A stretch of 64,000 nucleotides of DNA, taken from NCBI GenBank assembly GCA_029782215.1, contig JAKOVD010000142.1:1-64000 (forward strand), given 5' to 3'. The notes beneath the pieces were generated by a model. It was not told the DNA's origin. It was given only the letters and a program-made list of their open reading frames with translations, and did no database searches. Below, one piece after another: positions 1 through 64,000 of the stretch. The stretch is from Chloroflexota bacterium. Its GTDB lineage: Bacteria > Chloroflexota > Anaerolineae > J102. Each line of letters opens with the position of its first letter. Position 1 is the stretch's first letter. The position numbers and the translations under genes were made by a program.

Positions 1-606
1 ACGGGCGGCGCTGCCGGCATCCGGCGCGAATCCGTCCGCTCCCACCTTGTCGGCAAACTCCTGCGTGATCGGCGCACCGCCAACCATCACCTTCACCTGG
101 TCGCGCACGCCTGCTTCCTTCAGCGCCTCGATCGTGTTGATGATCGACTTCGTCGTCGTCGTCAGCAGCGCCGACATGCCCACGATGTCCGGCTTGTGCT
201 CCTTCACCGCCGCCACGAACTTCTCCGGCGCTACGTCCGTCCCCAGGTCGACGATCTTGAACCCCGCCCCTTCCAGCATCATCGCCACCAGGTTCTTGCC
301 GATGTCGTGGAGGTCCCCTGCCACTGTCCCCACCACCACCGTCCCCACCTGCTTCACCCCTTCCTGCGCCAGCAGCGGCTTCAGAATCTGCGTGCAGGCG
401 GCCATGGCCCGCGCCGAAATCAGCATCTCCGGCACGAACTTCTCGCCGATCTCGAACAGCCGTCCCACCTCGGACATGGCGGGAATGCAGCCTTCGTTGA
501 GGATCTTCTCGGCAGGCACCCCGGCCTCAAGCGCGGCCTGGGTGGCGGCGGTGGCAGCTTTGGCGTTGCCGTTCAAAATGGCGTTGTAGACTGCGTCAAG
601 ACTCAT
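1..606 (-). CDS. Corrinoid (B12-binding) protein, 3' end outside window
   Basis: This is a methyltransferase-cognate corrinoid protein of the MtaC/MtbC/MtvC type, a small cytoplasmic carrier that holds cobalamin while a methyl group is moved on and off cobalt. The 202 visible residues contain the helical cap (about 1-85) and then the Rossmann-like B12 domain with the signature GDLHDIGKN near residues 97-105, whose His is the usual lower axial cobalt ligand. VGMSALLTTT and VMVGGAPIT follow, as in the family. About 10 C-terminal residues are missing because the gene runs off the window. The start is the ATG at 604-606, preceded by AAGGAGTT. It is the last visible gene of a long minus-strand operon containing three URO-D proteins, which are its likely methyl donors or acceptors. 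Confidence 0.93.
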   Translation of the reverse strand, partial: MSLDAVYNAILNGNAKAATAATQAALEAGVPAEKILNEGCIPAMSEVGRLFEIGEKFVPEMLISARAMAACTQILKPLLAQEGVKQVGTVVVGTVAGDLHDIGKNLVAMMLEGAGFKIVDLGTDVAPEKFVAAVKEHKPDIVGMSALLTTTTKSIINTIEALKEAGVRDQVKVMVGGAPITQEFADKVGADGFAPDAGSAAR

Positions 607-648
607 GAGATAACTCCTTATGGAAAGCGATGGGTTGGCGAAAGCGAT

Positions 649-1827
649 CTACCAGTCGAGCACGGCCCCGTCGGGCGCACGGACGGTAAGAGGATGGATG
701 ACTTCTTGCTGGAATGGGTATCTCCTGGCCGCCTCCTCATCGACCTCGATGCCAAGGCCGGGCGTATCGGTCTGCAGCCAGTAGCCATTCTCAGTCCGAA
801 GGCTGGACTGCACGACCTCCCAGCGCCAGGGGACATCCGTAAGCATGTCCTCCTGGATGAGGAAGTTGGGCGTGCTGAGCGCGAAGTGCAGCGCGGCGGC
901 ATTGGCGACCGGGCCGAGCGGGTTGTGGGGCGCAACCCCCATGTAGTACGTTTCCGCCATCGCTGCTATTTTCTTCGCTTCCCATAGGCCGCCGCAATGA
1001 CACAGATCAGGTTGGATGACGTGGCAGGCCTGTTTCTCGAAGATCTCGCGGAAGCCAAAGCGTGTGATGAGACGCTCGCCGGTGGCAATGGGCACCGGGC
1101 TGGCCTTGCGCACCTCGACCATGGCATCGACGTTCTCAGGCGGCACCGGCTCCTCGACGAAGAAAGGACGGTAGGGGGCCAGGATGCGGCAGAACTCGAT
1201 GGCATTGGCAGGGAAATGGCGCCCGTGACAGTCCACCATGATGTCCATGCCCTCGCCGAGCGCCTCCCGCAGCGCCGCCATCATCCGTTCGGCATAGCGA
1301 TAGGCGGCGATGGGATTCAGGCTCTCCGTCGGCGGGGTGATGAGAACCTTGACGGCGTTGTAGCCGCGGCTCCGGACTTCCAGGGCGCGGTCAACAAACA
1401 CCTGGGGGTCGTGGCTGAACTGCGACTCGTAGACCGCCTTCATGTCGCCGCCACCCAGATGAGTGTACATGCGCACCCTGTCCCGCACCGCTCCCCCCAG
1501 GAGCTTGAAGACGGGCTGGCCCAGCTCCTTGCCGCGGATATCCCAGAGCGCCTGCTCGATGCCGGAAATGGCCGACATGCCGATGACGCCCATGCGGAAG
1601 AAGGACTGGCGATACATCTTCTGGTAGAGGTGCTCGATGCGATCGGCCTCCTCGCCGACGATCATCGGGGCGAAGTCGGCCACTGCCCCGACCACTGCCC
1701 TCGTCTTCCATTCCAGCGAGGCCTCGCCCCAGCCGAACAAGCCGGGCTGGTCCGTCTCCACCTTGACGAAGACCCAGTTTCGCATTTGGGCGTTGACCAC
1801 GACGGTCTTGACATCGGTGATCTTCAT
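649..1827 (-). CDS. Enolase-superfamily sugar-acid dehydratase, galactonate dehydratase-like
   Basis: This 392-residue protein belongs to the mandelate racemase/muconate lactonizing family. It resembles DgoD-type dehydratases that remove water from an aldonate to give a 2-keto-3-deoxy acid. Residues visible in order are the N-terminal capping domain beginning MKITDVKTVVVN, the barrel metal ligand segment MVDCHGRH, FVEEPVPPE, the third ligand in ATGERL, and the acid/base His in VAPHNPLGP. The D-x-H, EEP, GER, H-x-PLGP set matches the galactonate dehydratase subgroup. Substrate is not proven, and mannonate- or gluconate-type activity is possible. The start ATG overlaps the stop of the upstream MBL gene by 4 bases (ATGA), which suggests translational coupling. 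Confidence 0.88.
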   Translation of the reverse strand: MKITDVKTVVVNAQMRNWVFVKVETDQPGLFGWGEASLEWKTRAVVGAVADFAPMIVGEEADRIEHLYQKMYRQSFFRMGVIGMSAISGIEQALWDIRGKELGQPVFKLLGGAVRDRVRMYTHLGGGDMKAVYESQFSHDPQVFVDRALEVRSRGYNAVKVLITPPTESLNPIAAYRYAERMMAALREALGEGMDIMVDCHGRHFPANAIEFCRILAPYRPFFVEEPVPPENVDAMVEVRKASPVPIATGERLITRFGFREIFEKQACHVIQPDLCHCGGLWEAKKIAAMAETYYMGVAPHNPLGPVANAAALHFALSTPNFLIQEDMLTDVPWRWEVVQSSLRTENGYWLQTDTPGLGIEVDEEAARRYPFQQEVIHPLTVRAPDGAVLDW

Positions 1828-2795
1828 GCCGTCCCACCTCGCGCAAAGACGATGTGGCCTTGGCCGTCGCGGCCGGTGGCGCTGACCACCCCGCGCTGGA
1901 CCAGGCTCTCCAGGTTGGCGTGCAGCGCGTACATCAGCTCCAGGTCCACTTCCCGCGGCCAGGCGCCCAGCGCCGGTCCCAAGTGCAGACAGGCGTCGCG
2001 CAGGGTCATCGGCTCGGCCAGGGCCGCCAGCAGCAGGTGGTCAGCATGCTGGACGAAGCGCCGGCTCTCGGCGCAGAAGGCGCCGATCTCTTCACCACGC
2101 TTGATCGGCCAGTGACAGCCCACATAGGTCGTGATGGGCAGGTGCTCGATCAGCCTGATCGTCGCCAGGTAGTCGTCGGCCCAGAGATAGGTGGGCGGCA
2201 TCTTCGGCAGGCCGTCGAAGCCATAGTACACCTCCCCGTGGATGGCATCGGCCCCGTAGAGGGACTGGTGTTTGGCGTCGAGAATGCCCAGGTGACCGCG
2301 GGCATGGCCGGGAAGCGCAATGATCTCCACCTCCCAATCAGAGGACAGACGGATGTGCTCGCCGCCGGCGAACGTGGTTTCAATGGGCTGGGCTTGGCCG
2401 CTCTGCTGCAGCACGCCCTGGCGGCCATCACCATCGTAGAGGAGCCCGTGGTCACGGCGGTAGCGGTCGTAGCGCAGGCGCATCAGCTCCTCCGGCCCTG
2501 AACACACGACGCGGTCGGCGTCCCCACAGGCCAGCAGGGACTGCGGCGCCAGGCGCTTCATCAGGTGGTTGCCGCCGGTGTGGTCCAGGTCGGGATGGGA
2601 GTTGATGATCCAGGTCAGCCCGGAAGGATCGCCGCCCGCTTCCCACATCTGCGTGAGAATGAAACGCTCGGGATCTTTGGTGCAGCCGGTGTCCCACAGA
2701 ATCGAGGCCATGTCGCCGCGGAGGTACATGAGCTGCAGGGGTCTGCCGCCGACGTCGCCCTCCAACATGTAAACACCTTCAAAGAGTTGCTGCAT
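1824..2795 (-). CDS. MBL-fold metallohydrolase
   Basis: This 323-residue metallo-beta-lactamase-fold hydrolase starts MQQLFEGVYMLEG at the ATG at 2793-2795, with GGAG about 10 bases upstream. The zinc motif appears as SHPDLDHTGGN near residue 74, a variant of HxHxDH in which the second His is Asp (H-P-D-L-D-H). PGHARGHLG and a late GCHWPI supply further His ligands. An acidic residue in place of the second His occurs in several MBL families, so activity is plausible but the substrate is unknown; esters, lactones or thioesters are typical. The C-terminal ~80 residues form a helical tail. It sits between an SDR and the dehydratase, so hydrolysis of a sugar lactone made by the SDR is an attractive guess. 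Confidence 0.83.
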   Translation of the reverse strand: MQQLFEGVYMLEGDVGGRPLQLMYLRGDMASILWDTGCTKDPERFILTQMWEAGGDPSGLTWIINSHPDLDHTGGNHLMKRLAPQSLLACGDADRVVCSGPEELMRLRYDRYRRDHGLLYDGDGRQGVLQQSGQAQPIETTFAGGEHIRLSSDWEVEIIALPGHARGHLGILDAKHQSLYGADAIHGEVYYGFDGLPKMPPTYLWADDYLATIRLIEHLPITTYVGCHWPIKRGEEIGAFCAESRRFVQHADHLLLAALAEPMTLRDACLHLGPALGAWPREVDLELMYALHANLESLVQRGVVSATGRDGQGHIVFARGGTA

Positions 2796-2833
2796 GGGTG
2801 AATGCTCCTGTCGTGGGTGTGCCTGTGTGTGTG

Positions 2834-3610
2834 TCAGTCGTGGTACAGGATCGAGCGCCCACCGTCGACCACGACAATAGCGCCGTTGATGAAGCGGGCT
2901 TCGTCCGAGGCCAGGAAGAGGACGGTCATGGCGATCTCGTCGGTAGTGCCGATACGCTTGGGTGGGTGCAGATTGTAGGCATAGAGGCGCTGCGCCTCTG
3001 GATCGGGGTGCGTGTTCCAGTAGTCGATGGTGATCTGCGTTTCCACGTAGCCGGGACAGATGGCGTTCATACGGACGTTCTGGGAAGCGTACTCGATGGC
3101 GAGCGCCTTGGTCAGCCCCACCACCGCGTGCTTGGCCACAGGATACGGGAAGCAGCCAGGGATGATCTGCAGGGCGTGGACGGAGGCGATGTTGACGATG
3201 CTGCCGCCGCCGTGCGCCAGCATGTGGGGCAGCACCTCCCGGGTGCAGTACCACATGCCGTCCAGGTTGACGCCAAAGCACTTGCGCCAGTCTGCATCCG
3301 TCAGTTGGAGCGGGTCGCGAAAGACATTGATGCCGGCGTTGTTGACCAGGATGTCGGGCGGGCCCAGGGCAGCGACCACGTCTGCCACCATGCGCCTGAC
3401 CGAGTCATGGTCAGAGACGTCCGTCTGCACGGCGATGGCCTCGAATCCCTCGGCCCGGAGCGCCGCCGCCGTCGCTTCGCCGGTATCGGCATTCAACTCG
3501 GCGATGGCCACGCGCGCGCCTTGTTCCAGGAAGCGGCGGGCGGTTTGGGCGCCAATGCCGCGCCCGGCGCCGGTGATGATGGCGATCTTATCTTGCAGAC
3601 GGCCAGCCAT
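2834..3610 (-). CDS. SDR-family NAD(P)-dependent oxidoreductase
   Basis: This is a classical short-chain dehydrogenase of 258 residues. The cofactor motif TGAGRGIG lies near residue 14, NNAG near residue 89, the catalytic Ser lies in IVNIASVHA, and the YxxxK pair is in YPVAKHA. The family oxidises or reduces secondary alcohols, and the context suggests a sugar or sugar lactone. I chose the ATG at 3608-3610 because GGAG lies 14 bases upstream, whereas the GTG 12 bases earlier would overlap that ribosome site. It lies 38 bases upstream of the MBL gene in the same operon. Confidence 0.92.
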   Translation of the reverse strand: MAGRLQDKIAIITGAGRGIGAQTARRFLEQGARVAIAELNADTGEATAAALRAEGFEAIAVQTDVSDHDSVRRMVADVVAALGPPDILVNNAGINVFRDPLQLTDADWRKCFGVNLDGMWYCTREVLPHMLAHGGGSIVNIASVHALQIIPGCFPYPVAKHAVVGLTKALAIEYASQNVRMNAICPGYVETQITIDYWNTHPDPEAQRLYAYNLHPPKRIGTTDEIAMTVLFLASDEARFINGAIVVVDGGRSILYHD

Positions 3611-3689
3611 CGCTGCTAACACTCCTGACGGAAGCCGAGACGGGAATCAACATGAATCATGTCGCCAGCTCAAAGGGTTACGGAACCGG

Positions 3690-4619
3690 TCAGATGACGG
3701 GAATGCCCAGGTCGCCGGCGCCGGCCCTGGAAGCGACAAAGCTGGCCCCGGAACGAGCCAGCAGCTCCATGGCGATGGCGGCGCGGCGCACGCGCTCGCG
3801 ACCGGTGGCAATGGCCGTGTTCTCCAGGTGCAGGCCGCTGGGGTAGATGTTGGGCGCATTGCGCAGCCCGAACTTCAGATAGAGAGGCGCCCCCACGCGC
3901 AGGATCTCCGGCAGCTCGTAGTACCGGGTGAACCCGCCCAGACCATCAGGGCCCTCGATGTAGAGATCGATGGGGATGTCGATGACCTGGCGCAGCGCCG
4001 CCAGGCGCGCCGGTGAGATGTCGGAGGCCACGTTCACGGTATTGATGCCCGCCTCCACCAGCAGCCTGATCCCAACCGGGTTGGCGGCGCCCATCAGCGC
4101 CGAAGCCTTGATGATCAGATCCGCCGGCAACAGGCCGCGCTGGCGCCCCTGGTCGAGCAGCCAGACCAAGCCCTCATCCGCCACCAGGACGCTGCGAATA
4201 CCGTTCTCCACCCCGCGCACGACGTCTTCGAAGGCGTAGACAAGCTGGTCCATGCCGGTATGGCGCCAGCCAAAGATCTTGCCGTCAGGCGTCAGGGCCT
4301 GGCCAGAGCCTTCCCATGGCGCCCGCGGCCCCACGAACAGGCACACCTCGATGCCGTGTTCACGGCCAAGCTGGGCCATGTCACGGATGTCGCTGTTGGT
4401 CAGCAGCATGATGCCGCTGCCCTGGGACACCCGGTGGATGGTCAGACCGCGCCTGGCAGCCTCGTCGAGCACGGCCGCCATCGCCGCCGGCCCTTCGACG
4501 CTGGGAATCTCCACGCGGTAGTGGGCGCCGTCAGGAAATCGTCGCGGCGACGCCGGCAGGTCGTGCCGGTCACCAGTAGGCAGGTCAAGGAGGTCAAGCA
4601 GGTTCTGGGCGGTGTTCAT
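3690..4619 (-). CDS. U32-peptidase-like TIM-barrel protein
   Basis: This 309-residue protein lacks signal peptide or membrane segments. Its alternating pattern (VEIPSVEGPAAMAAVLDEA, IRSVLVADEGLVWLLD, GINTVNVASDISPARLAAL) looks like a beta/alpha barrel. Proteins starting with an EIPSVEGP segment and containing HRVSQGSGIMLLT are, to my recollection, usually annotated as U32-family peptidase, but collagenase-type function is very unlikely for this operon. No certain catalytic residues could be assigned. The gene lies between the CocE-type hydrolase and the SDR, with an intervening hairpin, and probably acts on the same small-molecule pathway. Function unknown. Confidence 0.5.
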   Translation of the reverse strand: MNTAQNLLDLLDLPTGDRHDLPASPRRFPDGAHYRVEIPSVEGPAAMAAVLDEAARRGLTIHRVSQGSGIMLLTNSDIRDMAQLGREHGIEVCLFVGPRAPWEGSGQALTPDGKIFGWRHTGMDQLVYAFEDVVRGVENGIRSVLVADEGLVWLLDQGRQRGLLPADLIIKASALMGAANPVGIRLLVEAGINTVNVASDISPARLAALRQVIDIPIDLYIEGPDGLGGFTRYYELPEILRVGAPLYLKFGLRNAPNIYPSGLHLENTAIATGRERVRRAAIAMELLARSGASFVASRAGAGDLGIPVI

Positions 4620-4628
4620 GGATCGTAG

Positions 4629-4650
4629 GGGCGACCCCCTGTGGTCGCCC
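4629..4650. repeat. GGGGCGAC-type palindromic repeat
   Basis: An inverted repeat with 8-bp arms (GGGCGACC at 4629-4636, GGTCGCCC at 4643-4650) lies in the short gap between two genes of the operon. A longer relative sits at 23206-23237. Such GGGGCGAC hairpins occur as dispersed intergenic repeats in many bacteria. Confidence 0.55.
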
Positions 4651-4661
4651 TGGGGGGTGAA

Positions 4662-4694
4662 AGAAGTTCGACTTCTGAGAGAAGTCGAACTTCT
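4662..4694. terminator. Perfect 15-bp hairpin between CocE and U32-like genes
   Basis: The arms AGAAGTTCGACTTCT (4662-4676) and AGAAGTCGAACTTCT (4680-4694) are exact reverse complements with a 3-base loop. There is no long T tract, so it may be an attenuator or mRNA-stability element inside the operon rather than a full stop. Confidence 0.55.
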
Positions 4695-4713
4695 CCGGTG
4701 GTTGGCAGGCGTC

Positions 4714-6459
4714 CTAATGCGGGATGACCGGCAGCACGATGTGGGAAGGATAGTTGTTGGTGTGGAGCACGGCCTGCAGGGCTGGTCGCACGTCGGCGGG
4801 CCCGTCGACGCCCAGGGGCCGGCCGGTGTTGGGGTTGATGTCGAACCGGGGCCAGGAGCTGCTGGTCACATCCACCCTCAGCGAGTGGCCGGGCAGGAAG
4901 ACGTGGCTGGTCGCCACCAGGTCCACTGTATAGTGGTAGACCTTGCCAGGCGTGATCGGGCTGGGGGTCTCGAAGCCGGCGCGGAATCGGGCGCGCAGGA
5001 TGCCCTCGCACAGGATACGCGAGGCGCCATCCGGCGCCACGTCGCACAGCTTCACCACCCAATCGGTGTCCACCGCGGTGCTGGTCGCCCACAGCTCGAA
5101 GCTCACCAGGCCGGTCACCTCCAGCGGCTCAGTCATGGGCGTCGAGGTGTAGGTGAGCACATCGGCGCGGGCTTCGACCTCGCGCTGATCCCGGGGGCCG
5201 GCGTTGGCCGCCAGGCGCAGTCCCGGCAGGAAGGCGGGGCCGCCCACGGTGGGCGCGGGCTGGCGGGGATCGAACAGGTAGAGATCGATCGGCTCCGAAT
5301 CGGGCATGACCGGGCTCAGCGTCCCCCCGCTCGTGTTGGCGGCACCGTCGCTGTGCAGGAACCAGGGGATGTACTGCGTGCGGGCCAGGGGCCACTCCCA
5401 CTCATCGCGCCAGCGATTCTCGCCCATCACGTACAGGCGCACAGGCGGCTCCTGCTCGAGTCCGTTGTCGATGCCCTTGAGGTAGCGGTCGAAGAAGCGC
5501 AGGGCGCGCCCGTGCGCATCGACGAGGTCAAACGCCGTGTCGATGCCGAAGCTGAGGTCGGCATAGTCGCCGTGCAGCTTGCCGTGCGCCCAGGGCGCCA
5601 GCAGCAGCCGCTGCCCGGAACGCGCCGCCTCTGAGCCGCCCTCCACGCGCATGCGGGTGTAGTTCTCCAGCGTGCCCTTGAGGAAGATGTCGTACCAACC
5701 GCCCACGTTGTAGGCCGGCGCCAGGATGCGGTCATACTGCCGGTTGATGGCGATCTGCTGCCAGTAAGCATCGTTGGCGGCATGAGCCAGCCAGTCGAAG
5801 TAGTACCGGGCAGCCTGCGAATCCCGCAGTAGAGGCAGCGATGCCAGGGGCTGGTGGCGGTAGAGACGGTCGATGTCATCCACGGCGGCCGCCAGGCGGA
5901 GCGCCTCGTCCGCGTCCGTTACGCCGGCCTTGGCCAGGCGGCTGGCCGTATCGGGCGCAAAGCCCGTCAGCACCCACAGCAAGGCAAAACCAAGCTGGAA
6001 GGCCCCACCCTGGTAGGTCCAGCCCTCGTAGTACTCGGAGCTGGTAACCATGGGGAAGATGGCCTTGAGGTGCGGCGGCTGCTGCGTGGCTGCCAGCCAT
6101 TGGGTAGCGCCGAAGTAGGATGCGCCCACCATGCCCACGCTGCCGCTGCACCAGGGCTGCGCTCCCACCCATTCCACGGTGTCGTAGCCGTCGGCCGCCT
6201 CGTGCACAAAAGGATAGAAGTCGCCGCCCGACTGGTAGCGCCCGCGCGTGTCCTGGAGGACCACGGCGTAACCCGCTTCCACCGCGCGCACCGGGTGGAT
6301 GGCCTCCATGTGCATCGCGAGATCATCCTTGTTGTAGGGCAGGCGGCTCAGAATGACAGGCCAGGGCCCCCCGACATCGGGACGATAGACATCGGCGGCG
6401 AGGACAACCCCGTCGCGCATGGGTACAGAGACGTTGCGGTCGATCAGGATACGAGCCAT
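4714..6459 (-). CDS. CocE/NonD-type alpha/beta hydrolase (X-Pro dipeptidyl-peptidase-like)
   Basis: This 581-residue protein matches the CocE/NonD family, whose members hydrolyse esters or amides. The start is MARILIDRNVSVPMRDGV. The triad is visible: nucleophile Ser in VGASYFGATQ (GxSYxG) near residue 115, Asp in VGGWYDIFLKG, and His in LAPWAHG. The C-terminal jelly-roll domain carries the usual SSSWPRFDINPNTG segment. No signal peptide is seen, so it is probably cytoplasmic. In this operon it could release an acyl or ester group from an imported compound. The start lies 6 bases beyond the stop of the URO-D gene upstream, with a weak ribosome site, consistent with coupled translation. Confidence 0.9.
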   Translation of the reverse strand: MARILIDRNVSVPMRDGVVLAADVYRPDVGGPWPVILSRLPYNKDDLAMHMEAIHPVRAVEAGYAVVLQDTRGRYQSGGDFYPFVHEAADGYDTVEWVGAQPWCSGSVGMVGASYFGATQWLAATQQPPHLKAIFPMVTSSEYYEGWTYQGGAFQLGFALLWVLTGFAPDTASRLAKAGVTDADEALRLAAAVDDIDRLYRHQPLASLPLLRDSQAARYYFDWLAHAANDAYWQQIAINRQYDRILAPAYNVGGWYDIFLKGTLENYTRMRVEGGSEAARSGQRLLLAPWAHGKLHGDYADLSFGIDTAFDLVDAHGRALRFFDRYLKGIDNGLEQEPPVRLYVMGENRWRDEWEWPLARTQYIPWFLHSDGAANTSGGTLSPVMPDSEPIDLYLFDPRQPAPTVGGPAFLPGLRLAANAGPRDQREVEARADVLTYTSTPMTEPLEVTGLVSFELWATSTAVDTDWVVKLCDVAPDGASRILCEGILRARFRAGFETPSPITPGKVYHYTVDLVATSHVFLPGHSLRVDVTSSSWPRFDINPNTGRPLGVDGPADVRPALQAVLHTNNYPSHIVLPVIPH

Positions 6460-6465
6460 GTCAGT

Positions 6466-7614
6466 TCAATACCTGCGGTTCTCCTGGAACGCCTCCCACA
6501 TGGCCATGTAGTTGGCTGGGGGCACCGTGGCTTGCGTGTTGTGGATGGTCGTGAAGACCCAGCCGCCGCCGGGAGCCAGCGCTTCGATGTTCTCAAGGAC
6601 ATCCCGGCGCACTTCGTCGGGCGTCCCCTGGTCAAAGACCCGCTGGGTGTCGACGCCGCCGCCCCAGATGGTCAGGTCTTTGCCGTATTCCTTCTTGATG
6701 GCCTTGTAGTCAATGCCTGCCGCGCTCTTCTGCAGCGGGTTGAGGATGTCGATGCCCGACTCGATCAGGTCCCACAGAATGGGCATGAGGGCGCCGTCGC
6801 AGTGGTAGAAGAGCTTAGCATGGGTGCGGCTCTTGATGAAAGCGAAGAGCCGAGTATGCCTGGGCTTGATGAACTGGCGGTACTGCTCGCGGCTGAAGAA
6901 GAGTCGATCCTGGCCCGCCAGGTCATCGGCCTCGACGACGACATCTACCAGGTCGCCCACCTCCTCCAGCGCTCTCTCCCAGAAGGCCATCTTCAGGTCC
7001 ACCACCGTGTCCATGATGTATTCGGCCACTTCCGGGTAGAGGTAGAAGTCGGTGAAATAGTTCTCGAAGCCCCGCGTCCAGGCATGCATCTCCGAAACAC
7101 CGGCCGAAATGGAGCCGATCACGACCGCTTTGCCTTCGGCGATCGTCGCCAGAGCCTTGTCACGCAGACCGGCAAACCGCGCCGGGTCCGTAGGGTCAGG
7201 CCACTTATAGGACTTCTTGACGTCGTCGATGCTCCCGGCCCTGGCCAGGGGCCAGTGATACATGTCGTAGTAGAGACCGCCCTGCTTGGGGCTGCGCCAG
7301 CCGATGCCCCACTCGTCCGTATAGGCCGTGTAGTCGCCTTCGTCCCGGTATTCCAGGTTGTAGGCTGCCGAGGAGCGGGGGGCGATATTGTAGACATCGA
7401 CCAGCAGGCGGTTGGATAGGTCCTTGTCGATGACCGCCAGATTCTGGATCGCATCCGAGATGCGGGTTTCCACCTTGGGCAGTCCCAGGTAGTCACGCAG
7501 GTTCTGGTAAGCGATGTAGTGCATTCCCGACATCGGGCAGCCCGCCAGATCGAACGGGATCATGTCAGGTTCCTGGTGGTTCAGGGCCATTTGGACGCGT
7601 TCGCGCGAGTTCAC
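6466..7614 (-). CDS. URO-D-fold protein, corrinoid methyltransferase-like (HCDG type)
   Basis: This 382-residue protein belongs to the uroporphyrinogen decarboxylase/MtaA superfamily. The usual zinc-binding HxC of MtaA-type enzymes is replaced by YHCDGALMPIL near residue 271, followed by GIDILNPLQ and WGGGVDTQ. It is not expected to be HemE, because there is no porphyrin pathway nearby and the N terminus (NSRERVQMALNHQEPDMIPFD) is that of the methyltransferase-like branch. The start is the GTG at 7612-7614, supported by GGAGGAG eight bases upstream. It overlaps the previous stop (GTGA). It is a close paralogue of the next gene upstream. Confidence 0.87.
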   Translation of the reverse strand: MNSRERVQMALNHQEPDMIPFDLAGCPMSGMHYIAYQNLRDYLGLPKVETRISDAIQNLAVIDKDLSNRLLVDVYNIAPRSSAAYNLEYRDEGDYTAYTDEWGIGWRSPKQGGLYYDMYHWPLARAGSIDDVKKSYKWPDPTDPARFAGLRDKALATIAEGKAVVIGSISAGVSEMHAWTRGFENYFTDFYLYPEVAEYIMDTVVDLKMAFWERALEEVGDLVDVVVEADDLAGQDRLFFSREQYRQFIKPRHTRLFAFIKSRTHAKLFYHCDGALMPILWDLIESGIDILNPLQKSAAGIDYKAIKKEYGKDLTIWGGGVDTQRVFDQGTPDEVRRDVLENIEALAPGGGWVFTTIHNTQATVPPANYMAMWEAFQENRRY

Positions 7615-8783
7615 GGCAAGTCTCCTCCGGTAGCAAAGTAGTTGCGATTCTCCTGCAGGGCCTCCCACATGGCCATGAAGTTCTGGGGAGGAACGGTGGC
7701 CTGTGTGTTGTGGATGGTGGTGAAGATCCAACCGCCGCCAGGAGCCAAAGCTTCGATGTTTTCGAGGACGTCCCTGCGCACTTCCGCAGGCGTGCCCTGT
7801 TCGAAGACCCGCTGCGTGTCGACACCGCCGCCCCAGATCGACAGGTCGTTGCCATATTCCTTCTTGATCGCTTTGAAGTCAATGCCGGCGGCGCTCTTCT
7901 GCAGCGGGTTGAGGATATCGATGCCCGATTCGATCAGGTCCCACAGGACGGGCATGAGGGCGCCATCGCAATGGTACAAGATCTTGGCATTGGTGTGGCT
8001 CTTGATGAAAGAGAACAGCCGGGTGTGCCTCGGCTTGATGAACTGGCGGTACTGGTCGAGGCTGAACAACAGGTGGTTTTGACCGGCCAGGTCGTCGGGT
8101 TCGATGACCACATCCACCAGATCACCCAGCTCCTGCAGCGCACGCTCCCAGTAGGCGATCTTGAGATCCACCATCGTGTCCATGATGTACTCAGCGATCT
8201 CCGGGTGCAGATAGAAGTCGGTGAAGTAGTTCTCGTAGCCCCGCGTCCAGCCGTGCATCTCGGACACGCCCGGAGAGATCGAGCCCAGCACCACAGCCTT
8301 GCCTTCTGCAACTGCCGCCAAGGCACTGTCGCGCAGACCGGCGTAACGGGCCGGATCGGTGGGGTCAGGCCACCTGTCGTACTTCCTGACATCATCGACG
8401 GTCTCGGCCTTGATCAACGGCCAGGAATACATGTCATAGTAGAGGCCGCCGTGCTTGGGCTTGCGCCAGTCGATGCCCCAATCGTCGGTGTAGGCCGTGT
8501 AGTCGCCTTCGTCCCGATATTGTTGCTCGTGGGCGCCATAGGAGGGGGGAGCGATGTTGCGGACGTCGATCTGCAAACGATCGGCGACGTCCGCGTCGAT
8601 GGCGGCCAGTTGTTGGATAACGTCGGAAATGCGGGGCTGAACCTTTGGCATGCCCAGATAGTCGCGCAGGTTCACGTAGGCGACTTGATGGATGCCCGAC
8701 ATGGGCGTCGCCCCCAGATCGAAGGGGATCATGTCGGGTTCTTTGTGATTGAGGGCCATTTGGACGCGTTCGCGTGAATTCAT
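7611..8783 (-). CDS. URO-D-fold protein, corrinoid methyltransferase-like (HCDG type), paralogue
   Basis: This 390-residue paralogue of the downstream gene clearly arose by tandem duplication. Both begin NSRERVQMALNH and share long blocks such as YRDEGDYTAYTD, FYLHPEIAEYIMDT-like and NPLQKSAAGID. The metal-site segment is YHCDGALMPVL near residue 271. The start ATG (8781-8783) has AAGGAGA upstream and overlaps the stop of the CobW gene (ATGA). The family transfers methyl groups between substrate, corrinoid and thiol. The actual substrate is not determinable from sequence. Confidence 0.87.
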   Translation of the reverse strand: MNSRERVQMALNHKEPDMIPFDLGATPMSGIHQVAYVNLRDYLGMPKVQPRISDVIQQLAAIDADVADRLQIDVRNIAPPSYGAHEQQYRDEGDYTAYTDDWGIDWRKPKHGGLYYDMYSWPLIKAETVDDVRKYDRWPDPTDPARYAGLRDSALAAVAEGKAVVLGSISPGVSEMHGWTRGYENYFTDFYLHPEIAEYIMDTMVDLKIAYWERALQELGDLVDVVIEPDDLAGQNHLLFSLDQYRQFIKPRHTRLFSFIKSHTNAKILYHCDGALMPVLWDLIESGIDILNPLQKSAAGIDFKAIKKEYGNDLSIWGGGVDTQRVFEQGTPAEVRRDVLENIEALAPGGGWIFTTIHNTQATVPPQNFMAMWEALQENRNYFATGGDLP

Positions 8784-9751
8784 GGCCTATCTCCTTCCGC
8801 AGCAAAACAGTGGTTAAGCAAAGCAGGAAGTGACGCCTCGGCAAAGGCGCCGGGCGCGCCGATAAAGACAAGTGAACTCAGGGGTGCCTCCAGGCCCCAG
8901 CCGCCGGCAGGTTCCAGGGAGAAACGCGGTCCAACCAACTGCAGCAGATAGCGCTCGCCGGGCGCGTCGTCGAGGCAGACAAAGCCCTTGGCGCGATACA
9001 CGGACGGGGACAGAGCGGCCAGGGCCGCTTCCAGGGCCAGGCGCGACAGCGGGCGTGCTTCGGTCCAGGTCCACGTGGCAAAGTGATCGCCGTGGTCATG
9101 GTCATGATCTGCCCGATCCTCGGCGTGGAACACATCGAGGCGGTCGATGCCCAGCAAGACCGGAATGGGAACGTGGGCGTAGGACGTGGCGAAGATGCCT
9201 GCCTTGGGCGCCAGGGCCGCGACCCAGGCCTGCACCTCGGCCAGCGTCTGGCCGTCCACCAGGTCCACTTTGTTGAGCACGACCAGGTCGGAAGCCTCGA
9301 TCTGTTCCTCGATGGGCAGAATGACCTGGGCCAGCCGGCGCGCTCGCTCGACGTCGACCAGGGTGACGATGCCGGCCAGCCGCAAGCGGGAGCGGAAGAT
9401 GCCGGCGTCAAGCACAGACGCGACCTGGTGGGGCTTGGAAACGCCGCTGGCCTCGATCAGGATGTGTTCCGGCGGCTGTGGCAGGTTCAGGAGCCGCTGA
9501 AAGACGTCGATCAGGCTGCCGAACAGCGTGCAGCAAATGCAGCCGTTGGGCAGATCGATCATCTGCCCGGCGCGATCGGCATCCACCAGTTGGGCATCGA
9601 TGTTGACGGCGCCGAAGTCGTTGATGAGCACCGCCAGCCGCATGCCCAGGTCCGCCCGCAGAATGCGGTTGAGCAGCGTGGTCTTGCCCGCCCCGAGAAA
9701 CCCGGCGATCAGGGTCACGGGGATGGGGAAAGAGGGCGCGGAGGTGGTCAT
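8780..9751 (-). CDS. CobW/G3E-family GTPase, metallochaperone-like
   Basis: This 323-residue P-loop GTPase of the CobW/COG0523 group handles zinc or cobalt for client metalloproteins. Visible motifs are Walker A GFLGAGKTT (about residue 17), the metal-binding NGCICCTLFGSL (CxCC), LIEASGVSKP, the base-specificity motif VVLNKVDLVD, a His/Asp-rich metal segment DHDHDHGDH, and the C-terminal CobW domain. I chose the ATG at 9749-9751 because GAGGAAGG lies just upstream; a TTG 12 bases earlier also fits. Its place between three URO-D genes suggests it supplies metal (zinc, or cobalt chemistry) to them. Confidence 0.93.
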   Translation of the reverse strand: MTTSAPSFPIPVTLIAGFLGAGKTTLLNRILRADLGMRLAVLINDFGAVNIDAQLVDADRAGQMIDLPNGCICCTLFGSLIDVFQRLLNLPQPPEHILIEASGVSKPHQVASVLDAGIFRSRLRLAGIVTLVDVERARRLAQVILPIEEQIEASDLVVLNKVDLVDGQTLAEVQAWVAALAPKAGIFATSYAHVPIPVLLGIDRLDVFHAEDRADHDHDHGDHFATWTWTEARPLSRLALEAALAALSPSVYRAKGFVCLDDAPGERYLLQLVGPRFSLEPAGGWGLEAPLSSLVFIGAPGAFAEASLPALLNHCFAAEGDRP

Positions 9752-9763
9752 GCCCTTCCTCAA

Positions 9764-10936
9764 TCAGTTCAAGCGCCTGTGCAGGTAGTCGAACACCGCC
9801 TGACGCCCGGAACGAAGATCGCGGCGCACGCTGTCGTAGCGCCCGCCCTTGAGCAGCCCGACGACCGGCGAGTACTGGGAACAGATGACGATGCCGCGGC
9901 GGCGCAGCGTCGCCAGCATCTCGTCAAAGTAAGCTTCGTAGTCAACAGGGGTAAAATCGCACACGAAAAGAACCACGCGCCCGTCCAGCTTCTCCTGCAG
10001 CCTGGCCACAGAGGGGATGTTGTACAGGTTGTAGATGTTCAGGGCCTTGAGACCCTCCATCGCCAGGAAACTGTCGGCATGGTGCGTGGCGTTCCCGCAG
10101 TAATGGACGCAGCCGCCGCCGAATTCGGTGAGGATACGCGAGTTGTAGGGCACCACGAACTCCCGATAGGTTTCCGGTGACATCAAAACGGCGTCGTCAT
10201 CCGAGAACCAGATGCCGGCCTGCGGGCCTGTATAGACCTGCTGATCGGAAATACACCAGTTCTGCGGCTCGCCGATGACCTCCTTTTGCTTCTTCACCCA
10301 ACGGATCAGGGATTCGGTAACTACGTCCATCAGCCGGTGCATCATGTCCGGATGATCGAACATCAGGTAGATGAGCTTGTCATAGCCCATCAACTGGTTG
10401 GCCGTGGTCAGCGGGCCCTGAAAATCGGTGATGCCCACAGGCAGGAAGCTGTTGGCCTTCATGTAGCGAAGGAAGTCCAACACCTTGGGCATCAGGCCGT
10501 CCCTTTCCGGGTCAATGGGTTGGAGGCGCCTGACGTCCTCCGGAGTCTGCACAGGATAGTAGCGCGGATTGGCAGCGGGATCGGCCTTGGGGAAGTACTC
10601 GATCTGGCAGCCAAACGCAGAAGCGGTGACGATGGTGCCGAACCAGGGCATCAGATAGGGCACGAAGTCATCGTCAATGGACTTGACCTGGTCGTAATAC
10701 GTCTGCTCCTGAAAGTTGGTCATGATGGCCGGGTCATCGAAATAGGCCGCGGGCAGCGTATCCGTATCCAGGCCAAAGACCCAGTACAGGGCGCTGTTCA
10801 CCATGAAGGGCGGCGTCTTCATCTCGCGGAAGGCGAAGACCTCCGCGGTCTTGGCGTCGACCTTCGCCAGGCGCGCTTCAAACAGCTTCCGGAAGTCTGC
10901 GCGTTCGGCTGGGGTCAAAGGTTGCGAGATCTCCAT
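9764..10936 (-). CDS. URO-D-fold protein with canonical HxCG metal motif
   Basis: This roughly 390-residue URO-D/MtaA-superfamily member is divergent from its two operon partners. It carries VHYCGNATHH near residue 279, the HxCGN pattern used for zinc in MtaA/MtbA-type corrinoid:thiol methyltransferases. A further Cys occurs in VLFVCDFTP. Two adjacent ATG codons (10939 and 10936) follow TTGGAGGTCC; the second gives better spacing. It lies directly downstream of the double binding-protein gene. Of the three URO-D proteins in this operon it is the best candidate for a true zinc methyltransferase. Confidence 0.85.
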   Translation of the reverse strand: MEISQPLTPAERADFRKLFEARLAKVDAKTAEVFAFREMKTPPFMVNSALYWVFGLDTDTLPAAYFDDPAIMTNFQEQTYYDQVKSIDDDFVPYLMPWFGTIVTASAFGCQIEYFPKADPAANPRYYPVQTPEDVRRLQPIDPERDGLMPKVLDFLRYMKANSFLPVGITDFQGPLTTANQLMGYDKLIYLMFDHPDMMHRLMDVVTESLIRWVKKQKEVIGEPQNWCISDQQVYTGPQAGIWFSDDDAVLMSPETYREFVVPYNSRILTEFGGGCVHYCGNATHHADSFLAMEGLKALNIYNLYNIPSVARLQEKLDGRVVLFVCDFTPVDYEAYFDEMLATLRRRGIVICSQYSPVVGLLKGGRYDSVRRDLRSGRQAVFDYLHRRLN

Positions 10937-11128
10937 CATGGACCTCCAAATTTGGGGCTTGCCGCCAACCACCTGTCGTGGCGTTCAACCACTCACTGCG
11001 GCCTGGCGGTCAAGGTTCGACAAAAGCGGGGACACTTTGAGCCGGGCGTCCAGCTGCACGCAGCCGGTATCCCAAAGGCGAAGCCGCCCCGAAACGGCCA
11101 TCCCCTTGCCCTGGCCGCTGTCCGGGGC

Positions 11129-11158
11129 CAGGAGGTGGGGCGGGCGCCCCACCTCCTG
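11129..11158. terminator. 13-bp perfect hairpin after the binding-protein gene
   Basis: The arms CAGGAGGTGGGGC (11129-11141) and GCCCCACCTCCTG (11146-11158) enclose a 4-base loop, 17 bases past the stop of the solute-binding gene. Similar hairpins follow the other two binding-protein genes, suggesting partial termination or protection of the 3' end to raise binding-protein mRNA. Confidence 0.65.
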
Positions 11159-11174
11159 TGCTTATGGGGTCGAC

Positions 11175-13241
11175 TTACTTGTGGTAGAAGAAGTCGGCGT
11201 TATCCTGGTTGATCACGATGACGCCCGTGTCCACCGATTCGGGCATGGGCACAATGCCCGCAGCCTTGTTGTCGGGAACGACCGGGACCGGCGCATGGTT
11301 CAGATAGTACATCAGCTTGGTGCCCAGGTAGGACATCAGAGCGGTCTTCTGCGCCACGGAGGCCGTGATCGTGCCGTCCTTGATGAAGTTCAAGGTGCCA
11401 TCGTCGCGATCCATGGAGATGATCTTGAGCTTGCCGTTCAGGCCCAGTTCCTTGGCTGCGGTAGCAGCGCCGACGCCGCCCGCGGCCTCGACACAGGCCA
11501 CGCCGGCCAGGTCAGGATAGCGCTGGAGCACGGCCTTGAGACCATCAGCAGCCTTCGCCGAATCGGACTGGTCGTCGATGATCTGGACGATCTCGACATC
11601 CTTGCAGTCCTTGGCCATGTAGTCCTTGTAGCCCTGGATACGCTCCTCCAGGTTGCTCTGGCCGACCTTGGTGATGAGGGCGACCTTGCCCTTGCCGCCG
11701 ATGGCGTCGCACAGCAGCTTGCCACCGGTCAGACCGGCATTGTGGTTGCCGGTGCCCAGGAAGGTGTTGCGCTTAGAGCCGTAGACCTCGGCGTCCAGGG
11801 TGACGATGGGGATGCCAGCCTCGCGCGCCTTGTCAATGGAAGGCTTGAGGACCGGGTCGAAGCCAACCACCAGGATGCCGGCGGGCTTCTCGGCGATGAC
11901 CTGGTCCAGGGTGTTGACCATGGCAGTCATGTCGTACTCGGCCGGACCCACGAACTTGGTCTGGACGCCCAGCTCCTTGCCGGCGAACTCCAGGCCCAGG
12001 CGATGGTCGATGAAGTAGGGCAGGTTGGTCAGGGCGAGCACCTCGACGTAGGTCTCGTCCGCCGCCGGCTTGGTCACTTCGATCTTGCTGAAGTCATAGG
12101 GATCGGTGGCATGGTAGAACAGCTTGGCGTTGTCCTTGTTGATGATCACCACGCCGGTGTCCACCGACTCCGGCATGGGGACGACGCCTGCGGCCTTGTT
12201 GTCGGCCACGATGGGTACAGGGTTGTTCTGCAGGCCTTCCATCAGCATGGTGCCGATGAAGGTCATCAGGGCGCTCTGCTGCGCCACCGAGGCATCGATC
12301 GTGCCATCCTCGATGAACTTCAGGGTGCCATCGTCACGGTCCATGGAGACGATCTTGAGCTTGCCCTGCATGCCCAGCTCCTGGGCTGCGGTGGCAGCGC
12401 CCACGCCGCCGGCCGCCTCGACACAACCGACGCCGGCCAGGTCAGGCTCGCGCTGGAGCACGGCCTTCAGGCCTTCGGCAGCCTTCGCCGAATCGGACTG
12501 GTCGTCGATGATCTGGACGATCTGGACGTCCTTGCAGCTCTCGGCCATGTAGTCCTTGTAGCCCTGGATGCGCTCTTCCAGGTTGCTCTGGCCGACCTTG
12601 GTGAGCAGGGCAACCTTGCCCTTCTTGCCGATGGCATCGCACAGAAGCTGGCCGCCGACCTTGCCGGCGTTGTAGTTGCCGGTGCCAAGGAAGGTCAGGC
12701 GCTTGGAGCCGTAAACCTCGGCGTCAAGGGTGACCACCGGGATGCCGGCATCCACGGCGGCGTCGATCGAGGGCTTGAGGGCCGGGTCGAAGCCGACGAT
12801 GTTGATGCCTTGCGGCTTGGTGGCGACAGCCTGGTCCATCGCGTTGACCATGGCAGTCATGTCATAGTCCACCGGGCCCACGTAGGGAGTGTCGGCGCCG
12901 AAGGCCTTGCCGGCGAAGTAGAGGCCCACCTGGTGGTCGATGAAGTAGGGCAGGTTGGTGAGGGCATTCACCTCGTAGTAGCTCTGCTTGGCCGCGGCCG
13001 GTTGCTCGGCGGCCTTGGTGGGCTCCGGCGCCTTGGTCGGTTCGGGAGCCTTGGTCGGTTCAGCAGCTGGCGCCTGGGTGGGCGCCGCCTCTGGCGCCTT
13101 GGTCGGTTCAGCAGCGGGGGCCTTGGTTGGTTCCGCGGCCGGAGCTTGGGTGGGTGCGGCGCCGCCGCAAGCCGCCAACAGGGCGATTGCGAACAGCATC
13201 ACCACGGCAAGTGCAAGGAACTTGGACGAACGGGATTTCAC
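11175..13241 (-). CDS. Tandem-fused double sugar-binding lipoprotein of ABC importer
   Basis: This 688-residue lipoprotein has lipobox LLAAC (Cys25), a linker of repeated PTQAPAAEPTKAP-like units (about 27-70), and then two complete periplasmic sugar-binding (Peripla_BP_4) modules, roughly 75-375 and 380-688. The modules are closely similar: both contain LTNLPYFIDH, YDMTAMVN, TLDAEVYGSKR, VGQSNLEERIQGYKDYMA, QIIDDQSDSAKAA and SMDRDDGTL. Normal family members have one module of about 300 residues. The start is the GTG at 13239-13241, following AAGGAGGAG. It lies downstream of its permease and ATPase. The two modules may widen specificity or raise local ligand capture. Confidence 0.95.
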   Translation of the reverse strand: MKSRSSKFLALAVVMLFAIALLAACGGAAPTQAPAAEPTKAPAAEPTKAPEAAPTQAPAAEPTKAPEPTKAPEPTKAAEQPAAAKQSYYEVNALTNLPYFIDHQVGLYFAGKAFGADTPYVGPVDYDMTAMVNAMDQAVATKPQGINIVGFDPALKPSIDAAVDAGIPVVTLDAEVYGSKRLTFLGTGNYNAGKVGGQLLCDAIGKKGKVALLTKVGQSNLEERIQGYKDYMAESCKDVQIVQIIDDQSDSAKAAEGLKAVLQREPDLAGVGCVEAAGGVGAATAAQELGMQGKLKIVSMDRDDGTLKFIEDGTIDASVAQQSALMTFIGTMLMEGLQNNPVPIVADNKAAGVVPMPESVDTGVVIINKDNAKLFYHATDPYDFSKIEVTKPAADETYVEVLALTNLPYFIDHRLGLEFAGKELGVQTKFVGPAEYDMTAMVNTLDQVIAEKPAGILVVGFDPVLKPSIDKAREAGIPIVTLDAEVYGSKRNTFLGTGNHNAGLTGGKLLCDAIGGKGKVALITKVGQSNLEERIQGYKDYMAKDCKDVEIVQIIDDQSDSAKAADGLKAVLQRYPDLAGVACVEAAGGVGAATAAKELGLNGKLKIISMDRDDGTLNFIKDGTITASVAQKTALMSYLGTKLMYYLNHAPVPVVPDNKAAGIVPMPESVDTGVIVINQDNADFFYHK

Positions 13242-13348
13242 GGGACTCCTCCTTCAGAAAGTCGCGGGTGAAATGGTGGTTGGGTGACGATGACTCATGG
13301 TAGAAGGGTCATGGGAGTTGCAGCGATGGACACCTCCTCAAACGTCGA

Positions 13349-14344
13349 TTACGAGCGATTACGCCGGCTCAACGAGTCGGCGGCGACGGCGATGATGAGC
13401 ACAGCGCCTACGACGATCGTCTGCCAGTAGACGTTGATGCCAAGCAAATTGAGGCCGTTGTTGATCAGCGCCATCAGCGCCACGCCGAAGAAGGCGCCGA
13501 GGATGGTTCCCTCGCCGCCCGCCAGGCTGGCGCCGCCGATGACCACGGCGGAGATCACCCGCAGCTCGGCGCCGTTGCCTGCCGACACCGAGGCCGAACC
13601 GAACCGGGCGGTCAGCAGCAAGCCGGAGACGGCAGCCATCGTGCCGGCAATCATGTAGTTGACAATCTGGATGCGACTCACGCGGATGCCAGACAGGCGG
13701 GCGCTGCGCTCGTTGCCGCCCACAAAGTAACTTTGGCGAAAATAGCGAGACCGGCGCAGCAGGATGTCACCCAGGATCACACAGACGACCATGACGTAGA
13801 CAGGATACTGCAGACCAAAGAGCTTGCCTTGAGCGATCTGGTTAAACCTCTGCGGCAGGTTCGGGATGCCAAGACCCGAGGTCAGCAGAAACACCGCCCC
13901 ACGGGCGATCTGCATCATGCCCAGTGTGGCGATCAGCGGATTGACCTTGACCTTCGACACCAGCAGGCCGTTGATAAGACCCACAAAGGCGCCCGTCAGC
14001 AGGCCCAGGATGATGGCGATTGGCCAGGGCAGGTGCATAAAAGCCATGGCATAACCGGCTACGGCGCCCGCCAGGGCCAGAACCGCTCCAACCGAGAGGT
14101 CGAAGCCACCGGAGACCATGAGGATGGTCATGCCTACGGCCACGATCATGTCGAAGGAAAGGCCGAGAATGACTGCCGTCAGATTGGCGGGATTGAGGAA
14201 GTTCTTTGAGGTGAGCGCAAGCAGCGCCGCCAGGAGCAGCACCACAAAGAAGACGCTCAGCTCCCGCTGCTCCAACACCCGGCGTGCGAACGAGCGCCCG
14301 GAGCTCTGGCTGCTGGTGGTGCTGGTGTCTGATATCGAAGCCAT
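13349..14344 (-). CDS. Sugar ABC transporter permease (RbsC/XylH type)
   Basis: This inner-membrane permease of 331 residues has about 8-10 hydrophobic segments. Family hallmarks are VGMTILMVSGGFDLSVGAVLALAG, GLINGLLVSKVKVNPLIATLGM, RSYFVGGNERSARLSGI-like YFVGGNERSARLSGIRV, and VIGGASLAGGEGTILGAFFG. The true start is the ATG at 14342-14344 with AAGGAGG upstream; the open frame extends further but lies inside the ATPase gene. It pairs with the ATPase (1 base between stop and start) and the double binding protein to form an importer for a ribose/xylose/galactose-like sugar. Confidence 0.95.
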   Translation of the reverse strand: MASISDTSTTSSQSSGRSFARRVLEQRELSVFFVVLLLAALLALTSKNFLNPANLTAVILGLSFDMIVAVGMTILMVSGGFDLSVGAVLALAGAVAGYAMAFMHLPWPIAIILGLLTGAFVGLINGLLVSKVKVNPLIATLGMMQIARGAVFLLTSGLGIPNLPQRFNQIAQGKLFGLQYPVYVMVVCVILGDILLRRSRYFRQSYFVGGNERSARLSGIRVSRIQIVNYMIAGTMAAVSGLLLTARFGSASVSAGNGAELRVISAVVIGGASLAGGEGTILGAFFGVALMALINNGLNLLGINVYWQTIVVGAVLIIAVAADSLSRRNRS

Positions 14345-14345
14345 G

Positions 14346-15860
14346 CTATGCCTCCTTCTGGGCAACGCCAGCCGCGAACTGCATGATCCGTTCCTGGCTG
14401 GCTTCACGATGAGACAGGGTCCCCACGATCTGACCCTTACGCATGATGATGATGCGATCGCTGATGGCGAGGGTTTCTGGTAGGTCTGAAGAGATGACGA
14501 CAATGGCCTTGCCCTGGCTGGCCAGGTGGCGCAAGATGCGGTGAATCTCCTGCTTGGTGCCGACGTCAATGCCACGGGTGGGCTCGTCGACGATGAGCAC
14601 GTCCGGCTCGGTAGCCAGCCACATGCCCAGGAGCACCTTCTGCTGGTTGCCACCCGAGAGGTTGCGCAGGCGTTGGTCCAGGCTGGGGGTCTTCACGTCC
14701 AGGGCATGGACGTAGTGACGGGTCAGCTTCTGCACCGCATCCCACTGCAGCCAGCCGGACGGCGCCACGCGGCGGAGGTTGGTGACGAGAAAGTTCTCCT
14801 TGACCGTCTTGTCCAGATAGAGCCCCTCGCGCTTCCGGTCCTCGGACAGGTAGGCCAGGCCGAGGTGCATGGCGTCCGCCGGATGCGAGGGCCGTGTCGG
14901 CGCGCCCCCTTTGACCGAGACCGTACCGGCGGTGGCGACATCCATGCCCACGATGCAGCGTGCCAGCTCGGTGCGGCCGGCGCCAACCAGGCCGAAGAAC
15001 GTCACCACCTCGCCTGCATAAGCCGAAAAGGTCACGTTCTCAAAGACCCCTTTCCGGCTGAAGCCTTCGACGCGCAGCCGTTCCGAGTCTTTTTTGACAT
15101 CGGCACCGGCCACCAGGTTGGCATCGTCCAGCTCGCGGCCCACCATCATGCCCACAATTTGGTGCTCGTTGGTGTCGGCCGTGTTGACCACCCCCACCAG
15201 CTCGCCGTCCCGCAGCACGGCCACGCGATCAGTGATCGCCATCACCTCTTCGAGATGGTGCGACACGTAGACGATCGTGATGCCCTGCTGCTTAAGCTGG
15301 CGCAGGCGCGCAAAGAGAAGATTGGCTTCCGACAGGGAAAGCGAAGAAGTAGGCTCATCCAGGACCAACACCTTGGCCTGGCGAGACATCGCCTTCATGA
15401 TCTCGACCAACTGCTGGTTGCCCAACGACAGCATGCTCACACGATCATTGGGCCTGAATCCGACTTCGAATTGGTCAAACATGGCCTGCGCCGCCCGCTG
15501 CATCGCTCCTACATCCATCAGCCCGACTGCGCCCCTGGGTTGGCGGCCGGCAAAGATGTTTTCGGCGATGCTCAGGTTGTTGACCAGGCTCAGCTCCTGG
15601 TACACGACGCTGATGCCCGCGGCTTCTGCCTCATGCGGGTGGTTGAAGCGCACTTCCTTGCCGTCCAGCATGATCGCCCCTTCATCAGGTTGGACGGCGC
15701 CCGCCAACACTTGGATCAGCGTCGACTTGCCCGCGCCGTTTTCGCCTACAAGCGCCAGGATCTCGGCCGGTCGAACACCCAACGTCACAGTCTTCAGGGC
15801 CTGTACACCAGGATAGGCCTTGGAGATATTGGTGACCTTCAGAATGAACTGATCATCCAT
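14346..15860 (-). CDS. Sugar ABC transporter ATPase, two nucleotide-binding domains (RbsA/MglA type)
   Basis: This 504-residue cytoplasmic ATPase holds two nucleotide-binding domains in one chain. The first has Walker A GENGAGKSTL, signature-like LSLGNQQLVEI and Walker B VLVLDEPTSSL. The second has the family's degenerate Walker A region (FFGLVGAGRTELA), signature LSGGNQQKVLL and Walker B VLIVDEPTRGIDVG. The start ATG (15858-15860) follows AAGGAGG by 11 bases. It is the first gene of the long minus operon, preceded by the palindromic operator and promoter at 15916-15975. Confidence 0.96.
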   Translation of the reverse strand: MDDQFILKVTNISKAYPGVQALKTVTLGVRPAEILALVGENGAGKSTLIQVLAGAVQPDEGAIMLDGKEVRFNHPHEAEAAGISVVYQELSLVNNLSIAENIFAGRQPRGAVGLMDVGAMQRAAQAMFDQFEVGFRPNDRVSMLSLGNQQLVEIMKAMSRQAKVLVLDEPTSSLSLSEANLLFARLRQLKQQGITIVYVSHHLEEVMAITDRVAVLRDGELVGVVNTADTNEHQIVGMMVGRELDDANLVAGADVKKDSERLRVEGFSRKGVFENVTFSAYAGEVVTFFGLVGAGRTELARCIVGMDVATAGTVSVKGGAPTRPSHPADAMHLGLAYLSEDRKREGLYLDKTVKENFLVTNLRRVAPSGWLQWDAVQKLTRHYVHALDVKTPSLDQRLRNLSGGNQQKVLLGMWLATEPDVLIVDEPTRGIDVGTKQEIHRILRHLASQGKAIVVISSDLPETLAISDRIIIMRKGQIVGTLSHREASQERIMQFAAGVAQKEA

Positions 15861-15915
15861 CCTACATGGGACCTCCTTGGAAAGCGGAACCGGCAGACAA
15901 GCGCCATCGCTGCGC

Positions 15916-15947
15916 TACCGTTAACGTTCCCGGAAACGTTAACGGTA
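15916..15947. promoter_or_regulatory. Perfect palindromic LacI-type operator
   Basis: The 13-bp arms TACCGTTAACGTT (15916-15928) and AACGTTAACGGTA (15935-15947) are exact reverse complements with a 6-bp centre CCCGGA. It abuts the -10 box of the operon promoter and would block transcription when bound. A related site lies at 33552-33579 upstream of the LacI gene. Confidence 0.8.
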
Positions 15948-15975
15948 GTTTAGCACACACTCCATGCCTGAACAA
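15947..15975 (-). promoter_or_regulatory. Promoter of the ABC/URO-D operon
   Basis: On the minus strand there is TTGTTC (15970-15975), a 17-base spacer, and TAAACT (15947-15952), the latter preceded by TGC as in an extended -10 box. The operator at 15916-15947 covers the expected start of transcription. Confidence 0.6.
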
Positions 15976-15988
15976 ATCGATCTGCATC

Positions 15989-17050
15989 CTACGCATTGGG
16001 CATCACCAGGATCTTGAGCACATCGGCCCGGCCTTGCCCCAGCCTTTCCAGGCCGCGGGGGATGAGATCATCCAGGGTGATGCGGTCGGAGATCAGGGCA
16101 TCGACCTCGATGCGGCCATCGGCCAGCATGCGCACCGCCGCCCAGAAGTCCTCGTCATAGACATGGCTCAGCGAACCGATGATCTCCTTTTCCGTGGTGA
16201 CGACGGAGAGGAAATTGAAACTCGACGGCCCTGTGGGCAGCCCGACCAGGACGACCCGGCCCGACTTGCGCGTGGCTTCAATCGCCTGCGGGACCACAGT
16301 GGGAACACCGGTGGCTTCGATGACGACATCAGCGCCGATACAGGTGATGGCCATGAGCTGCTCTACGGCGCCCCCTTCCCGGGGATCGATGGCGCCTGCG
16401 GCGCCCAATTGCAGGGCCAGCTTGCGCCGGAAGGGGTCGGGTTCGACCAGGTAGACGGCGGCGGCGCCAGCGTGCCGAGCCACCTGCAACGCCAGCAGCC
16501 CGATGGTGCCGCCGCCGAAAATAGCCACCACGTCCCCCAACTGGACCCGGCCTTTGCGCACGGCGCGTACGGCCACGGCAAGCGGTTCGGCCAGGGCGGC
16601 ATGATCAGAGCGCAGCGCATCAGGGACCTTGATGCACATGGCCACGGGAGCCTTGCAGTACTGCGCAAGCCCCCCATGCCCACTCAAGCCCAGCGCCGCC
16701 ATCTGGTCGCACATTGTCACCTGGTGCCGCTTGCACCAATAGCATTCGCCGCAGTACAAGAGCACATCGGGCGCCAGACGGTCACCTACCTTGTACTTGG
16801 TCACCCTGCTGCCCACTTCCACCACCTCGCCGATGAATTCGTGGCCGAGGACCAGGGGCGCCATCACCCCGGTCAGGGGATTGGGCGCGTCCACGGGTAT
16901 GAGGATGGGACCGTGGCGGTATTCCTCCAGGTCGGTGCCGCAAATGCCGCAGTAGTCGACCTTGAGAATGACGTCTTCGGGACCGGGCTTAGGATTGGGA
17001 AACTCCTCGACCCGGATGTCGTTGCGGGCATAATAAAGAGCTGCCTTCAC
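15989..17050 (-). CDS. Zinc-dependent medium-chain alcohol/polyol dehydrogenase
   Basis: This 353-residue MDR-family enzyme resembles butanediol, threonine and sorbitol dehydrogenases. The catalytic zinc region is CGICGTDLEEYRHGP with GHEFIGEVVEVG. The structural zinc Cys set is CGECYWCKRHQVTMC. The NAD site is IFGGGTIGLLALQVARHAGA. It would oxidise a polyol or sugar alcohol. It starts at the GTG 17048-17050, overlapping the stop of the GntR gene (GTGA), so the pair is co-transcribed and the regulator probably senses the dehydrogenase's substrate. Confidence 0.93.
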   Translation of the reverse strand: MKAALYYARNDIRVEEFPNPKPGPEDVILKVDYCGICGTDLEEYRHGPILIPVDAPNPLTGVMAPLVLGHEFIGEVVEVGSRVTKYKVGDRLAPDVLLYCGECYWCKRHQVTMCDQMAALGLSGHGGLAQYCKAPVAMCIKVPDALRSDHAALAEPLAVAVRAVRKGRVQLGDVVAIFGGGTIGLLALQVARHAGAAAVYLVEPDPFRRKLALQLGAAGAIDPREGGAVEQLMAITCIGADVVIEATGVPTVVPQAIEATRKSGRVVLVGLPTGPSSFNFLSVVTTEKEIIGSLSHVYDEDFWAAVRMLADGRIEVDALISDRITLDDLIPRGLERLGQGRADVLKILVMPNA

Positions 17051-17862
17051 GCGGCCTCCTTCTGCAGGACTTGTCCCAGCATGGGTGTTTGTGTCTGGCT
17101 GGCATCGAGCGCCGTCAGTCGCTGCAGTTTCTCCCGATCCTCGCTCAGCATATCGCTCCAGATGAGCATGATATGCTCCTGCATGGCCTGGGCAGCGCGC
17201 TCGGGGTCATGAGCGATCAGGGCCTCGACGACGGGCTGGTGCTTCTCGGCGACCTCTTCGAGGCTGCGGAACATGTAAGGATGGGTCGTCACGAGCAAGC
17301 GATGAAGCTGGGCGTAAAGCGGCGTCCAGATACGCACCAGGGTGTGGTTGTCCGACCACTCCAGGATGAGGCGGTGGAAAGTCATGTCGGCGGCGACCAC
17401 ACCCTTGATGTCATTGTCCAGGCCCGCCACCGCCATCTCCGCCACGAGCCGCTGGAGTTGGGCGACCTGCTCCGCGGTGATGCATTGGGCCACACGCCGG
17501 ATCGCCAACCCCTCCACCATGGTACGCACCAGGAAAACATCATGCATCTCATCCCAGGCTATCGGCGTGACAAAGGTGGCCGAGCGGCTCTTGCGCTCGA
17601 CCAGGCCATCCTGCTCCAGGCGCTGCAGCGCCTCCCGCACCGGCGCCTGGCTTGTCCCCGCCTGCCGGGCAATCTCCAATTCGACCAGGCGGGTCCCGGC
17701 GCGCAGCTCACCCTCGATGATCGCCTGCCGGAGCGAGGTCTCGATCTGATCAGCGAGCGACGGCCTGCGTTCATAGCGCAGGCGGGATACGGGATAAGCC
17801 GCCTCGTTCTGCAATCCGAGATCGATAGGTTCGGGCATCTGTCTCGCCGGGCGCCTGCACAT
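17047..17862 (-). CDS. GntR-family regulator, FCD (FadR) subgroup
   Basis: This 271-residue transcription factor has a winged helix at about residues 35-105 (LADQIETSLRQAIIEGELRAGTRL, SQAPVREALQRLEQDGLVE), followed by an all-helical FCD ligand domain whose metal ligands appear as D-x(3)-H in ADMTFHRLIL and two later His residues (EKHQPVVEAL, QEHIMLIW). FCD regulators usually sense carboxylates or sugar acids. I chose the ATG at 17860-17862, with GGAG five bases upstream. Directly upstream lie a strong promoter and a palindrome, likely the autoregulatory site. Confidence 0.93.
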   Translation of the reverse strand: MCRRPARQMPEPIDLGLQNEAAYPVSRLRYERRPSLADQIETSLRQAIIEGELRAGTRLVELEIARQAGTSQAPVREALQRLEQDGLVERKSRSATFVTPIAWDEMHDVFLVRTMVEGLAIRRVAQCITAEQVAQLQRLVAEMAVAGLDNDIKGVVAADMTFHRLILEWSDNHTLVRIWTPLYAQLHRLLVTTHPYMFRSLEEVAEKHQPVVEALIAHDPERAAQAMQEHIMLIWSDMLSEDREKLQRLTALDASQTQTPMLGQVLQKEAA

Positions 17863-17924
17863 GACTTCTCCGCCTGCGCGAACGGGCGGAGTTGACGACG
17901 GGTCTGAACTGTGCTACACAGCAC

Positions 17925-17939
17925 AATCGATTATCGATT
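17925..17939. promoter_or_regulatory. Palindromic operator upstream of FCD-GntR gene
   Basis: AATCGAT-T-ATCGATT is a perfect 7-bp inverted repeat with a one-base centre, lying just downstream of the predicted -10 box of the GntR gene. TCGATTA is also repeated in direct orientation here. It is the probable site for the GntR protein encoded next to it. Confidence 0.6.
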
Positions 17940-17950
17940 ATAGATTGGAA

Positions 17951-17979
17951 ACTCTACCACGCTCTCCAGCGGCTGTCAA
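17951..17979 (-). promoter_or_regulatory. Promoter of the GntR-dehydrogenase operon
   Basis: On the minus strand there is a consensus TTGACA (17974-17979), a 17-base spacer and TAGAGT (17951-17956). A perfect TATAAT at 17937-17942 lies a little downstream but has no matching -35 box. The rest of the 350-base gap to the next gene holds only this and the opposing promoter. Confidence 0.6.
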
Positions 17980-18013
17980 GTCGCGAAAGGAAGACGGATT
18001 ACCTCCGCGAGGC

Positions 18014-18043
18014 TGAAAACAGAAACCCAACTTGTGCTAAAAT
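18014..18043 (+). promoter_or_regulatory. Possible promoter of the SDR/FAH operon
   Basis: TAAAAT (18038-18043) is preceded by TGC, an extended -10 arrangement shared with other promoters in this window. The -35 is weak (TGAAAA, 18 bases away). The leader to the SDR gene would be about 165 bases. Confidence 0.4.
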
Positions 18044-18212
18044 GAGTTTCGTTCTGTTTATGGCACGTCCGCAGCATGGCAGCCCAGCGTCCTCGGGGCC
18101 AGCGAAGCTCCTGATCCTTGCCCTGACCCCTGCCAGCAACGAGATCCAGTGCGCGTTTCCTTTTCCAAGATCATCGTCCCCAAAGGGATTGCAGAATAGA
18201 GAGTGATGACCG

Positions 18213-19013
18213 ATGGAATCACGCATGCAGAGATTGCCCGGAAAAGTGGCGCTCATCACGGGCGCCAGCGGCGGCATCGGCCGCGGCCTGGCCCTGCGCT
18301 TTGCCGCCGAGGGCGCACGGGTGGGCGTGCTGGACTTGCAGCCTGAGCACTGCCAGGCCGTGGTGGCCGAAATCCAGGCCGCTGGCGGCCAGGCTCTTGC
18401 CCTGCCGGCTGACGTCAACCGGGAAGACCAGGTGGAAGGGGCTGTCGCCCGCCTGCGCCAGGCCCACGGTCCGATCGAAGTGCTGGTCAACAACGCCGCG
18501 GTCATGCCCTCGGGACGCATCCACGAAACGACGCCCCTGGACTTCGATCGCTGCGTGGCCGTCAACCTGCGCGGCGCCTTTCTCTGCTCGCGAGCGGTCC
18601 TGCCCGGCATGCTGGCACAGCGCAAAGGCAGCATCATCCACATGGCCAGCATCACCGGCATGATCGGGGTTCCCGGCATCGCCGCCTATTCCATGACCAA
18701 AGGGGCGCTGATCGCCCTGGCGCGGGCCATGTCCACCGACTACGCCCGCCTGGGTGTGCGCACCAACTGCGTATCCCCCGGCACCATCGATTCGCCCATG
18801 CTGCACGCGTTCGCTGCCCGGCAAACCAACCCCGACGCCATCCGCCGCGCCTTCGACGAAATCCACCCCATCGGCCGCGTGGGCACCATTGAAGAGGTGG
18901 CCAACGTGTTCGTCTTCCTGGCTTCGGATGAAGCCAGCTTCGTCACCGGCGCCAACTACGAGGTGGACGGCGGGCTCAGCGTCAAGGGCGAGCAGCCCCA
19001 GGACCCACAGTGA
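18213..19013 (+). CDS. SDR-family oxidoreductase
   Basis: This is a classical SDR of up to 266 residues. It has TGASGGIG near residue 17, [21 protein letters not shown], the catalytic Ser in [16 protein letters not shown] (YxxxK), and the C-terminal [12 protein letters not shown]. Two in-frame ATGs (18213 and 18225) are possible; neither has a strong ribosome site, though GAGAG lies ahead of the first. The next gene is an FAH-family keto-acid dehydratase 22 bases downstream. Together with the enolase-superfamily dehydratase and KDG kinase this suggests a sugar to sugar-acid to keto-deoxy-acid route. Confidence 0.9.
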
Positions 19014-19035
19014 AAACCACGGAGGTGAGACCTTG

Positions 19036-19950
19036 ATGACGACCTGGCTTGTACGGTTCTTCCATCCCGAATTCGGCCAGCGGGTGGGTGTGCTGGCGAA
19101 CGATTCCGTCCATGACGTCTCGGCAGCGGTCGTCTCTGTGGGGGACTGGCTGCGGGCCTCGGCGGGGCGCGTCGAGGCCGCCATCGCCGAGCTGCAGCAT
19201 GCGGCCAGCTCCTCACCGCTCGTCTTTCCGGCGCAGCTCTTCGACCCACCGCCGCCAGAACCACAGGTGTCGTCCGGCAGCCGGCCCCATTGGCTGGCGC
19301 CTGTGGACGAGCAGGATGTGTGGGCGGCGGGCGTGACTTACGAGCGCAGCCGCCAGGCCCGCCAGGAAGAGGCTGTGGATGGCGGCGACGTGTATGCACG
19401 CGTCTATGCAGCTGCCCGGCCCGAGATCTTCTTCAAAGCGCGCGGCGGCTGGGTCGTCGGTCACCTGGGACAGGTGGGCATCCGCCATGACGCGGTCTGG
19501 TCGGTCCCCGAGCCCGAGCTGGGGCTGGTGCTCAACCCGGCGCTGGAGGTGGTGGGATTGCTGGCAGGCAATGACGTCAGCAGCCGTGACATCGAGGGCG
19601 CCAATCCCCTCTATCTCCCCCAGGCCAAGATCTACACCGCTTCGTGCAGCCTGGGTCCGGGCATCCTCCTGGGCCGGGTCACGAGCTGGCCACAGGCAGG
19701 AATCCACGTGGAGATCGAGCGCGGCGGGGCCACCGTTTTCAGCGGCGCCACCCATACCGACCGCATCCAGCGCACCATCGCCGATCTGGTGGACTACCTG
19801 GGGCGCTGCCTTGCCTTTCCCGATGGCGTCGTGCTCCTGACCGGCACGGGCGTCGTTCCCCCTGACGACTTCACATTGGCGCCGGACGACCTGGTGCGCA
19901 TTCGCATCGACGGCGTCGGCGTCCTCGAAAACACGGTCAGGGTCGTGTAG
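19036..19950 (+). CDS. FAH-family 2-keto-3-deoxy-sugar-acid dehydratase-like protein
   Basis: This 304-residue protein of the fumarylacetoacetate hydrolase fold resembles the AraD1 / 2-dehydro-3-deoxy-arabinonate dehydratase branch, which dehydrates a keto-deoxy pentonate to 2-oxoglutarate semialdehyde. Diagnostic segments are [33 protein letters not shown], the metal-binding [10 protein letters not shown] and [22 protein letters not shown] chose the ATG at 19036, ten bases after GGAGG. The longer open frame upstream lies inside the SDR gene and is rejected. Exact substrate chirality cannot be read from the sequence. Confidence 0.86.
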
Positions 19951-19957
19951 TTCTCAC

Positions 19958-20009
19958 GTAGTCACGACTTCAGTCGTTCACCTGACCGGACGGCTGAAGT
20001 TGTCACTAC
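19958..20009. terminator. Bidirectional hairpin between convergent genes
   Basis: Twenty-base arms (19958-19977 and 19990-20009) pair with a few mismatches around a 12-base loop. It lies between the stop of the FAH gene (plus) and the stop of the kinase gene (minus), where a two-way terminator is expected. Confidence 0.65.
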
Positions 20010-20011
20010 CA

Positions 20012-20971
20012 CTACCGCGAGATTCCCCCTCCTCCTTCCGCGAGCAGGGCGTCAAGCTCTTCCTGGTTCGTCAGCACCAGGTCTCCGGCCTGTGTCAGGG
20101 CCAGGGCTGCGAGCACGGCGCCGTAGCGCAGGCCCAGGGTCAGGTCGCCGTCGAGCCAGCCGTGGATGATTCCCGCGGCCAGAGCGTCACCCGCTCCCAG
20201 GCGGTCGACGACCGCCACCGGGTAAGCCGGTTGGCGCTGCACATGCCCGTGCTCGTAGACGATGGTCCCGGCGCCGGCGGCGGACACCACGACACAGCCA
20301 GCCCCGAACCTTCCGGCGAGCGCCGTCGCCACTTCTTCAGGCTCACCGTCGATGCCAAACAGACGCCTGGCGTCACCCTGGCTGCAGAAGAGCAGCGACG
20401 CCCCGTGGGCAAGGGCGGACAGGACGCCGGCAGCCTCGGTCTCCGGCCACAGCTTCGCCCGGTAGTTGATGTCAAAGCTGAAAGGAACGCCGGCAGCGTG
20501 CGCCCGCTGCGTGGCCTCGCTCACCAGAGCAAGGCACGAAGCCGAGAGCGCCGGCGTGATGCCGGTCAGATGCAGCAGCCTGGTGTCCAGCAAGCGCGTC
20601 CAATCCACGCGGTCGGGCGGCAACTGCGCCACGCAGGACGCCGCCCGGTCATAAATCACCTGGATGCTGCGCGGGGGCACGGCATGCTCGACGTAGTAAA
20701 CCCCCAGCCTGCCCTCTGGCTCCCAGACCACACCCGACAGATCGATCCCGACCTCCCGAAGCTGGCGCGCCACCCATTCGCCCAGGGCGTTTGCGGGTAA
20801 GGCGCTGAACCAGCCACAACGCCGGCCGAGCTGTGCCAGGACGCCGAGGAGATTGGACTCGGCGCCGCCGACAAAGGCGTCGAAATAGCCGGCACGGACC
20901 AGGCGCTCGCCAACAGGCACGCTCAAACGCAGCATTGATTCGCCAAACGCAGTGACATCGTAAGCCGGCAC
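20012..20971 (-). CDS. kdgK: PfkB-family sugar kinase, probable 2-keto-3-deoxygluconate kinase
   Basis: This 319-residue ribokinase-fold enzyme phosphorylates a keto-deoxy sugar acid with ATP. Its N terminus [14 protein letters not shown] and [15 protein letters not shown] are typical of KDG kinases. [11 protein letters not shown] is the KDG-kinase hallmark, and the catalytic anion-hole motif is [13 protein letters not shown]. The start is the GTG at 20969-20971 after GAGGAGG. It is transcribed opposite to its neighbours, only 41 bases from the divergent dehydratase gene. Its product would be the substrate of the KDPG aldolase at 33683-34336. A fructokinase role is less likely. Confidence 0.85.
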
Positions 20972-21012
20972 AGCCAGAACCTCCTCAAACAGAGCTCGTT
21001 TCCTACGATACC

Positions 21013-22224
21013 ATGAAGATCACCGCCATCGAAAGCCTGCAGTGGGAGGCCTACCCTCGCCTCCTCTTCGTGCGCGTCGACACAGACGAAGGCATCACCG
21101 GCTTGGGCGAAACCGTGGAAAAGGTCGAGGGCAGCCGGGGCGCCCTCCACGGCACTCTCGCCCCCCTGTTACTGGGGCAGGACCCGCGCGATATCGAAGG
21201 GCTGTGGCGCTTCTGCTTCGACAACATCATGTACCACGGCTACAGCGGGGCAGAGCTGCGGGCGCTGTCGGCCGTCGAGATCGCACTCTGGGATATCGTG
21301 GGCAAGCGCTACGGCATCCCGCTCTACCAGCTTCTCGGGGGACGAAGCCGCGACGAGGTTCCCATCTACAACACCTGTATTGGCTTCGGGGACATCCAGG
21401 ACTACGCCGCCTGGCGCCGCGACGACGGCGCTCACGCCGGCGACCTGGCCCGCAGCCTGCTAGCTGACGGGATCACGGCCATGAAGATCTGGCCCTTCGA
21501 TCCCTTCAGCGAGAAGTCACACGGCCAATACATCAGCCCTGCCGACATCGAAACCGGGCTGACGCCGATCAGGGCCATACGCGACGCCGTGGGCAAGGCG
21601 ATGGAGATCGGCATCGAGTGTCACTTTCGCTGGAACCGGGCCAGCGCCGAGCGCATCGCCCGCGCCCTCGAACCCTATGACATCCTCTTCATCGAAGACC
21701 CGCTGCCGGCGGTAAACCAGGACGAAATCCGCCAGCTTGCCCAGCGCACCTCCATTCCCGTCATCGGCTCGGAGCTGCTGATGACCCGGTGGCAGGTGCG
21801 CGACTGGCTGGCCAAAGGGGTCAGCCAGGTATTGATGACCGACCCGCTGTGGACAGGTGGGGTGGGCGAGACACGCAAGATGGCAGCGATGGCCGAAGCC
21901 TTTGGCATCCCCCTGGTCCTGCACAACCTGTCGGGGCCTGTCTGCCAGTCGGTCTGCCTGCACATCGGCTGCCACATCCCCAATCTCTTCTTTGTCGAAT
22001 CCTCGCGCGCCCTTTACAGGAGCTATTTCGGCCTGCTCACCGACTATGCGCCACTGCCTGTCAAGGGGCATTTCAGGCCCCTTGAAGGACCGGGGCTGGG
22101 ACTCAGCCTGCGTCCCGAAGCCCTCACCCGGCCCGATCTCACCCTGCAGCGGAGTGAAGGGAGCGGAAACGCCGTCGGGCGCCGGGCGATGGGCGACCAT
22201 TGGGAACGGGAGGTCATCCGTTGA
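21013..22224 (+). CDS. Enolase-superfamily dehydratase, mandelate racemase subgroup
   Basis: This 403-residue protein starts [24 protein letters not shown], with a capping domain (1-130) and a modified TIM barrel. Ligand positions appear as GIECHFRWN (Glu where most relatives have Asp), [16 protein letters not shown] and the His in VLHNLSGP. A Lys is present in AMKIWPFDP. It probably dehydrates an aldonate or related acid. There is no clear ribosome site before the ATG. Compared with the paralogue at 649-1827, identity is low and the metal-site variation suggests a different substrate. It is followed by a TTG-started gene overlapping its stop. Confidence 0.87.
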
Positions 22225-23207
22225 GCGCGAAAACAGGCCGGTGGGCGGGCGGTAGGGCCGTTCTGGCCGTCGCCGGCATGGCAGCAGTCTTCCTGCTGGC
22301 CGCCTGCCAGCCCCAGCCCCGCCCGACTCCGGCGCCCGCCACGCCCGCCACCGCGGGGAGCGTCGTCTACCACGTCCGCGAAACGCTGACCCTGGTCAAC
22401 GAGGGACCCGGCAAGCCTGCACAGCAAAATCTGTGGCTGGCGCTGGCGCCTGACGCCCCTCCCTTCCAGGAGGTGCTCAAAGTGGACATCCAGCCGCAGG
22501 GATATCGGGAGTTTAGCGACGAGAACGGCAACCGCTTTGTCGAGTTCGACTTCGCCAACATGGCGCCGGGCGCGAGCATCCCCGTCACCGTCGACTATCA
22601 GATCAGGGTGAGTCCCTATGCGCCCAGACTGGGCGCCTGCGAGGGCGACCTAATCGACGGCTATACGAAGCCAGAACTCCACATCGAATCCAACAATCCC
22701 CAGATCGTGGACCTGTCGGCCCGTCTGGCCCGGGGTCGCGCCACCGCCTGCGCCAGGCTGAGGGCGTTCTACGACTACATCGGCAGTCACCTGGTCTATA
22801 CCTACAATGGGCAGGATTGGGGCGCCCAGGCTGCCCTCGGCCCCATGGGCGCCGACTGCACCGAGTACAGCGACCTGCTCATTGCCCTCAGCCGGGCGGC
22901 CGGCATCCCCGCCCGTTATGTCGAAGGGCTGTACTTCGGATCGCAGGACAACGCCCGCACCGAGCACGCCTGGGTCGAGGTGTATCTGCCTGGCGTGGGC
23001 TGGACGCCTGTCGACCCCACCCTGGGACGCTCGTCGGTGAGCGCCGACGCCTATTTCGCCCGCCTGCCCGCCGACCACATCCTGATCACCCGTGGCCGCA
23101 GCCCCTCACCTCTGCGCGGCGGCAACTACTTCTCACATCTGTATTGGCCGGGGAACAGCACCAAGATTCGCGTCGATAACTACCACTGGTCGCTTGAACC
23201 GGAGTAG
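22221..23207 (+). CDS. Transglutaminase-like-domain lipoprotein
   Basis: This 328-residue protein starts at a TTG (22221) overlapping the previous stop (TTGA), with GGGAGG seven bases upstream. It has a signal sequence ending LLAAC (lipobox Cys29) and a Pro-rich linker. The transglutaminase-like core carries Cys in [27 protein letters not shown], His in [21 protein letters not shown] and the Asp in VDPT, so the Cys-His-Asp triad is complete. Such domains usually cleave or cross-link peptide bonds. It is exported and membrane anchored. Link to sugar metabolism is unclear and co-transcription is the only tie. Confidence 0.88.
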
Positions 23208-23237
23208 GGGCGACGCACGCGCGTGTGCGTCGCCCCT
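23206..23237. terminator. 13-bp hairpin between convergent genes, GGGGCGAC repeat family
   Basis: The arms AGGGGCGACGCAC (23206-23218) and GTGCGTCGCCCCT (23225-23237) are perfect with a 6-base loop, beginning inside the stop codon of the transglutaminase-like gene and ending 6 bases before the stop of the permease on the other strand. It resembles the repeat at 4629-4650. Confidence 0.7.
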
Positions 23238-23242
23238 GCATG

Positions 23243-24262
23243 CTACCGGGCCATGCGCCGGCGGATCACAGCATGCATGGCGACGGCGATAATGACGATC
23301 AAGCCGTAGATAAACTGCGTCCAGAAACCGGTCAGGCCCATTGCTACGACGGCGGCGTTGATGGCACCGATGATGTAGGAGCCCAGGAACGTACCGAAGA
23401 TGGTACCCACGCCACCAAAGACCGAGGTGCCGCCCAAGAACACCGAGGCCAGGGTCGGCAGCAAGGTGCCATCACCGAGAGATGGGAAGAAGTTGGCCAG
23501 ATAGAAGGTGGTGAGCACGCCGGCGAAGGCGGACGCCAATCCCACGAGAATGAAGGTATACACACGCGTGCGCCGCACATTCACACCCATCAATCTGGCG
23601 CTGGGTTCGTTGTCACCTATCAGGTAGATATGGGCGCCAAAGGCAGTGCGGTTGAGCAGGAACCAACATCCGATGGCGACGAAGAGCATCCAGAAGAACT
23701 GGTTGGGAATCTCCCCAATCGTTTTGCCAACCAGAACCTGGTAAAGGAAGGTCTCACGAAGCTCGCCTAACGTCTGTCCCTTACCGTTGACCAGCAACAC
23801 CGTGGCTCCCCGCCACAGAAACTGCGTGCCGATCGTGGCGACCAGGGAAGGGATGCCCAGGAAGACGACGAGGCCGCCGTTCAGCAGACCGCAGGCCACC
23901 CCCACCGCGAAGGCGGCAAGGACCCCCAGAATTGGACTTGCGGTGGCATTGTACACAAAGAGAAAGCCAACCACGCTGACGGCCATGACCGAGCCAAAGG
24001 AGAGGTCCATCTCGCCTTCGATCACAAGCATGGTCAGGGGCAGGGCGATGACACCAAAAAAGGGCACCGTGGTCAGAAAAGCCATGTAGATGCGCGAGGA
24101 AAGGAAGGTTTCCGGCGCACGCAGGGCGAAAAAGAGCCAGAGGCCCATGAAGACGGCAAATATCCCCACTTGCGTGGCATTCTTCAGCAGGAAGGACCGT
24201 AGGGTGAATTTCTGCCTGTACGCAATCACAGGCTTCTTCACGCCGTCAGCCGATGTAGACAT
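23243..24262 (-). CDS. Sugar ABC transporter permease (second importer)
   Basis: This 339-residue polytopic protein of the BPD_transp_2 family has an N-terminal cytoplasmic tail of about 35 residues and about 8-10 membrane segments. Markers are VIEGEMDLSFGSVMAVSVV, GLLNGGLVVFLGIPSLVATIGTQ, LIGDNEPSARLMGVNV and FLGGTSVFGGVGTIFGTFLG. It works with the single-domain ATPase and binding protein just upstream. The gene order binding protein, ATPase, permease resembles fructose/rhamnose-type (FrcBCA-like) importers. It is the last gene of its transcription unit. Confidence 0.95.
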   Translation of the reverse strand: MSTSADGVKKPVIAYRQKFTLRSFLLKNATQVGIFAVFMGLWLFFALRAPETFLSSRIYMAFLTTVPFFGVIALPLTMLVIEGEMDLSFGSVMAVSVVGFLFVYNATASPILGVLAAFAVGVACGLLNGGLVVFLGIPSLVATIGTQFLWRGATVLLVNGKGQTLGELRETFLYQVLVGKTIGEIPNQFFWMLFVAIGCWFLLNRTAFGAHIYLIGDNEPSARLMGVNVRRTRVYTFILVGLASAFAGVLTTFYLANFFPSLGDGTLLPTLASVFLGGTSVFGGVGTIFGTFLGSYIIGAINAAVVAMGLTGFWTQFIYGLIVIIAVAMHAVIRRRMAR

Positions 24263-24301
24263 GGTAACAGCCTCCTAAACAGGTGCGGATGCTCGCCGTG
24301 G

Positions 24302-25063
24302 TCAGTCGAGACTGCCCGTCTCGGCCACGCGATACATCTTCTCCATCAGAGCGTCCAGGCTGATGTCCTTGGTCAGGAACTCGCCTGCGATTCTGCCGCG
24401 ATCCAACACGACCACGCGATCGGCGATGGAGTGAACGTGAAAAATGTTGTGATCGATGAAGATGGCCGACTTCCCTGCCCGCTTGATCGTACGCACGAAT
24501 TCCAGCAGCTTCCGGGTTTCGCCCAACGAAAGACCCATGGTCGGCTCATCGAGAATGATGATGTCGGCGTCGAAATACAGCGCCCGCACGATGGCCACGC
24601 CTTGTTTCTCGCCACCTGAGAAGGTCATGATCGGCGTATCGGGCGTGACCGCGGTGGAAGTGAAGCCCATCGACTCGTTCATGAGCCGGTAGGTCTCTTC
24701 TCTCATCTTCTTGACATCGAGGAACCCGAAACGGTTGTTGACCTCACGACCCAGGAAAATGTTACGCCACAGAGTCTGCAGTTCCGCCAGCGCCCGTTCC
24801 TGGTAAACCGTCTCCACACCCAGGCTGCGGGCCTTGGGCACCGTGAGGTTGTCAACCTTGACGCCGTTGAAGTAGAGCTCGCCCTCGTCAGGATTGTAGT
24901 AACCGGTCATGATCTTGATCATCGTGGATTTGCCGGCGCCGTTGTCGCCAACCAGACCCACCACTTCGTTACGTCCCAAGCGGAAATCGACGTTGCGGAG
25001 CGACTGCACTTCGCCAAAATGCTTCGAAACGTTACGTAACTCCATCCGGTATTCGGCTTCCAT
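24302..25063 (-). CDS. Sugar ABC transporter ATPase, single nucleotide-binding domain
   Basis: This 253-residue FrcA-like ATPase has Walker A GDNGAGKSTM, signature FSGGEKQGVAI, Walker B IIILDEPTMGLS and the switch His in IFIDHNIFHV. Only one domain is present, unlike the two-domain ATPases of the other two importers here, so it is expected to act as a dimer. The start is the ATG at 25061-25063 with GGAGG six bases upstream. The longer open frame runs into the intergenic hairpin and is rejected. Confidence 0.94.
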   Translation of the reverse strand: MEAEYRMELRNVSKHFGEVQSLRNVDFRLGRNEVVGLVGDNGAGKSTMIKIMTGYYNPDEGELYFNGVKVDNLTVPKARSLGVETVYQERALAELQTLWRNIFLGREVNNRFGFLDVKKMREETYRLMNESMGFTSTAVTPDTPIMTFSGGEKQGVAIVRALYFDADIIILDEPTMGLSLGETRKLLEFVRTIKRAGKSAIFIDHNIFHVHSIADRVVVLDRGRIAGEFLTKDISLDALMEKMYRVAETGSLD

Positions 25064-25117
25064 AGACAACCTCCTGTGTGGCGAAGCGCACCTGGGGATG
25101 CGCTCGGACCTGGGGTG

Positions 25118-25153
25118 CGGGTGCACGCCGCCCAAACCGGCGGCGTGCACCCG
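25118..25153. terminator. 15-bp perfect hairpin between binding-protein and ATPase genes
   Basis: The arms CGGGTGCACGCCGCC (25118-25132) and GGCGGCGTGCACCCG (25139-25153) surround a 6-base loop CAAACC. It sits in the 165-base gap after the binding-protein stop and probably sets the ratio between binding protein and the membrane parts. Confidence 0.65.
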
Positions 25154-25228
25154 GAGGACACGCACCTCGGCCGGGAAAGATCGCCGTTTCGGCGCCTGCG
25201 GCCAGCCTGAAGCGCGTGCAGCGCGGGA

Positions 25229-26389
25229 CTAGCGGATCTGCTTGTCCACCAGGGCGGACAGCATATCGACGTTGTCCTTGTGGGCGAAGCCAGCGCCGGT
25301 GTCGATGTGCAGGCCCGTGAAGAGGAACTGCTTGGTCAGACAGAGCTGCAGAATAGGCAGGTAGCCCTGCAGCCACTGCTGCTGGTCGATCACCAGGTCG
25401 GTGTAGCCCTTCTTAATCGAGGCGACGGTGGCCGACGAGAGGTCGAAGCCGGCGGTGTAGACCTTCTCCGGATCCAGGTTGGCGGCTGTGAGCAGCGCCT
25501 CCTGGCTCGAGGTCAGGTTGCCGTGGTCGGTGATGATGATCTTGACGTCAGGGTTGGCCGAGGCATAGCCGACGAAGGTCGGGATGCCAGCGGCAGGATC
25601 CTTATTGGTGGCGTCGTCGATCTCGAGGTAGTCGACCTTCAATCCAGCCTTCTCCAGGCCTTCTTTCACACCACGGGTGCGCTCGCCGCGGCCGGGCTGC
25701 GCCAGCAGACCCCAGACCATGGCCTTGTCGCCGGCCTTGGCGCCGGAGCGGGCCACAGCTTCCTGGGCCAGGGCAAAGCCGGCCGAATACAGCTCGGCGC
25801 CCACGTAGCCGAAGCCGTTGCTCTTGTAGGCGGCCTCGAGCTCGGGCAGGGTGGTGTTCTGGCTGGTGATGATAATGCCGGCCTTCTCGGCCTCATCCAC
25901 CAGGGGCTTGTAGGCATTGTCACCGGGATGCCCCATGATGGCGATGCCATCGGGCTTGCGGGCAATGGACTCGCCAAGCTGGGTGACCATCTTCTCGGTA
26001 TTCCAGTCGGACCAAACGTAATTCACGTCGGCGCCGAGGTCTGCGGCAGCGGCGAGAGCGCCATTGTAGACGACGGTCTCGAAGGGGCCGCCAGGCGAGC
26101 CACCGGGGTAGAACTCGATCTTGACTCCACTGCACCATTTGCCTTCGGCGGCGGGAGCTGCGCCCTCGGTTGCGGCCGGGGCAACGGTGGGAGCTTCCGT
26201 GGCAGCAGGCGCCGCGGTGGGAGCTTCCGTAGCAGCAGGCGCCTGCGTCGGCGCCTCAGTGGCCTTGACCACCTCAGTGGCGGGCGCCTGGGTAGCGGCC
26301 GGGGCTTGGGTGGGCTGACCGCCGCACGCGGCCAACAGGGCCACCACGGCCATCAGGGCCACGATCAGGAAGAGCATGCTCTTCTTCAT
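25229..26389 (-). CDS. Sugar-binding lipoprotein of second ABC importer
   Basis: This 386-residue lipoprotein has signal MKKSMLFLIVALMAVVALLAAC (Cys22), a linker rich in ATEAPTAAP repeats to about residue 80, and one Peripla_BP_4 sugar-binding module beginning at WCSGVKIEFYPGGSPGGPFE. The segments YNGALAAAADLGADVNYVWSDWN, GIAIMGHPGD and VIDQQQWLQGYLPI are typical of this class. The start is the ATG at 26387-26389, after AAGGAG. It lies downstream of a URO-D gene and upstream of its own ATPase and permease. Confidence 0.95.
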   Translation of the reverse strand: MKKSMLFLIVALMAVVALLAACGGQPTQAPAATQAPATEVVKATEAPTQAPAATEAPTAAPAATEAPTVAPAATEGAAPAAEGKWCSGVKIEFYPGGSPGGPFETVVYNGALAAAADLGADVNYVWSDWNTEKMVTQLGESIARKPDGIAIMGHPGDNAYKPLVDEAEKAGIIITSQNTTLPELEAAYKSNGFGYVGAELYSAGFALAQEAVARSGAKAGDKAMVWGLLAQPGRGERTRGVKEGLEKAGLKVDYLEIDDATNKDPAAGIPTFVGYASANPDVKIIITDHGNLTSSQEALLTAANLDPEKVYTAGFDLSSATVASIKKGYTDLVIDQQQWLQGYLPILQLCLTKQFLFTGLHIDTGAGFAHKDNVDMLSALVDKQIR

Positions 26390-26568
26390 GTCCTTGTCTC
26401 CTTTGACGTTTGAGAAGTGTTCCAACAGTGAGTGTCAGTAGTGGGTGCAGCATTGACGCAATGATTGGCTGCACAAAGACGCTGCCGGGAAACCTAGACC
26501 ATCTACACCTCCTGAATGGGTCTTCTAGCTGTTCATTTGAGGCAACGAGAGCGAAGCCGGGCCGCCTC

Positions 26569-27669
26569 TCACGTCCACTGCTCGAGACGTTTGAGTATCG
26601 CCAGCTCCTCCTCTTCGTTTTCGGTGGCAACCCAAAGGAGCAAGCCTTCGGGTGACATCTCCGCCATGAAAGCGTCCAGCTCGTACTTGGTCAGATCGAC
26701 GATGACGGGCACCTTGCGCGCCTGCAGAGACTTGAGGAAGGGCGTCCACTGCATGATCGGCTGATCATCGCCAACCCCCTGCACCCACTGCAGAGCATGC
26801 ACTTCGGGGACGCTGAGAATGGCATCCAGGTGGCGGGCGACCCGCTTGCCGTCGACGTGAAAGACATTGTGGGTCATCGTCTTCACTTCACGCTGGAGGA
26901 TAGGCAGGCCGAATTCCACAAAGAAGGCAGGGGAGATGAGGTTCGAAAAGTCGCAACTGGGAATGTGCATGCGTCCGGGCGAGGGGATGCCCATCCAACC
27001 GATCGAATGCTGCCCATGCGCCTTGAGCTCGGCGTCGAAGCGGTCGTAGAGCAGCTCGAAGTCATCGATCGACTTGTGCGCCAGCACCCGCACCAGCTCC
27101 GGGTCATCGATCATGTCGATACAGAGCTGCTGTGGATCGCGCCAGGCGGCCACGCAGTCCAAACCGGGGTGCAGATCGGTATAGCCCACCAGGAACCTGC
27201 CCTTGCCTCGTTCGAAGGCGTGTGCGGTCAGATCGGCGAGCTTCGCGAAATACGAGTTGTTCAGGTCGAGCTGGACCTTGGCGACATCCTCCCAGGTCTG
27301 CACGAGGGGAATGGACCAGGAGGTGCTCTCCCCGTAGATCAGCTCCGAACCGTAGAACGCGGCATAGACGTCGGGGCCGAGATTGGGCCAGAACACCGGG
27401 AAGGTCTCACCATGCATCGTGCGCCCTTCGAGCCCGCGCCAGAAGACGTCTACCTGGAACTCGGCATCAAACCAGCGCTCCCGGCGCTCCTCAGGCTGCA
27501 TCCCCTCCAACTCGGCCGCAAGCTGATCGACGAAAGCGTTGTGCGCCACAAAGCGCACCGGCGGGCGATCGATGATGGCATTCTCAAACCACGCCATGAT
27601 GCGCTTTTGGGCCATCTCGGACCCAGGCATGGTATCGAGCTCGATCGGCATGGAAACCGCTTCGTACAT
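26569..27669 (-). CDS. URO-D-fold protein lacking the zinc Cys (HVDG type)
   Basis: This 366-residue URO-D-superfamily protein has, at the usual metal position near residue 271, VFHVDGKRVARHLDAI. The His remains but the Cys of HxCG is absent. VGYTDLHPGLDCVAAWRDPQQLCIDM in the middle is typical of the methyltransferase-like branch. The start ATG at 27667-27669 has GGAGG five bases upstream. It is the first gene after a promoter at 27707-27736 and precedes the second sugar importer, so it is likely co-expressed with it. Catalysis may not be methyl transfer. Confidence 0.82.
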   Translation of the reverse strand: MYEAVSMPIELDTMPGSEMAQKRIMAWFENAIIDRPPVRFVAHNAFVDQLAAELEGMQPEERRERWFDAEFQVDVFWRGLEGRTMHGETFPVFWPNLGPDVYAAFYGSELIYGESTSWSIPLVQTWEDVAKVQLDLNNSYFAKLADLTAHAFERGKGRFLVGYTDLHPGLDCVAAWRDPQQLCIDMIDDPELVRVLAHKSIDDFELLYDRFDAELKAHGQHSIGWMGIPSPGRMHIPSCDFSNLISPAFFVEFGLPILQREVKTMTHNVFHVDGKRVARHLDAILSVPEVHALQWVQGVGDDQPIMQWTPFLKSLQARKVPVIVDLTKYELDAFMAEMSPEGLLLWVATENEEEELAILKRLEQWT

Positions 27670-27706
27670 CACATCCTCCGCAGTCAACGTCGTCCTGCCC
27701 AAAGAG

Positions 27707-27736
27707 ATTCTAGCATAGCGCGCAACGGGGGTACAA
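27707..27736 (-). promoter_or_regulatory. Promoter upstream of URO-D and second ABC importer
   Basis: On the minus strand there is TTGTAC (27731-27736), an 18-base spacer, and TAGAAT (27707-27712) preceded by TGC (extended -10). The expected transcript has a leader of about 30 bases. Confidence 0.5.
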
Positions 27737-27739
27737 AGA

Positions 27740-28435
27740 CTACGCCGGGGCCTCCACCCCGAGCAGCCGCCATACAGTCGCCGGCGGCAGGTTAGCCAGC
27801 GAATCCACGACGATGTCGGCGTTGGCGAGACGTTCGGCAGGATTGGTGGTCGTGACGGCGATGCAGCGCATGCCCGCCCGCCGCGCCGCTTCCACACCGG
27901 GGATGGCATCCTCGATCACGATGCAACGCTCAGGAGGCACGCCAATAGCGCCGGCGGCCGTCAGAAAGACATCGGGAGCAGGCTTGCCCGGCATGCCGGT
28001 GCCTGAGATGCGGGCATCGAACCAGCCTGTGAGGCCAAGCTCATCCAGAAAGAAGTCGATGTTGTCAGGCGGCGCCGACGAGGCGATGGCCTGGCGCGCG
28101 CCACCCTCGTGCAGTGTTGAAAGCCAGGCGCGTACGCCCGGCAGCGCCTTCACGTCACCACGGATCAGCTCGCGAAAGTACTGCTCCTTGCCCTCGTCCA
28201 GCACGGCAAGCTCGTCGGCGGTAGGCTCGCGGCCGAATAACAGGCTGAGTATGGTGGCGTTATTCATGCCAAAGGTGTTGCGGAACTGTTCATCGTTGTA
28301 GGACAGGCCGGCCGCGGTCAGCACGTGCACCCACGCCCGGTAGTGATACTCACCGGTGTCGACGATGACGCCGTCCATGTCCCAGAGAACGCCGACGGGC
28401 GCCACCGCACCGCCGGCGCTGTGGTCACTGGCCAT
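27740..28435 (-). CDS. HAD-superfamily sugar-phosphate phosphatase/mutase
   Basis: This roughly 231-residue HAD hydrolase is related to beta-phosphoglucomutase and sugar-phosphatases. Motif I is WDMDGVIVDT (nucleophile and acid Asp), motif II is in AIASSAPP, the Lys is in GKPAPDVF, and motif IV is CIVIEDAIPGVEAARRAGM. A helical cap lies between motif I and II. The ATG at 28433-28435 falls inside the end of the AraD-type gene (11-base overlap), with no clear ribosome site, implying coupling. It may recycle or detoxify phosphorylated sugars from the arabinose module. Confidence 0.88.
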   Translation of the reverse strand: MASDHSAGGAVAPVGVLWDMDGVIVDTGEYHYRAWVHVLTAAGLSYNDEQFRNTFGMNNATILSLLFGREPTADELAVLDEGKEQYFRELIRGDVKALPGVRAWLSTLHEGGARQAIASSAPPDNIDFFLDELGLTGWFDARISGTGMPGKPAPDVFLTAAGAIGVPPERCIVIEDAIPGVEAARRAGMRCIAVTTTNPAERLANADIVVDSLANLPPATVWRLLGVEAPA

Positions 28436-29066
28436 AGACGTGTGTGTAGCGGTGGTGGAGTTTGGCGACATCGGCAGCGGAAATCTCGTCGGGCTGGCCG
28501 ATCTGCAGCGCCAACCACACCGTTTTGGCGGCATCTTCAACCATGACCGCCGCTTTCAGCGCAGCTTCGACGGTCGGGCCGACGGTGAAGACGCCATGGT
28601 TCTTGAGCAGAACGGCGGGCGAAGCGCCGATCGCCTCCACCACCACCTTGCCGATTTCCTCGCCGCCGATCAGAGCGAACCCGCCGCAAGGAATGGCAAC
28701 GCCAAACTCGTCGGCGATCGCCGTCAGGTAGACAGGGATGGGACGTCCGACGGCGGCAAAGGCCGTGGCGTACGACGAGTGCGTGTGGACGACGCCGTTC
28801 ACGTCGGGACGGTGGCGGTAGATGTAGAGATGGCTGGCCGTATCCGAGGAGGGCTTGAGACTGCCCTCTACGATCTTGCCATCGAGGTCGACGACCACCA
28901 TCTGGTCCGGACGCAGATCCTCGTACTTGATGCCCGACGGCTTGATCACGACCAGGCCCGTGGCAAGGTCGCGGGCGCTGACGTTGCCGCTGGTCCATGC
29001 CACCAGGTTGTTTTTGGGCAGCTCCAAGTGGAGCCGCCAGACCTCTTCGCGCAGTTCTTGCAGCAT
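28425..29066 (-). CDS. araD: Class II aldolase/epimerase, L-ribulose-5-phosphate 4-epimerase-like
   Basis: This 213-residue zinc enzyme of the AraD/FucA family converts L-ribulose-5-phosphate to D-xylulose-5-phosphate, or cleaves a fuculose-phosphate-type substrate. Visible motifs are TSGNVSARD, IKPSGIKYEDL, SSDTASHLYIYRHRPDVNGVVHTHSSYATAFA (metal His in HTHS) and LLKNHGVFTVG. The epimerase assignment rests mainly on the adjacent ribulokinase and isomerase. It is the fourth gene of the arabinose operon behind LacI, isomerase and kinase. Confidence 0.9.
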   Translation of the reverse strand: MLQELREEVWRLHLELPKNNLVAWTSGNVSARDLATGLVVIKPSGIKYEDLRPDQMVVVDLDGKIVEGSLKPSSDTASHLYIYRHRPDVNGVVHTHSSYATAFAAVGRPIPVYLTAIADEFGVAIPCGGFALIGGEEIGKVVVEAIGASPAVLLKNHGVFTVGPTVEAALKAAVMVEDAAKTVWLALQIGQPDEISAADVAKLHHRYTHVYGQ

Positions 29067-29132
29067 TGTTCTCTCCTGGGCAGGTGAGAGGTGGGCGAAG
29101 GCTCACCTCTCACCTGCGGTCCGTTCCGTTGC

Positions 29133-30815
29133 TCAGGCGCCGGCGCGCATGCTGGCCTTCAGCGCCTTCAGCCGCTTCATCACATCGTTGGCGCCGCGGC
29201 CAAAGTAGTCGTGGAGCGTGGCATACTCAGCATAGAGCTGGTCATAAACGGCGTGCGCCGCCGGATCGGGCCGGTAGACCTCTTCGCGCAGCCGCGCCAT
29301 GCGCTTGCTGGCATCGACGATGGAATCGTAGCCGCCGGCGGCAGCGCCGGCCGCCACAGCGCCGTGCATCGCCGAACCGAGGGCGCCGATCTGGGCCGCC
29401 TCCGCCACGTAGATCGGCAGGCCGGTCACATCGGCGTAGATCTGCATCAGCAGCTTGTTGCGGTTGGGCAGACCACCGGTGCCGATGATCTCGTTCACGT
29501 CGACGCCGTAGACCTTGAAGGTCTCGATGATCATGCGGGTGCCATAGGCTGTGCCCTCGATCAGCGCCCGGTAGATCTCTTCCGGCTTCGTCAGCAAGGT
29601 GGCGCCCACCAGCAGGCCGGTCAGGTCCACGTCGACGAGGACGCTGCGATTGCCGTTCCACCAGTCCAACGCCAGCAGCCCGCTCTCCCCCGGCTTGAGC
29701 TGGCTTGCCTTCTCTTCGAGAAGCTGGTGAATGCTGACGCCCCGATCGGCGGCAGCCTGCTCGTAGGCGGCGGGCACGCAGTTCTCCGTGAACCAGGCGA
29801 AGTGGTCGCCTACGCACGACTGGCCGGCTTCGAAGCCGGGGGTGCCGGCGATGATGCCGTCCTGCACCACGCCGCACATGCCGGGGACGTTCTTCTCCTG
29901 CGTCCCGATCACCATGTGGCAGTTCGACGTGCCCATGATGATGACCATACGTCCCGCCTCGGTGACCGTGGCGGCGGGGACGGCGACGTGCGCATCCACA
30001 TTCGCCACGGCGACGGCGGTGCCAGGCCGCAGCCCGGTCCACGCCGCAGCCTCGGCAGTAAGGCCGCCGGCCCTGGCGCCGAGAGGCGAGATAGTGCGCA
30101 GCATCTTCTCGTCGACGATATGCTCCAGGCGCGGGTCGAGAGCTTTGAAGAAAGCATCAGGCGGGAAGCCTTCGGTCTTCGACCACATGGCCTTGTAACC
30201 GGCCGTGCAGGAATTCCGCGTTTCCACACCCGTCAACTGCCAGATGGTCCAGTCCGCGCCTTCGATCAGGCGGTCGGCGGCGGCATAGACATCGGGCGCC
30301 TCATCCAGGATCTGCCAGGCCTTGGGGAAGAACCACTCCGAGCTGATCTTGCCGCCGTAGCGGTCCAGGAAGGTGAAACCCTGGGCGCGGGCGATCTCGT
30401 TCAGCTTGTTGGCTTCGGGTTGGGCGGCGTGATGCTTCCAGAGCTTGACCCAGGCATGAGGTTGGTCCCGCCACTGCGGCAGAAAGCACAGAGGGGTGCC
30501 ATCACGCAGGGTGGGCAGCATGGTGCAGGCGGTGAAATCGATGCCGAGCCCAATCACGTCCGCGGGATCGACGCCGCTCTCCTTGAGCACGGCCGGGATC
30601 GTCTTCTTCAGGGTTTCCAGGTAGTCATTCGGGTCCTGCAGGGCCCAGTCCGGTTCCAGCCGGATGTTCGTGCCAGGCAGCTTCTCATCGATCACGCCGT
30701 TGGCATAGACCTGGACGGCGCTGGCCAGCTCGCGGCCATCGGCGACGTCCACGATCATGGCGCGTCCTGACTCGGTCCCGAAATCGACGCCAATTGCGTA
30801 CTTTGTCTGGCTCAT
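29133..30815 (-). CDS. araB: Ribulokinase (L-arabinose pathway)
   Basis: This 560-residue FGGY-family kinase has N-terminal phosphate motif [30 protein letters not shown], substrate loop [35 protein letters not shown], and C-terminal ATP motif [21 protein letters not shown]. Length and the [10 protein letters not shown] segment are those of AraB rather than xylulokinase. It uses ATP to make L-ribulose-5-phosphate. The start ATG (30813-30815) follows GAGGGGGA. It sits between the isomerase and the epimerase. Confidence 0.95.
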
Positions 30816-30828
30816 GGGGTTCCCCCTC

Positions 30829-30856
30829 AAGTTGAAGGTTGAAGGTTGAAGGCTAA
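30829..30856. repeat. GTTGAAG heptad repeat
   Basis: Three tandem copies of GTTGAAG occur in the 44-base gap between the isomerase and ribulokinase genes. Related heptads lie at 32381-32450 and 54425-54470. Confidence 0.6.
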
Positions 30857-30859
30857 GCG

Positions 30860-32365
<1,506 letters not shown>

Positions 32366-32380
32366 GGGAAACGAACCTCC

Positions 32381-32450
32381 TGAAGGTTGAAAGCTGAAAG
32401 TTGAAGGTTGAGGGCTCAAGCCCGAAGGGTTGAGAAGTTGCAGTTGAAGG
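32381..32450. repeat. Degenerate GTTGAAG heptad repeat array
   Basis: About eight degenerate heptads (TGAAGGT, TGAAAGC, TGAAAGT, TGAAGGT, TGAGGGC and so on) fill most of the gap between the LacI gene and the isomerase gene. No coding signal is seen. Confidence 0.65.
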
Positions 32451-32474
32451 GCGCTGTCTTGAGGGCGCGGTAGC

Positions 32475-33530
32475 TCAGGCCGGGTTGGAGAGCGGTCCGC
32501 CAGAGCTCGCCCGCACCACCAGCTCCGGCTGGAGCCAGGTGACCTGCGCGCGCGGCGCTTCGGCAGCCTCGACGACCTCAACCAGGTCGGCGATTTGGCT
32601 GACGGCCCTGCAGCCCAGCTCGCTCTGATTGTGATAGACGGTGCTCAAGGGGGGCCAGAAGTAGGCCGCCTCGGGCAGACCGTCGAAGCCAACCACGGCC
32701 AGGTCTTCGGGCACGCGGATGCCGTGGCGGTGGGCGTGGTTGAGCACCCCCAACGCCATCTGGTCGTTGGCGACAAAGACCGCGGTCATCTCAGGAAACT
32801 GCTGGTGCAGGCGCGCAAAGGCCTGCTCCCCCTGGGCTGAGGACCAGTTGCCCTGGGCACAGTGCCCATCGGCGGCAGGCAAACCGGCGGCGTGCATCGC
32901 TTCTTCCCATCCGCGCCGCCGTTCGCGCGCCTCCCACCAGGTCGCGGGACCCATGATGTGGCCGATACACCGGTGCCCGTGGGCCAGGAGATGCTCGGTG
33001 GCCAGGCGCCCGCCCAGGTAGTTGTCGAAGGTGATGATGTGCCAACCCGGCACCTCGTGCATGGTCAGGAAGACGATGGGCACGGGGAAATCGTCCAGCA
33101 GCGTTGTGAAGGCCTCACGGTTGTCCCCGGCCTCCTGCACGGCCCAGATGATGCCATCCACCTGCCGGGCCAACAGGTTGTCGAGGATGTGCTCGACGTC
33201 ACGATAGGCGAAATCGGCAAGCTCCTCGAGCAGGAGGGTGTAGCCCAGCTCTTCGGCCTTGGCGGTAATGCCGTTGAGCGTCCGCGCAGGCCCCATGTAC
33301 TGCAGCCCGGCGGTCACCACACCCAGGGTGTGGCTGCGCTGCCGGATCAGGCTGCGCGCCAGGGCGCTGGGCTTGTAGCTCAGGCGCTCGATCACATCTA
33401 GCACCCGCTGTCGCGTTTCCGGAGCGACGTCGGGGCGCTCGTTTATGACCCTCGACACCGTCTGGGTGGAGACGAGGGCTTCCCTGGCTACGTGTTTGAT
33501 GGTGACGCGACGTCTGCCTGCAGCCGCCAT
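32475..33530 (-). CDS. LacI-family transcriptional repressor
   Basis: This 351-residue regulator has its helix-turn-helix at about residues 9-30 (VTIKHVAREALVSTQTVSRVINERP), hinge YKPSALARSLIRQRSHTLGVV and a periplasmic-binding-like sugar sensor domain (WWEARERRRGWEEAMHAAG, AVFVANDQMALGVLNHAHRHGI, VVGFDGLPEAAYFWPPLSTV). It heads the arabinose operon. Its own promoter carries a site resembling the palindrome in front of the operon ending at 15860, so it probably controls both. Confidence 0.95.
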   Translation of the reverse strand: MAAAGRRRVTIKHVAREALVSTQTVSRVINERPDVAPETRQRVLDVIERLSYKPSALARSLIRQRSHTLGVVTAGLQYMGPARTLNGITAKAEELGYTLLLEELADFAYRDVEHILDNLLARQVDGIIWAVQEAGDNREAFTTLLDDFPVPIVFLTMHEVPGWHIITFDNYLGGRLATEHLLAHGHRCIGHIMGPATWWEARERRRGWEEAMHAAGLPAADGHCAQGNWSSAQGEQAFARLHQQFPEMTAVFVANDQMALGVLNHAHRHGIRVPEDLAVVGFDGLPEAAYFWPPLSTVYHNQSELGCRAVSQIADLVEVVEAAEAPRAQVTWLQPELVVRASSGGPLSNPA

Positions 33531-33551
33531 TGGTCTGCTTGCCTCGGGGGG

Positions 33552-33579
33552 TTGTTATCGTTCCCGTTATCGTTCACGT
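33552..33579. promoter_or_regulatory. LacI-type operator in front of the LacI gene
   Basis: This 28-bp site matches 20 of 28 positions of the palindrome at 15918-15945, sharing GTTAnCGTTCCCG and AnCGTTnACG. As at that site, it begins one base after the -10 box, on the minus strand. Autoregulation is likely. Confidence 0.7.
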
Positions 33580-33580
33580 A

Positions 33581-33609
33581 AGCGTAACATAGAACACGTT
33601 GCAGGTCAA
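33581..33609 (-). promoter_or_regulatory. Promoter of LacI-arabinose operon
   Basis: On the minus strand there is TTGACC (33604-33609), a 17-base spacer and TACGCT (33581-33586), immediately followed by the operator at 33552-33579. The -10 match is modest. Confidence 0.5.
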
Positions 33610-33682
33610 ACGTGCTCTTTCATGCAGGGCGCCTCCGCGCACACGGCCGGGCAAGGATTCCCGGCCTTTCCATCCCCGGCTG

Positions 33683-34336
33683 TCAGAGGTGGGTCGCACT
33701 TTCCCAGCCTCGACGCAGCGCCTGCGCCCGCTCTGCCAGGTCGGCCATCGCCTGCTGGGGGCCGGTCACCAGGGCGCTGCCGATCCCGCATGCCACCGCG
33801 CCCAGGCGGCAATACTCGGCGATGTTGTGCCGGTCGATCCCGCCGGTGGGGATGAACTCAATGTCATGCAGCGGCGCCCGCAGCGCCGCCAGGTACTTCG
33901 GTCCCACGACGTCGGAGGGAAACAGCTTGACCATCCGGCAGCCGGCGCGGAACGCCGTTTCCGCTTCGGTGGCAGTGAAAACCCCCGGCAGGTGGAGCCT
34001 GTCTCTCTCCTGGGCCAGCCGCGCCGCCGCGGCGTCGAAGTTCGGCGCCACCGTGAACTGCGCCCCTGCCTCCCAGGCGGCCTCCAGTTCTGGCGCCGTG
34101 CGCACCGTACCAGCGCCCACCAACATGCCCTCGCCGGCCTGCACCCGCAGACGCGCAATCGCCTCAAGGGCGTTGGCGCTGTTCAACGTCACCTCCATCA
34201 CGGTCAAGCCGTTGGCGTGCAGCGTCTCGGCGATGGCCAACAGGTGCGCGAGCGGGAAGTTGCCGCGCACGATAGCAATGAGCCCGTCGCTCTTGATCCA
34301 GCGGGAAGCCTGTGCAGAGGTGGATGGCGCTGGCAT
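33683..34336 (-). CDS. eda: KDPG/KHG aldolase
   Basis: This 217-residue class I aldolase splits 2-keto-3-deoxy-6-phosphogluconate (or a related acid) to pyruvate and an aldehyde. Motifs are IAIVRGNFPLAHLLAIAETL, the catalytic Glu in VMEVTLNSANALEAI, GAGTVRT, the Schiff-base Lys in MVKLFPSDVVGPKYL and FIPTGGI. The ATG at 34334-34336 has no ribosome site, and a candidate -10 box lies just 6 bases upstream, so it may be translated from a leaderless mRNA. It would act after the KDG kinase. Confidence 0.92.
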   Translation of the reverse strand: MPAPSTSAQASRWIKSDGLIAIVRGNFPLAHLLAIAETLHANGLTVMEVTLNSANALEAIARLRVQAGEGMLVGAGTVRTAPELEAAWEAGAQFTVAPNFDAAAARLAQERDRLHLPGVFTATEAETAFRAGCRMVKLFPSDVVGPKYLAALRAPLHDIEFIPTGGIDRHNIAEYCRLGAVACGIGSALVTGPQQAMADLAERAQALRRGWESATHL

Positions 34337-34342
34337 GGCGCT

Positions 34343-34371
34343 AAGATAAGTCAATACGCCTCTAGGCGCAA
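34343..34371 (-). promoter_or_regulatory. Candidate leaderless promoter of KDPG aldolase
   Basis: On the minus strand there is TTGCGC (34366-34371), a 17-base spacer and TATCTT (34343-34348). The predicted transcription start coincides with the ATG at 34336, fitting the missing ribosome site. Confidence 0.4.
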
Positions 34372-34477
34372 GACACGGGCCGCTCAGCAACTCCCTGTCA
34401 CTTTGTCACTGCGAACTCAGCATGACATAATCTACCATCCGACCAACCGCGGTCTGCGGTGCGACGCCCGCCCTCGT

Positions 34478-35338
34478 CTAGATCCCCGCCTCGCCCTCGA
34501 TGTAGCTGACCTCGCGGCCGTTCCACTCGATGCGGTACACCCCGCGGTACATGGCTTGTTCAAGGGTGACAGGCTGGCCGCTGGGGTCAAACGTCACGCG
34601 GCTGCGCAAAAGGACGGCGGTGTTCTTGTGCACACGCAGCAGCCGCGCACAATCCGCATCGAGCGTCACCGCCCGGAACGTCTCGGTCGCCCGCACCATG
34701 CGCAGCCCATGCACCCGCTCCAGGACGTAGTAGAGAGATTGCTGCGGCCCCGAATCGGTGAAGTCGCTGGCTTTCAGATCGGGGACGAGGGTAGCGGCGA
34801 TATGCGTCGTGAGGATGCCCACAGGATCGTTGTTGATGAAACGCAGGCGCTTCACATGAAAGATGCTGGCTCCCCGCAGAAGGGCTAAGAGCTTGGCGTC
34901 CTCGGCATCGGCGGACATGACGGCGAATTCCAGCAACTTGCTCCCCGGCACCATCCCCTTGCGGCGGACCTCCTCCGTAAAGGGCGTGAAGGCGTGCAGA
35001 CTCTCTTCGAAAGGCTGGGGCAGGACGATGGTTCCCTGGGAGCGGCGCCGATCGATCAACCCGTCGGCGCTGAGCTTGGCCAACGCCTGGCGGATGGGAG
35101 TACGGCTGAGCTTGAAGTGCTCATGCAGCTCCTGCTCAGTAGGCAGCGTCTCATAGGGAGGAAAGAGACCGCTCTCGATGCCCTGACGCAGAAACAGCTC
35201 AAGCTGGTGATGGAGCGGAACTGGACTGCTCTTGTCGATCACAGTATGGGGATCGAGGCTGAGCAGGACGGGATGGCTGACCTTGCCGGGCTTGGTCGCT
35301 GGATGCAGGCGATCCGGCATTTCAACAAGGATTGTCAT
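34478..35338 (-). CDS. GntR-family regulator, UTRA (HutC) subgroup
   Basis: This regulator of up to 286 residues has a winged-helix domain (about 40-110: PLHHQLELFLRQGIESGLFPPYETLPTEQELHEHFKLSRTPIRQALAKL) and a UTRA ligand domain (FTEEVRRKGMVPGSKLLEFAV through FDPSGQPVTLEQAMYRGVYRIEW). UTRA domains often sense sugars or phosphosugars. The start is uncertain; ATG at 35336-35338 and one 21 bases later lack clear ribosome sites. It lies downstream of the two tandem URO-D genes, whose expression it may control. Confidence 0.92.
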   Translation of the reverse strand: MTILVEMPDRLHPATKPGKVSHPVLLSLDPHTVIDKSSPVPLHHQLELFLRQGIESGLFPPYETLPTEQELHEHFKLSRTPIRQALAKLSADGLIDRRRSQGTIVLPQPFEESLHAFTPFTEEVRRKGMVPGSKLLEFAVMSADAEDAKLLALLRGASIFHVKRLRFINNDPVGILTTHIAATLVPDLKASDFTDSGPQQSLYYVLERVHGLRMVRATETFRAVTLDADCARLLRVHKNTAVLLRSRVTFDPSGQPVTLEQAMYRGVYRIEWNGREVSYIEGEAGI

Positions 35339-35457
35339 GGACAGGTCCGCTTATATCGCTCAGTGATCGGGCAAGCCCACGAGACTCTAAACCAATCGCA
35401 AGGTGGGATCTACATGAATTCGCTGATGAAGCATGTAGTTTTCACTCTGCGATCAGT

Positions 35458-36735
35458 TTAGCTCAAGGGATAGTGGCGGAACTCGTTGATAGCCTCGTAC
35501 AGGGCCAGCAGGTTCTCGACCGGAATGCCGGGCTGGACGTTGTGGATGGTGTTGATGACGTAACCGCCGCCCTGACCGAAGATGCGCATGCTGCGCTGGA
35601 CCTCCTTGCGGATCTCGTCGGGCGTACCAAATGGCAGCGTCCACTGGGTATCTACGATCGCGCCCCAGAAGGTGAGACGGTCGCCAAAGCGGTCCTTCAG
35701 CATCTGCGGCTCCATGTCCTTGGCCGTCCATTGCACCGGATTCAAGATGTCAAAGCCGGCGTCGATGAACTCCGGTATCAGAGGCGCAATGCTTCCGTCC
35801 GAGTGGATGAAACACTTCCAGGTCGTATTGGCATGAATCCAATCATTCAAGGCCTTGTGGAAAGGCCGGTAGAGCTCGCGATAGGTTTTGGCCGAAATGA
35901 AGGGCGCCCGCTGCGTGCCGAAATCAGCGCCGCTGAGATAGCAACAGGTCAGCCTGTTGCCCACCACCTGGTACAGCTTCTGCAGGTTCGACAGGGCGAT
36001 TTCGCACTGCAGCTCGAAAACGCGGTAGATGTAGTCCTTGCGCGAGGCCAGACTGATGTACCACTCCTCCAGATCGCGAATGCCGCGGGGATGCTTGAGC
36101 CAGGGCGCCGGCACCAGGGCGATGTCGCCAAAGGCTGTGCCGCCGAAGTTCACGAGCAGGGCTTTGTCGGTCCCGTCCCACAGCCGATCGACTTCACGGC
36201 CGAAATAGGCAAGGTCCTCATCCGAGACGTGGCCAAACTCCTCCAGGTTGTCCAGGGGGTCGAGGTGGTCCTCGTCGAAGGGTGGTTGGCGCACGATGGT
36301 GTCGAAGTAGAAACCGTTTCTGGGCATGCGGCCACTCGGCGGCGCCGACCTGTCCCCTTCGGGATACATCAGGATGCTGCCATCCGCTTCGGGTGTGGTG
36401 TTGAAGGCCTCCGGCACCTCCACCGGGGTGCCGTCGGGCAGCGTCCAGGGCTTCCAGCCTTCGCTCTTGAAGCCAAACAGCCCTTTCTGCGGCCACAGAC
36501 CGATAATGTCGACGCCCAGGGCGTCCTGGAGGTCGGGCTTGATCTCGCCCAACAACTGGTAGTGCTCGACGATCCTGACCGGAGTGCCGGGAGGATCCAG
36601 TTTCAACGCCTGGCGGAGCAGATAGACCGAGCTGGCATGCATGCTCGTGGGGGCCGCAGCGCCCAGGTCCAGAGGCACGAGATCGGGTTCCTGATGGTTG
36701 AGCGCCATGTGCACGCGCTCGCGTGACGTGAGCAT
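35458..36735 (-). CDS. URO-D-fold protein, IHSDG type (tandem copy 2)
   Basis: This 425-residue URO-D-superfamily protein is nearly the same as the gene immediately upstream (same length, most residues shared). The metal region near residue 311 is CFIHSDGSIAPLIPEFIDAG, with no Cys in the HxC position. Further on are GFDILNPVQWTAKDMEPQMLKDRFG and YVINTIHNVQPGIP, typical of the methyltransferase-like branch. The start MLTSRERVHMALNHQEPD is shared with the paralogue. It may have lost zinc-dependent methyl transfer, or use other ligands. Confidence 0.86.
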   Translation of the reverse strand: MLTSRERVHMALNHQEPDLVPLDLGAAAPTSMHASSVYLLRQALKLDPPGTPVRIVEHYQLLGEIKPDLQDALGVDIIGLWPQKGLFGFKSEGWKPWTLPDGTPVEVPEAFNTTPEADGSILMYPEGDRSAPPSGRMPRNGFYFDTIVRQPPFDEDHLDPLDNLEEFGHVSDEDLAYFGREVDRLWDGTDKALLVNFGGTAFGDIALVPAPWLKHPRGIRDLEEWYISLASRKDYIYRVFELQCEIALSNLQKLYQVVGNRLTCCYLSGADFGTQRAPFISAKTYRELYRPFHKALNDWIHANTTWKCFIHSDGSIAPLIPEFIDAGFDILNPVQWTAKDMEPQMLKDRFGDRLTFWGAIVDTQWTLPFGTPDEIRKEVQRSMRIFGQGGGYVINTIHNVQPGIPVENLLALYEAINEFRHYPLS

Positions 36736-36891
36736 AACCCTACCTCTCTTTGCAAAGAAGAGTCATCGCGGCGAGACAGTGCGGGCACCACCGTGACATG
36801 ACGCCGGCATGGACGTCAGCACCGGTCGTGCCTGAAGGGAGGAGCGGCCGCAGGCCACGGCGCAGCAGGAGGAGTAGGCGTCGGGCAGGCG

Positions 36892-38169
36892 CTAGCTCAG
36901 CGGATAGGTGCGGAACTCGTTGATGGCTTCGTAGAGGGCAACCAGGTTCTCCACCGGAATGCCGGGCTGGACGTTGTGAATGGTGTTGATGACGTAGCCG
37001 CCGCTGCGGCCAAAGATGCGAATGCTGCGCTGGACTTCCTTGCGGATCTCCTCGGGCGTGCCAAACGGCAGCGTTCCCTGGGTGTCCACGATCGCGCCCC
37101 AGAAGTTCAGGCGGTCGCCGAAGCGGTCCTTCAGCATCTGCGGCTCCATGCCCTCGGCCGTCCACTGCACCGGATTCATGATGTCAAAGCCCGCATCGAT
37201 GAATTCCGGTATCAGCGGAATGAGGCTGCCGTCCGTGTGAATAAAGCACTTCCACGTCGTGTTCGCATGGATCCAATCGTTGATGGCCTTGTGGAAGGGC
37301 CGGTAGAGGTCGCGATAGGCCTTGGCCGAAATGAAGGGCGCCCGCTGCGTGCCAAAGTCAGTGCCGGTCAGGTAGCAGCAGGTCAGCTTGTTGCCCACCA
37401 CCCGGTGCAGTTTCTGCAGGTTCGACAGGGCAACCTCGCACTGCATCTCGAACAGGCGGTAGATGTAGTCCCGCCGGGCCGCCAGGCTGACATACCACTC
37501 CTCGACGTCACGGATGCCCTTCGGGTATTTGAGCCAGGGCGCCGGCACCAGGGCGATGTCGCCAAAGGCCGTGCCGCCAAAGTTCACCAGCAGGGCCTTG
37601 TCGGTCCCGTTCCACAGACGGTCGACTTCACGGCCGAAATAGGCAAGGTCCGCATCAGAGATGTGTCCAAACTCCTCCATGTTGTCCATGGGGTCGAGGT
37701 GATCCTCGTCGATGGGCGGCTGGCGCACGATGGTGTCGAAATAAAAGCCGCCCTTGGGCATCCGCCCGCTCGGCGGCGCCGACTGATCACCTTCGGGATA
37801 CATCAGGATGCCGCCATCCGGTTCAGGCGTGGTATTGAAGGCCTCCGGCACCTCCACCGGCGTGCCGTCAGGCAGCTCCCATGCCTTCCAGCCCTCATTC
37901 CTGAACCCAAACAGGCCTTTCGCCGGCCACAGGCCGATGACATCCACCCCCAGGGCCTCCTGGAGGTCGGGCTTGATCTCACCCAACAATTGGTAGGGTT
38001 CGATGATCTTGACCGGCGTGCCAGGCGGATCCAGTTTCAGCGCCTGGCGGAGCAGATAGACCGAGCTGGCGTGCATGCCCGTGGTGGGGGCGGCGCCCAA
38101 ATCCAGGGGAACGCGATCAGCTTCCTGGTGGTTGAGCGCCAAGTGGACGCGCTCGCGTGACGTTAACAT
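36892..38169 (-). CDS. URO-D-fold protein, IHTDG type (tandem copy 1)
   Basis: This 425-residue tandem paralogue of the downstream gene carries CFIHTDGSLIPLIPEFIDAG near residue 311. Differences between the copies are scattered substitutions with no gaps. It lies 38 bases downstream of the third importer's ATPase, so both copies are probably expressed with that transporter. The 156-base gap between the two copies shows no promoter or hairpin that I could recognise. Confidence 0.86.
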   Translation of the reverse strand: MLTSRERVHLALNHQEADRVPLDLGAAPTTGMHASSVYLLRQALKLDPPGTPVKIIEPYQLLGEIKPDLQEALGVDVIGLWPAKGLFGFRNEGWKAWELPDGTPVEVPEAFNTTPEPDGGILMYPEGDQSAPPSGRMPKGGFYFDTIVRQPPIDEDHLDPMDNMEEFGHISDADLAYFGREVDRLWNGTDKALLVNFGGTAFGDIALVPAPWLKYPKGIRDVEEWYVSLAARRDYIYRLFEMQCEVALSNLQKLHRVVGNKLTCCYLTGTDFGTQRAPFISAKAYRDLYRPFHKAINDWIHANTTWKCFIHTDGSLIPLIPEFIDAGFDIMNPVQWTAEGMEPQMLKDRFGDRLNFWGAIVDTQGTLPFGTPEEIRKEVQRSIRIFGRSGGYVINTIHNVQPGIPVENLVALYEAINEFRTYPLS

Positions 38170-38207
38170 GAGACCACCTCAATTTCAACAGAACAGATCG
38201 CGACGAG

Positions 38208-39788
38208 CTAACGAGCGGCCATGACGGCAGCGCCCGCTGTGGTGACGGCGGCGTCGGCGCCGGTGGCAAGGCTCATCACCAATTCGCGATCGACGTTGTG
38301 ATGATCCAGGAGCGCCCGCATGCGACCACGATACATGGCTATCACGCGGTCGCTCATGGCGAGCACCTCGGGCAATTCCGATGACACAAGTATGACGCCG
38401 CAGCCTTGGGCCGTCAGTTGGTTGAGCAGCTCGTGCACCTCCGCTTTGGCGCCGACGTCAATGCCGCGGGTCGGATCGTCCAGCAACACAATTCGCGGCG
38501 TCAGCGACAGCGAGCGAGCGATGACGACCTTCTGCTGGTTGCCGCCTGACAGGCTCGAAACGAGGGAATGGATTGACGCCGTGCGAATGCCAAAGTCCTT
38601 GACAGCGCCGCGCACATTGCGATCGAGGTTGCCCAGCCGGATCCAGCCCAGTTTGCCGGCGATACGGCGCAGCAGTAGCAGGCCACCGTTGTCACGAACA
38701 GACATCACCGTGAACAAGCCCTCCAACTGCCGATCCGCCGGCACATAGGCGATTCCGAGCCTGATAGCGTCGGCAGAGGAATTGATCTGGATGGGCTGTC
38801 CCTTGAAAAGGACCTCGCCCTTCATCTGGGGATACATACCAAACAGTGCGCGCAGCACTTCGCTGGTGCCAGACCCTTGCAGCCCCACCAGACCCAACAC
38901 TTCGCCACCGTACAGGTCGAAGGAAACATCCTCGAAGGCGCCATCCGCCGTCAGGTGGCGAACGCTGATCAAGGGTTCGCTGGTGCTTTCGTTGTAGACC
39001 TTTGGGAAAAGATTGGAGACCTCGCGGCCCACCATCATGCGCACCACCTGGTCGGGAGTCGCCTCCTCCTTTTTCACCGTGCCGATATACTTCCCATCAC
39101 GCAGGGCCGTGATGCGATCGGCGATCTCAAAGACCTCTTCCAGCCGGTGCGAGACATAGAGAATGGAAATACCCTGGGCCTTCAATTGGCGCAGGATGGA
39201 AAAGAGGTGGTTGGTTTCTTCTTTGTTCAGGGCCGACGTCGGCTCATCCATGATGAGCAGGTCGGATTCGAGCGACAATGCCTGCGCGATCACAACGATC
39301 TGTTGCTGGGCAATCGTCAGACGGCTGGCAATTTCAGTCGGCTTAATGCGCACCTGCAGCCGGTCGAAGAGCTCCTGCGTCCGACGATTGACCTCCTTCC
39401 AGTCCACCAACCGGCCTCGTTTGGGCAGCGGCCGGCCCAGGAAGATGTTCTCGGCTGCGGACAGGGCAGGCGCGATGGGAATCTCCTGGTGGACGATGCT
39501 GATGCCGGCGTCACGCGACTCCTGCACACTGCGAAACTCCTTCTCTTGCCCTTCAAAACGAATCTTGCCGGCATCGGGCAGGAAGACGCCGCCGCACACG
39601 CGGATCAGGGTGGATTTGCCGGCGCCATTCTCGCCCACCAGGGCGTGAATCTCGCCCCGCGGCACGGCAAAGCTGACGTCGTCCAGGGCCTGAACGCCGC
39701 CAAACCGTTTGCTAATTCCTTCGAACTCAATGATGTTCTTCGCGCGACTGGAGTCTATCGCATTTCGCTCGATGGTTGTATCCATCAT
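38208..39788 (-). CDS. Sugar ABC transporter ATPase, two domains (third importer)
   Basis: This protein of up to 526 residues has two nucleotide-binding domains. Domain 1 has GENGAGKSTL, LTIAQQQIVVI and LLIMDEPTSAL. Domain 2 has LVGLQGSGTSEVL, LSGGNQQKVVI and IVLLDDPTRGID, where the catalytic Glu of Walker B is Asp. Thus ATP hydrolysis may be uneven between the halves. A Thr/Ala-rich tail ends the protein. Two ATGs (39788, 39785) follow AAGGAAA. Order in the operon is permease, binding protein, hairpin, ATPase. Confidence 0.95.
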   Translation of the reverse strand: MMDTTIERNAIDSSRAKNIIEFEGISKRFGGVQALDDVSFAVPRGEIHALVGENGAGKSTLIRVCGGVFLPDAGKIRFEGQEKEFRSVQESRDAGISIVHQEIPIAPALSAAENIFLGRPLPKRGRLVDWKEVNRRTQELFDRLQVRIKPTEIASRLTIAQQQIVVIAQALSLESDLLIMDEPTSALNKEETNHLFSILRQLKAQGISILYVSHRLEEVFEIADRITALRDGKYIGTVKKEEATPDQVVRMMVGREVSNLFPKVYNESTSEPLISVRHLTADGAFEDVSFDLYGGEVLGLVGLQGSGTSEVLRALFGMYPQMKGEVLFKGQPIQINSSADAIRLGIAYVPADRQLEGLFTVMSVRDNGGLLLLRRIAGKLGWIRLGNLDRNVRGAVKDFGIRTASIHSLVSSLSGGNQQKVVIARSLSLTPRIVLLDDPTRGIDVGAKAEVHELLNQLTAQGCGVILVSSELPEVLAMSDRVIAMYRGRMRALLDHHNVDRELVMSLATGADAAVTTAGAAVMAAR

Positions 39789-39860
39789 AGATTTCCTTAC
39801 CGCAGACGAACGGAATTGCCGAACGCTGCTGCGAACCAGGCTGCCCGCACTGGAAGGGAG

Positions 39861-39895
39861 GGGTTGGACGCCAGCGTGTTGCTGGCGTCCAACCC
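39861..39895. terminator. 15-bp perfect hairpin after third binding-protein gene
   Basis: The arms GGGTTGGACGCCAGC (39861-39875) and GCTGGCGTCCAACCC (39881-39895) have a 5-base loop GTGTT. It lies between the binding-protein and ATPase genes. Its core TTGGnCGCCAGC recurs at 56623-56658. Confidence 0.65.
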
Positions 39896-39952
39896 AGTGC
39901 GATCAGCGTCAGCCAATCCTGGCAGCCGACTTGATCGCCTCACAAGACAACC

Positions 39953-40966
39953 TTAGCGGTAGTTGGGGTCGTACTTCGCGTAGTTCTGCGGCGTCACTAC
40001 GTCTGTGCCCGTGTCGATGTTGCTGGGGCGCACGCCGAAGGCCTTTTCCTGGTGCAGCATCATCACCGGCATGTAACCCTGCCAGTAAGGATTCTGGCCG
40101 AGGGCGAAGGAAGTGTAGCCTTCCTTGAGGCCTTCCTGGTTGCCAGGACCAATGTCGGAGCCGCCGGTCTTCAGCTTGCCCTGCAGGTTGTTCTTCTTGA
40201 TGAACTGCGAGATCACGTGGCTGTAGTAGTCGGAGCCGTAGATGCCCTTGATGTCGGGATTGGCCTGGTAGAACGCCTCGATAGCCTGGTAGACGGCATT
40301 CTCATCGGTGCCAGTGTTGATGATCTGGCGGACCTTCCACTTGCCGTTGCCTTCTTTCTGCAGGGTCTCCTCCATGGAGCGATTGCGCTCTTCCAGGGCG
40401 TAATGGCCGGGGCAGCAGTCGGTGATAGCGATATCGCCGCCATCGGGCAGGTCCTTCATGATTTCATGTGCCCACACCTTGCCGTAGTTGGTGAAGTCCT
40501 GGCCCACAAAGGGGACGGGCAGGGCTGCATCAGCCTTGGGGTCGTTGGTGTTGAAAGCAGCGACCAGGATGCCGGCATCGAGGGCCTTCTTGGTCACATC
40601 GTTGTAGGCGCTGGGGTCGGGGCGGGTGATCATGATGGCATCGGGCTTCTTGGCGATAGCAGCCTCGATGATCGAAACCTGCTCCTTGGGATCGTAGGCC
40701 TGCGGCCCGAGGAACTCGCACTCGGCGTTGATCTGCTTGCAGGCATCTTCCATACCGCGACGCACCGGGGCAAAGACGCCGGCGCCCAGGTCATGGGTGA
40801 CGAAGGTGATCTTCATCTTGTGATCCATGCCGTAGGTGTTGGCGCCGCCGGCAGCCGGCGCCTCTGGGGCCTTTTGCTGGATGGCGGGTGCGGCCGACTG
40901 GCAGGCGCCCAGAACGATGGCCAAGGCCATCAGGCCACCGAGCACGAACAGAGTGGACTTCTTCAT
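39953..40966 (-). CDS. Sugar-binding lipoprotein of third ABC importer
   Basis: This 337-residue lipoprotein has signal MKKSTLFVLGGLMALAIVLGAC (Cys22), a short linker, and one Peripla_BP_4 module (KITFVTHDLGAGVFAPVRRGMEDAC, AIAKKPDAIMITRPDPSAY, GQNPYWQGYMPVMML). The sequence most resembles ribose/rhamnose/xylose-type binding proteins. The start follows AAGGAGC. It lies 112 bases downstream of its permease. The nearby ribokinase, mutarotase and DeoC-like aldolase suggest a pentose or deoxy-sugar ligand. Confidence 0.95.
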   Translation of the reverse strand: MKKSTLFVLGGLMALAIVLGACQSAAPAIQQKAPEAPAAGGANTYGMDHKMKITFVTHDLGAGVFAPVRRGMEDACKQINAECEFLGPQAYDPKEQVSIIEAAIAKKPDAIMITRPDPSAYNDVTKKALDAGILVAAFNTNDPKADAALPVPFVGQDFTNYGKVWAHEIMKDLPDGGDIAITDCCPGHYALEERNRSMEETLQKEGNGKWKVRQIINTGTDENAVYQAIEAFYQANPDIKGIYGSDYYSHVISQFIKKNNLQGKLKTGGSDIGPGNQEGLKEGYTSFALGQNPYWQGYMPVMMLHQEKAFGVRPSNIDTGTDVVTPQNYAKYDPNYR

Positions 40967-41078
40967 GGGTCTAGCTCCTTCTGAGCAATGGTGAGAGGAT
41001 GGTGGAAACGGAAGGTGAAGCGAGTCTGAACGCAGGACAACGGCTGGGAGCCTTGCAGTCTCTTCTTCTGGGCAGTGT

Positions 41079-42083
41079 CTACCTCCTGTTAGATGTCCGC
41101 AGATGGGTGTGGATGAGCACGGCGATGATGATGATGGCGCCCAGGAAAGCCTCCTGGAGACGACCCTCGCCGCCGATTTGAACCAGCCCGTTGCGCACGA
41201 CCGTCAACAAGGCGGCGCCGAGCAGTGTTCCGATGATGGTGCCCTCACCGCCAAACAAGGCCGTGCCACCGATGACAACGGCGGCGATCACTTTCAGCTC
41301 CATGCCGGCGCCGGCCGTGGGAGCCACCGACCCCAGGTGGGCGAAGCTGAGCACACCTGCGAAGAGCGCCGCCAAGGCCGTGAGGACGAAGCAGATGACC
41401 TTGATGCGGTTGACGCCCACGCCCGAGAGACGGGCGGCGGCATTGTTGCTGCCAGTAGCGCGCACGTAGTACCCGAATGTTGTTCGCGTCATCACCAGCC
41501 AGCCGACGATGACGAAGAAGAACATCCAGAGAACCTGAATCGACAGGTTGTTCCATTGGCCGGCGAAAATGGCGTAGAAGAGTTGGTTGCCCTCAATGCC
41601 TGAGACCGGCCAGGGCGACATCAACAACGTTAAGCCGCGGTAGATGTAGAGCATGCCCAACGTCGTGATGAAGGCAGGGATACGGCCCTTTGTCGTGATC
41701 AGGCCGTTAATCAGCCCGATGACGATGGCCATGACGATGGCCACCGCCAGGCCAATCCACAGACTGACCCCAAAGACTACGGCGATGAGCGCCATCGTGA
41801 AGGAAGTCAGGCCGTAGATGGAACCGACGGAAAGGTCCAGTTCCGCCGCCGTGATCAGGAAGGTCATGGCCACCGCCATGATCGTGACCTCGGCCATCTG
41901 CCGCAGCATGTTGAGGATATTGTTGGTGGTCAAGAACGTCGGCCGGGCGATGCCGATCAGGATCGAGATGACGACCAGAAAGGCGAAGATGCCGAACTCG
42001 CGCGCCCGTACCACGGTGCCGAGCCAAGTGCGGAAGCGCTGCCCAGCGGATGGGGCGACGACGGCGGAGTCAACCGTACTCAT
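41079..42083 (-). CDS. Sugar ABC transporter permease (third importer)
   Basis: This 334-residue membrane protein of the RbsC family has a cytoplasmic N terminus of about 30 residues, about 8-10 membrane helices, and the motifs FLITAAELDLSVGSIYGLTSF, GLINGLITTKGRIPAFITTLGMLYIYRG, RATGSNNAAARLSGVGVNRIK and VIGGTALFGGEGTIIGTLLG. The start at 42081-42083 follows AAGGAGAT. The 120-base gap in front contains a small hairpin (42119-42134) but no recognisable promoter, so it may be co-transcribed with the oxidoreductase gene upstream. Confidence 0.95.
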   Translation of the reverse strand: MSTVDSAVVAPSAGQRFRTWLGTVVRAREFGIFAFLVVISILIGIARPTFLTTNNILNMLRQMAEVTIMAVAMTFLITAAELDLSVGSIYGLTSFTMALIAVVFGVSLWIGLAVAIVMAIVIGLINGLITTKGRIPAFITTLGMLYIYRGLTLLMSPWPVSGIEGNQLFYAIFAGQWNNLSIQVLWMFFFVIVGWLVMTRTTFGYYVRATGSNNAAARLSGVGVNRIKVICFVLTALAALFAGVLSFAHLGSVAPTAGAGMELKVIAAVVIGGTALFGGEGTIIGTLLGAALLTVVRNGLVQIGGEGRLQEAFLGAIIIIAVLIHTHLRTSNRR

Positions 42084-42203
42084 GGAATGGATCTCCTTTC
42101 CTTCAAGGATTCAATAGGCCCAGCGGACGCTGGGGCTGTGGTCTGTAGGCGGTCGGTGAATGTGAAACCAGGGATGCGTGGCGCCAGGAGCAAACGTAGG
42201 GGA

Positions 42204-43313
42204 TCAGGCTTGCGTGATCTCGGAGACGAGCACGCCGCGATGCTCGGCCACCGACAGGTAGCAGGCTTCGACCAGGGCCATGGTGCCCAGATTGTCGCGA
42301 CCGCCGATCTCCGGCTCGCAGTCTTCGGCCACGGCCCGCAGCAACTGCCCCATCGTGCCCTCGAAAGCATCCGGAAACCAGACATTCTTCCAGCGCGGCT
42401 GGAACCAGTAACCGGGTTGGTGCTTGGTCGTGAAGTTGATCGTGCTGGGGCTGCCGTGGGGGTAGTCGACCCAGCCGATGGTTCCCCAGGCCATGCCCTC
42501 GACGCCCTCGACGCGCCACTTGATGTAGACATCACCTTCGCTGCCCTCGCGCACCGGACCCGACCAGACATCATCCCAACTTGATGCGCGGAAGCCATTG
42601 GCGTACTCGAGCACATAGAGGGTGATACCGTCGACGTGCGGAAACCTGCTGCGGGGATCGGTGCGGGCGCTGGCCAAAACGCGCTCGGGGTCGCCAAACA
42701 GGTAGCGAAAGACGTCCAGGTGATGGATGCTCATATTGAGGAAGGTGAGGCGGTTGTACTCCTGGAGGAAAGGCTGCCAGTGCGGGATGCCGCGCATCTC
42801 GACCGTGGCCAGCACTGGCTCGCCCAGGAGGCCGCGGTTGAGCAGCGTCTTCAGGGCCCGCATCGACTGGTCGTAACGCATGTTCTGGTTGACGCCCAGC
42901 TTATTGCCGGCAGCCTCACACATCTCCACCACTTTCCTGGCGTCCCGATAGTTCATGGCCAGGGGCTTCTGCGCCAGGATGCCCTTGATGTGCGGCTTCT
43001 TCACCGCCTCGGCGATGATCTCGGGCTGCTGGTCCGGCGGAAAGGCAATATCCAGGATCTCCACCTCCGGATCGTCGAGGAGCTCCTGCCAGGTGTCATA
43101 CACCTTGGGAACGCCGCGCGCCTCGGCGGCAGCCCTGGCGTTGGCCGGGGTGCGCGAAGCCAACGCAACGGTGCGAAAACCGGCGTTCTGGTAGGCCACC
43201 AGGTGGATGTCACGCATGATGAACCCGGCGCCAATGGCTCCAATCCCGTAGTCCCGCTTGTCGGGCAAGTGCGGCAGGTAGTCCAGATCGAGATCAACGA
43301 ACTTGGTGTCCAT
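42204..43313 (-). CDS. Gfo/Idh/MocA-family oxidoreductase
   Basis: This 369-residue NAD(P)-dependent sugar dehydrogenase family member has a Rossmann segment YGIGAIGAGFIMRDIHLVAYQNAG, the catalytic-loop motif GILAQKPLAMNYRDA (the EKP motif reads QKP here) and the C-terminal HHLDVFRYLFGDPE. The usual EKP Glu replaced by Gln is notable, while the Lys is kept. Substrate is unknown, perhaps a sugar or inositol. The start ATG at 43311-43313 has TAGGAG upstream. It overlaps no gene and lies 29 bases after the mutarotase stop. Confidence 0.92.
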   Translation of the reverse strand: MDTKFVDLDLDYLPHLPDKRDYGIGAIGAGFIMRDIHLVAYQNAGFRTVALASRTPANARAAAEARGVPKVYDTWQELLDDPEVEILDIAFPPDQQPEIIAEAVKKPHIKGILAQKPLAMNYRDARKVVEMCEAAGNKLGVNQNMRYDQSMRALKTLLNRGLLGEPVLATVEMRGIPHWQPFLQEYNRLTFLNMSIHHLDVFRYLFGDPERVLASARTDPRSRFPHVDGITLYVLEYANGFRASSWDDVWSGPVREGSEGDVYIKWRVEGVEGMAWGTIGWVDYPHGSPSTINFTTKHQPGYWFQPRWKNVWFPDAFEGTMGQLLRAVAEDCEPEIGGRDNLGTMALVEACYLSVAEHRGVLVSEITQA

Positions 43314-43342
43314 CGTGCTGCTCCTAATGACGCCAGAAAAGA

Positions 43343-43852
43343 TCAACCAATGAGCTTCGCTTCCGGCCTGACGTTCTCACGGATCAAGCGACGGCGTTCG
43401 ACATAGGCGGGCAGGATCTCGGCTCCGGCCTCATCGGCAAACCAGGCAAACGGATCGGTGCTCGCCATCATGGCGATGTTCGCCCAGGGATTGAAAGAGC
43501 CAGACCGCACGATAAACTTGGCGCGATAGGCATAGTCCCTGACCAGGTCCTCGTGTGTGGTCAGGTGGAAAGTCGCGCCGGCCCCTGTAAAGATGTCCTG
43601 CAGCGCGGTGTACAACGGCCTGTTCTTCTGCAGGATGTCGCCGGCGAAGTGCACTTCCTCGACAAAGACCTCCTGGCGGATGACTCGGAGGACGTCGAGT
43701 ACATCCGGCATGCCCTCGTAGAAACCCAGGTCAATGCGCCAGGCATCGGCTGGAATGGGGAACCCGGCGTCGATGACCATGAAAAAGTCAGAGTGGCCCA
43801 GGGTGGCCACAGCCTCAGCCAATTCAGGATGGATGATGCGACCGGAACGCAT
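43343..43852 (-). CDS. RbsD/FucU-family sugar mutarotase
   Basis: This 169-residue cytoplasmic protein resembles RbsD (D-ribose pyranase) and FucU (L-fucose mutarotase), which interconvert sugar anomers after uptake. Visible markers are LGHSDFFMVIDAGFPIP (with the catalytic His), the middle ADAWRIDLGFYEGMPDVLDVLRVI, and the C-terminal VRSGSFNPWANIAMMAS. FucU-like features (SGSFNPWANIAM) slightly favour the FucU branch. The start is the ATG at 43850-43852 with AAGGAG upstream; the long open extension is rejected. It sits next to ribokinase. Confidence 0.9.
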   Translation of the reverse strand: MRSGRIIHPELAEAVATLGHSDFFMVIDAGFPIPADAWRIDLGFYEGMPDVLDVLRVIRQEVFVEEVHFAGDILQKNRPLYTALQDIFTGAGATFHLTTHEDLVRDYAYRAKFIVRSGSFNPWANIAMMASTDPFAWFADEAGAEILPAYVERRRLIRENVRPEAKLIG

Positions 43853-43926
43853 GGAACGTCTCCTTGCAATCGAGTGGGGATGAGGCGGTGCTGGCGACTG
43901 CGCACTGGCCAGCCAGGGCCGGCGAT

Positions 43927-44865
43927 CTAGCCGCCCTGTTGCAGCAGGAACTGATTCACCTCCTGACGGTTGTGATACGAAGGCACGGTGTCCCAACGCG
44001 TGCAGCACAGACCTGCCACAGCGTTGGCAAAGCGAGCGGCCTCATACAGCGGCTTACCCTCGATCAAACCCGTGGCCAGGGCGGCATTGAAGGAATCGCC
44101 GGCGCCGTTGCTGTCGACCGCGTTGGGAAAATGATAGGCGGGCACCTCGGTGACAGACCGCGCTGTCACGATGAGGCTGCCGCGCTCGCCGAGCGTCATC
44201 ATGACGGAACTGCAGCCACGGGCCAGCAATTGGCGAGCGATTTCCACGTCGGGCGTCGGGTCGGTGGGTGCGAGTCCCAGGCAGATACGGGCCTCCGTCT
44301 CGTTCGGAGTGAGAATATCCACCGCCGAAAGGTCGCATGACCGCAGGTCCTGCGCTGGCGCCGGGTTGAAGATGACGGTCGCGCCGGCGTCGTGTCCCAC
44401 TCTGGCAGCGTAGAGCGCCGTTTCCAGGGGAATCTCCAACTGGATGAGCACGACAGAACCCGGCTGCATCTCCGCCGCCGCCTCGTCGACGTCGGCAGGG
44501 GTGAAAAGCTGGTTGGCGCCGATGTCCACGGTGATGATGTTATGGCCGGTCATGTCCTTGATGATGAAGCCGGCGCCGGTCAGCATTTCCCTGGTGGTCT
44601 GCAGGTAGTCCAGATTCACCCCTTCCTCTTGCATCAGCCGGATAAAGGCCCGACCAAAATCGTCGTCCCCCACCCTCCCAACGAACTTCACGGGCGCCCC
44701 CAACCTGGCGGCCTGCACCGCCATATCAGACCCTTTGCCGCCATAGACTTCACGGAAGTTGCGGGCCAACAGCGTCTCGCCCTTGAGGGGGATGCGATCC
44801 ACATCCATCACCAGGGCGACCAGGTAACTGCCTATGAGAACGATCTTCGGTGTGTGTGCGGTCAC
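43927..44865 (-). CDS. rbsK: Ribokinase-family sugar kinase
   Basis: This 312-residue PfkB-family kinase has YGGKGSDMAVQAARLGAPVKFVGRVGDDDFG, NITVDIGANQ-like ITVDIGANQLFTPADVD, FNPAPAQDL, LTPNETEA and the catalytic DSNGAGDSFNAALATGL. The usual DTTGAGD reads DSNGAGD. GTG start (44863-44865) after GAGGAC. Ribose is the most likely substrate, given the RbsD-like neighbour and the ABC importer; deoxyribose or another pentose is possible because a DeoC-like aldolase is adjacent. Confidence 0.9.
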   Translation of the reverse strand: MTAHTPKIVLIGSYLVALVMDVDRIPLKGETLLARNFREVYGGKGSDMAVQAARLGAPVKFVGRVGDDDFGRAFIRLMQEEGVNLDYLQTTREMLTGAGFIIKDMTGHNIITVDIGANQLFTPADVDEAAAEMQPGSVVLIQLEIPLETALYAARVGHDAGATVIFNPAPAQDLRSCDLSAVDILTPNETEARICLGLAPTDPTPDVEIARQLLARGCSSVMMTLGERGSLIVTARSVTEVPAYHFPNAVDSNGAGDSFNAALATGLIEGKPLYEAARFANAVAGLCCTRWDTVPSYHNRQEVNQFLLQQGG

Positions 44866-44886
44866 GCTCGAGTCCTCACATTCAGA

Positions 44887-45597
44887 TTACCTGACAAAGA
44901 AACCGTCCATCACCGCCTTGCCGGTGCTAGTGCCGATCAGCTCCGCCCCGGCATTGAGCATGGCGACTGCCCGTTCATAGGTGTTGACCTTGCCAGATGC
45001 CTTGACCCGGCTGCTCGTTCCCTTGCAGACCTCGGCCAACAGCCGCATGTCGTCCTCGGTGGCGGCAATGCCTCCCTCACCCCAGCCGCTCGAGTTCTTG
45101 ATCCAGGGCACTCCCGCCTCAACCAGCAGGCCCGCGGCGTGCCGCTTCTGATCGTCGTTCTTGAGATAGCCGAATTCCAGCATCGCCTTCATCGCGTGTC
45201 CGTCGGAGGCCAGCACCAATTGGCGACCCTCTTCGCGGAATTCGTCGTACGAGCCCGACAGATAAAGGCCCATGTTTGGTTCGTAGTCGATCTCATCCGC
45301 ACCCAGGGCCACGCACTCACGCACGAGCGCGATCTTGCCGTGTAGACTTTCCTGCCCAAATCCCAAACCGATGCAAGTGGCAACTTTGACACCGCTGCCC
45401 GCCAGCACCTTCCTGGCAAGGCGCACCCAGCAATTGGCAATCATGGCGCCGTCAAAACCATAGGCGGCGCACACCTCAAGATGTTGAATGATGTCTTCGC
45501 GCGTGGCCCACGGCCTGACATTGGTGAACTGGATCATCTTAGCCAGTTCGGCGGCCGTGAGCTTCCTGGCATCAAACGGGGTCGCAGCTTCGCCCAT
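44887..45597 (-). CDS. deoC: Deoxyribose-phosphate aldolase-family protein
   Basis: This 236-residue class I aldolase of the DeoC/FbaB/LacD group cleaves a keto- or deoxy-sugar phosphate. Markers are CIGLGFGQESLHGKIALVRECVALGADEIDYEPNMG and the Schiff-base Lys in WIKNSSGWGEGG, then RVKASGKVNTYERAVAMLNAGAELIGTSTG (the second Lys, VKASGKV). The start ATG at 45595-45597 follows AAAGGAG. It is the first gene of the operon running to at least 42204, behind the strong promoter at 45705-45733. Confidence 0.9.
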   Translation of the reverse strand: MGEAATPFDARKLTAAELAKMIQFTNVRPWATREDIIQHLEVCAAYGFDGAMIANCWVRLARKVLAGSGVKVATCIGLGFGQESLHGKIALVRECVALGADEIDYEPNMGLYLSGSYDEFREEGRQLVLASDGHAMKAMLEFGYLKNDDQKRHAAGLLVEAGVPWIKNSSGWGEGGIAATEDDMRLLAEVCKGTSSRVKASGKVNTYERAVAMLNAGAELIGTSTGKAVMDGFFVR

Positions 45598-45673
45598 GCG
45601 GCAATCTCCTTTGATAACGGGCAGCAACGCAGTTGGTCAGACCGGTACAACAATGTGCCGCAAATGTAGCAAT

Positions 45674-45689
45674 GTAACTACGTAACTAC
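45674..45689. promoter_or_regulatory. Tandem GTAACTAC sites downstream of the deoC promoter
   Basis: Two directly repeated GTAACTAC octamers lie shortly after the expected transcription start of the minus-strand operon. The second, with AAAGC, matches 13 bases of the palindrome at 60826-60841. It is a candidate GntR (45921-46733) site. Confidence 0.45.
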
Positions 45690-45704
45690 AAAGCAACGGT
45701 CGGG

Positions 45705-45733
45705 AGTTTAGCACCCCTTCACACCGGTGTCAA
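45705..45733 (-). promoter_or_regulatory. Strong promoter of the deoC-rbsK operon
   Basis: On the minus strand there is a perfect TTGACA (45728-45733), a 17-base spacer and TAAACT (45705-45710) preceded by TGC (extended -10). This is one of the best-matched promoters in the window. The rest of the 323-base divergent gap holds the GntR promoter and the sites at 45674-45689. Confidence 0.7.
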
Positions 45734-45839
45734 ACTCAGCCTTGGTCGTATACGACCCCCGTCAGAGGTACACACGGAGGCCAAATCCAAACGCAATGTC
45801 ATGGTGCAGATGACGGCGCCCACGCGGACCCCCGCGCGT

Positions 45840-45869
45840 TTGACAGGCGCCGATCGTCTGTTGTAGACT
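45840..45869 (+). promoter_or_regulatory. Promoter of the GntR-led plus-strand operon
   Basis: TTGACA (45840-45845), an 18-base spacer and TAGACT (45864-45869). The start codon at 45921 follows after a leader of about 45 bases without a clear ribosome site. Confidence 0.55.
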
Positions 45870-45920
45870 ATACCTTACTGAACCTTTGTGGTTTTCTATG
45901 TACCTTTAGCCTTGATCGTT

Positions 45921-46733
45921 ATGCCGCAGTCACCCGCGCTTGATCGAACCGGACCGGTGCCGATCTTTCAGCAATTGAAGATGTACATGCGCGAGCAGAT
46001 TCGGGCGGGCGCGTGGGGTCCAAACTACAAGCTCAAGGCGGAAGCGGACCTGGCCGCCGAATGGGGTCTGAGCCGCGGGACGGTGCGTAAGGCATTCGAG
46101 GAGTTGGCTGACGAGGGGCTTTTGGTGCGCACGCACGGGCGCGGCACCTTTGTGGCCACCCAGGTGGTCGAGCAACCCCTCGCCGAACGGATGGTGACGT
46201 TCTCTGAGGACCTCATCAGCAAAGGCATTCCCTTCGAGACGCAGGTTCTGCAGCAGGGTGTGCTCCAGGCGCACGGCAAGGTCGCAACGTTGTTGGCGCT
46301 GCCGACAGGGGCAAAGGTCTTCTTTTTGCGGCGGCTTCGTCTTGTCGATGGAGAGCCACTGATCGTGGTCAACAACTATGTCGTGTATGAGCGCTGCACA
46401 GGCATCGAAGATCTCGATTTTTCCCAGGTCCGGCTGTTCGTAGCGCTCGAAGAGCACTTCGGATTAGCGTTGGATTATGGCAGACGCTCCTTTCAAGCGC
46501 AAAAGGCCACCCGAGTGGCCGCCGCCGCCCTCGGCATCGCGCCCAAGGAGCCTGTGATGTACGGCGAGCAGCTCACCTTTCTGGACGATGGCTCGGCCAT
46601 CGAGTTCTCGGAGATTTGGCTGCGCGGCGACCGCTTCAAGCTCTCGGCCGTGGTCAAGCGCAGTGGTCTCAGCACGATCGGCGTCGCCGTCGCCATGTCC
46701 GAAGACGATCTGACCGTTCTCATTCCTTCCTGA
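45921..46733 (+). CDS. GntR-family regulator, UTRA (HutC) subgroup
   Basis: This 270-residue regulator begins MPQSPALDRTGPVPIFQQLKMYMREQIRAGAW. The winged helix has AEADLAAEWGLSRGTVRKAFEELADEGLLVRTHGRGTFVA, and the UTRA domain runs from about residue 90 (FSEDLISKGIPFETQVLQ) to the end. A GTG 33 bases earlier would also keep frame; I prefer the ATG. It is divergent from the deoC operon and precedes a URO-D and corrinoid gene pair. It probably controls both directions. Confidence 0.93.
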   Translation: MPQSPALDRTGPVPIFQQLKMYMREQIRAGAWGPNYKLKAEADLAAEWGLSRGTVRKAFEELADEGLLVRTHGRGTFVATQVVEQPLAERMVTFSEDLISKGIPFETQVLQQGVLQAHGKVATLLALPTGAKVFFLRRLRLVDGEPLIVVNNYVVYERCTGIEDLDFSQVRLFVALEEHFGLALDYGRRSFQAQKATRVAAAALGIAPKEPVMYGEQLTFLDDGSAIEFSEIWLRGDRFKLSAVVKRSGLSTIGVAVAMSEDDLTVLIPS

Positions 46734-46775
46734 GTCTCTCCCGTCCTTTTCGCCACCCCTTTAGGAGCAGCACGA

Positions 46776-47972
46776 ATGACCCAGCCCGTCACCCCTCGAG
46801 CCCGTGTGGCGGCCGCCATGCGCCACCAACAGCCCGATCGCCAGCCGGTAGATTTCCTGGCGACGCCTGAGATCTGGGCGCGACTGGCGCAGACCCTGGG
46901 GTTCGAGAAGCCCCAACTGACCGAAGATGACTACTTCGACCCGAGCTGGGAAGCAGTGATGCGTCATTTCGAGGTCGACTGCCGCGTCATTTCCTATGAC
47001 CAGTTCGTCAAGCCGCCTGATTCGGCGCTGCTGCCGGGCGCCCAAATCGATTGGTGGAATGCCCTCAGTCGCTCGACGCCCAACCGCATGTGGCGCCAGG
47101 TCCTGCCTGATGGCTCTTCCCGTGACGTATGGGGGCACGTCATCCGCCCGGTTGAGAACCCTACCGGCGCCTACGAGGAGTTCGCGGTCTGGCCCTTGAG
47201 CCACGCTACACGGGTCGAAGATCTGCACGACTACCCCTGGCCCGATCCGGACTGGTGGGATTTCAGCCCCTTGCCCACCGTGATCCAGCAGTTCGACGCC
47301 CACGAACAGTACAACCTGCGCTTCCGCATCGGCTCGGTCTTTGAAATCGCCTGGCAGATCCGGGGCATGCAGGAATTTCTGATGGACCTGGTGACGAATC
47401 CGGCCATCTGTACCTACATCATGGACCGCCTGACCGATGTCTACGTCGAGAACACGAAGCGGGTGCTCGACCTGGCAGGTGACCGTCTTGACATGGTCTA
47501 CTTCTACGACGACGTTGCGACGCAGGCATCGCTGATGGTGTCGGAGCGCATGTGGGAGAAGTACATCCGGCCGCGGCACGAGCGGATCATTGCCGTCGCT
47601 AAGTCGTACGGGAAGCCTGTGATGTACCACTGCGACGGCGCCCTTTACCCGCTGATTGCCAAGTTCATCGATATGGGTGTCGACGTCCTCAATCCCATTC
47701 AGGTGGACGCCAAAGGCATGGACCCGCACCGGCTCAAGGAGCAGTTCGGCGGCAAACTCACCTTCCATGGCGGCATCGACATCATCAAGACGCTGCCGCG
47801 CGGGACCGTGGACGATGTCAACAACGAAGTCAAAGAGCGATTCCAGGTGCTCGGCAAGGATGGCGGCTATATCATGGCAAGCTCCCATCACATTCAGTCC
47901 GACACACCCCTGGCCAATGTCTATGCCATGTACGATCTTTCGCACCGCTACACTCCAGCCACATCCAACTAA
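46776..47972 (+). CDS. URO-D-fold protein, corrinoid methyltransferase-like (HCDG type)
   Basis: This 398-residue protein of the URO-D/MtaA superfamily is placed directly before a corrinoid protein gene, the classic arrangement of methyltransferase and its corrinoid partner. Markers are PWPDPDWWDFSPLPTVIQQF, the metal segment VMYHCDGALYPLIAKFIDMG near residue 284, VLNPIQVDAKGMDPHRLKEQFGGKLTFHGGIDI and IMASSHHIQSDTP. The start ATG follows AGGAG. This is the strongest candidate in the window for a substrate:corrinoid methyltransferase; the methyl donor cannot be read from sequence. Confidence 0.9.
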   Translation: MTQPVTPRARVAAAMRHQQPDRQPVDFLATPEIWARLAQTLGFEKPQLTEDDYFDPSWEAVMRHFEVDCRVISYDQFVKPPDSALLPGAQIDWWNALSRSTPNRMWRQVLPDGSSRDVWGHVIRPVENPTGAYEEFAVWPLSHATRVEDLHDYPWPDPDWWDFSPLPTVIQQFDAHEQYNLRFRIGSVFEIAWQIRGMQEFLMDLVTNPAICTYIMDRLTDVYVENTKRVLDLAGDRLDMVYFYDDVATQASLMVSERMWEKYIRPRHERIIAVAKSYGKPVMYHCDGALYPLIAKFIDMGVDVLNPIQVDAKGMDPHRLKEQFGGKLTFHGGIDIIKTLPRGTVDDVNNEVKERFQVLGKDGGYIMASSHHIQSDTPLANVYAMYDLSHRYTPATSN

Positions 47973-47990
47973 GATAAGGAGCTTTCATCC

Positions 47991-48641
47991 ATGAGCCGCC
48001 AAGAAGAAATCCTCGATGGTCTGTACGAATACACGCTCAACGGCGAGGCCGAACCGGTCGTCGATCTGACGAAGGAAGGCCTGGAAATGAGCATGGATCC
48101 GATGAACATGCTCTTCGACGCCCTGATCCCGGCGCTGGAAGAGGTCGGGCGCCTGTTTGAGGCCGGCGAGTATTTCGTACCCGAGATGCTCGTCGCCGCC
48201 AACGCCATGTCGGGCTCGATGGAAATTCTCAAGCCCCTCATCGCCGCCACCGGCGCCAAGCCCATCGGCACCTTCGTCATGGGCACGGTCAAAGGCGATA
48301 TCCACGACATCGGCAAGAACCTGTGCAACGTGATGCTCGAAGGCGCAGGCTTCCAGCTCATCGACCTGGGCGTCAACGTACCGCCCGACCGCTTCATCGA
48401 GGCCATCCGGGAATACAAGCCCGGCGCCGTGGGCATGAGCGCGTTCCTGACCACCACCATGCCCATGATGAAGGTCACCATCGAGGCGATCAAGGAAGCG
48501 GGCCTGCGCGACCAGGTGAAGATCCTGGTGGGCGGCGCCCCCGTGACCCAGGAGTTCGCCAACCAGATCGGCGCCGATGGCTACGCCCCTGACGCCAACT
48601 CGACCACACGCCTGACCAAACAGCTCCTGGGCATCTCGTGA
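47991..48641 (+). CDS. Corrinoid (B12-binding) protein
   Basis: This complete 216-residue corrinoid carrier has an N-terminal helical cap (about 1-90) and B12 domain with GDIHDIGKN (Asp103-x-His105) then GMSAFLTTTMPMM and ILVGGAPVTQEFANQIGADGYAPDAN. It closely resembles the partial protein at 1-606, ordering all the same motifs. It starts 18 bases after the URO-D stop behind AAGGAG, so the two are made together. His105 is expected to be the lower axial ligand of cobalt. Confidence 0.95.
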   Translation: MSRQEEILDGLYEYTLNGEAEPVVDLTKEGLEMSMDPMNMLFDALIPALEEVGRLFEAGEYFVPEMLVAANAMSGSMEILKPLIAATGAKPIGTFVMGTVKGDIHDIGKNLCNVMLEGAGFQLIDLGVNVPPDRFIEAIREYKPGAVGMSAFLTTTMPMMKVTIEAIKEAGLRDQVKILVGGAPVTQEFANQIGADGYAPDANSTTRLTKQLLGIS

Positions 48642-48654
48642 CCCGAGCCACGGT

Positions 48655-49524
48655 ATGAGCCTTCGCCGCCTGGAAGAGCTGTTCCCAGCCGAGATCGAGG
48701 CTTGCCTGGCGGCATGCCCGCTCCTTGTGCTGCCCCTGGGCACCATCGAGTGGCACAGCCACCACCTGCCTCTCGGCCTTGATGGCCTGGTGGCCCAGTC
48801 TCTGTGCGAGCGTATTGCAGCCGAAACCGGCGCCGTCCTGGCGCCGGTTTCCTATTGGGCCGTGGGTGGGGTTCCCTATCCCTACACCCTCGATCTGCCG
48901 GCAGAAACCGTCGAGCCAGTGCTGGAAGCCATCCTGGCGCAGTTCGGCGCCATGGGTTTTCGCGTCCTTGTGGCCTTCACCGGCCACTTCGGCCTCGACC
49001 ATACGCTTGCCCTCAAGCGTGCGGCGCTGCACGTGATGAAACGCTCGCCGGTGACGATCCTGCCGATCACCGAGTATGACCTGGTCACCGACCACTACAC
49101 CGGCGACCATGCCGGCACGGGCGAGACGTCTCTGCTCCTGGCATCGCGTCCCGACCTGGTGCGTTTGGATGCCGTGGCGGCAGACCAGACCCTGGATGGC
49201 GTTATCGGACCTGATCCACGTGGAACCGCTTCCACGGCTTTGGGAGAGACACTCGCAGACACCATCGTCGAGCGCGCGCAGGCAATGGCGAAGCGGCTCC
49301 TTGCGGGCACGACCGCGCTGGAGCGGGCCAGCTATATCGACGCCTTGAGCGCGGGCGTAGCGGTCCTTGCCAAGACGAGCCAGCAGCGCCGTCTCGTTCC
49401 CAAGAGCCAGGTGCCGCCCCTGACCACACCCGCTTACCTGTCTTACTGCCAGGCGTTGTACACTGCTGACTATCGCGCGGCCCGGGCCTACGCCGAGCGC
49501 AAGCTTGCCGACCTGACCGCATGA
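48655..49524 (+). CDS. Creatininase-family metalloamidohydrolase
   Basis: This 289-residue protein of the creatininase family (creatinine amidohydrolase, MftE, FAPy deformylase) has PLGTIEWHSHHLPLGLDGLVAQ near residue 26 (metal Glu, His and Asp) and DHAGTGETSLLLASRPDLV (Glu). The family's GHGGN reads TGHFGLDHT here, a departure that weakens the assignment to any named activity. It follows the corrinoid gene by 13 bases with only a weak ribosome site. Possible roles are hydrolysis of an amide or lactam; function unknown. Confidence 0.86.
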   Translation: MSLRRLEELFPAEIEACLAACPLLVLPLGTIEWHSHHLPLGLDGLVAQSLCERIAAETGAVLAPVSYWAVGGVPYPYTLDLPAETVEPVLEAILAQFGAMGFRVLVAFTGHFGLDHTLALKRAALHVMKRSPVTILPITEYDLVTDHYTGDHAGTGETSLLLASRPDLVRLDAVAADQTLDGVIGPDPRGTASTALGETLADTIVERAQAMAKRLLAGTTALERASYIDALSAGVAVLAKTSQQRRLVPKSQVPPLTTPAYLSYCQALYTADYRAARAYAERKLADLTA

Positions 49525-49563
49525 CCCTTCCCTGACCGCGACTTAGGAGAGAACAACCACACT

Positions 49564-50466
49564 ATGCGACTGCTCACCATCGTCGGCGCTGATGGCGCCC
49601 ATCGCCTGGGGATCCAGGCCGGCAAAGGCGTCGTGGATGTCGCCGCCAGCCTGGCAGGCGGCAGAACAACCCAGGCTCCTGTGCCCGCCACGCTCACCGA
49701 GCTGCTGGCCGGCGGCCGCCCCGCCCAACAGGCGCTGGCCGCGCATGTCCAGGATGCCCTGGCCGAGGCGCCGCGTGCGACCTGGTTTCACCCCGAGACC
49801 AGCCTGCATCTGGGCCCCTGTCTCCCCAACCCCGGCAAGATCATCTGCATTGGCCTGAACTATCGCCAGCATGCCGCCGAGTCGGGGCTGGCTGTGCCCA
49901 CGTCCCCCGTCGTCTTTGCCAAGTTCGGCAATGCCGTCGCCGGACCGGGAGAAGCGATCCCGCTGCCTGCGGGCGCCGAGCAATACGACTACGAAGTCGA
50001 GCTGGCGCTGGTGATGGGGCGGCGCGCCCGCAACGTCAGCGAAGCCGAGGCGTTGAGCTATGTGTTCGGATACCTCACCGCCAATGACCTCAGCGCCCGC
50101 GACCTGCAGAATCGCACCAGCCAGTGGACGTTGGGCAAGACCCTGGACAAATTCATGCCCCTTGGCCCCTACCTTGTCACCGCCGATGAAGTGGGCGACC
50201 CCCAGAACCTTCAGCTCCGCACCTGGGTGAACGGCGAGCTGCGCCAGGACTCCAACACCAGCGACATGATCTTCCCGGTGGCGCACCTCATCAGCTACAT
50301 CAGCCGCTATTTCACCCTGGAACCGGGGGACATCATTTCCACCGGCACACCCCAGGGCGTCATCTCCGGGATGGCGGAGAAGAAATGGCTGCGGGCAGGA
50401 GATGAAGTCACCGTCGAAGTTGAGAAGCTCGGCCGGCTGACCAACGTCATGGCGGCTGGGGAATGA
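49564..50466 (+). CDS. Fumarylacetoacetate hydrolase-family protein
   Basis: This 300-residue protein has FAH/FAHD1-type features: IICIGLNYRQHAAE, VVFAKFGNAVAGPGEAIPLP, metal-binding YDYEVELALVMGRRARNVSEAEA, TANDLSARDLQNRTSQWTLGKTLDKFMPLGPYLV and GDIISTGTPQGV. The family hydrolyses or decarboxylates acylpyruvates and 2-keto acids. It differs from the dehydratase-like FAH protein at 19036-19950. The start follows AGGAGAG at a long spacing. Its stop overlaps the next start (ATGA). Confidence 0.92.
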   Translation: MRLLTIVGADGAHRLGIQAGKGVVDVAASLAGGRTTQAPVPATLTELLAGGRPAQQALAAHVQDALAEAPRATWFHPETSLHLGPCLPNPGKIICIGLNYRQHAAESGLAVPTSPVVFAKFGNAVAGPGEAIPLPAGAEQYDYEVELALVMGRRARNVSEAEALSYVFGYLTANDLSARDLQNRTSQWTLGKTLDKFMPLGPYLVTADEVGDPQNLQLRTWVNGELRQDSNTSDMIFPVAHLISYISRYFTLEPGDIISTGTPQGVISGMAEKKWLRAGDEVTVEVEKLGRLTNVMAAGE

Positions 50467-51425
50467 GCGAGCAGCGCTTCTTCGTCACCGGCGCTCTCGG
50501 ATTCATCGGCGCCTGGGTCGTCCGCAACCTGGTGGCAGCAGGGAAGACCGTCACGGCCTTCGACCTCTCCACCGACTCCCGGCGTCTGCGCCCGCTGCTG
50601 AGCGATGACGAGCTGGCGCAGGTGCATTTCGTCGCCGGGGACATTACCGACCCTGCCGTGGTCGAGACGGCGCTCAGGGACAGCGGCGCCCACCATGTCA
50701 TCCACCTGGCCGGCCTGCAGATACCCTTCTGCAAGGCCGACCCGGTCTTGGGCGCCCGCGTGAACGTGGTGGGCACGGTCAACATCTTCGAAGCCGCCCG
50801 GCAGGCAGGCTTGCGCCGCGTCGTATACGCCAGCAGTACGGCCGTGTACGGGCCCAAGGAGAGCTATCCACCGGGCCCGCTGGCGCCGGATGCTCCCTTC
50901 CATCCCTCCACCCTGTACGGCGTGTACAAGCAGGCCAATGAAGGCACCGCCAGGATCTACCGGCAGGACCACGGCATCAGCAGCATCGGCCTCCGTCCTT
51001 ATGTCGTGTACGGCGTGGGCCGGGACCAGGGCCTGACTTCGGAGCCGACCAAGGCCATGTTGGCGGCGGCGCAGGGTTTCGGACATCACATCGGGTTTGG
51101 TGGTCGCCTGGATATGCAGTACGCGGACGACATCGCCCGCGCCTTCATCCAATGCACCCAGACGCCTTTTGAGGGCGCCGAAACCTTCAATCTGGCGGGC
51201 AGCAGGGTGCACATGAGCGAGGTGGTGGCGGCCATTGAGACGGCGGCGCCCGCCGTGCAGGGGCGCGTGACGTTCGCGGACAACCCCCTGCCCTACCCGG
51301 AGGAGATGGATGCCGCTCCCCTGGCGCGGCTGTTGGGCGAGCTGCCCCACACGCCCCTGGCAACGGCCGTCACCGAAACCGTTTCGCTCTTCCGCCAGGC
51401 CATTGCGTCTGGTCGCTTCTCCTGA
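50463..51425 (+). CDS. NAD-dependent epimerase/dehydratase (extended SDR)
   Basis: This 320-residue extended SDR resembles UDP-glucose 4-epimerases and uronate dehydrogenases. Markers are FFVTGALGFIGAWVVRNLVAAG (TGxxGxxG), VIHLAGLQIPF, the catalytic Ser/Thr in VVYASSTAVYGP, and Tyr-xxx-Lys in TLYGVYKQANEG. It probably oxidises or epimerises a sugar or sugar nucleotide. It overlaps the preceding FAH gene by 4 bases, so its product likely feeds the same pathway. Confidence 0.9.
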   Translation: MSEQRFFVTGALGFIGAWVVRNLVAAGKTVTAFDLSTDSRRLRPLLSDDELAQVHFVAGDITDPAVVETALRDSGAHHVIHLAGLQIPFCKADPVLGARVNVVGTVNIFEAARQAGLRRVVYASSTAVYGPKESYPPGPLAPDAPFHPSTLYGVYKQANEGTARIYRQDHGISSIGLRPYVVYGVGRDQGLTSEPTKAMLAAAQGFGHHIGFGGRLDMQYADDIARAFIQCTQTPFEGAETFNLAGSRVHMSEVVAAIETAAPAVQGRVTFADNPLPYPEEMDAAPLARLLGELPHTPLATAVTETVSLFRQAIASGRFS

Positions 51426-51444
51426 TGCCGCTGCGGGCTAGGCG

Positions 51445-52476
51445 TTGGACGTCGAGAACCGTGACGAGCTGCTGAGCTACCTGCGGCGCCGCGGCCTGAT
51501 CGGCGCCGGTGAGCAGCCGCGTCATCGCGTGCTGCCGGGGGGCGTTTCCAACCGGACAGTACAGATCACGCGCGCTGGCGGCGAGTCCTGGGTCGTCAAG
51601 CAAGCCCTGGCCAAGCTGCGCGTCCAGGTCGACTGGTTCAGCAGTCCCGAACGCATCCACCGCGAGGCGCTGGGGCTGCGCTGGTTGGCGGTCCTGGCGC
51701 CTGCCGGCTCGACGCCGGGATTCGTTTACGAAGATGAAGAAGAACACATCCTGGTCATGCAGGCGGTGCCGGAGCCGCATGACAACTGGAAGAGCCTGCT
51801 GCTTGCGGGTCAGGTGCGTGACGAGCACATCGACCAGTTCGGCGGGCTGTTGGCGGCCCTCCACGGCCATGCATGGGAGCGGCGCGGGGAAGTGGAGCCT
51901 GTCTTTGCCGGCACGGAGTTCTTCGAGTCCCTGCGGCTGGAGCCTTACTATGGCTTTGCCGCCGCGCAGGTTCCCGTCGCAGCGCCTTTTCTGCAGCGGC
52001 TGACAGCCGGCACGCGGCTGCGCCGGCTGACCCTGGTGCACGGCGACTACAGTCCCAAGAACGTGCTCGTTCACGAGGGCAGGCTGGTCCTGCTCGACCA
52101 TGAGGTGATGCACTTCGGCGATCCTGCCTTTGACCTGGGCTTCTCCCTGACCCACCTGCTGAGCAAGGCCCATCACCTGCCCGCCCAGCGCCACCGGTTC
52201 GCCGCCGCGGCTGAACGCTACTGGCGCACCTACCGCGCGGCGGCGGGCGATGCTCCCTGGACACAGGACATCGAGGGGTACGCCGTTCTCCACACCCTCG
52301 GCTGCCTGCTCGCCCGCGTGGCGGGCCGCAGCCGGCTGGAATACCTGGATGCCGCCGAGGCCAGCAACCAGGTGGAGGCCGTGGTCGCGCTGATGGCGGC
52401 GCCGCCCACAAGCGTTCCCTCACTGATCGCCCGATTCCTGGCTGAAGTGAGCCAACGGGAGTGCAAATGCCTCTGA
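51445..52476 (+). CDS. Aminoglycoside-phosphotransferase/methylthioribose-kinase-like protein
   Basis: This 343-residue kinase-like protein of the APH/choline-kinase fold has the catalytic loop LVHGDYSPKNVLVHEGRLVLLDHEVMHFGDPAFDLGFSLTHLL (HGDxxxxN and D-x-E), and the N lobe has a conserved Lys in SWVVKQAL. It phosphorylates a small hydroxyl compound, perhaps a sugar or methylthioribose-like pentose. The start is TTG at 51445, with only a weak ribosome site; the real start may be slightly different. Lies 19 bases after the epimerase stop. Confidence 0.85.
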   Translation: MDVENRDELLSYLRRRGLIGAGEQPRHRVLPGGVSNRTVQITRAGGESWVVKQALAKLRVQVDWFSSPERIHREALGLRWLAVLAPAGSTPGFVYEDEEEHILVMQAVPEPHDNWKSLLLAGQVRDEHIDQFGGLLAALHGHAWERRGEVEPVFAGTEFFESLRLEPYYGFAAAQVPVAAPFLQRLTAGTRLRRLTLVHGDYSPKNVLVHEGRLVLLDHEVMHFGDPAFDLGFSLTHLLSKAHHLPAQRHRFAAAAERYWRTYRAAAGDAPWTQDIEGYAVLHTLGCLLARVAGRSRLEYLDAAEASNQVEAVVALMAAPPTSVPSLIARFLAEVSQRECKCL

Positions 52477-53105
52477 TCCCGCCTGCGTATGTAGCGCGGC
52501 AACTGAGCCATCCGTCCGGATGGGTGGGCGGTGCGTTTTTGCCGCGCCTGTTCAATTGGCGCAATGCCGCTCTCAACGAGGCGACTTTGCGGGCCCTCTC
52601 CCTGGCGTCCACCGACAGTCTCCTGGAAGTGGGCTTTGGCGGGGGCTATTTGCTCGGTCGCGCCGCGATGCAGGCGACCGGCGGCCATCACACCGGGGTT
52701 GACGCCTCACTGGCCATGGTGCGCTTCTGTCGCCGCCGCCACAGCCGCCTGGTAGAGTCCGGGCGCCTGCGCCTGGCCTGCGCCAGCGCCGAGGCGCTGC
52801 CCCTGCCGGATGGGACTTTCACGTGCGCGTGCACCGTCAACACCCTCTTCTACCTGCCGGACCCTGGCCGGGCCGTCGCCGAGCTGTGGCGCGTCCTGGG
52901 TGACGCAGGCCGGGTGGTAGTGTGTTTCACCCTGCGGCAGTCCCTGCAGGACCGCGACTTCGCCGGTCACGGCCTGACCCTCTTCGACGCCGGCGACGTG
53001 GAACGGCTGCTGGTTCAGGCAGGGTTTGAGGAGGTGCGGTCGCTCAAGGACGCCGACAGCCGCCGCGACTTCGCCTGCACACTCGGCGTCAAACTCTTGC
53101 GTTAA
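52467..53105 (+). CDS. SAM-dependent methyltransferase (class I)
   Basis: This 212-residue methyltransferase starts at the ATG 52467 with GGGAG five bases upstream (a GTG at 52461 is possible); it begins inside the end of the kinase-like gene. SAM motif I is LLEVGFGGGYLLGRA near residue 53, followed by VDASLAMVRFC, and post-motif YLPDPGRAVAELWRVL. The acceptor is unknown. Presence in a putative demethylation operon is intriguing, but it could equally be unrelated. Confidence 0.88.
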   Translation: MPLIPPAYVARQLSHPSGWVGGAFLPRLFNWRNAALNEATLRALSLASTDSLLEVGFGGGYLLGRAAMQATGGHHTGVDASLAMVRFCRRRHSRLVESGRLRLACASAEALPLPDGTFTCACTVNTLFYLPDPGRAVAELWRVLGDAGRVVVCFTLRQSLQDRDFAGHGLTLFDAGDVERLLVQAGFEEVRSLKDADSRRDFACTLGVKLLR

Positions 53106-53106
53106 T

Positions 53107-53152
53107 TCCTACGCATTACGCATTACGTAATACGTACTACGTAAGAATACTC
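53107..53152. repeat. ACGCATTACG-type degenerate repeat
   Basis: The gap between the methyltransferase and enolase genes is largely degenerate copies of TACGCATTACGCATTACG and TACGTAATACGTAC. A related stretch occurs at 54505-54545 after the enolase gene. Confidence 0.6.
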
Positions 53153-53166
53153 GGTAATGGATACAA

Positions 53167-54438
53167 ATGTTCACGATCGAACGATTATCGGCCATTGAGA
53201 TATTGGATAGCCGCGGGAGACCGACGGTGAAGGCAGCGTGCCTGCTGACCAGCGGCGACGTTGGGGTGGCGTCGGTTCCGTCTGGCGCTTCCACAGGCAC
53301 CGCCGAAGCCCTGGAGCTGCGGGATGGCGATCCCAACCGCTACCGCGGTCTGGGCTGCCGGAAGGCGGTCGCGCACGTCAACGTCGAGATCAACCGGGCC
53401 TTGGCGGGCCGCACCTTTGCTTCGCAGGAAGAGCTGGACCGCTCGCTGGTGACCTTGGACGGGACCCCCAGCAAGGCGCGTCTGGGGGCCAACGCCATCC
53501 TGGCCGTGTCGCTTGCCTTTGCCAGGGCAGCGGCTAGTTCACGACGTCTCCCGCTGTTCGAGCACCTGAATTCTCTGCTGCCCGAGCCGCGCCCGCGCCC
53601 ACGCCTGCCGCGCCCAACCATCAATCTTTTCAGCGGCGGCAAGCACGCCGGCGGCCAGGTGCCCATCCAGGACGTCTTGGTCGTGCCGGTCTCGGCCCGG
53701 ACCATGGATGAGGCGCTGGCTATGACGTATGCCGTCTACCAGGCTGCTGCCGACCTGACGCGCGAACGCTACGGGATGCGAGCGCTCACGGCCGACGAAG
53801 GGGGGCTGGCGCCGCCCTTTCCCAGCGCCGAGGCCATGCTCGAGGATGCTGTGACCGCCATCGTTGCCGCCGACCTGCGGCCGGGCCATGACATTGCCCT
53901 GGCCGTCGATGTCGCCTCCAGCCATTTCCACCGTGCTGGCGTCTATCACCTGGGCAAGGCCCGGTTCGACAGCCGTGGTATGATCAAACTGCTCCTGGCG
54001 TGGGAGGAGCGCTACCCCATCCTCAGCTACGAAGATGGCCTGGCCGAAGAAGACTGGGCGCATTGGCCCGACCTCGCCGCTGCCCTGGGTGATCAGACCA
54101 GGACCCTGGGCGATGATTTCCTCTGCACCAATCCCGAGCGAATCCGGCGGGCCGTCGCCGCCAAGGCCGCCAACGCCCTTCTGCTCAAGGTCAACCAGAT
54201 CGGCACCCTGACGGAGGCTGCAGAAGCCTACCGGCTCGCCCGCGCCGCCGGTTGGTCCGTCACGGTCAGCGCCCGCAGCGGCGAGACCGAAGACGATTGG
54301 CTGGCCGACCTCGCTACCGGTTGGGCCGGCGACTACATCAAGATCGGGTCGATCACACAATCCGAACGCCTGGCCAAATACAACCGTCTCCTGGAAATCG
54401 AGGCCGAGACCGGACTGGACATGAGCGTTGAACGTTAA
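53167..54438 (+). CDS. eno: Enolase paralogue with altered catalytic residues
   Basis: This 423-residue enolase-family protein has N-terminal ILDSRGRPTVKA and PSGASTGTAEALELRDGD. Conserved positions kept are the Glu in ADEGGLAPP, Asp in AVDVASS, Glu in SYEDGLAEEDW, Asp in LGDDF, Lys in LLKVNQIGTLTEA and Lys in YIKIGSITQSER. Three differ from the usual: SHRSGETED reads SARSGETED (His to Ala), IQEF reads IQDV (Glu to Asp), and SRSER reads TQSER. It may be a slow enolase or act on another phosphorylated acid. Repeats flank the gene on both sides. Confidence 0.9.
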   Translation: MFTIERLSAIEILDSRGRPTVKAACLLTSGDVGVASVPSGASTGTAEALELRDGDPNRYRGLGCRKAVAHVNVEINRALAGRTFASQEELDRSLVTLDGTPSKARLGANAILAVSLAFARAAASSRRLPLFEHLNSLLPEPRPRPRLPRPTINLFSGGKHAGGQVPIQDVLVVPVSARTMDEALAMTYAVYQAAADLTRERYGMRALTADEGGLAPPFPSAEAMLEDAVTAIVAADLRPGHDIALAVDVASSHFHRAGVYHLGKARFDSRGMIKLLLAWEERYPILSYEDGLAEEDWAHWPDLAAALGDQTRTLGDDFLCTNPERIRRAVAAKAANALLLKVNQIGTLTEAAEAYRLARAAGWSVTVSARSGETEDDWLADLATGWAGDYIKIGSITQSERLAKYNRLLEIEAETGLDMSVER

Positions 54439-54470
54439 GCGTTGAACGTTGAACGTCGCTGGTTGAAGGT
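54425..54470. repeat. GTTGAAC heptad repeat after the enolase gene
   Basis: Copies of GTTGAACGTT and GTTGAACGTC begin inside the last codons of the enolase gene and continue past its stop. They belong to the same heptad family as 30829-30856. Confidence 0.55.
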
Positions 54471-54573
54471 CGCCGCGCAGCCGGCAAGCCAGGCCGACTC
54501 ACAATCACGCAGTACGTATCACGAAACACGCATCGCGCATCACGCCACCCTCACCGCTCCCCGCCCACCTCCC

Positions 54574-56562
54574 ATGCCCACACCCCTCATCGACAACCCA
54601 GATCTCACCCTCTACGACGTGCCCACGACGGCGCCCGGCGCCGAGGGCCGGCTGCCGCTCGACGCCGACATCCTCCTCAACTGGGCCAGCGGCGATCTGT
54701 TCGGATGGTCGCAGAACGTCGGCATGGGCTGGAAGCCCGACCGACTGCGGCGCAAGGAATTTCTGATCCTCAGCACCCAGGGGGGCATTCGTGGTCCTGA
54801 TGGCACACCCGTTGCCCTTGGCTACCATACCGGGCATTGGGAAGTGGGTCTGATGATGGAGGAAGCAGCGCAGACGCTGGCAGAGCTGGGCGGCATTCCC
54901 TTCGCCGGCTTTGTGAGCGACCCCTGCGATGGACGCACCCAGGGCACCCCGGGCATGATGGACAGCCTGCCCTACCGCAACGACGCTGCCATCGTGTTCC
55001 GGCGCCTGATCCGTTCCCTGCCCCGCCGCTCTGGCGTGCTCGGCGTGGGCACCTGTGACAAGGGTCTGCCGGCCATCATGATCGCACTGGCCGCCCAGCA
55101 CGAATTGGCGACCGTGGCCGTGCCGGGCGGCGTGACCTTGCCGCCCGAACATGGGGATGATGCCGGCAAGATCCAGACCATCGGCGCCCGCTTTGCGCAC
55201 GGCGAGATCACCCTGGATGAAGCGGCCGAGATGGGCTGCCGGGCCTGTGCCTCTCCCGGCGGCGGATGCCAGTTCCTGGGCACGGCTGCCACCAGCCAGG
55301 TAGTGGCCGAGGCCTTCGGCCTGGCGGTCGTCCATTCCGCCCTGGCGCCTTCCGGCACCCCCATCTGGCTCGACATCGCCCGCCGTTCGGCGCGGGCGGT
55401 GGTGCAGCTTGAGGAAGCGGGCATCCACACCAGGCAGGTCCTGACGGCGGATGCCCTGCACAACGCCATGGCCGTCCATGCGGCCTTCGGCGGCAGCACC
55501 AATCTGCTCCTGCATATCCCTGCCATCGCGCACGCCGCCGGGCTGACACGCCCGACCGTGTACGACTGGGCGGCCCTCAACCGCCAGGTGCCGCGGCTGG
55601 TGGATGTGCTGCCCAACGGGCCGGTTGGCCACACCACGGTGCGCGTCTTCCTGGCAGGCGGTGTACCAGAGGTCATGCTGCACCTGCGCAGACTGGGACT
55701 GCTCCGGCTGGAAGCCATGACGGTCAACGGCCTGCCCCTTGGTCAGGTATTGGATGCCTGGGAAGGGAGCGAGCGGCGGCAGCGCCTGCGTGCGCGCCTC
55801 TTCGAAGCCGACGGCGTCAACCCCGACGACGTGATTATGTCACCTGAGCGGTCGCGGCAGCAGGGCCTGACCAGCACCGTCACCTTCCCCATTGGCAACC
55901 TGGCCCCAGAGGGCTCTGTGGTCAAGAGCACCGCCATCAGCCCCAGCGTCGTCGACGCGGACGGCGTCTACCGCAAGACAGGACCCGCGCGCGTCTTCGG
56001 CAGCGAACCCGCTGCCATCGCGGCCATCAAAGGGCTGACGGACAACCCGGTGCGGCCAGGCGATGTCATCGTCCTAATCGGGCGCGGCCCGATGGGCACG
56101 GGCATGGAGGAGACAGCCCAGATCACCTCCGCGCTGCGATATCTGTCATGGGGCAAAGAAGTAGCCCTGATCACCGACGCCCGCTTCAGCGGCTTCAGCA
56201 GCGGCGCCTGCATCGGTCACGTCGGGCCAGAGGCGCTGGCCGGCGGACCCATCGGCCGGGTGCGTGACGGCGACCTGATCCGGATCGAGATCGATCGCAA
56301 CACGCTCCAGGGCAGCATTGACCTGGTCGGCTACGAGGGCAAGCCCTGCACCCCGGAGGAAGGAGCCGCCATCCTCGCCGCCCGCCCACCCCATCCCGAC
56401 CTGGCGCCCGCCGCCAACCTACCCGACGACACCCGCCTGTGGGCGGCCTTGCAGGCTGCGAGCGGCGGCGTTTGGGGCGGCTGCGTCTACGACCCCGATG
56501 CCATCCTGGAACTGCTGGAGGCGGGGAAAGTAGCCTTAGCAGCGGAAAAAGGGCGCCCCTGA
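54574..56562 (+). CDS. yjhG: YjhG/YagF-type aldonate (xylonate) dehydratase
   Basis: This 662-residue IlvD/EDD-family [Fe-S] dehydratase has the length and pattern of E. coli YjhG (D-xylonate dehydratase) and acts on a sugar acid to give a 2-keto-3-deoxy acid. Cluster-ligand segments appear as [33 protein letters not shown] and [19 protein letters not shown]. The C-terminal domain carries [19 protein letters not shown] chose the ATG at 54574, because the upstream in-frame stretch (from 54442) is repeat sequence. It lies in the GntR/URO-D operon and pairs with the FAH and epimerase genes. Confidence 0.93.
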
Positions 56563-56572
56563 GAGGCGCCCT
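56550..56572 (+). terminator. Hairpin overlapping the stop codon
   Basis: The arms AGGGCGCC (56550-56557) and GGCGCCCT (56565-56572) flank a loop containing the TGA stop of the dehydratase gene. It is a probable terminator at the end of this operon. Confidence 0.55.
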
Positions 56573-56622
56573 GACGATAACGGGGCCGCATTGCCGGCTG
56601 AGCACCAGACGGCGCCGGAAGA

Positions 56623-56658
56623 GTGTTGGGCGCCAGCCGTCTGGCTGGCGCCCAACAC
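56623..56658. terminator. 16-bp hairpin between convergent genes
   Basis: The arms GTGTTGGGCGCCAGCC (56623-56638) and GGCTGGCGCCCAACAC (56643-56658) have a 4-base loop GTCT. It lies between the convergent dehydratase (plus) and repeat protein (minus). Its core resembles the hairpin at 39861-39895. Confidence 0.7.
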
Positions 56659-56666
56659 GAGCGTGG

Positions 56667-57854
56667 TTAGTGCCGGCCTCCGCCACCAGAGCCGCCCGGT
56701 CCGCCATTGGACACACCTGGTCCACCGTTGGGGCCGCCGGGGCCGCCGCCGGGGCCGCCAGGACCATGATCAGACCCGCCGGGGCCCTCATGGATCAGCA
56801 CCAGGGTGGCCGTGAGCGAGCCGTCGGTCTGCAGGGCGCCGAAGGCGCGCAGTTCCTGGCCCACCGCCACATCGCTCAGGCTGGCGGCATCCTGTCCCTT
56901 GCGGAAGGTCGTGTTTGTCGTCGTCACAATCGTGGACGATGTGCCGCCTGGCGCCTGGATGGTGATGGTCTTGTCGTTGATGGCCGTCACTCGTCCGTGC
57001 AGCTCATCGCCCGCCGGCAGCAGGATGATGACCTCGGCGGTGACGCTGCCGTCCTGGTTTTGAGGACCGTGCACTTCCACCTGGCTGCCCACGACGATGT
57101 CGCTCAGACTGCCGCTGGCGCCGGTGTCCAGGATCTCCACCTTGGTGCTGCTGCTCGTCGTCACCGCCACCGACTTGCTGTCGGCCGTCAGGACTGTCAG
57201 GGTGTCCGTGCCAACCGCGGTCACCTTGCCGCTGACGCCGCCGGGACCGCCGGGGCCACCAGGACCATGATCAGACCCACCGGGGCCCTCATGGATCAGC
57301 ACCAGGGTGGCCGTGAGCGAGCCGTCGGTCTGCAGGGCGCCGAAGGCGCGCAGTTCCTGGCCCACCGCCACATCGCTCAGGCTGGCGGCATCCTGTCCCT
57401 TGCGGAAGGTCGTGCTTGTCGTTGTCACAATCGTGGACGATGTGCCGCCCGGCGCCTGGATGGTGATGGTCTTGTCGTTGATGGCCGTCACCCTGCCGTG
57501 CAGCTCATCGCCCGCCGGCAGCAGGATGATCACCTCGGCGGTGACGCTGCCGTCCTGGTTTTGAGGACCGTGCACTTCCACCTGGCTTCCCACGACGATG
57601 TCGCTCAGACTGCCGCTGGCGCCGGTGGCCAGGATCTCCACCTTGGTGCTGCTGCTGGTCTTCACCGTCACCGACTTGCCGTCGGCTGTCAGGACTGTGA
57701 GGGTGTTCGTGCCAACCGCGGTCACCTTGCCGCTGACGCCGCCGGGACCGCTGGGACGACCATGATCGCCAGGACCACCGGCGAATACCGCTGTCGTTGT
57801 GGCCAACAAGATCACGACCACAAGCAAAATCATCCACTTGGCTTGCTGTTTCAT
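56667..57854 (-). CDS. Secreted protein with duplicated DUF5666-like domains
   Basis: This 395-residue exported protein has signal MKQQAKWMILLVVVILLATTTAVFA. Two near-identical copies of a 167-residue unit follow; each unit holds two beta-rich modules (VSGKVTAVGTNTLTVLT... and DELHGRVTAINDKTITIQA...) of the DUF5666 type. Gly/Pro-rich linkers separate them, and a GPGG-rich tail ends the protein. The start is the ATG at 57852-57854 with AAGGAG upstream. The DNA repeat period is exactly 501 bases. Function unknown, probably extracellular or cell-wall binding. Confidence 0.88.
   Translation of the reverse strand: MKQQAKWMILLVVVILLATTTAVFAGGPGDHGRPSGPGGVSGKVTAVGTNTLTVLTADGKSVTVKTSSSTKVEILATGASGSLSDIVVGSQVEVHGPQNQDGSVTAEVIILLPAGDELHGRVTAINDKTITIQAPGGTSSTIVTTTSTTFRKGQDAASLSDVAVGQELRAFGALQTDGSLTATLVLIHEGPGGSDHGPGGPGGPGGVSGKVTAVGTDTLTVLTADSKSVAVTTSSSTKVEILDTGASGSLSDIVVGSQVEVHGPQNQDGSVTAEVIILLPAGDELHGRVTAINDKTITIQAPGGTSSTIVTTTNTTFRKGQDAASLSDVAVGQELRAFGALQTDGSLTATLVLIHEGPGGSDHGPGGPGGGPGGPNGGPGVSNGGPGGSGGGGRH
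56763..57764. repeat. 501-bp internal tandem duplication
   Basis: The same 501-base sequence occurs twice in tandem within the gene at 56667-57854. Anchors 501 bases apart (ACCATGATCAGACCC at 56763 and 57264) and the remaining sequence match with scattered differences, so the copies are not an exact assembly artefact. Confidence 0.8.
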
Positions 57855-58109
57855 GCGAGTTGTCTCCTTGAACGTAGTTTGATGTTGAGTTGAAAGGTGG
57901 CGCTGCGCTGGGGGTCCCTGCTCTCCGACCCGTTCGCCTCTGTGCAAACCCTTCGCAGGTCATAACGGAACAGGTTCTCGAATGTTACAGGCCGTGACTG
58001 AAGCACATGGCGCCCCCCCGGTTTCATCGGCGGGAGATGGTCCCGGTCGCCCGGGGAACTCCGCTCCGGGACGGCCAGGGCCATCTCCAACTGGAAGTCG
58101 TTTGTCGCT

Positions 58110-60140
58110 TCAGGCCGCCGGCTTGAGCTGGCCGCCGCCGTTCAGGCTGTAGGTCTGCCCTCCCAACGCCGGACAGGCGCTGGCATCATAGGTGACCGTG
58201 TGGCCGTCGCCGGTGATGTTGGCGATCGTCGTCCCCGTGATCCCGCCTTCGTCGCTCAGACAGGTCAGGTGCGAATCGGCTGTCACGTTCCACGTGCTCG
58301 TCGCATCCAGCGTCAGCGTCACGCTCTTGGCCGTGTTTGCTGCATTAATGGCGCCGCTCAGCGCCGAGCTGTTTTGCAGCGTCACCGCCAGCGTGCTGAT
58401 CTTGTCCGCCGTCAGGTTGCCGCTCAACGTTTGCCCGTCAGCCGTCAGGACCACGTTGCCGCCGTTGGCGCCGCTGTTGCCCCACCGGCTGTTCGCACTG
58501 GCGTCCACCAGAATCCCTGACCCGACCGTGAGCTTCACGCCCTTCAGCGTGATCACCCCCGTCGAGTTGGTCACGTAGAACAAGGGTCCCGTCGCCGCCG
58601 TGTTCGCCAGCGACCCGCCCGTCATGGTGAATACGCCCTGCGTCCCCTCAGCATCCCCCGACATGCTCTGGTAGATCATCACCCCCCACTTGTCCGCCAG
58701 AGTCGACGACAGGTCCGTGTCCACCAGCGTGACCGAGTTGGCCCCTTCGATGACCGCCGACTCGGCGCCCGTGGCCTTGATCGTGGCCCCGGTGACGCTG
58801 ATGTCCCCGGTCGAGTAAATGCCCGGCGAGTCCTGGCCGGTGGTGGTCACCACGCCGCCCGTGGCCGTGATCGTGCCTCCCCCCCGGTCCGTGGCAATGG
58901 CGCCCGAGTTCTTGCCCGCCGTCGTCATGTTGACGCTGGTCAGCGTCATCACGCCGCCGTTCGTCGCCATCACGCCGTGGCCGCCATCACCGGTCGCGTC
59001 GATCGTGACAGCGGACAGGTTGACGGTGGAACCAGCCTCGGTGGCAAAGGCGCCGTTGGCGCCCGTGCCCGTGGTGCTGATCGTGCTGCCGGAAAGGTTG
59101 ATCGTGCTCCCGCCCGACGCCAACACCGCCGCATTCAACCCATGAAAGCTGCTGTTGTCGTTCGAGGATGTGTTGCCGCTCGTCGTGATCGTCGCCCCGG
59201 ACAAGCTGAGCGTGCCGCCGCCCGTGACGTAGATGGCGGACTGGTCGGTTTCCGACGCCGTGAAATCGCCGCCGGTCTTGGTCTCGTTCCCACCGTCCTG
59301 GGTGTAGGCGGCCGCAACGCTTGCGGACGTCGTGGAGTCAGCGGCAGAAGGCGCACCCCCAGGCGCCGAGCCAGAGGCTGCGGCGCCGATTCCAGAGGTG
59401 CTGGCCTCAGCGGTGGAGCTGCCACCCAAGGCGCCGATCACCGCATCAAAGAACTCCGGCGGGATCATGAGGCCACCGCTGGGCGCCTGTCCGCCAGTTG
59501 GCGGTTGACCGCCAGTTGGCGGTTGACCATTGCCGGGCTGCTGCCAGTCTGAGGGCGGCTGGCCGCCGTTTGGCGCCTGACCGCCTTGAGGGCCGCCCAT
59601 CGTGATGCCCTGCGATTGCAGGATGGACATGGCAGAATCACGGGTGATCTTCATCGCCGCAATGGCCTGAAGCTGGGCAGGCGTCATGGCAGACTGGATC
59701 TGGCTGACCAGCGTGTCGATCTGGGCCTGTGTTTGGGCATCGACACTCGGTGGCTGGCTGGCAGCGCCATTCTGGCCTTGGCCCGGGTTACCCTGCCCTG
59801 GCCCCATGCTCATGGCGATGCTCTTGAGCTGAGACCAGAGAGGCTGGAGTGCGGCAGCCTGGGTCGACGAGATCGCCAGGTCGCCGGTGAGATTCAGGGT
59901 TCCCACCAAGAGCTGCTGCTCCACGGGGACGGCCTGGTCATAGGCCGTGTTCAGTTCCACACGGGTGGATGAGTCCTGAACGGTGGTCGCGGTGGGGACA
60001 GGAGATTGCTGGTTCGCCGCTTGGGCGGCAGACGCTGCCACGGCGGTGGCGCCAGACGTGACCGGCGCGGGCGCCTGGTCCGCGCAGGCTGACAGGGTGA
60101 GCATCAGGACAGCAAGAAGAGTAAGGATGAACCTTTTCAT
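58110..60140 (-). CDS. Beta-helix lipoprotein with Pro/Gly-rich linker
   Basis: This roughly 676-residue lipoprotein has signal MKRFILTLLAVLMLTLSAC (Cys19). A region of about residues 45-180 is helical (LQPLWSQLKSIAMSM, PAQLQAIAAMKITRDSAMSILQSQGI), resembling stress-sensor or Spy-like modules. The middle (about 180-230) has GGQPPTGGQPP repeats. The C-terminal half is a right-handed beta-helix of many short turns (SGATITTSG, LSAVTIDATGDGG, MTTAGKNSGAIATDRG) ending in a small domain with two Cys. The start ATG follows GGAGGCC. No enzymatic motif is certain. It may bind carbohydrate or mediate adhesion. Confidence 0.85.
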   Translation of the reverse strand: MKRFILTLLAVLMLTLSACADQAPAPVTSGATAVAASAAQAANQQSPVPTATTVQDSSTRVELNTAYDQAVPVEQQLLVGTLNLTGDLAISSTQAAALQPLWSQLKSIAMSMGPGQGNPGQGQNGAASQPPSVDAQTQAQIDTLVSQIQSAMTPAQLQAIAAMKITRDSAMSILQSQGITMGGPQGGQAPNGGQPPSDWQQPGNGQPPTGGQPPTGGQAPSGGLMIPPEFFDAVIGALGGSSTAEASTSGIGAAASGSAPGGAPSAADSTTSASVAAAYTQDGGNETKTGGDFTASETDQSAIYVTGGGTLSLSGATITTSGNTSSNDNSSFHGLNAAVLASGGSTINLSGSTISTTGTGANGAFATEAGSTVNLSAVTIDATGDGGHGVMATNGGVMTLTSVNMTTAGKNSGAIATDRGGGTITATGGVVTTTGQDSPGIYSTGDISVTGATIKATGAESAVIEGANSVTLVDTDLSSTLADKWGVMIYQSMSGDAEGTQGVFTMTGGSLANTAATGPLFYVTNSTGVITLKGVKLTVGSGILVDASANSRWGNSGANGGNVVLTADGQTLSGNLTADKISTLAVTLQNSSALSGAINAANTAKSVTLTLDATSTWNVTADSHLTCLSDEGGITGTTIANITGDGHTVTYDASACPALGGQTYSLNGGGQLKPAA
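59489..59526. repeat. 18-bp tandem repeat encoding GGQPPT
   Basis: Two copies of an 18-base unit CCGCCAGTTGGCGGTTGA lie inside the beta-helix gene and encode the Pro-Gly linker. Each copy is internally self-complementary (CCGCCAGTTGGCGG). Confidence 0.6.
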
Positions 60141-60336
60141 AGGGCCTCCGTGCATCAGGATGAATAAGTTGAAGCACCTCCACCCTACCAGCCCGATATT
60201 CAGAAACTGTGAAGCCGGTCTTTTGGATTTGTTTCAATTTTCACAAAACCCCTGCCGAAACACCAGCGGACGCACGCCCACGCCCCGCTATCTACCAACC
60301 CCAGTCGCCGTGAGGGGTCACCGCCCCGCCAACAAA

Positions 60337-60693
60337 TCAGCCGGCTCGCTCCCACGCGGCGGCCAACCACGAGCAGACCTCTTCATCGACGTCGTCTGCT
60401 GAGAAAAGCTCGAGGTGATGGGTGAAGTGACCGGGCGACGGTTCCACGATCTCCTTCCACCGCGGCGAAGGGTGGCGGCTGCCCAATGCGAGCGTCAGCA
60501 CCAGTGGCGCCACTTTGCCGCGCAGATACCGGCCGGGCGTCCACACCCAGGCGAAGGCCCTCTTGCGGCGGAAGCTGACCTGGCTCTTGGAGACGCGCAT
60601 GTCCGCCGGTCCGATGGCGTCGATAGCCGCGGCCACCACCTCAAAAAGCTGCCGTGAGAGGTCCTGCCCGGCAAAGAACTCGTCCAGTGTCAT
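60337..60693 (-). CDS. DUF5655-like small protein
   Basis: This 118-residue protein has no signal or membrane segment. Its pattern (MTLDEFFAGQDLSRQLFEVVAAAIDAIGP, VSKSQVSFRRKRAFAWVWTPGRYLRGKVAPLVLTLALG, FTHHLELFSADDVDEEVCSWLAAAWERAG) fits the DUF5655 family. I chose the ATG at 60691-60693, because the longer open frame upstream shadows the promoter region and the URO-D gene. Function unknown. Confidence 0.75.
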   Translation of the reverse strand: MTLDEFFAGQDLSRQLFEVVAAAIDAIGPADMRVSKSQVSFRRKRAFAWVWTPGRYLRGKVAPLVLTLALGSRHPSPRWKEIVEPSPGHFTHHLELFSADDVDEEVCSWLAAAWERAG

Positions 60694-60797
60694 GGGCTGA
60701 ACCCATCCTGCCCGGCGATCGTAGCAGACCGCAGCGACGACGAGCAAGGCCGCAGAGCACGAGGATCGAGGGTTCAGAGAGCCCGCCTTTGACCGAG

Positions 60798-60826
60798 TTG
60801 ACAACTTCCCGCCCCTATCGTACAAC
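60798..60826 (+). promoter_or_regulatory. Promoter of the URO-D/SDR plus-strand operon
   Basis: A consensus TTGACA (60798-60803), a 17-base spacer and TACAAC (60821-60826). The palindrome at 60826-60841 overlies the transcription start. Confidence 0.6.
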
Positions 60827-60841
60827 TTTGTAACTACAAAG
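60826..60841. promoter_or_regulatory. CTTTGTA-AC-TACAAAG palindromic operator
   Basis: A perfect 7-bp inverted repeat with a 2-base centre overlaps the start of transcription of the URO-D operon. The 13 bases GTAACTACAAAGC (60830-60842) also occur at 45682-45694 near the deoC promoter. The size and symmetry fit a GntR-type regulator. Confidence 0.6.
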
Positions 60842-60909
60842 CTAGCTTCGACGAAGGGTGGTGACGACAGCCGCCGCCCTTTATGGCCACACACACCCGG
60901 AGACCCACC

Positions 60910-62085
60910 ATGAAGACCGCCGAGCGCACCCGCATTGCCTTTACACGTTCCGGATTGCCGGACCGCGTGCCCATCCATTCCTGGCTGGGCCTGCCCTTCA
61001 TCCGCGAGAACCTCAAGCCCAAACACATGTCCATGCACGAAACCCTGCAGTGGTGGATCGACGATCCCATGGGCAGCCTGGTGAAGTGGCAGGAGAACCT
61101 GGGCATGGACCCCATGATCACCACCTACAGCCAGCACGTGGGTGGTCAGGAGGTCTGGCCGCGCATGCTGTTGCCGCGGCCGCTTGAAACCGACGACTGG
61201 AAGGAAACGATGACCATCCGCGCCCGGGGCGAGGGCTGGCGCGAGTTCGAACACCGCATCTGGACGCCGTCAGGCGAGCTGGACTATAACTACCGCGTGG
61301 AGGACGGCTACGGCACCGCCACGGACGAATATCCGCTGCGCGGCAACGAGCCGGAGAAGAAGCTGGAGGCCTTCCGCCACTTCCCTAGCGCCGAGCTCTA
61401 CGACATGACCATTCTCAAGGGCATGGTCGACAAGGTCGGCGACAACGCCTGGTGGCTGCACCATATCCCCGGCCCCTGGGACATGGCCACCCACGTCCGG
61501 GGGCTGGTGGACATCTCCATGGACCTCAAGAAGAGGCCGCAGTTTGTCCACGATCTGATGCGCTTCTGCACCGACTGGCTCAAGGTGTACTACAAGCGTC
61601 TGGGGGAGACCGGCATTCACTCCATCTCGATGAACGAAACCTGGGTGGGCGTGGGCCTCTCGCCCAAGGTTTACCAGGACTTCATCAAACCCTACGATGT
61701 GGAAGCCGTGGCGGCCGCGCACGAGGCCGGCTATCTCGTCAGCTTCCACAACTGCGGCCGCGGCAACCGCTTCCTGGAGGATATGGTCGATACGCATCCG
61801 GACGCCCTGGAGACCATCACCCCGCTCAAGACCTCGGGCGATTTCGATCTGGCCGATGTCAAGAAGCGCGTCGGCGATCGCGTCTGCCTGTTTGGCGGCT
61901 TCTACGAGCACGTGCTCAAAGAGAACGACGAAGCGCTGGTGCGGGCCGAGGTGCGGCGCTGCATCGATGCCGCAGCGGCAGGCGGCGGCTACATCCTGCG
62001 CTCGACAGGCCAGATCTTCCACGCCAACCCCGGCATGATCGAGGCCATGTGTGACGAGGCCCGGAAGTATGGCGTCTACAACTAG
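60910..62085 (+). CDS. URO-D-fold protein with canonical HxCG metal motif
   Basis: This 391-residue URO-D-superfamily protein starts at the ATG 60910, after GGAGACC; an earlier in-frame ATG (60883) is less likely. The metal region near residue 279 is SFHNCGRGNRFLEDM, the canonical HxCG. Other motifs are WWIDDPMGSLVKWQENLGMD and WLHHIPGPWDMATHVRG. It is distant from the other URO-D proteins of the window. Two SDR genes and an MBL gene follow, so the operon resembles the right part of the minus operon at 1-15860. Confidence 0.87.
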   Translation: MKTAERTRIAFTRSGLPDRVPIHSWLGLPFIRENLKPKHMSMHETLQWWIDDPMGSLVKWQENLGMDPMITTYSQHVGGQEVWPRMLLPRPLETDDWKETMTIRARGEGWREFEHRIWTPSGELDYNYRVEDGYGTATDEYPLRGNEPEKKLEAFRHFPSAELYDMTILKGMVDKVGDNAWWLHHIPGPWDMATHVRGLVDISMDLKKRPQFVHDLMRFCTDWLKVYYKRLGETGIHSISMNETWVGVGLSPKVYQDFIKPYDVEAVAAAHEAGYLVSFHNCGRGNRFLEDMVDTHPDALETITPLKTSGDFDLADVKKRVGDRVCLFGGFYEHVLKENDEALVRAEVRRCIDAAAAGGGYILRSTGQIFHANPGMIEAMCDEARKYGVYN

Positions 62086-62175
62086 CTCACACGCCGGTCT
62101 CCAGGCGCGCAGGTGCGTCCGGCGCACCGGCAGGCCTGGCGCCTTCAGCCTGGCTTCTGAAAGGAGGAGCCGACC

Positions 62176-62949
62176 GTGAAACTGAAAGGGAAGGTTGCGC
62201 TGATCACCGGCGCTGCGGGTGACCGCAGCATCGGTCGCGGTATCGCCCTGGCGCTGGCAGCGGAAGGCGCGAACGTCGTGGTCAATGACGTCGCTAAAGC
62301 CGACAAGCTGCGCGAGCGGGTTGCGGAAATGGAGTGGCTGGGTGTCGAGGCGATGCCGATCGTCGCCGACATCACCGACGAAAAGCAGGTGGACGACATG
62401 GTCGCCAAGGTCGTCGACCGCTTCGGCCATCTCGACATCGTCTGCCCGAACGCGGGCGTCGTCACCTGGGAGCCGTTCCTGGACATCACCCCGCGCAGCG
62501 TGGACTTCATGCTGGGCGTCAACCTCAAAGGCACCTTTGATGTCTGCCATGCCGGCGCGGCGCAGATGATCAAACAGGGCCACGGGGGGCGCATCATCAT
62601 CACCACATCGGTGCATGCGGAGATGCCCTTCGCCGACATGGCCATCTATGGCTCCACCAAACATGCGCTGAATGCGTTTGCCCGGGCTCTGGCAATCGAA
62701 TTGGCGCCGCACAACATCACCGTCAACCAGATCCAACCGGGTTGGGTGCGGTCAGCCATCAATGACCCATCGCCGGGGGTGGGCTCCATCCAGGGAATGC
62801 GCGAAACCCTGCAGATGATCCCGTTGGGACGGCCGGGCAAGGCCTATGAGCTGGGAAGGGCCGTGGTGCATTTCGCCAGCGATGACGCCAGCTATATCAC
62901 CGGCACCTATCTGCGGGTCGACGGCGGCCTGATCCTGAGCAAGTACTGA
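62176..62949 (+). CDS. SDR-family oxidoreductase
   Basis: This 257-residue classical SDR has cofactor motif ITGAAGDRSIGRG, a slightly expanded TGxxxGxG, then CPNAGVVTWEP, catalytic Ser in IIITTSVHAEMP, YGSTKHA (YxxxK) and TYLRVDGGLIL. All catalytic residues are present. The start is the GTG at 62176 with AAGGAGGAG upstream. It and the next SDR are likely co-transcribed with the URO-D gene. Confidence 0.93.
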   Translation: MKLKGKVALITGAAGDRSIGRGIALALAAEGANVVVNDVAKADKLRERVAEMEWLGVEAMPIVADITDEKQVDDMVAKVVDRFGHLDIVCPNAGVVTWEPFLDITPRSVDFMLGVNLKGTFDVCHAGAAQMIKQGHGGRIIITTSVHAEMPFADMAIYGSTKHALNAFARALAIELAPHNITVNQIQPGWVRSAINDPSPGVGSIQGMRETLQMIPLGRPGKAYELGRAVVHFASDDASYITGTYLRVDGGLILSKY

Positions 62950-62960
62950 GCGAGGCAACC

Positions 62961-63833
62961 ATGACACAAGAACAGGGATCAGCAAATCGCAGCCAGATCG
63001 CAGGCAAGAAGATACTTGTTGCGAACATCGGCAGCCGCCTGGGACAGAATCTCGCCCTCGAGTTGGCGGCTGCTGGCGCTGACATCGTGGGTGCCCACGC
63101 GGGCGCCCCTGACGAGCTGCCGGCAGACTTGTTGGGGCCCGGCCGGGTGATAGGCTACGACCCCGCCCAGCCTGCTGAGGCAGGCCGGCTCATCGCCGGG
63201 ATGGTGGACGTGCTGGGACGGATCGACGGCGCCGTCATCGTTCCCCACGAGCAGTCTGCGACGCTCTTCATGAACCAGCACGAGCGCGACTGGGACCGGG
63301 CGCTGAGTCTGAACGTGGCCGGTCTCTTCTACGTCGGCCAGGCGGCGGCGCGGCAGATGGTGGCGCAAGGCTCCGGCGGACGCATCCTCTTCATCACAGG
63401 CGTGGCCAGCGAGATGCCCTTCCACAAGGCGACAATGTTCGGCGCCACCCAGGCGGCCATCAACACCATTGCCCGCGTGGCCGCCATCGAGCTGGGCAAG
63501 CACGGCATCACCGTCAATGCCGTGGCGCCCAGTTGGATCGAGCTGGATGGGGGAGTCCTCCATTTTGCCGGTGCGGACTACCCGCAAGCCAGCGTTGAGG
63601 GGCGGGCGCATCTGGTGGCCGGCACACCGGTGAGCCGCATCGGCACAGTGCGGGACGTCGCCAACTTCTGCGCCTTTCTGCTTTCCGACGCCAGCGGCTA
63701 TATCAGCGGCGCCTACCTGCCCATCGACGGCGCCTACGCCATCACCAAAACGGCAGGCAACACGCCCTACCCGGATGACGAGCCGTGGCTGCCCTACGCT
63801 TCCGGCTATGACCCTGCCGAGCACGACACGTGA
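62961..63833 (+). CDS. Degenerate SDR-family protein
   Basis: This 290-residue SDR-fold protein has NIGSRLGQN where the glycine motif is expected, and FGATQAA where the catalytic YxxxK should be (Phe and Gln instead of Tyr and Lys). The NNAG is absent (VPHEQSATLF). The Ser in LFITGVASEMP may be shifted. It therefore probably does not catalyse normal dehydrogenation and may be a partner subunit of the SDR before it. The C-terminal tail is extended by about 30 residues. Confidence 0.85.
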   Translation: MTQEQGSANRSQIAGKKILVANIGSRLGQNLALELAAAGADIVGAHAGAPDELPADLLGPGRVIGYDPAQPAEAGRLIAGMVDVLGRIDGAVIVPHEQSATLFMNQHERDWDRALSLNVAGLFYVGQAAARQMVAQGSGGRILFITGVASEMPFHKATMFGATQAAINTIARVAAIELGKHGITVNAVAPSWIELDGGVLHFAGADYPQASVEGRAHLVAGTPVSRIGTVRDVANFCAFLLSDASGYISGAYLPIDGAYAITKTAGNTPYPDDEPWLPYASGYDPAEHDT

Positions 63834-63842
63834 GGTTAAGCC

Positions 63843-64000
63843 ATGTCCGAGCTTATGCCGGGCCTCCACCAGATTCCGCAGATACTGGGGCCCCGCTACC
63901 TGTACCAGTACCTGCTGGTGGGCAATTCCCACACACGAGGCGCGCGCAGCCTGATGATCGACACAGGCTGCGCCGGCGCCCCCGACGATGTCATCCTCCC
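63843..64000 (+). CDS. MBL-fold protein, 5' part only
   Basis: The open frame starting at the ATG 63843 runs off the window after about 52 codons. The protein begins MSELMPGLHQIPQILGPRYL and contains the segment SLMIDTGCAGAPDDV, the usual first Asp-bearing strand of metallo-beta-lactamase-fold hydrolases (LIDTG). The catalytic HxHxDH lies beyond the edge. It resembles the start of the MBL gene at 1824-2795 in position next to SDR genes. Confidence 0.7.
   Translation, partial: MSELMPGLHQIPQILGPRYLYQYLLVGNSHTRGARSLMIDTGCAGAPDDVIL

Follow-up and report, generated by a model that had tools for sequence, protein, structure and literature searches.

The window, by which we mean the whole 64,000-nucleotide stretch of an Anaerolineae (Chloroflexota) genome analysed here, contains on its minus strand an open reading frame (11175-13241; GTG start at 13241, stop codon at 11175-11177) whose 688-aa product is a two-module CUT2 solute-binding lipoprotein. 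Pfam PF13407 (Peripla_BP_4) matches this protein in two stretches (E 9.6e-96, 320.7 bits against a cut-off of 35.1), and a hydrophobic N-terminus with a LAAC lipobox, read directly in the sequence, provides the export and anchoring signals of a CUT2 solute-binding protein (SBP). A sequence-only reading of this DNA had described two closely similar Peripla_BP_4 modules behind one lipobox and linker, which Pfam and the sequence bear out with exact coordinates. The features of the locus, all on the minus strand, are given below in the direction of transcription.

17047-17862 (-): GntR/FCD regulator, at the head of the operon (Pfam)
15989-17050 (-): Zn-dependent dehydrogenase; the top NCBIfam match, scyllo-inosose 3-dehydrogenase IolM, is below cut-off
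14346-15860 (-): CUT2 ATPase with two nucleotide-binding domains, AraG/RbsA-like (profile matches)
13349-14350 (-): CUT2 permease, BPD_transp_2, AraH/RbsC-like (profile matches)
13248-13253 (-): Shine-Dalgarno sequence AGGAGG, read in the sequence, 6 bases upstream of the GTG
11175-13241 (-): two-module CUT2 solute-binding lipoprotein, 688 aa (ORF and Pfam)
13167-13241 (-): signal peptide and lipobox, residues 1-25 (LAAC is residues 22-25, with Cys25); hydrophobic N-terminus read in the sequence, helix at 5-20 in the model
12990-13166 (-): disordered linker rich in Ala/Pro/Thr/Glu (PTKAP-type), residues 26-84; pLDDT <50 at 17-83
12108-12989 (-): module 1, residues 85-378, complete PBP type I fold (Pfam, module alignment, AlphaFold model)
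12279-12677 (-): C-lobe of module 1 (module codons 105-237), homogenized with module 2 (site-pattern counts)
12060-12107 (-): inter-module linker, residues 379-394 (16 aa), with PYDFS at 381-385 (motif in 7/7 double proteins)
11178-12059 (-): module 2, residues 395-688, complete PBP type I fold (Pfam, module alignment, AlphaFold model)
11349-11747 (-): C-lobe of module 2 (module codons 105-237), homogenized with module 1 (site-pattern counts)
11122-11158 (-): strong 13-bp hairpin directly after the SBP stop codon, z -4.5, position approximate (hairpin computation)
9764-10942 (-): URO-D superfamily protein, conserved beside the double SBP (profile matches, neighbourhoods of relatives)
8780-9763 (-): CobW-type GTPase of the metal chaperone family (profile matches, neighbourhoods of relatives)
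7611-8783 (-): URO-D superfamily protein (profile match, neighbourhoods of relatives)
6466-7650 (-): URO-D superfamily protein (profile match, neighbourhoods of relatives)

A two-NBD ATPase and a BPD_transp_2 permease thus stand beside the double SBP, as is usual for CUT2 binding proteins, and every one of the relatives described below has the same gene order of ATPase, permease and double SBP; a URO-D gene adjoins in nearly all of them and the CobW GTPase in some. Also adjoining in the window are genes for an SDR, an FAH-type hydrolase, a PfkB kinase and an enolase-superfamily enzyme. For each of the window's two remaining CUT2 importers, the binding protein has a single module (25229-26425 and 39953-40966), just as had been proposed from the sequence, and a fourth Peripla_BP_4 match (32475-33530) is a LacI regulator. 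Hairpins such as that at 11122-11158 often occur where an SBP is produced in larger amounts than its transporter; this one is a possible candidate for 3' protection of the mRNA or for an attenuator.

Module likeness and the binding clefts

Modules 1 and 2 share 225 of 294 residues (76.5%) and 79.8% of their DNA, so that chance likeness is of no concern, and they have diverged with a dN of 0.17 and a dS of 0.48. An AlphaFold model of the 688-aa protein (mean pLDDT 81.8, from a shallow alignment of 9 sequences) contains two full PBP folds. Their best structural matches are AraP (6sw4) and 3g1w, with target TM 0.90-0.96. The modules have the fold and family of known CUT2 SBPs (Peripla_BP_4: AraP 6sw4, 3g1w, the T. 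maritima glucose/xylose-binding protein and RbsB), at ~33-36% identity to the nearest structures. Those proteins, on the other hand, have one module per chain, whereas here two are carried on one anchor and joined by a conserved linker, whose PYDFS motif is invariant in all seven double proteins known to us (the window protein and six relatives) and is missing from the C-terminus of module 2.

In order to compare the clefts, the E. coli RbsB sequence, checked to be identical to 1urp/2dri, was aligned to all modules. At each of the 15 positions that we take to be the ribose contacts of RbsB, module 1 and module 2 have the same residue, and this holds in 7/7 double proteins. At D89, N105, R141, D215 and Q235, every module of the seven proteins has the RbsB residue itself; these positions include the polar contacts of the sugar cleft (D, R, D and Q at D89, R141, D215 and Q235). 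With identical contact residues, two sites for one and the same small sugar or cyclitol are a better fit than two ligands or a single disaccharide, and we infer the same ligand for both modules from these residues; they do leave room for the modules to differ in affinity. The suggestion that the fusion might bind two different ligands thus finds no support, since the contact positions agree 15 out of 15 in seven species. The same applies to a disaccharide spanning both modules, which we reject: in the model, each module is complete, with both lobes and a cleft of its own, and the closest relatives of solved structure have a single module and are annotated as monosaccharide binders (of arabinose, glucose and xylose, for example).

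The modules are nevertheless not wholly interchangeable. While 145 of 293 columns are invariant across the 14 modules of the seven double proteins, at nine positions module 1 and module 2 each have a fixed residue of their own in at least 6 of the 7, mostly in N-lobe segments, and five of these nine sit in the helix after a conserved Gln.

Relatives, duplication history and gene conversion

Relatives were sought by a scan of a genome collection and by a search through 396 class genomes. Six more Chloroflexota genomes, of which three turned up in both searches, encode the same double protein, and the fusion is thus present elsewhere in the phylum, where the sequence-only reading had proposed to look for it. 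Three of the six relatives belong to the same GTDB family as the window genome (one of them to its genus), two to other families of the class, and one is unplaced. Module 1s are generally nearest to other module 1s and module 2s to other module 2s, most clearly inside the family, and the tree that includes all modules and outgroups requires a single change of position label (support 81/93, in 94% of bootstrap trees). Because the modules group by position, one old duplication accounts for all seven double genes; a single duplication before the split of the lineages would be the simplest reading of these sequences, with moderate tree support.

Not all parts of the modules have since evolved alike. 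For pairs of genomes, we counted sites with an ortholog pattern, in which the same module agrees across genomes, and sites with a paralog pattern, in which the two modules of one gene agree with each other and differ from the other genome; the C-lobe was taken as module codons 105-237, by alignment to RbsB. Between the window gene and its congener L033, ortholog and paralog sites number 50 and 4 in the N-lobe, and 5 and 33 in the C-lobe, a contrast of p ~2e-15 if sites are treated as independent, with 3 and 3 sites in the noise class. The same contrast is found in five of six genome pairs within the family at p <0.02, the sixth giving p 0.09, and the pattern switches near codons 100 and 240, which are the lobe boundaries. 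These counts show repeated homogenization of the C-lobes of the two modules by gene conversion, with N-lobes that stay position-specific; C-lobe conversion holds the two copies alike.

One related gene (L013:5267-6433, on a contig shared with L038) is a single-module version. Its first part has module-1-type residues at several diagnostic sites (21, 51, 54, 63), mixed with module-2-type residues, and its last part is of module-2 type wherever it matches either module. This pattern probably reflects a double gene collapsed by recombination, and the collapse of a repeat during assembly could give the same picture. A single-module gene in a related genome implies that two modules would be non-essential.

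Multi-module CUT2 binding proteins across the class

Three additional multi-module CUT2 binding proteins are encoded in the window genome, each on a contig of its own: L017:4622-7618 (C9) with three modules that are 90-95% identical within the protein, L018:4210-7509 (C204) with three that are 88-98% identical, and L019:3483-5441 (C71), in which at least two are present before the contig end interrupts the gene. No multi-module frame was found among the 15 SBP_bac_8 and 3 Peripla_BP_6 matches of this genome. Among the best ~150 matches listed for Anaerolineae (121 class genomes), 20 of ~128 proteins (~15%) have 2-3 modules per frame, against 1 of 128 among the best ~150 listed for the rest of the phylum, and rates that rest on the best matches in this way are not unbiased. 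Class genomes with few contigs have a multi-module frame in 6 of 18 cases, including genomes of 3 and 5 contigs, and one case beyond the class lies in a 1-contig genome (L067). The plasmid-borne rhizobial relatives among the matches listed comprise only single-module pieces and no double. The true count of multi-module genes may be higher, because short-read assembly, by inference, tends to collapse such repeats.

Likeness between modules of one protein was compared in 25 proteins, among which the window family is intermediate. In an old double family (five of the 25: L048-L051 and L053), the modules are 32-36% alike, each being ~85-95% identical to its counterpart in other species, and these sequences suggest that the two modules may bind different ligands. 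One triple protein has modules ~67-73% alike; in the remaining proteins, they are 88-100% alike. Doubled and tripled versions across one Chloroflexota class suggest that cells raise capture capacity by intragenic duplication of the binding unit.

Two further proteins were noted in passing. In the congener, the double SBP gene is immediately followed by one (L033:10750-12867) for a further two-module binding protein with essentially identical modules and its own adjoining ABC genes. Another two-module protein with near-identical modules (L039:1949-4114) has an N-terminus that is LysM-like in appearance in place of a lipobox.

Working mode, alternatives and ligand

We favour, with a probability of about 0.6, the reading that this CUT2 importer lipoprotein arose by intragenic tandem duplication and has two equivalent modules for the same ligand, which raise the local density of loaded domains. 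The whole binding module of a ribose/arabinose-type CUT2 SBP would have been duplicated in tandem inside its gene, so that two complete, independently closing sugar-binding modules would sit on a single lipid anchor with a long, flexible stalk, and both would bind the same small polyol or monosaccharide-like solute. With one module docked on the permease, the other could stand ready with its ligand a few nanometres away, and the fusion would thus give a higher local density of loaded domains and more delivery sites per anchor, all without fusion to the transporter. Both modules would bind and deliver, and the benefit, by analogy, would be one of local capture or delivery rate. Of the three options raised from the sequence, namely better local capture, two ligands and a disaccharide, raised local capture fits best.

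The analogy is with tandem binding domains of known importers. In GlnPQ and OpuA, extra tethered domains either place more sites close to the translocator or work cooperatively; such domains reach a millimolar local concentration and compete for docking or cooperate (PMC8025302, PMC11065425). GlnPQ, like the protein described here, has two complete tandem domains with a short linker (14 aa in GlnPQ, 16 aa here) serving one ABC importer (PMC8025302). Its domains, however, are of the amino-acid class (SBP_bac_3) and are fused to the transmembrane subunit, whereas here they are of the sugar class (Peripla_BP_4) and form a separate lipoprotein, the permease having its own gene (13349-14350). Each OpuA transporter carries two tethered domains that share one specificity and are reported to cooperate (PMC11065425); there, each membrane subunit carries one domain and dimerization brings two together, while here both are in one chain that is not fused to a membrane subunit. 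We read the double SBP as a free lipoprotein analogue of these tandem domains that would raise local capture, and the analogy covers working mode, not membership.

Other explanations have to be weighed against this reading. First, the modules could be specialized as in GlnPQ, with differing affinity, ligand range or docking, thus covering two concentration ranges or two related ligands. GlnPQ modules do differ in ligand and affinity (PMC8025302), and both the nine module-specific positions and the resistance of the N-lobe to conversion would agree with such a division. All contact-equivalent positions are, on the other hand, identical between the modules here, at the level of sequence, and most other multi-module proteins, being 88-100% alike, could hardly specialize; we thus consider specialization unlikely. 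Second, repeated DNA may simply recombine, with copy number drifting neutrally or transiently between one, two and three and no benefit for transport. Near-identical recent copies are common, conversion tracts exist and the single gene, module-1-like in front and module-2-like behind, is what a collapsed double would leave. The window family, however, has retained both modules, the open frame and the linker motif in several families of the class, with dN/dS between modules well below 1; furthermore, the class bias is strong and no multi-module frame was found among the 15 SBP_bac_8 and 3 Peripla_BP_6 matches of the genome, all of which makes pure drift rather improbable. Third, one module could serve transport and the other sensing or partner binding, similarly to SBPs that present ligand to a receptor; the N-lobe differences are fixed by position and XylFII with LytS, a receptor-linked protein, is among the structural relatives, yet neither a sensor kinase nor a chemoreceptor gene was found among the neighbours examined, and we regard this as very unlikely. 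Finally, a duplication error of assembly or sequencing, which the sequence-only reading had named as the danger to its claim and which a 214-contig assembly might invite, can be discarded, since the modules differ by 20% in DNA, six independent genomes carry the same architecture with module-specific orthology, and other two-module proteins occur in genomes of 1, 3 and 5 contigs.

Beyond this locus, we offer only tentatively a wider proposal for Anaerolineae, in which recurrent and reversible intragenic multiplication (1, 2, 3 or more copies) might tune anchored sugar capture, with conversion holding one lobe identical across copies and the other becoming position-specific for docking or packing. 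Our search of the open-access literature, with subscription papers outside its scope, found no description of free multi-module CUT2 lipoproteins; their recurrence appears new to us, tandem binding domains as such being already known from GlnPQ and OpuA. Tandem domains have been studied mainly in those two systems, where fusion to a membrane subunit mixes the effect of tethering with that of domain number. Free lipoproteins that carry one to three near-identical modules provide a natural series for the effect of module number alone on uptake, and they bear on how Chloroflexota live on dilute sugars. They also carry a warning that short-read assemblies may collapse multi-module genes and that annotation may miss their copy number.

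As for the ligand, no family model matched above its cut-off, the top matches (rhizopine SBP, RhaS and allose SBP) all being far below. The best NCBIfam match, rhizopine SBP NF052284 (E 3.6e-55), reaches 187.2 bits against a curated cut-off of 420, and the protein is thus not a member of that family. The neighbouring genes are consistent with a pathway that imports and degrades a small polyol, sugar or sugar acid. Because corrinoid O-demethylases belong to the URO-D superfamily (PMC10418091), we also weighed whether the URO-D genes might O-demethylate a methylated sugar, which we do not claim. URO-D superfamily genes repeatedly adjoin CUT2 importers, both in the window (6466-10972 and 36892-38169) and elsewhere (L018:2734-4038 and L010:8432-9565), and may possibly mark an unrecognized pathway link, through demethylation or another reaction.
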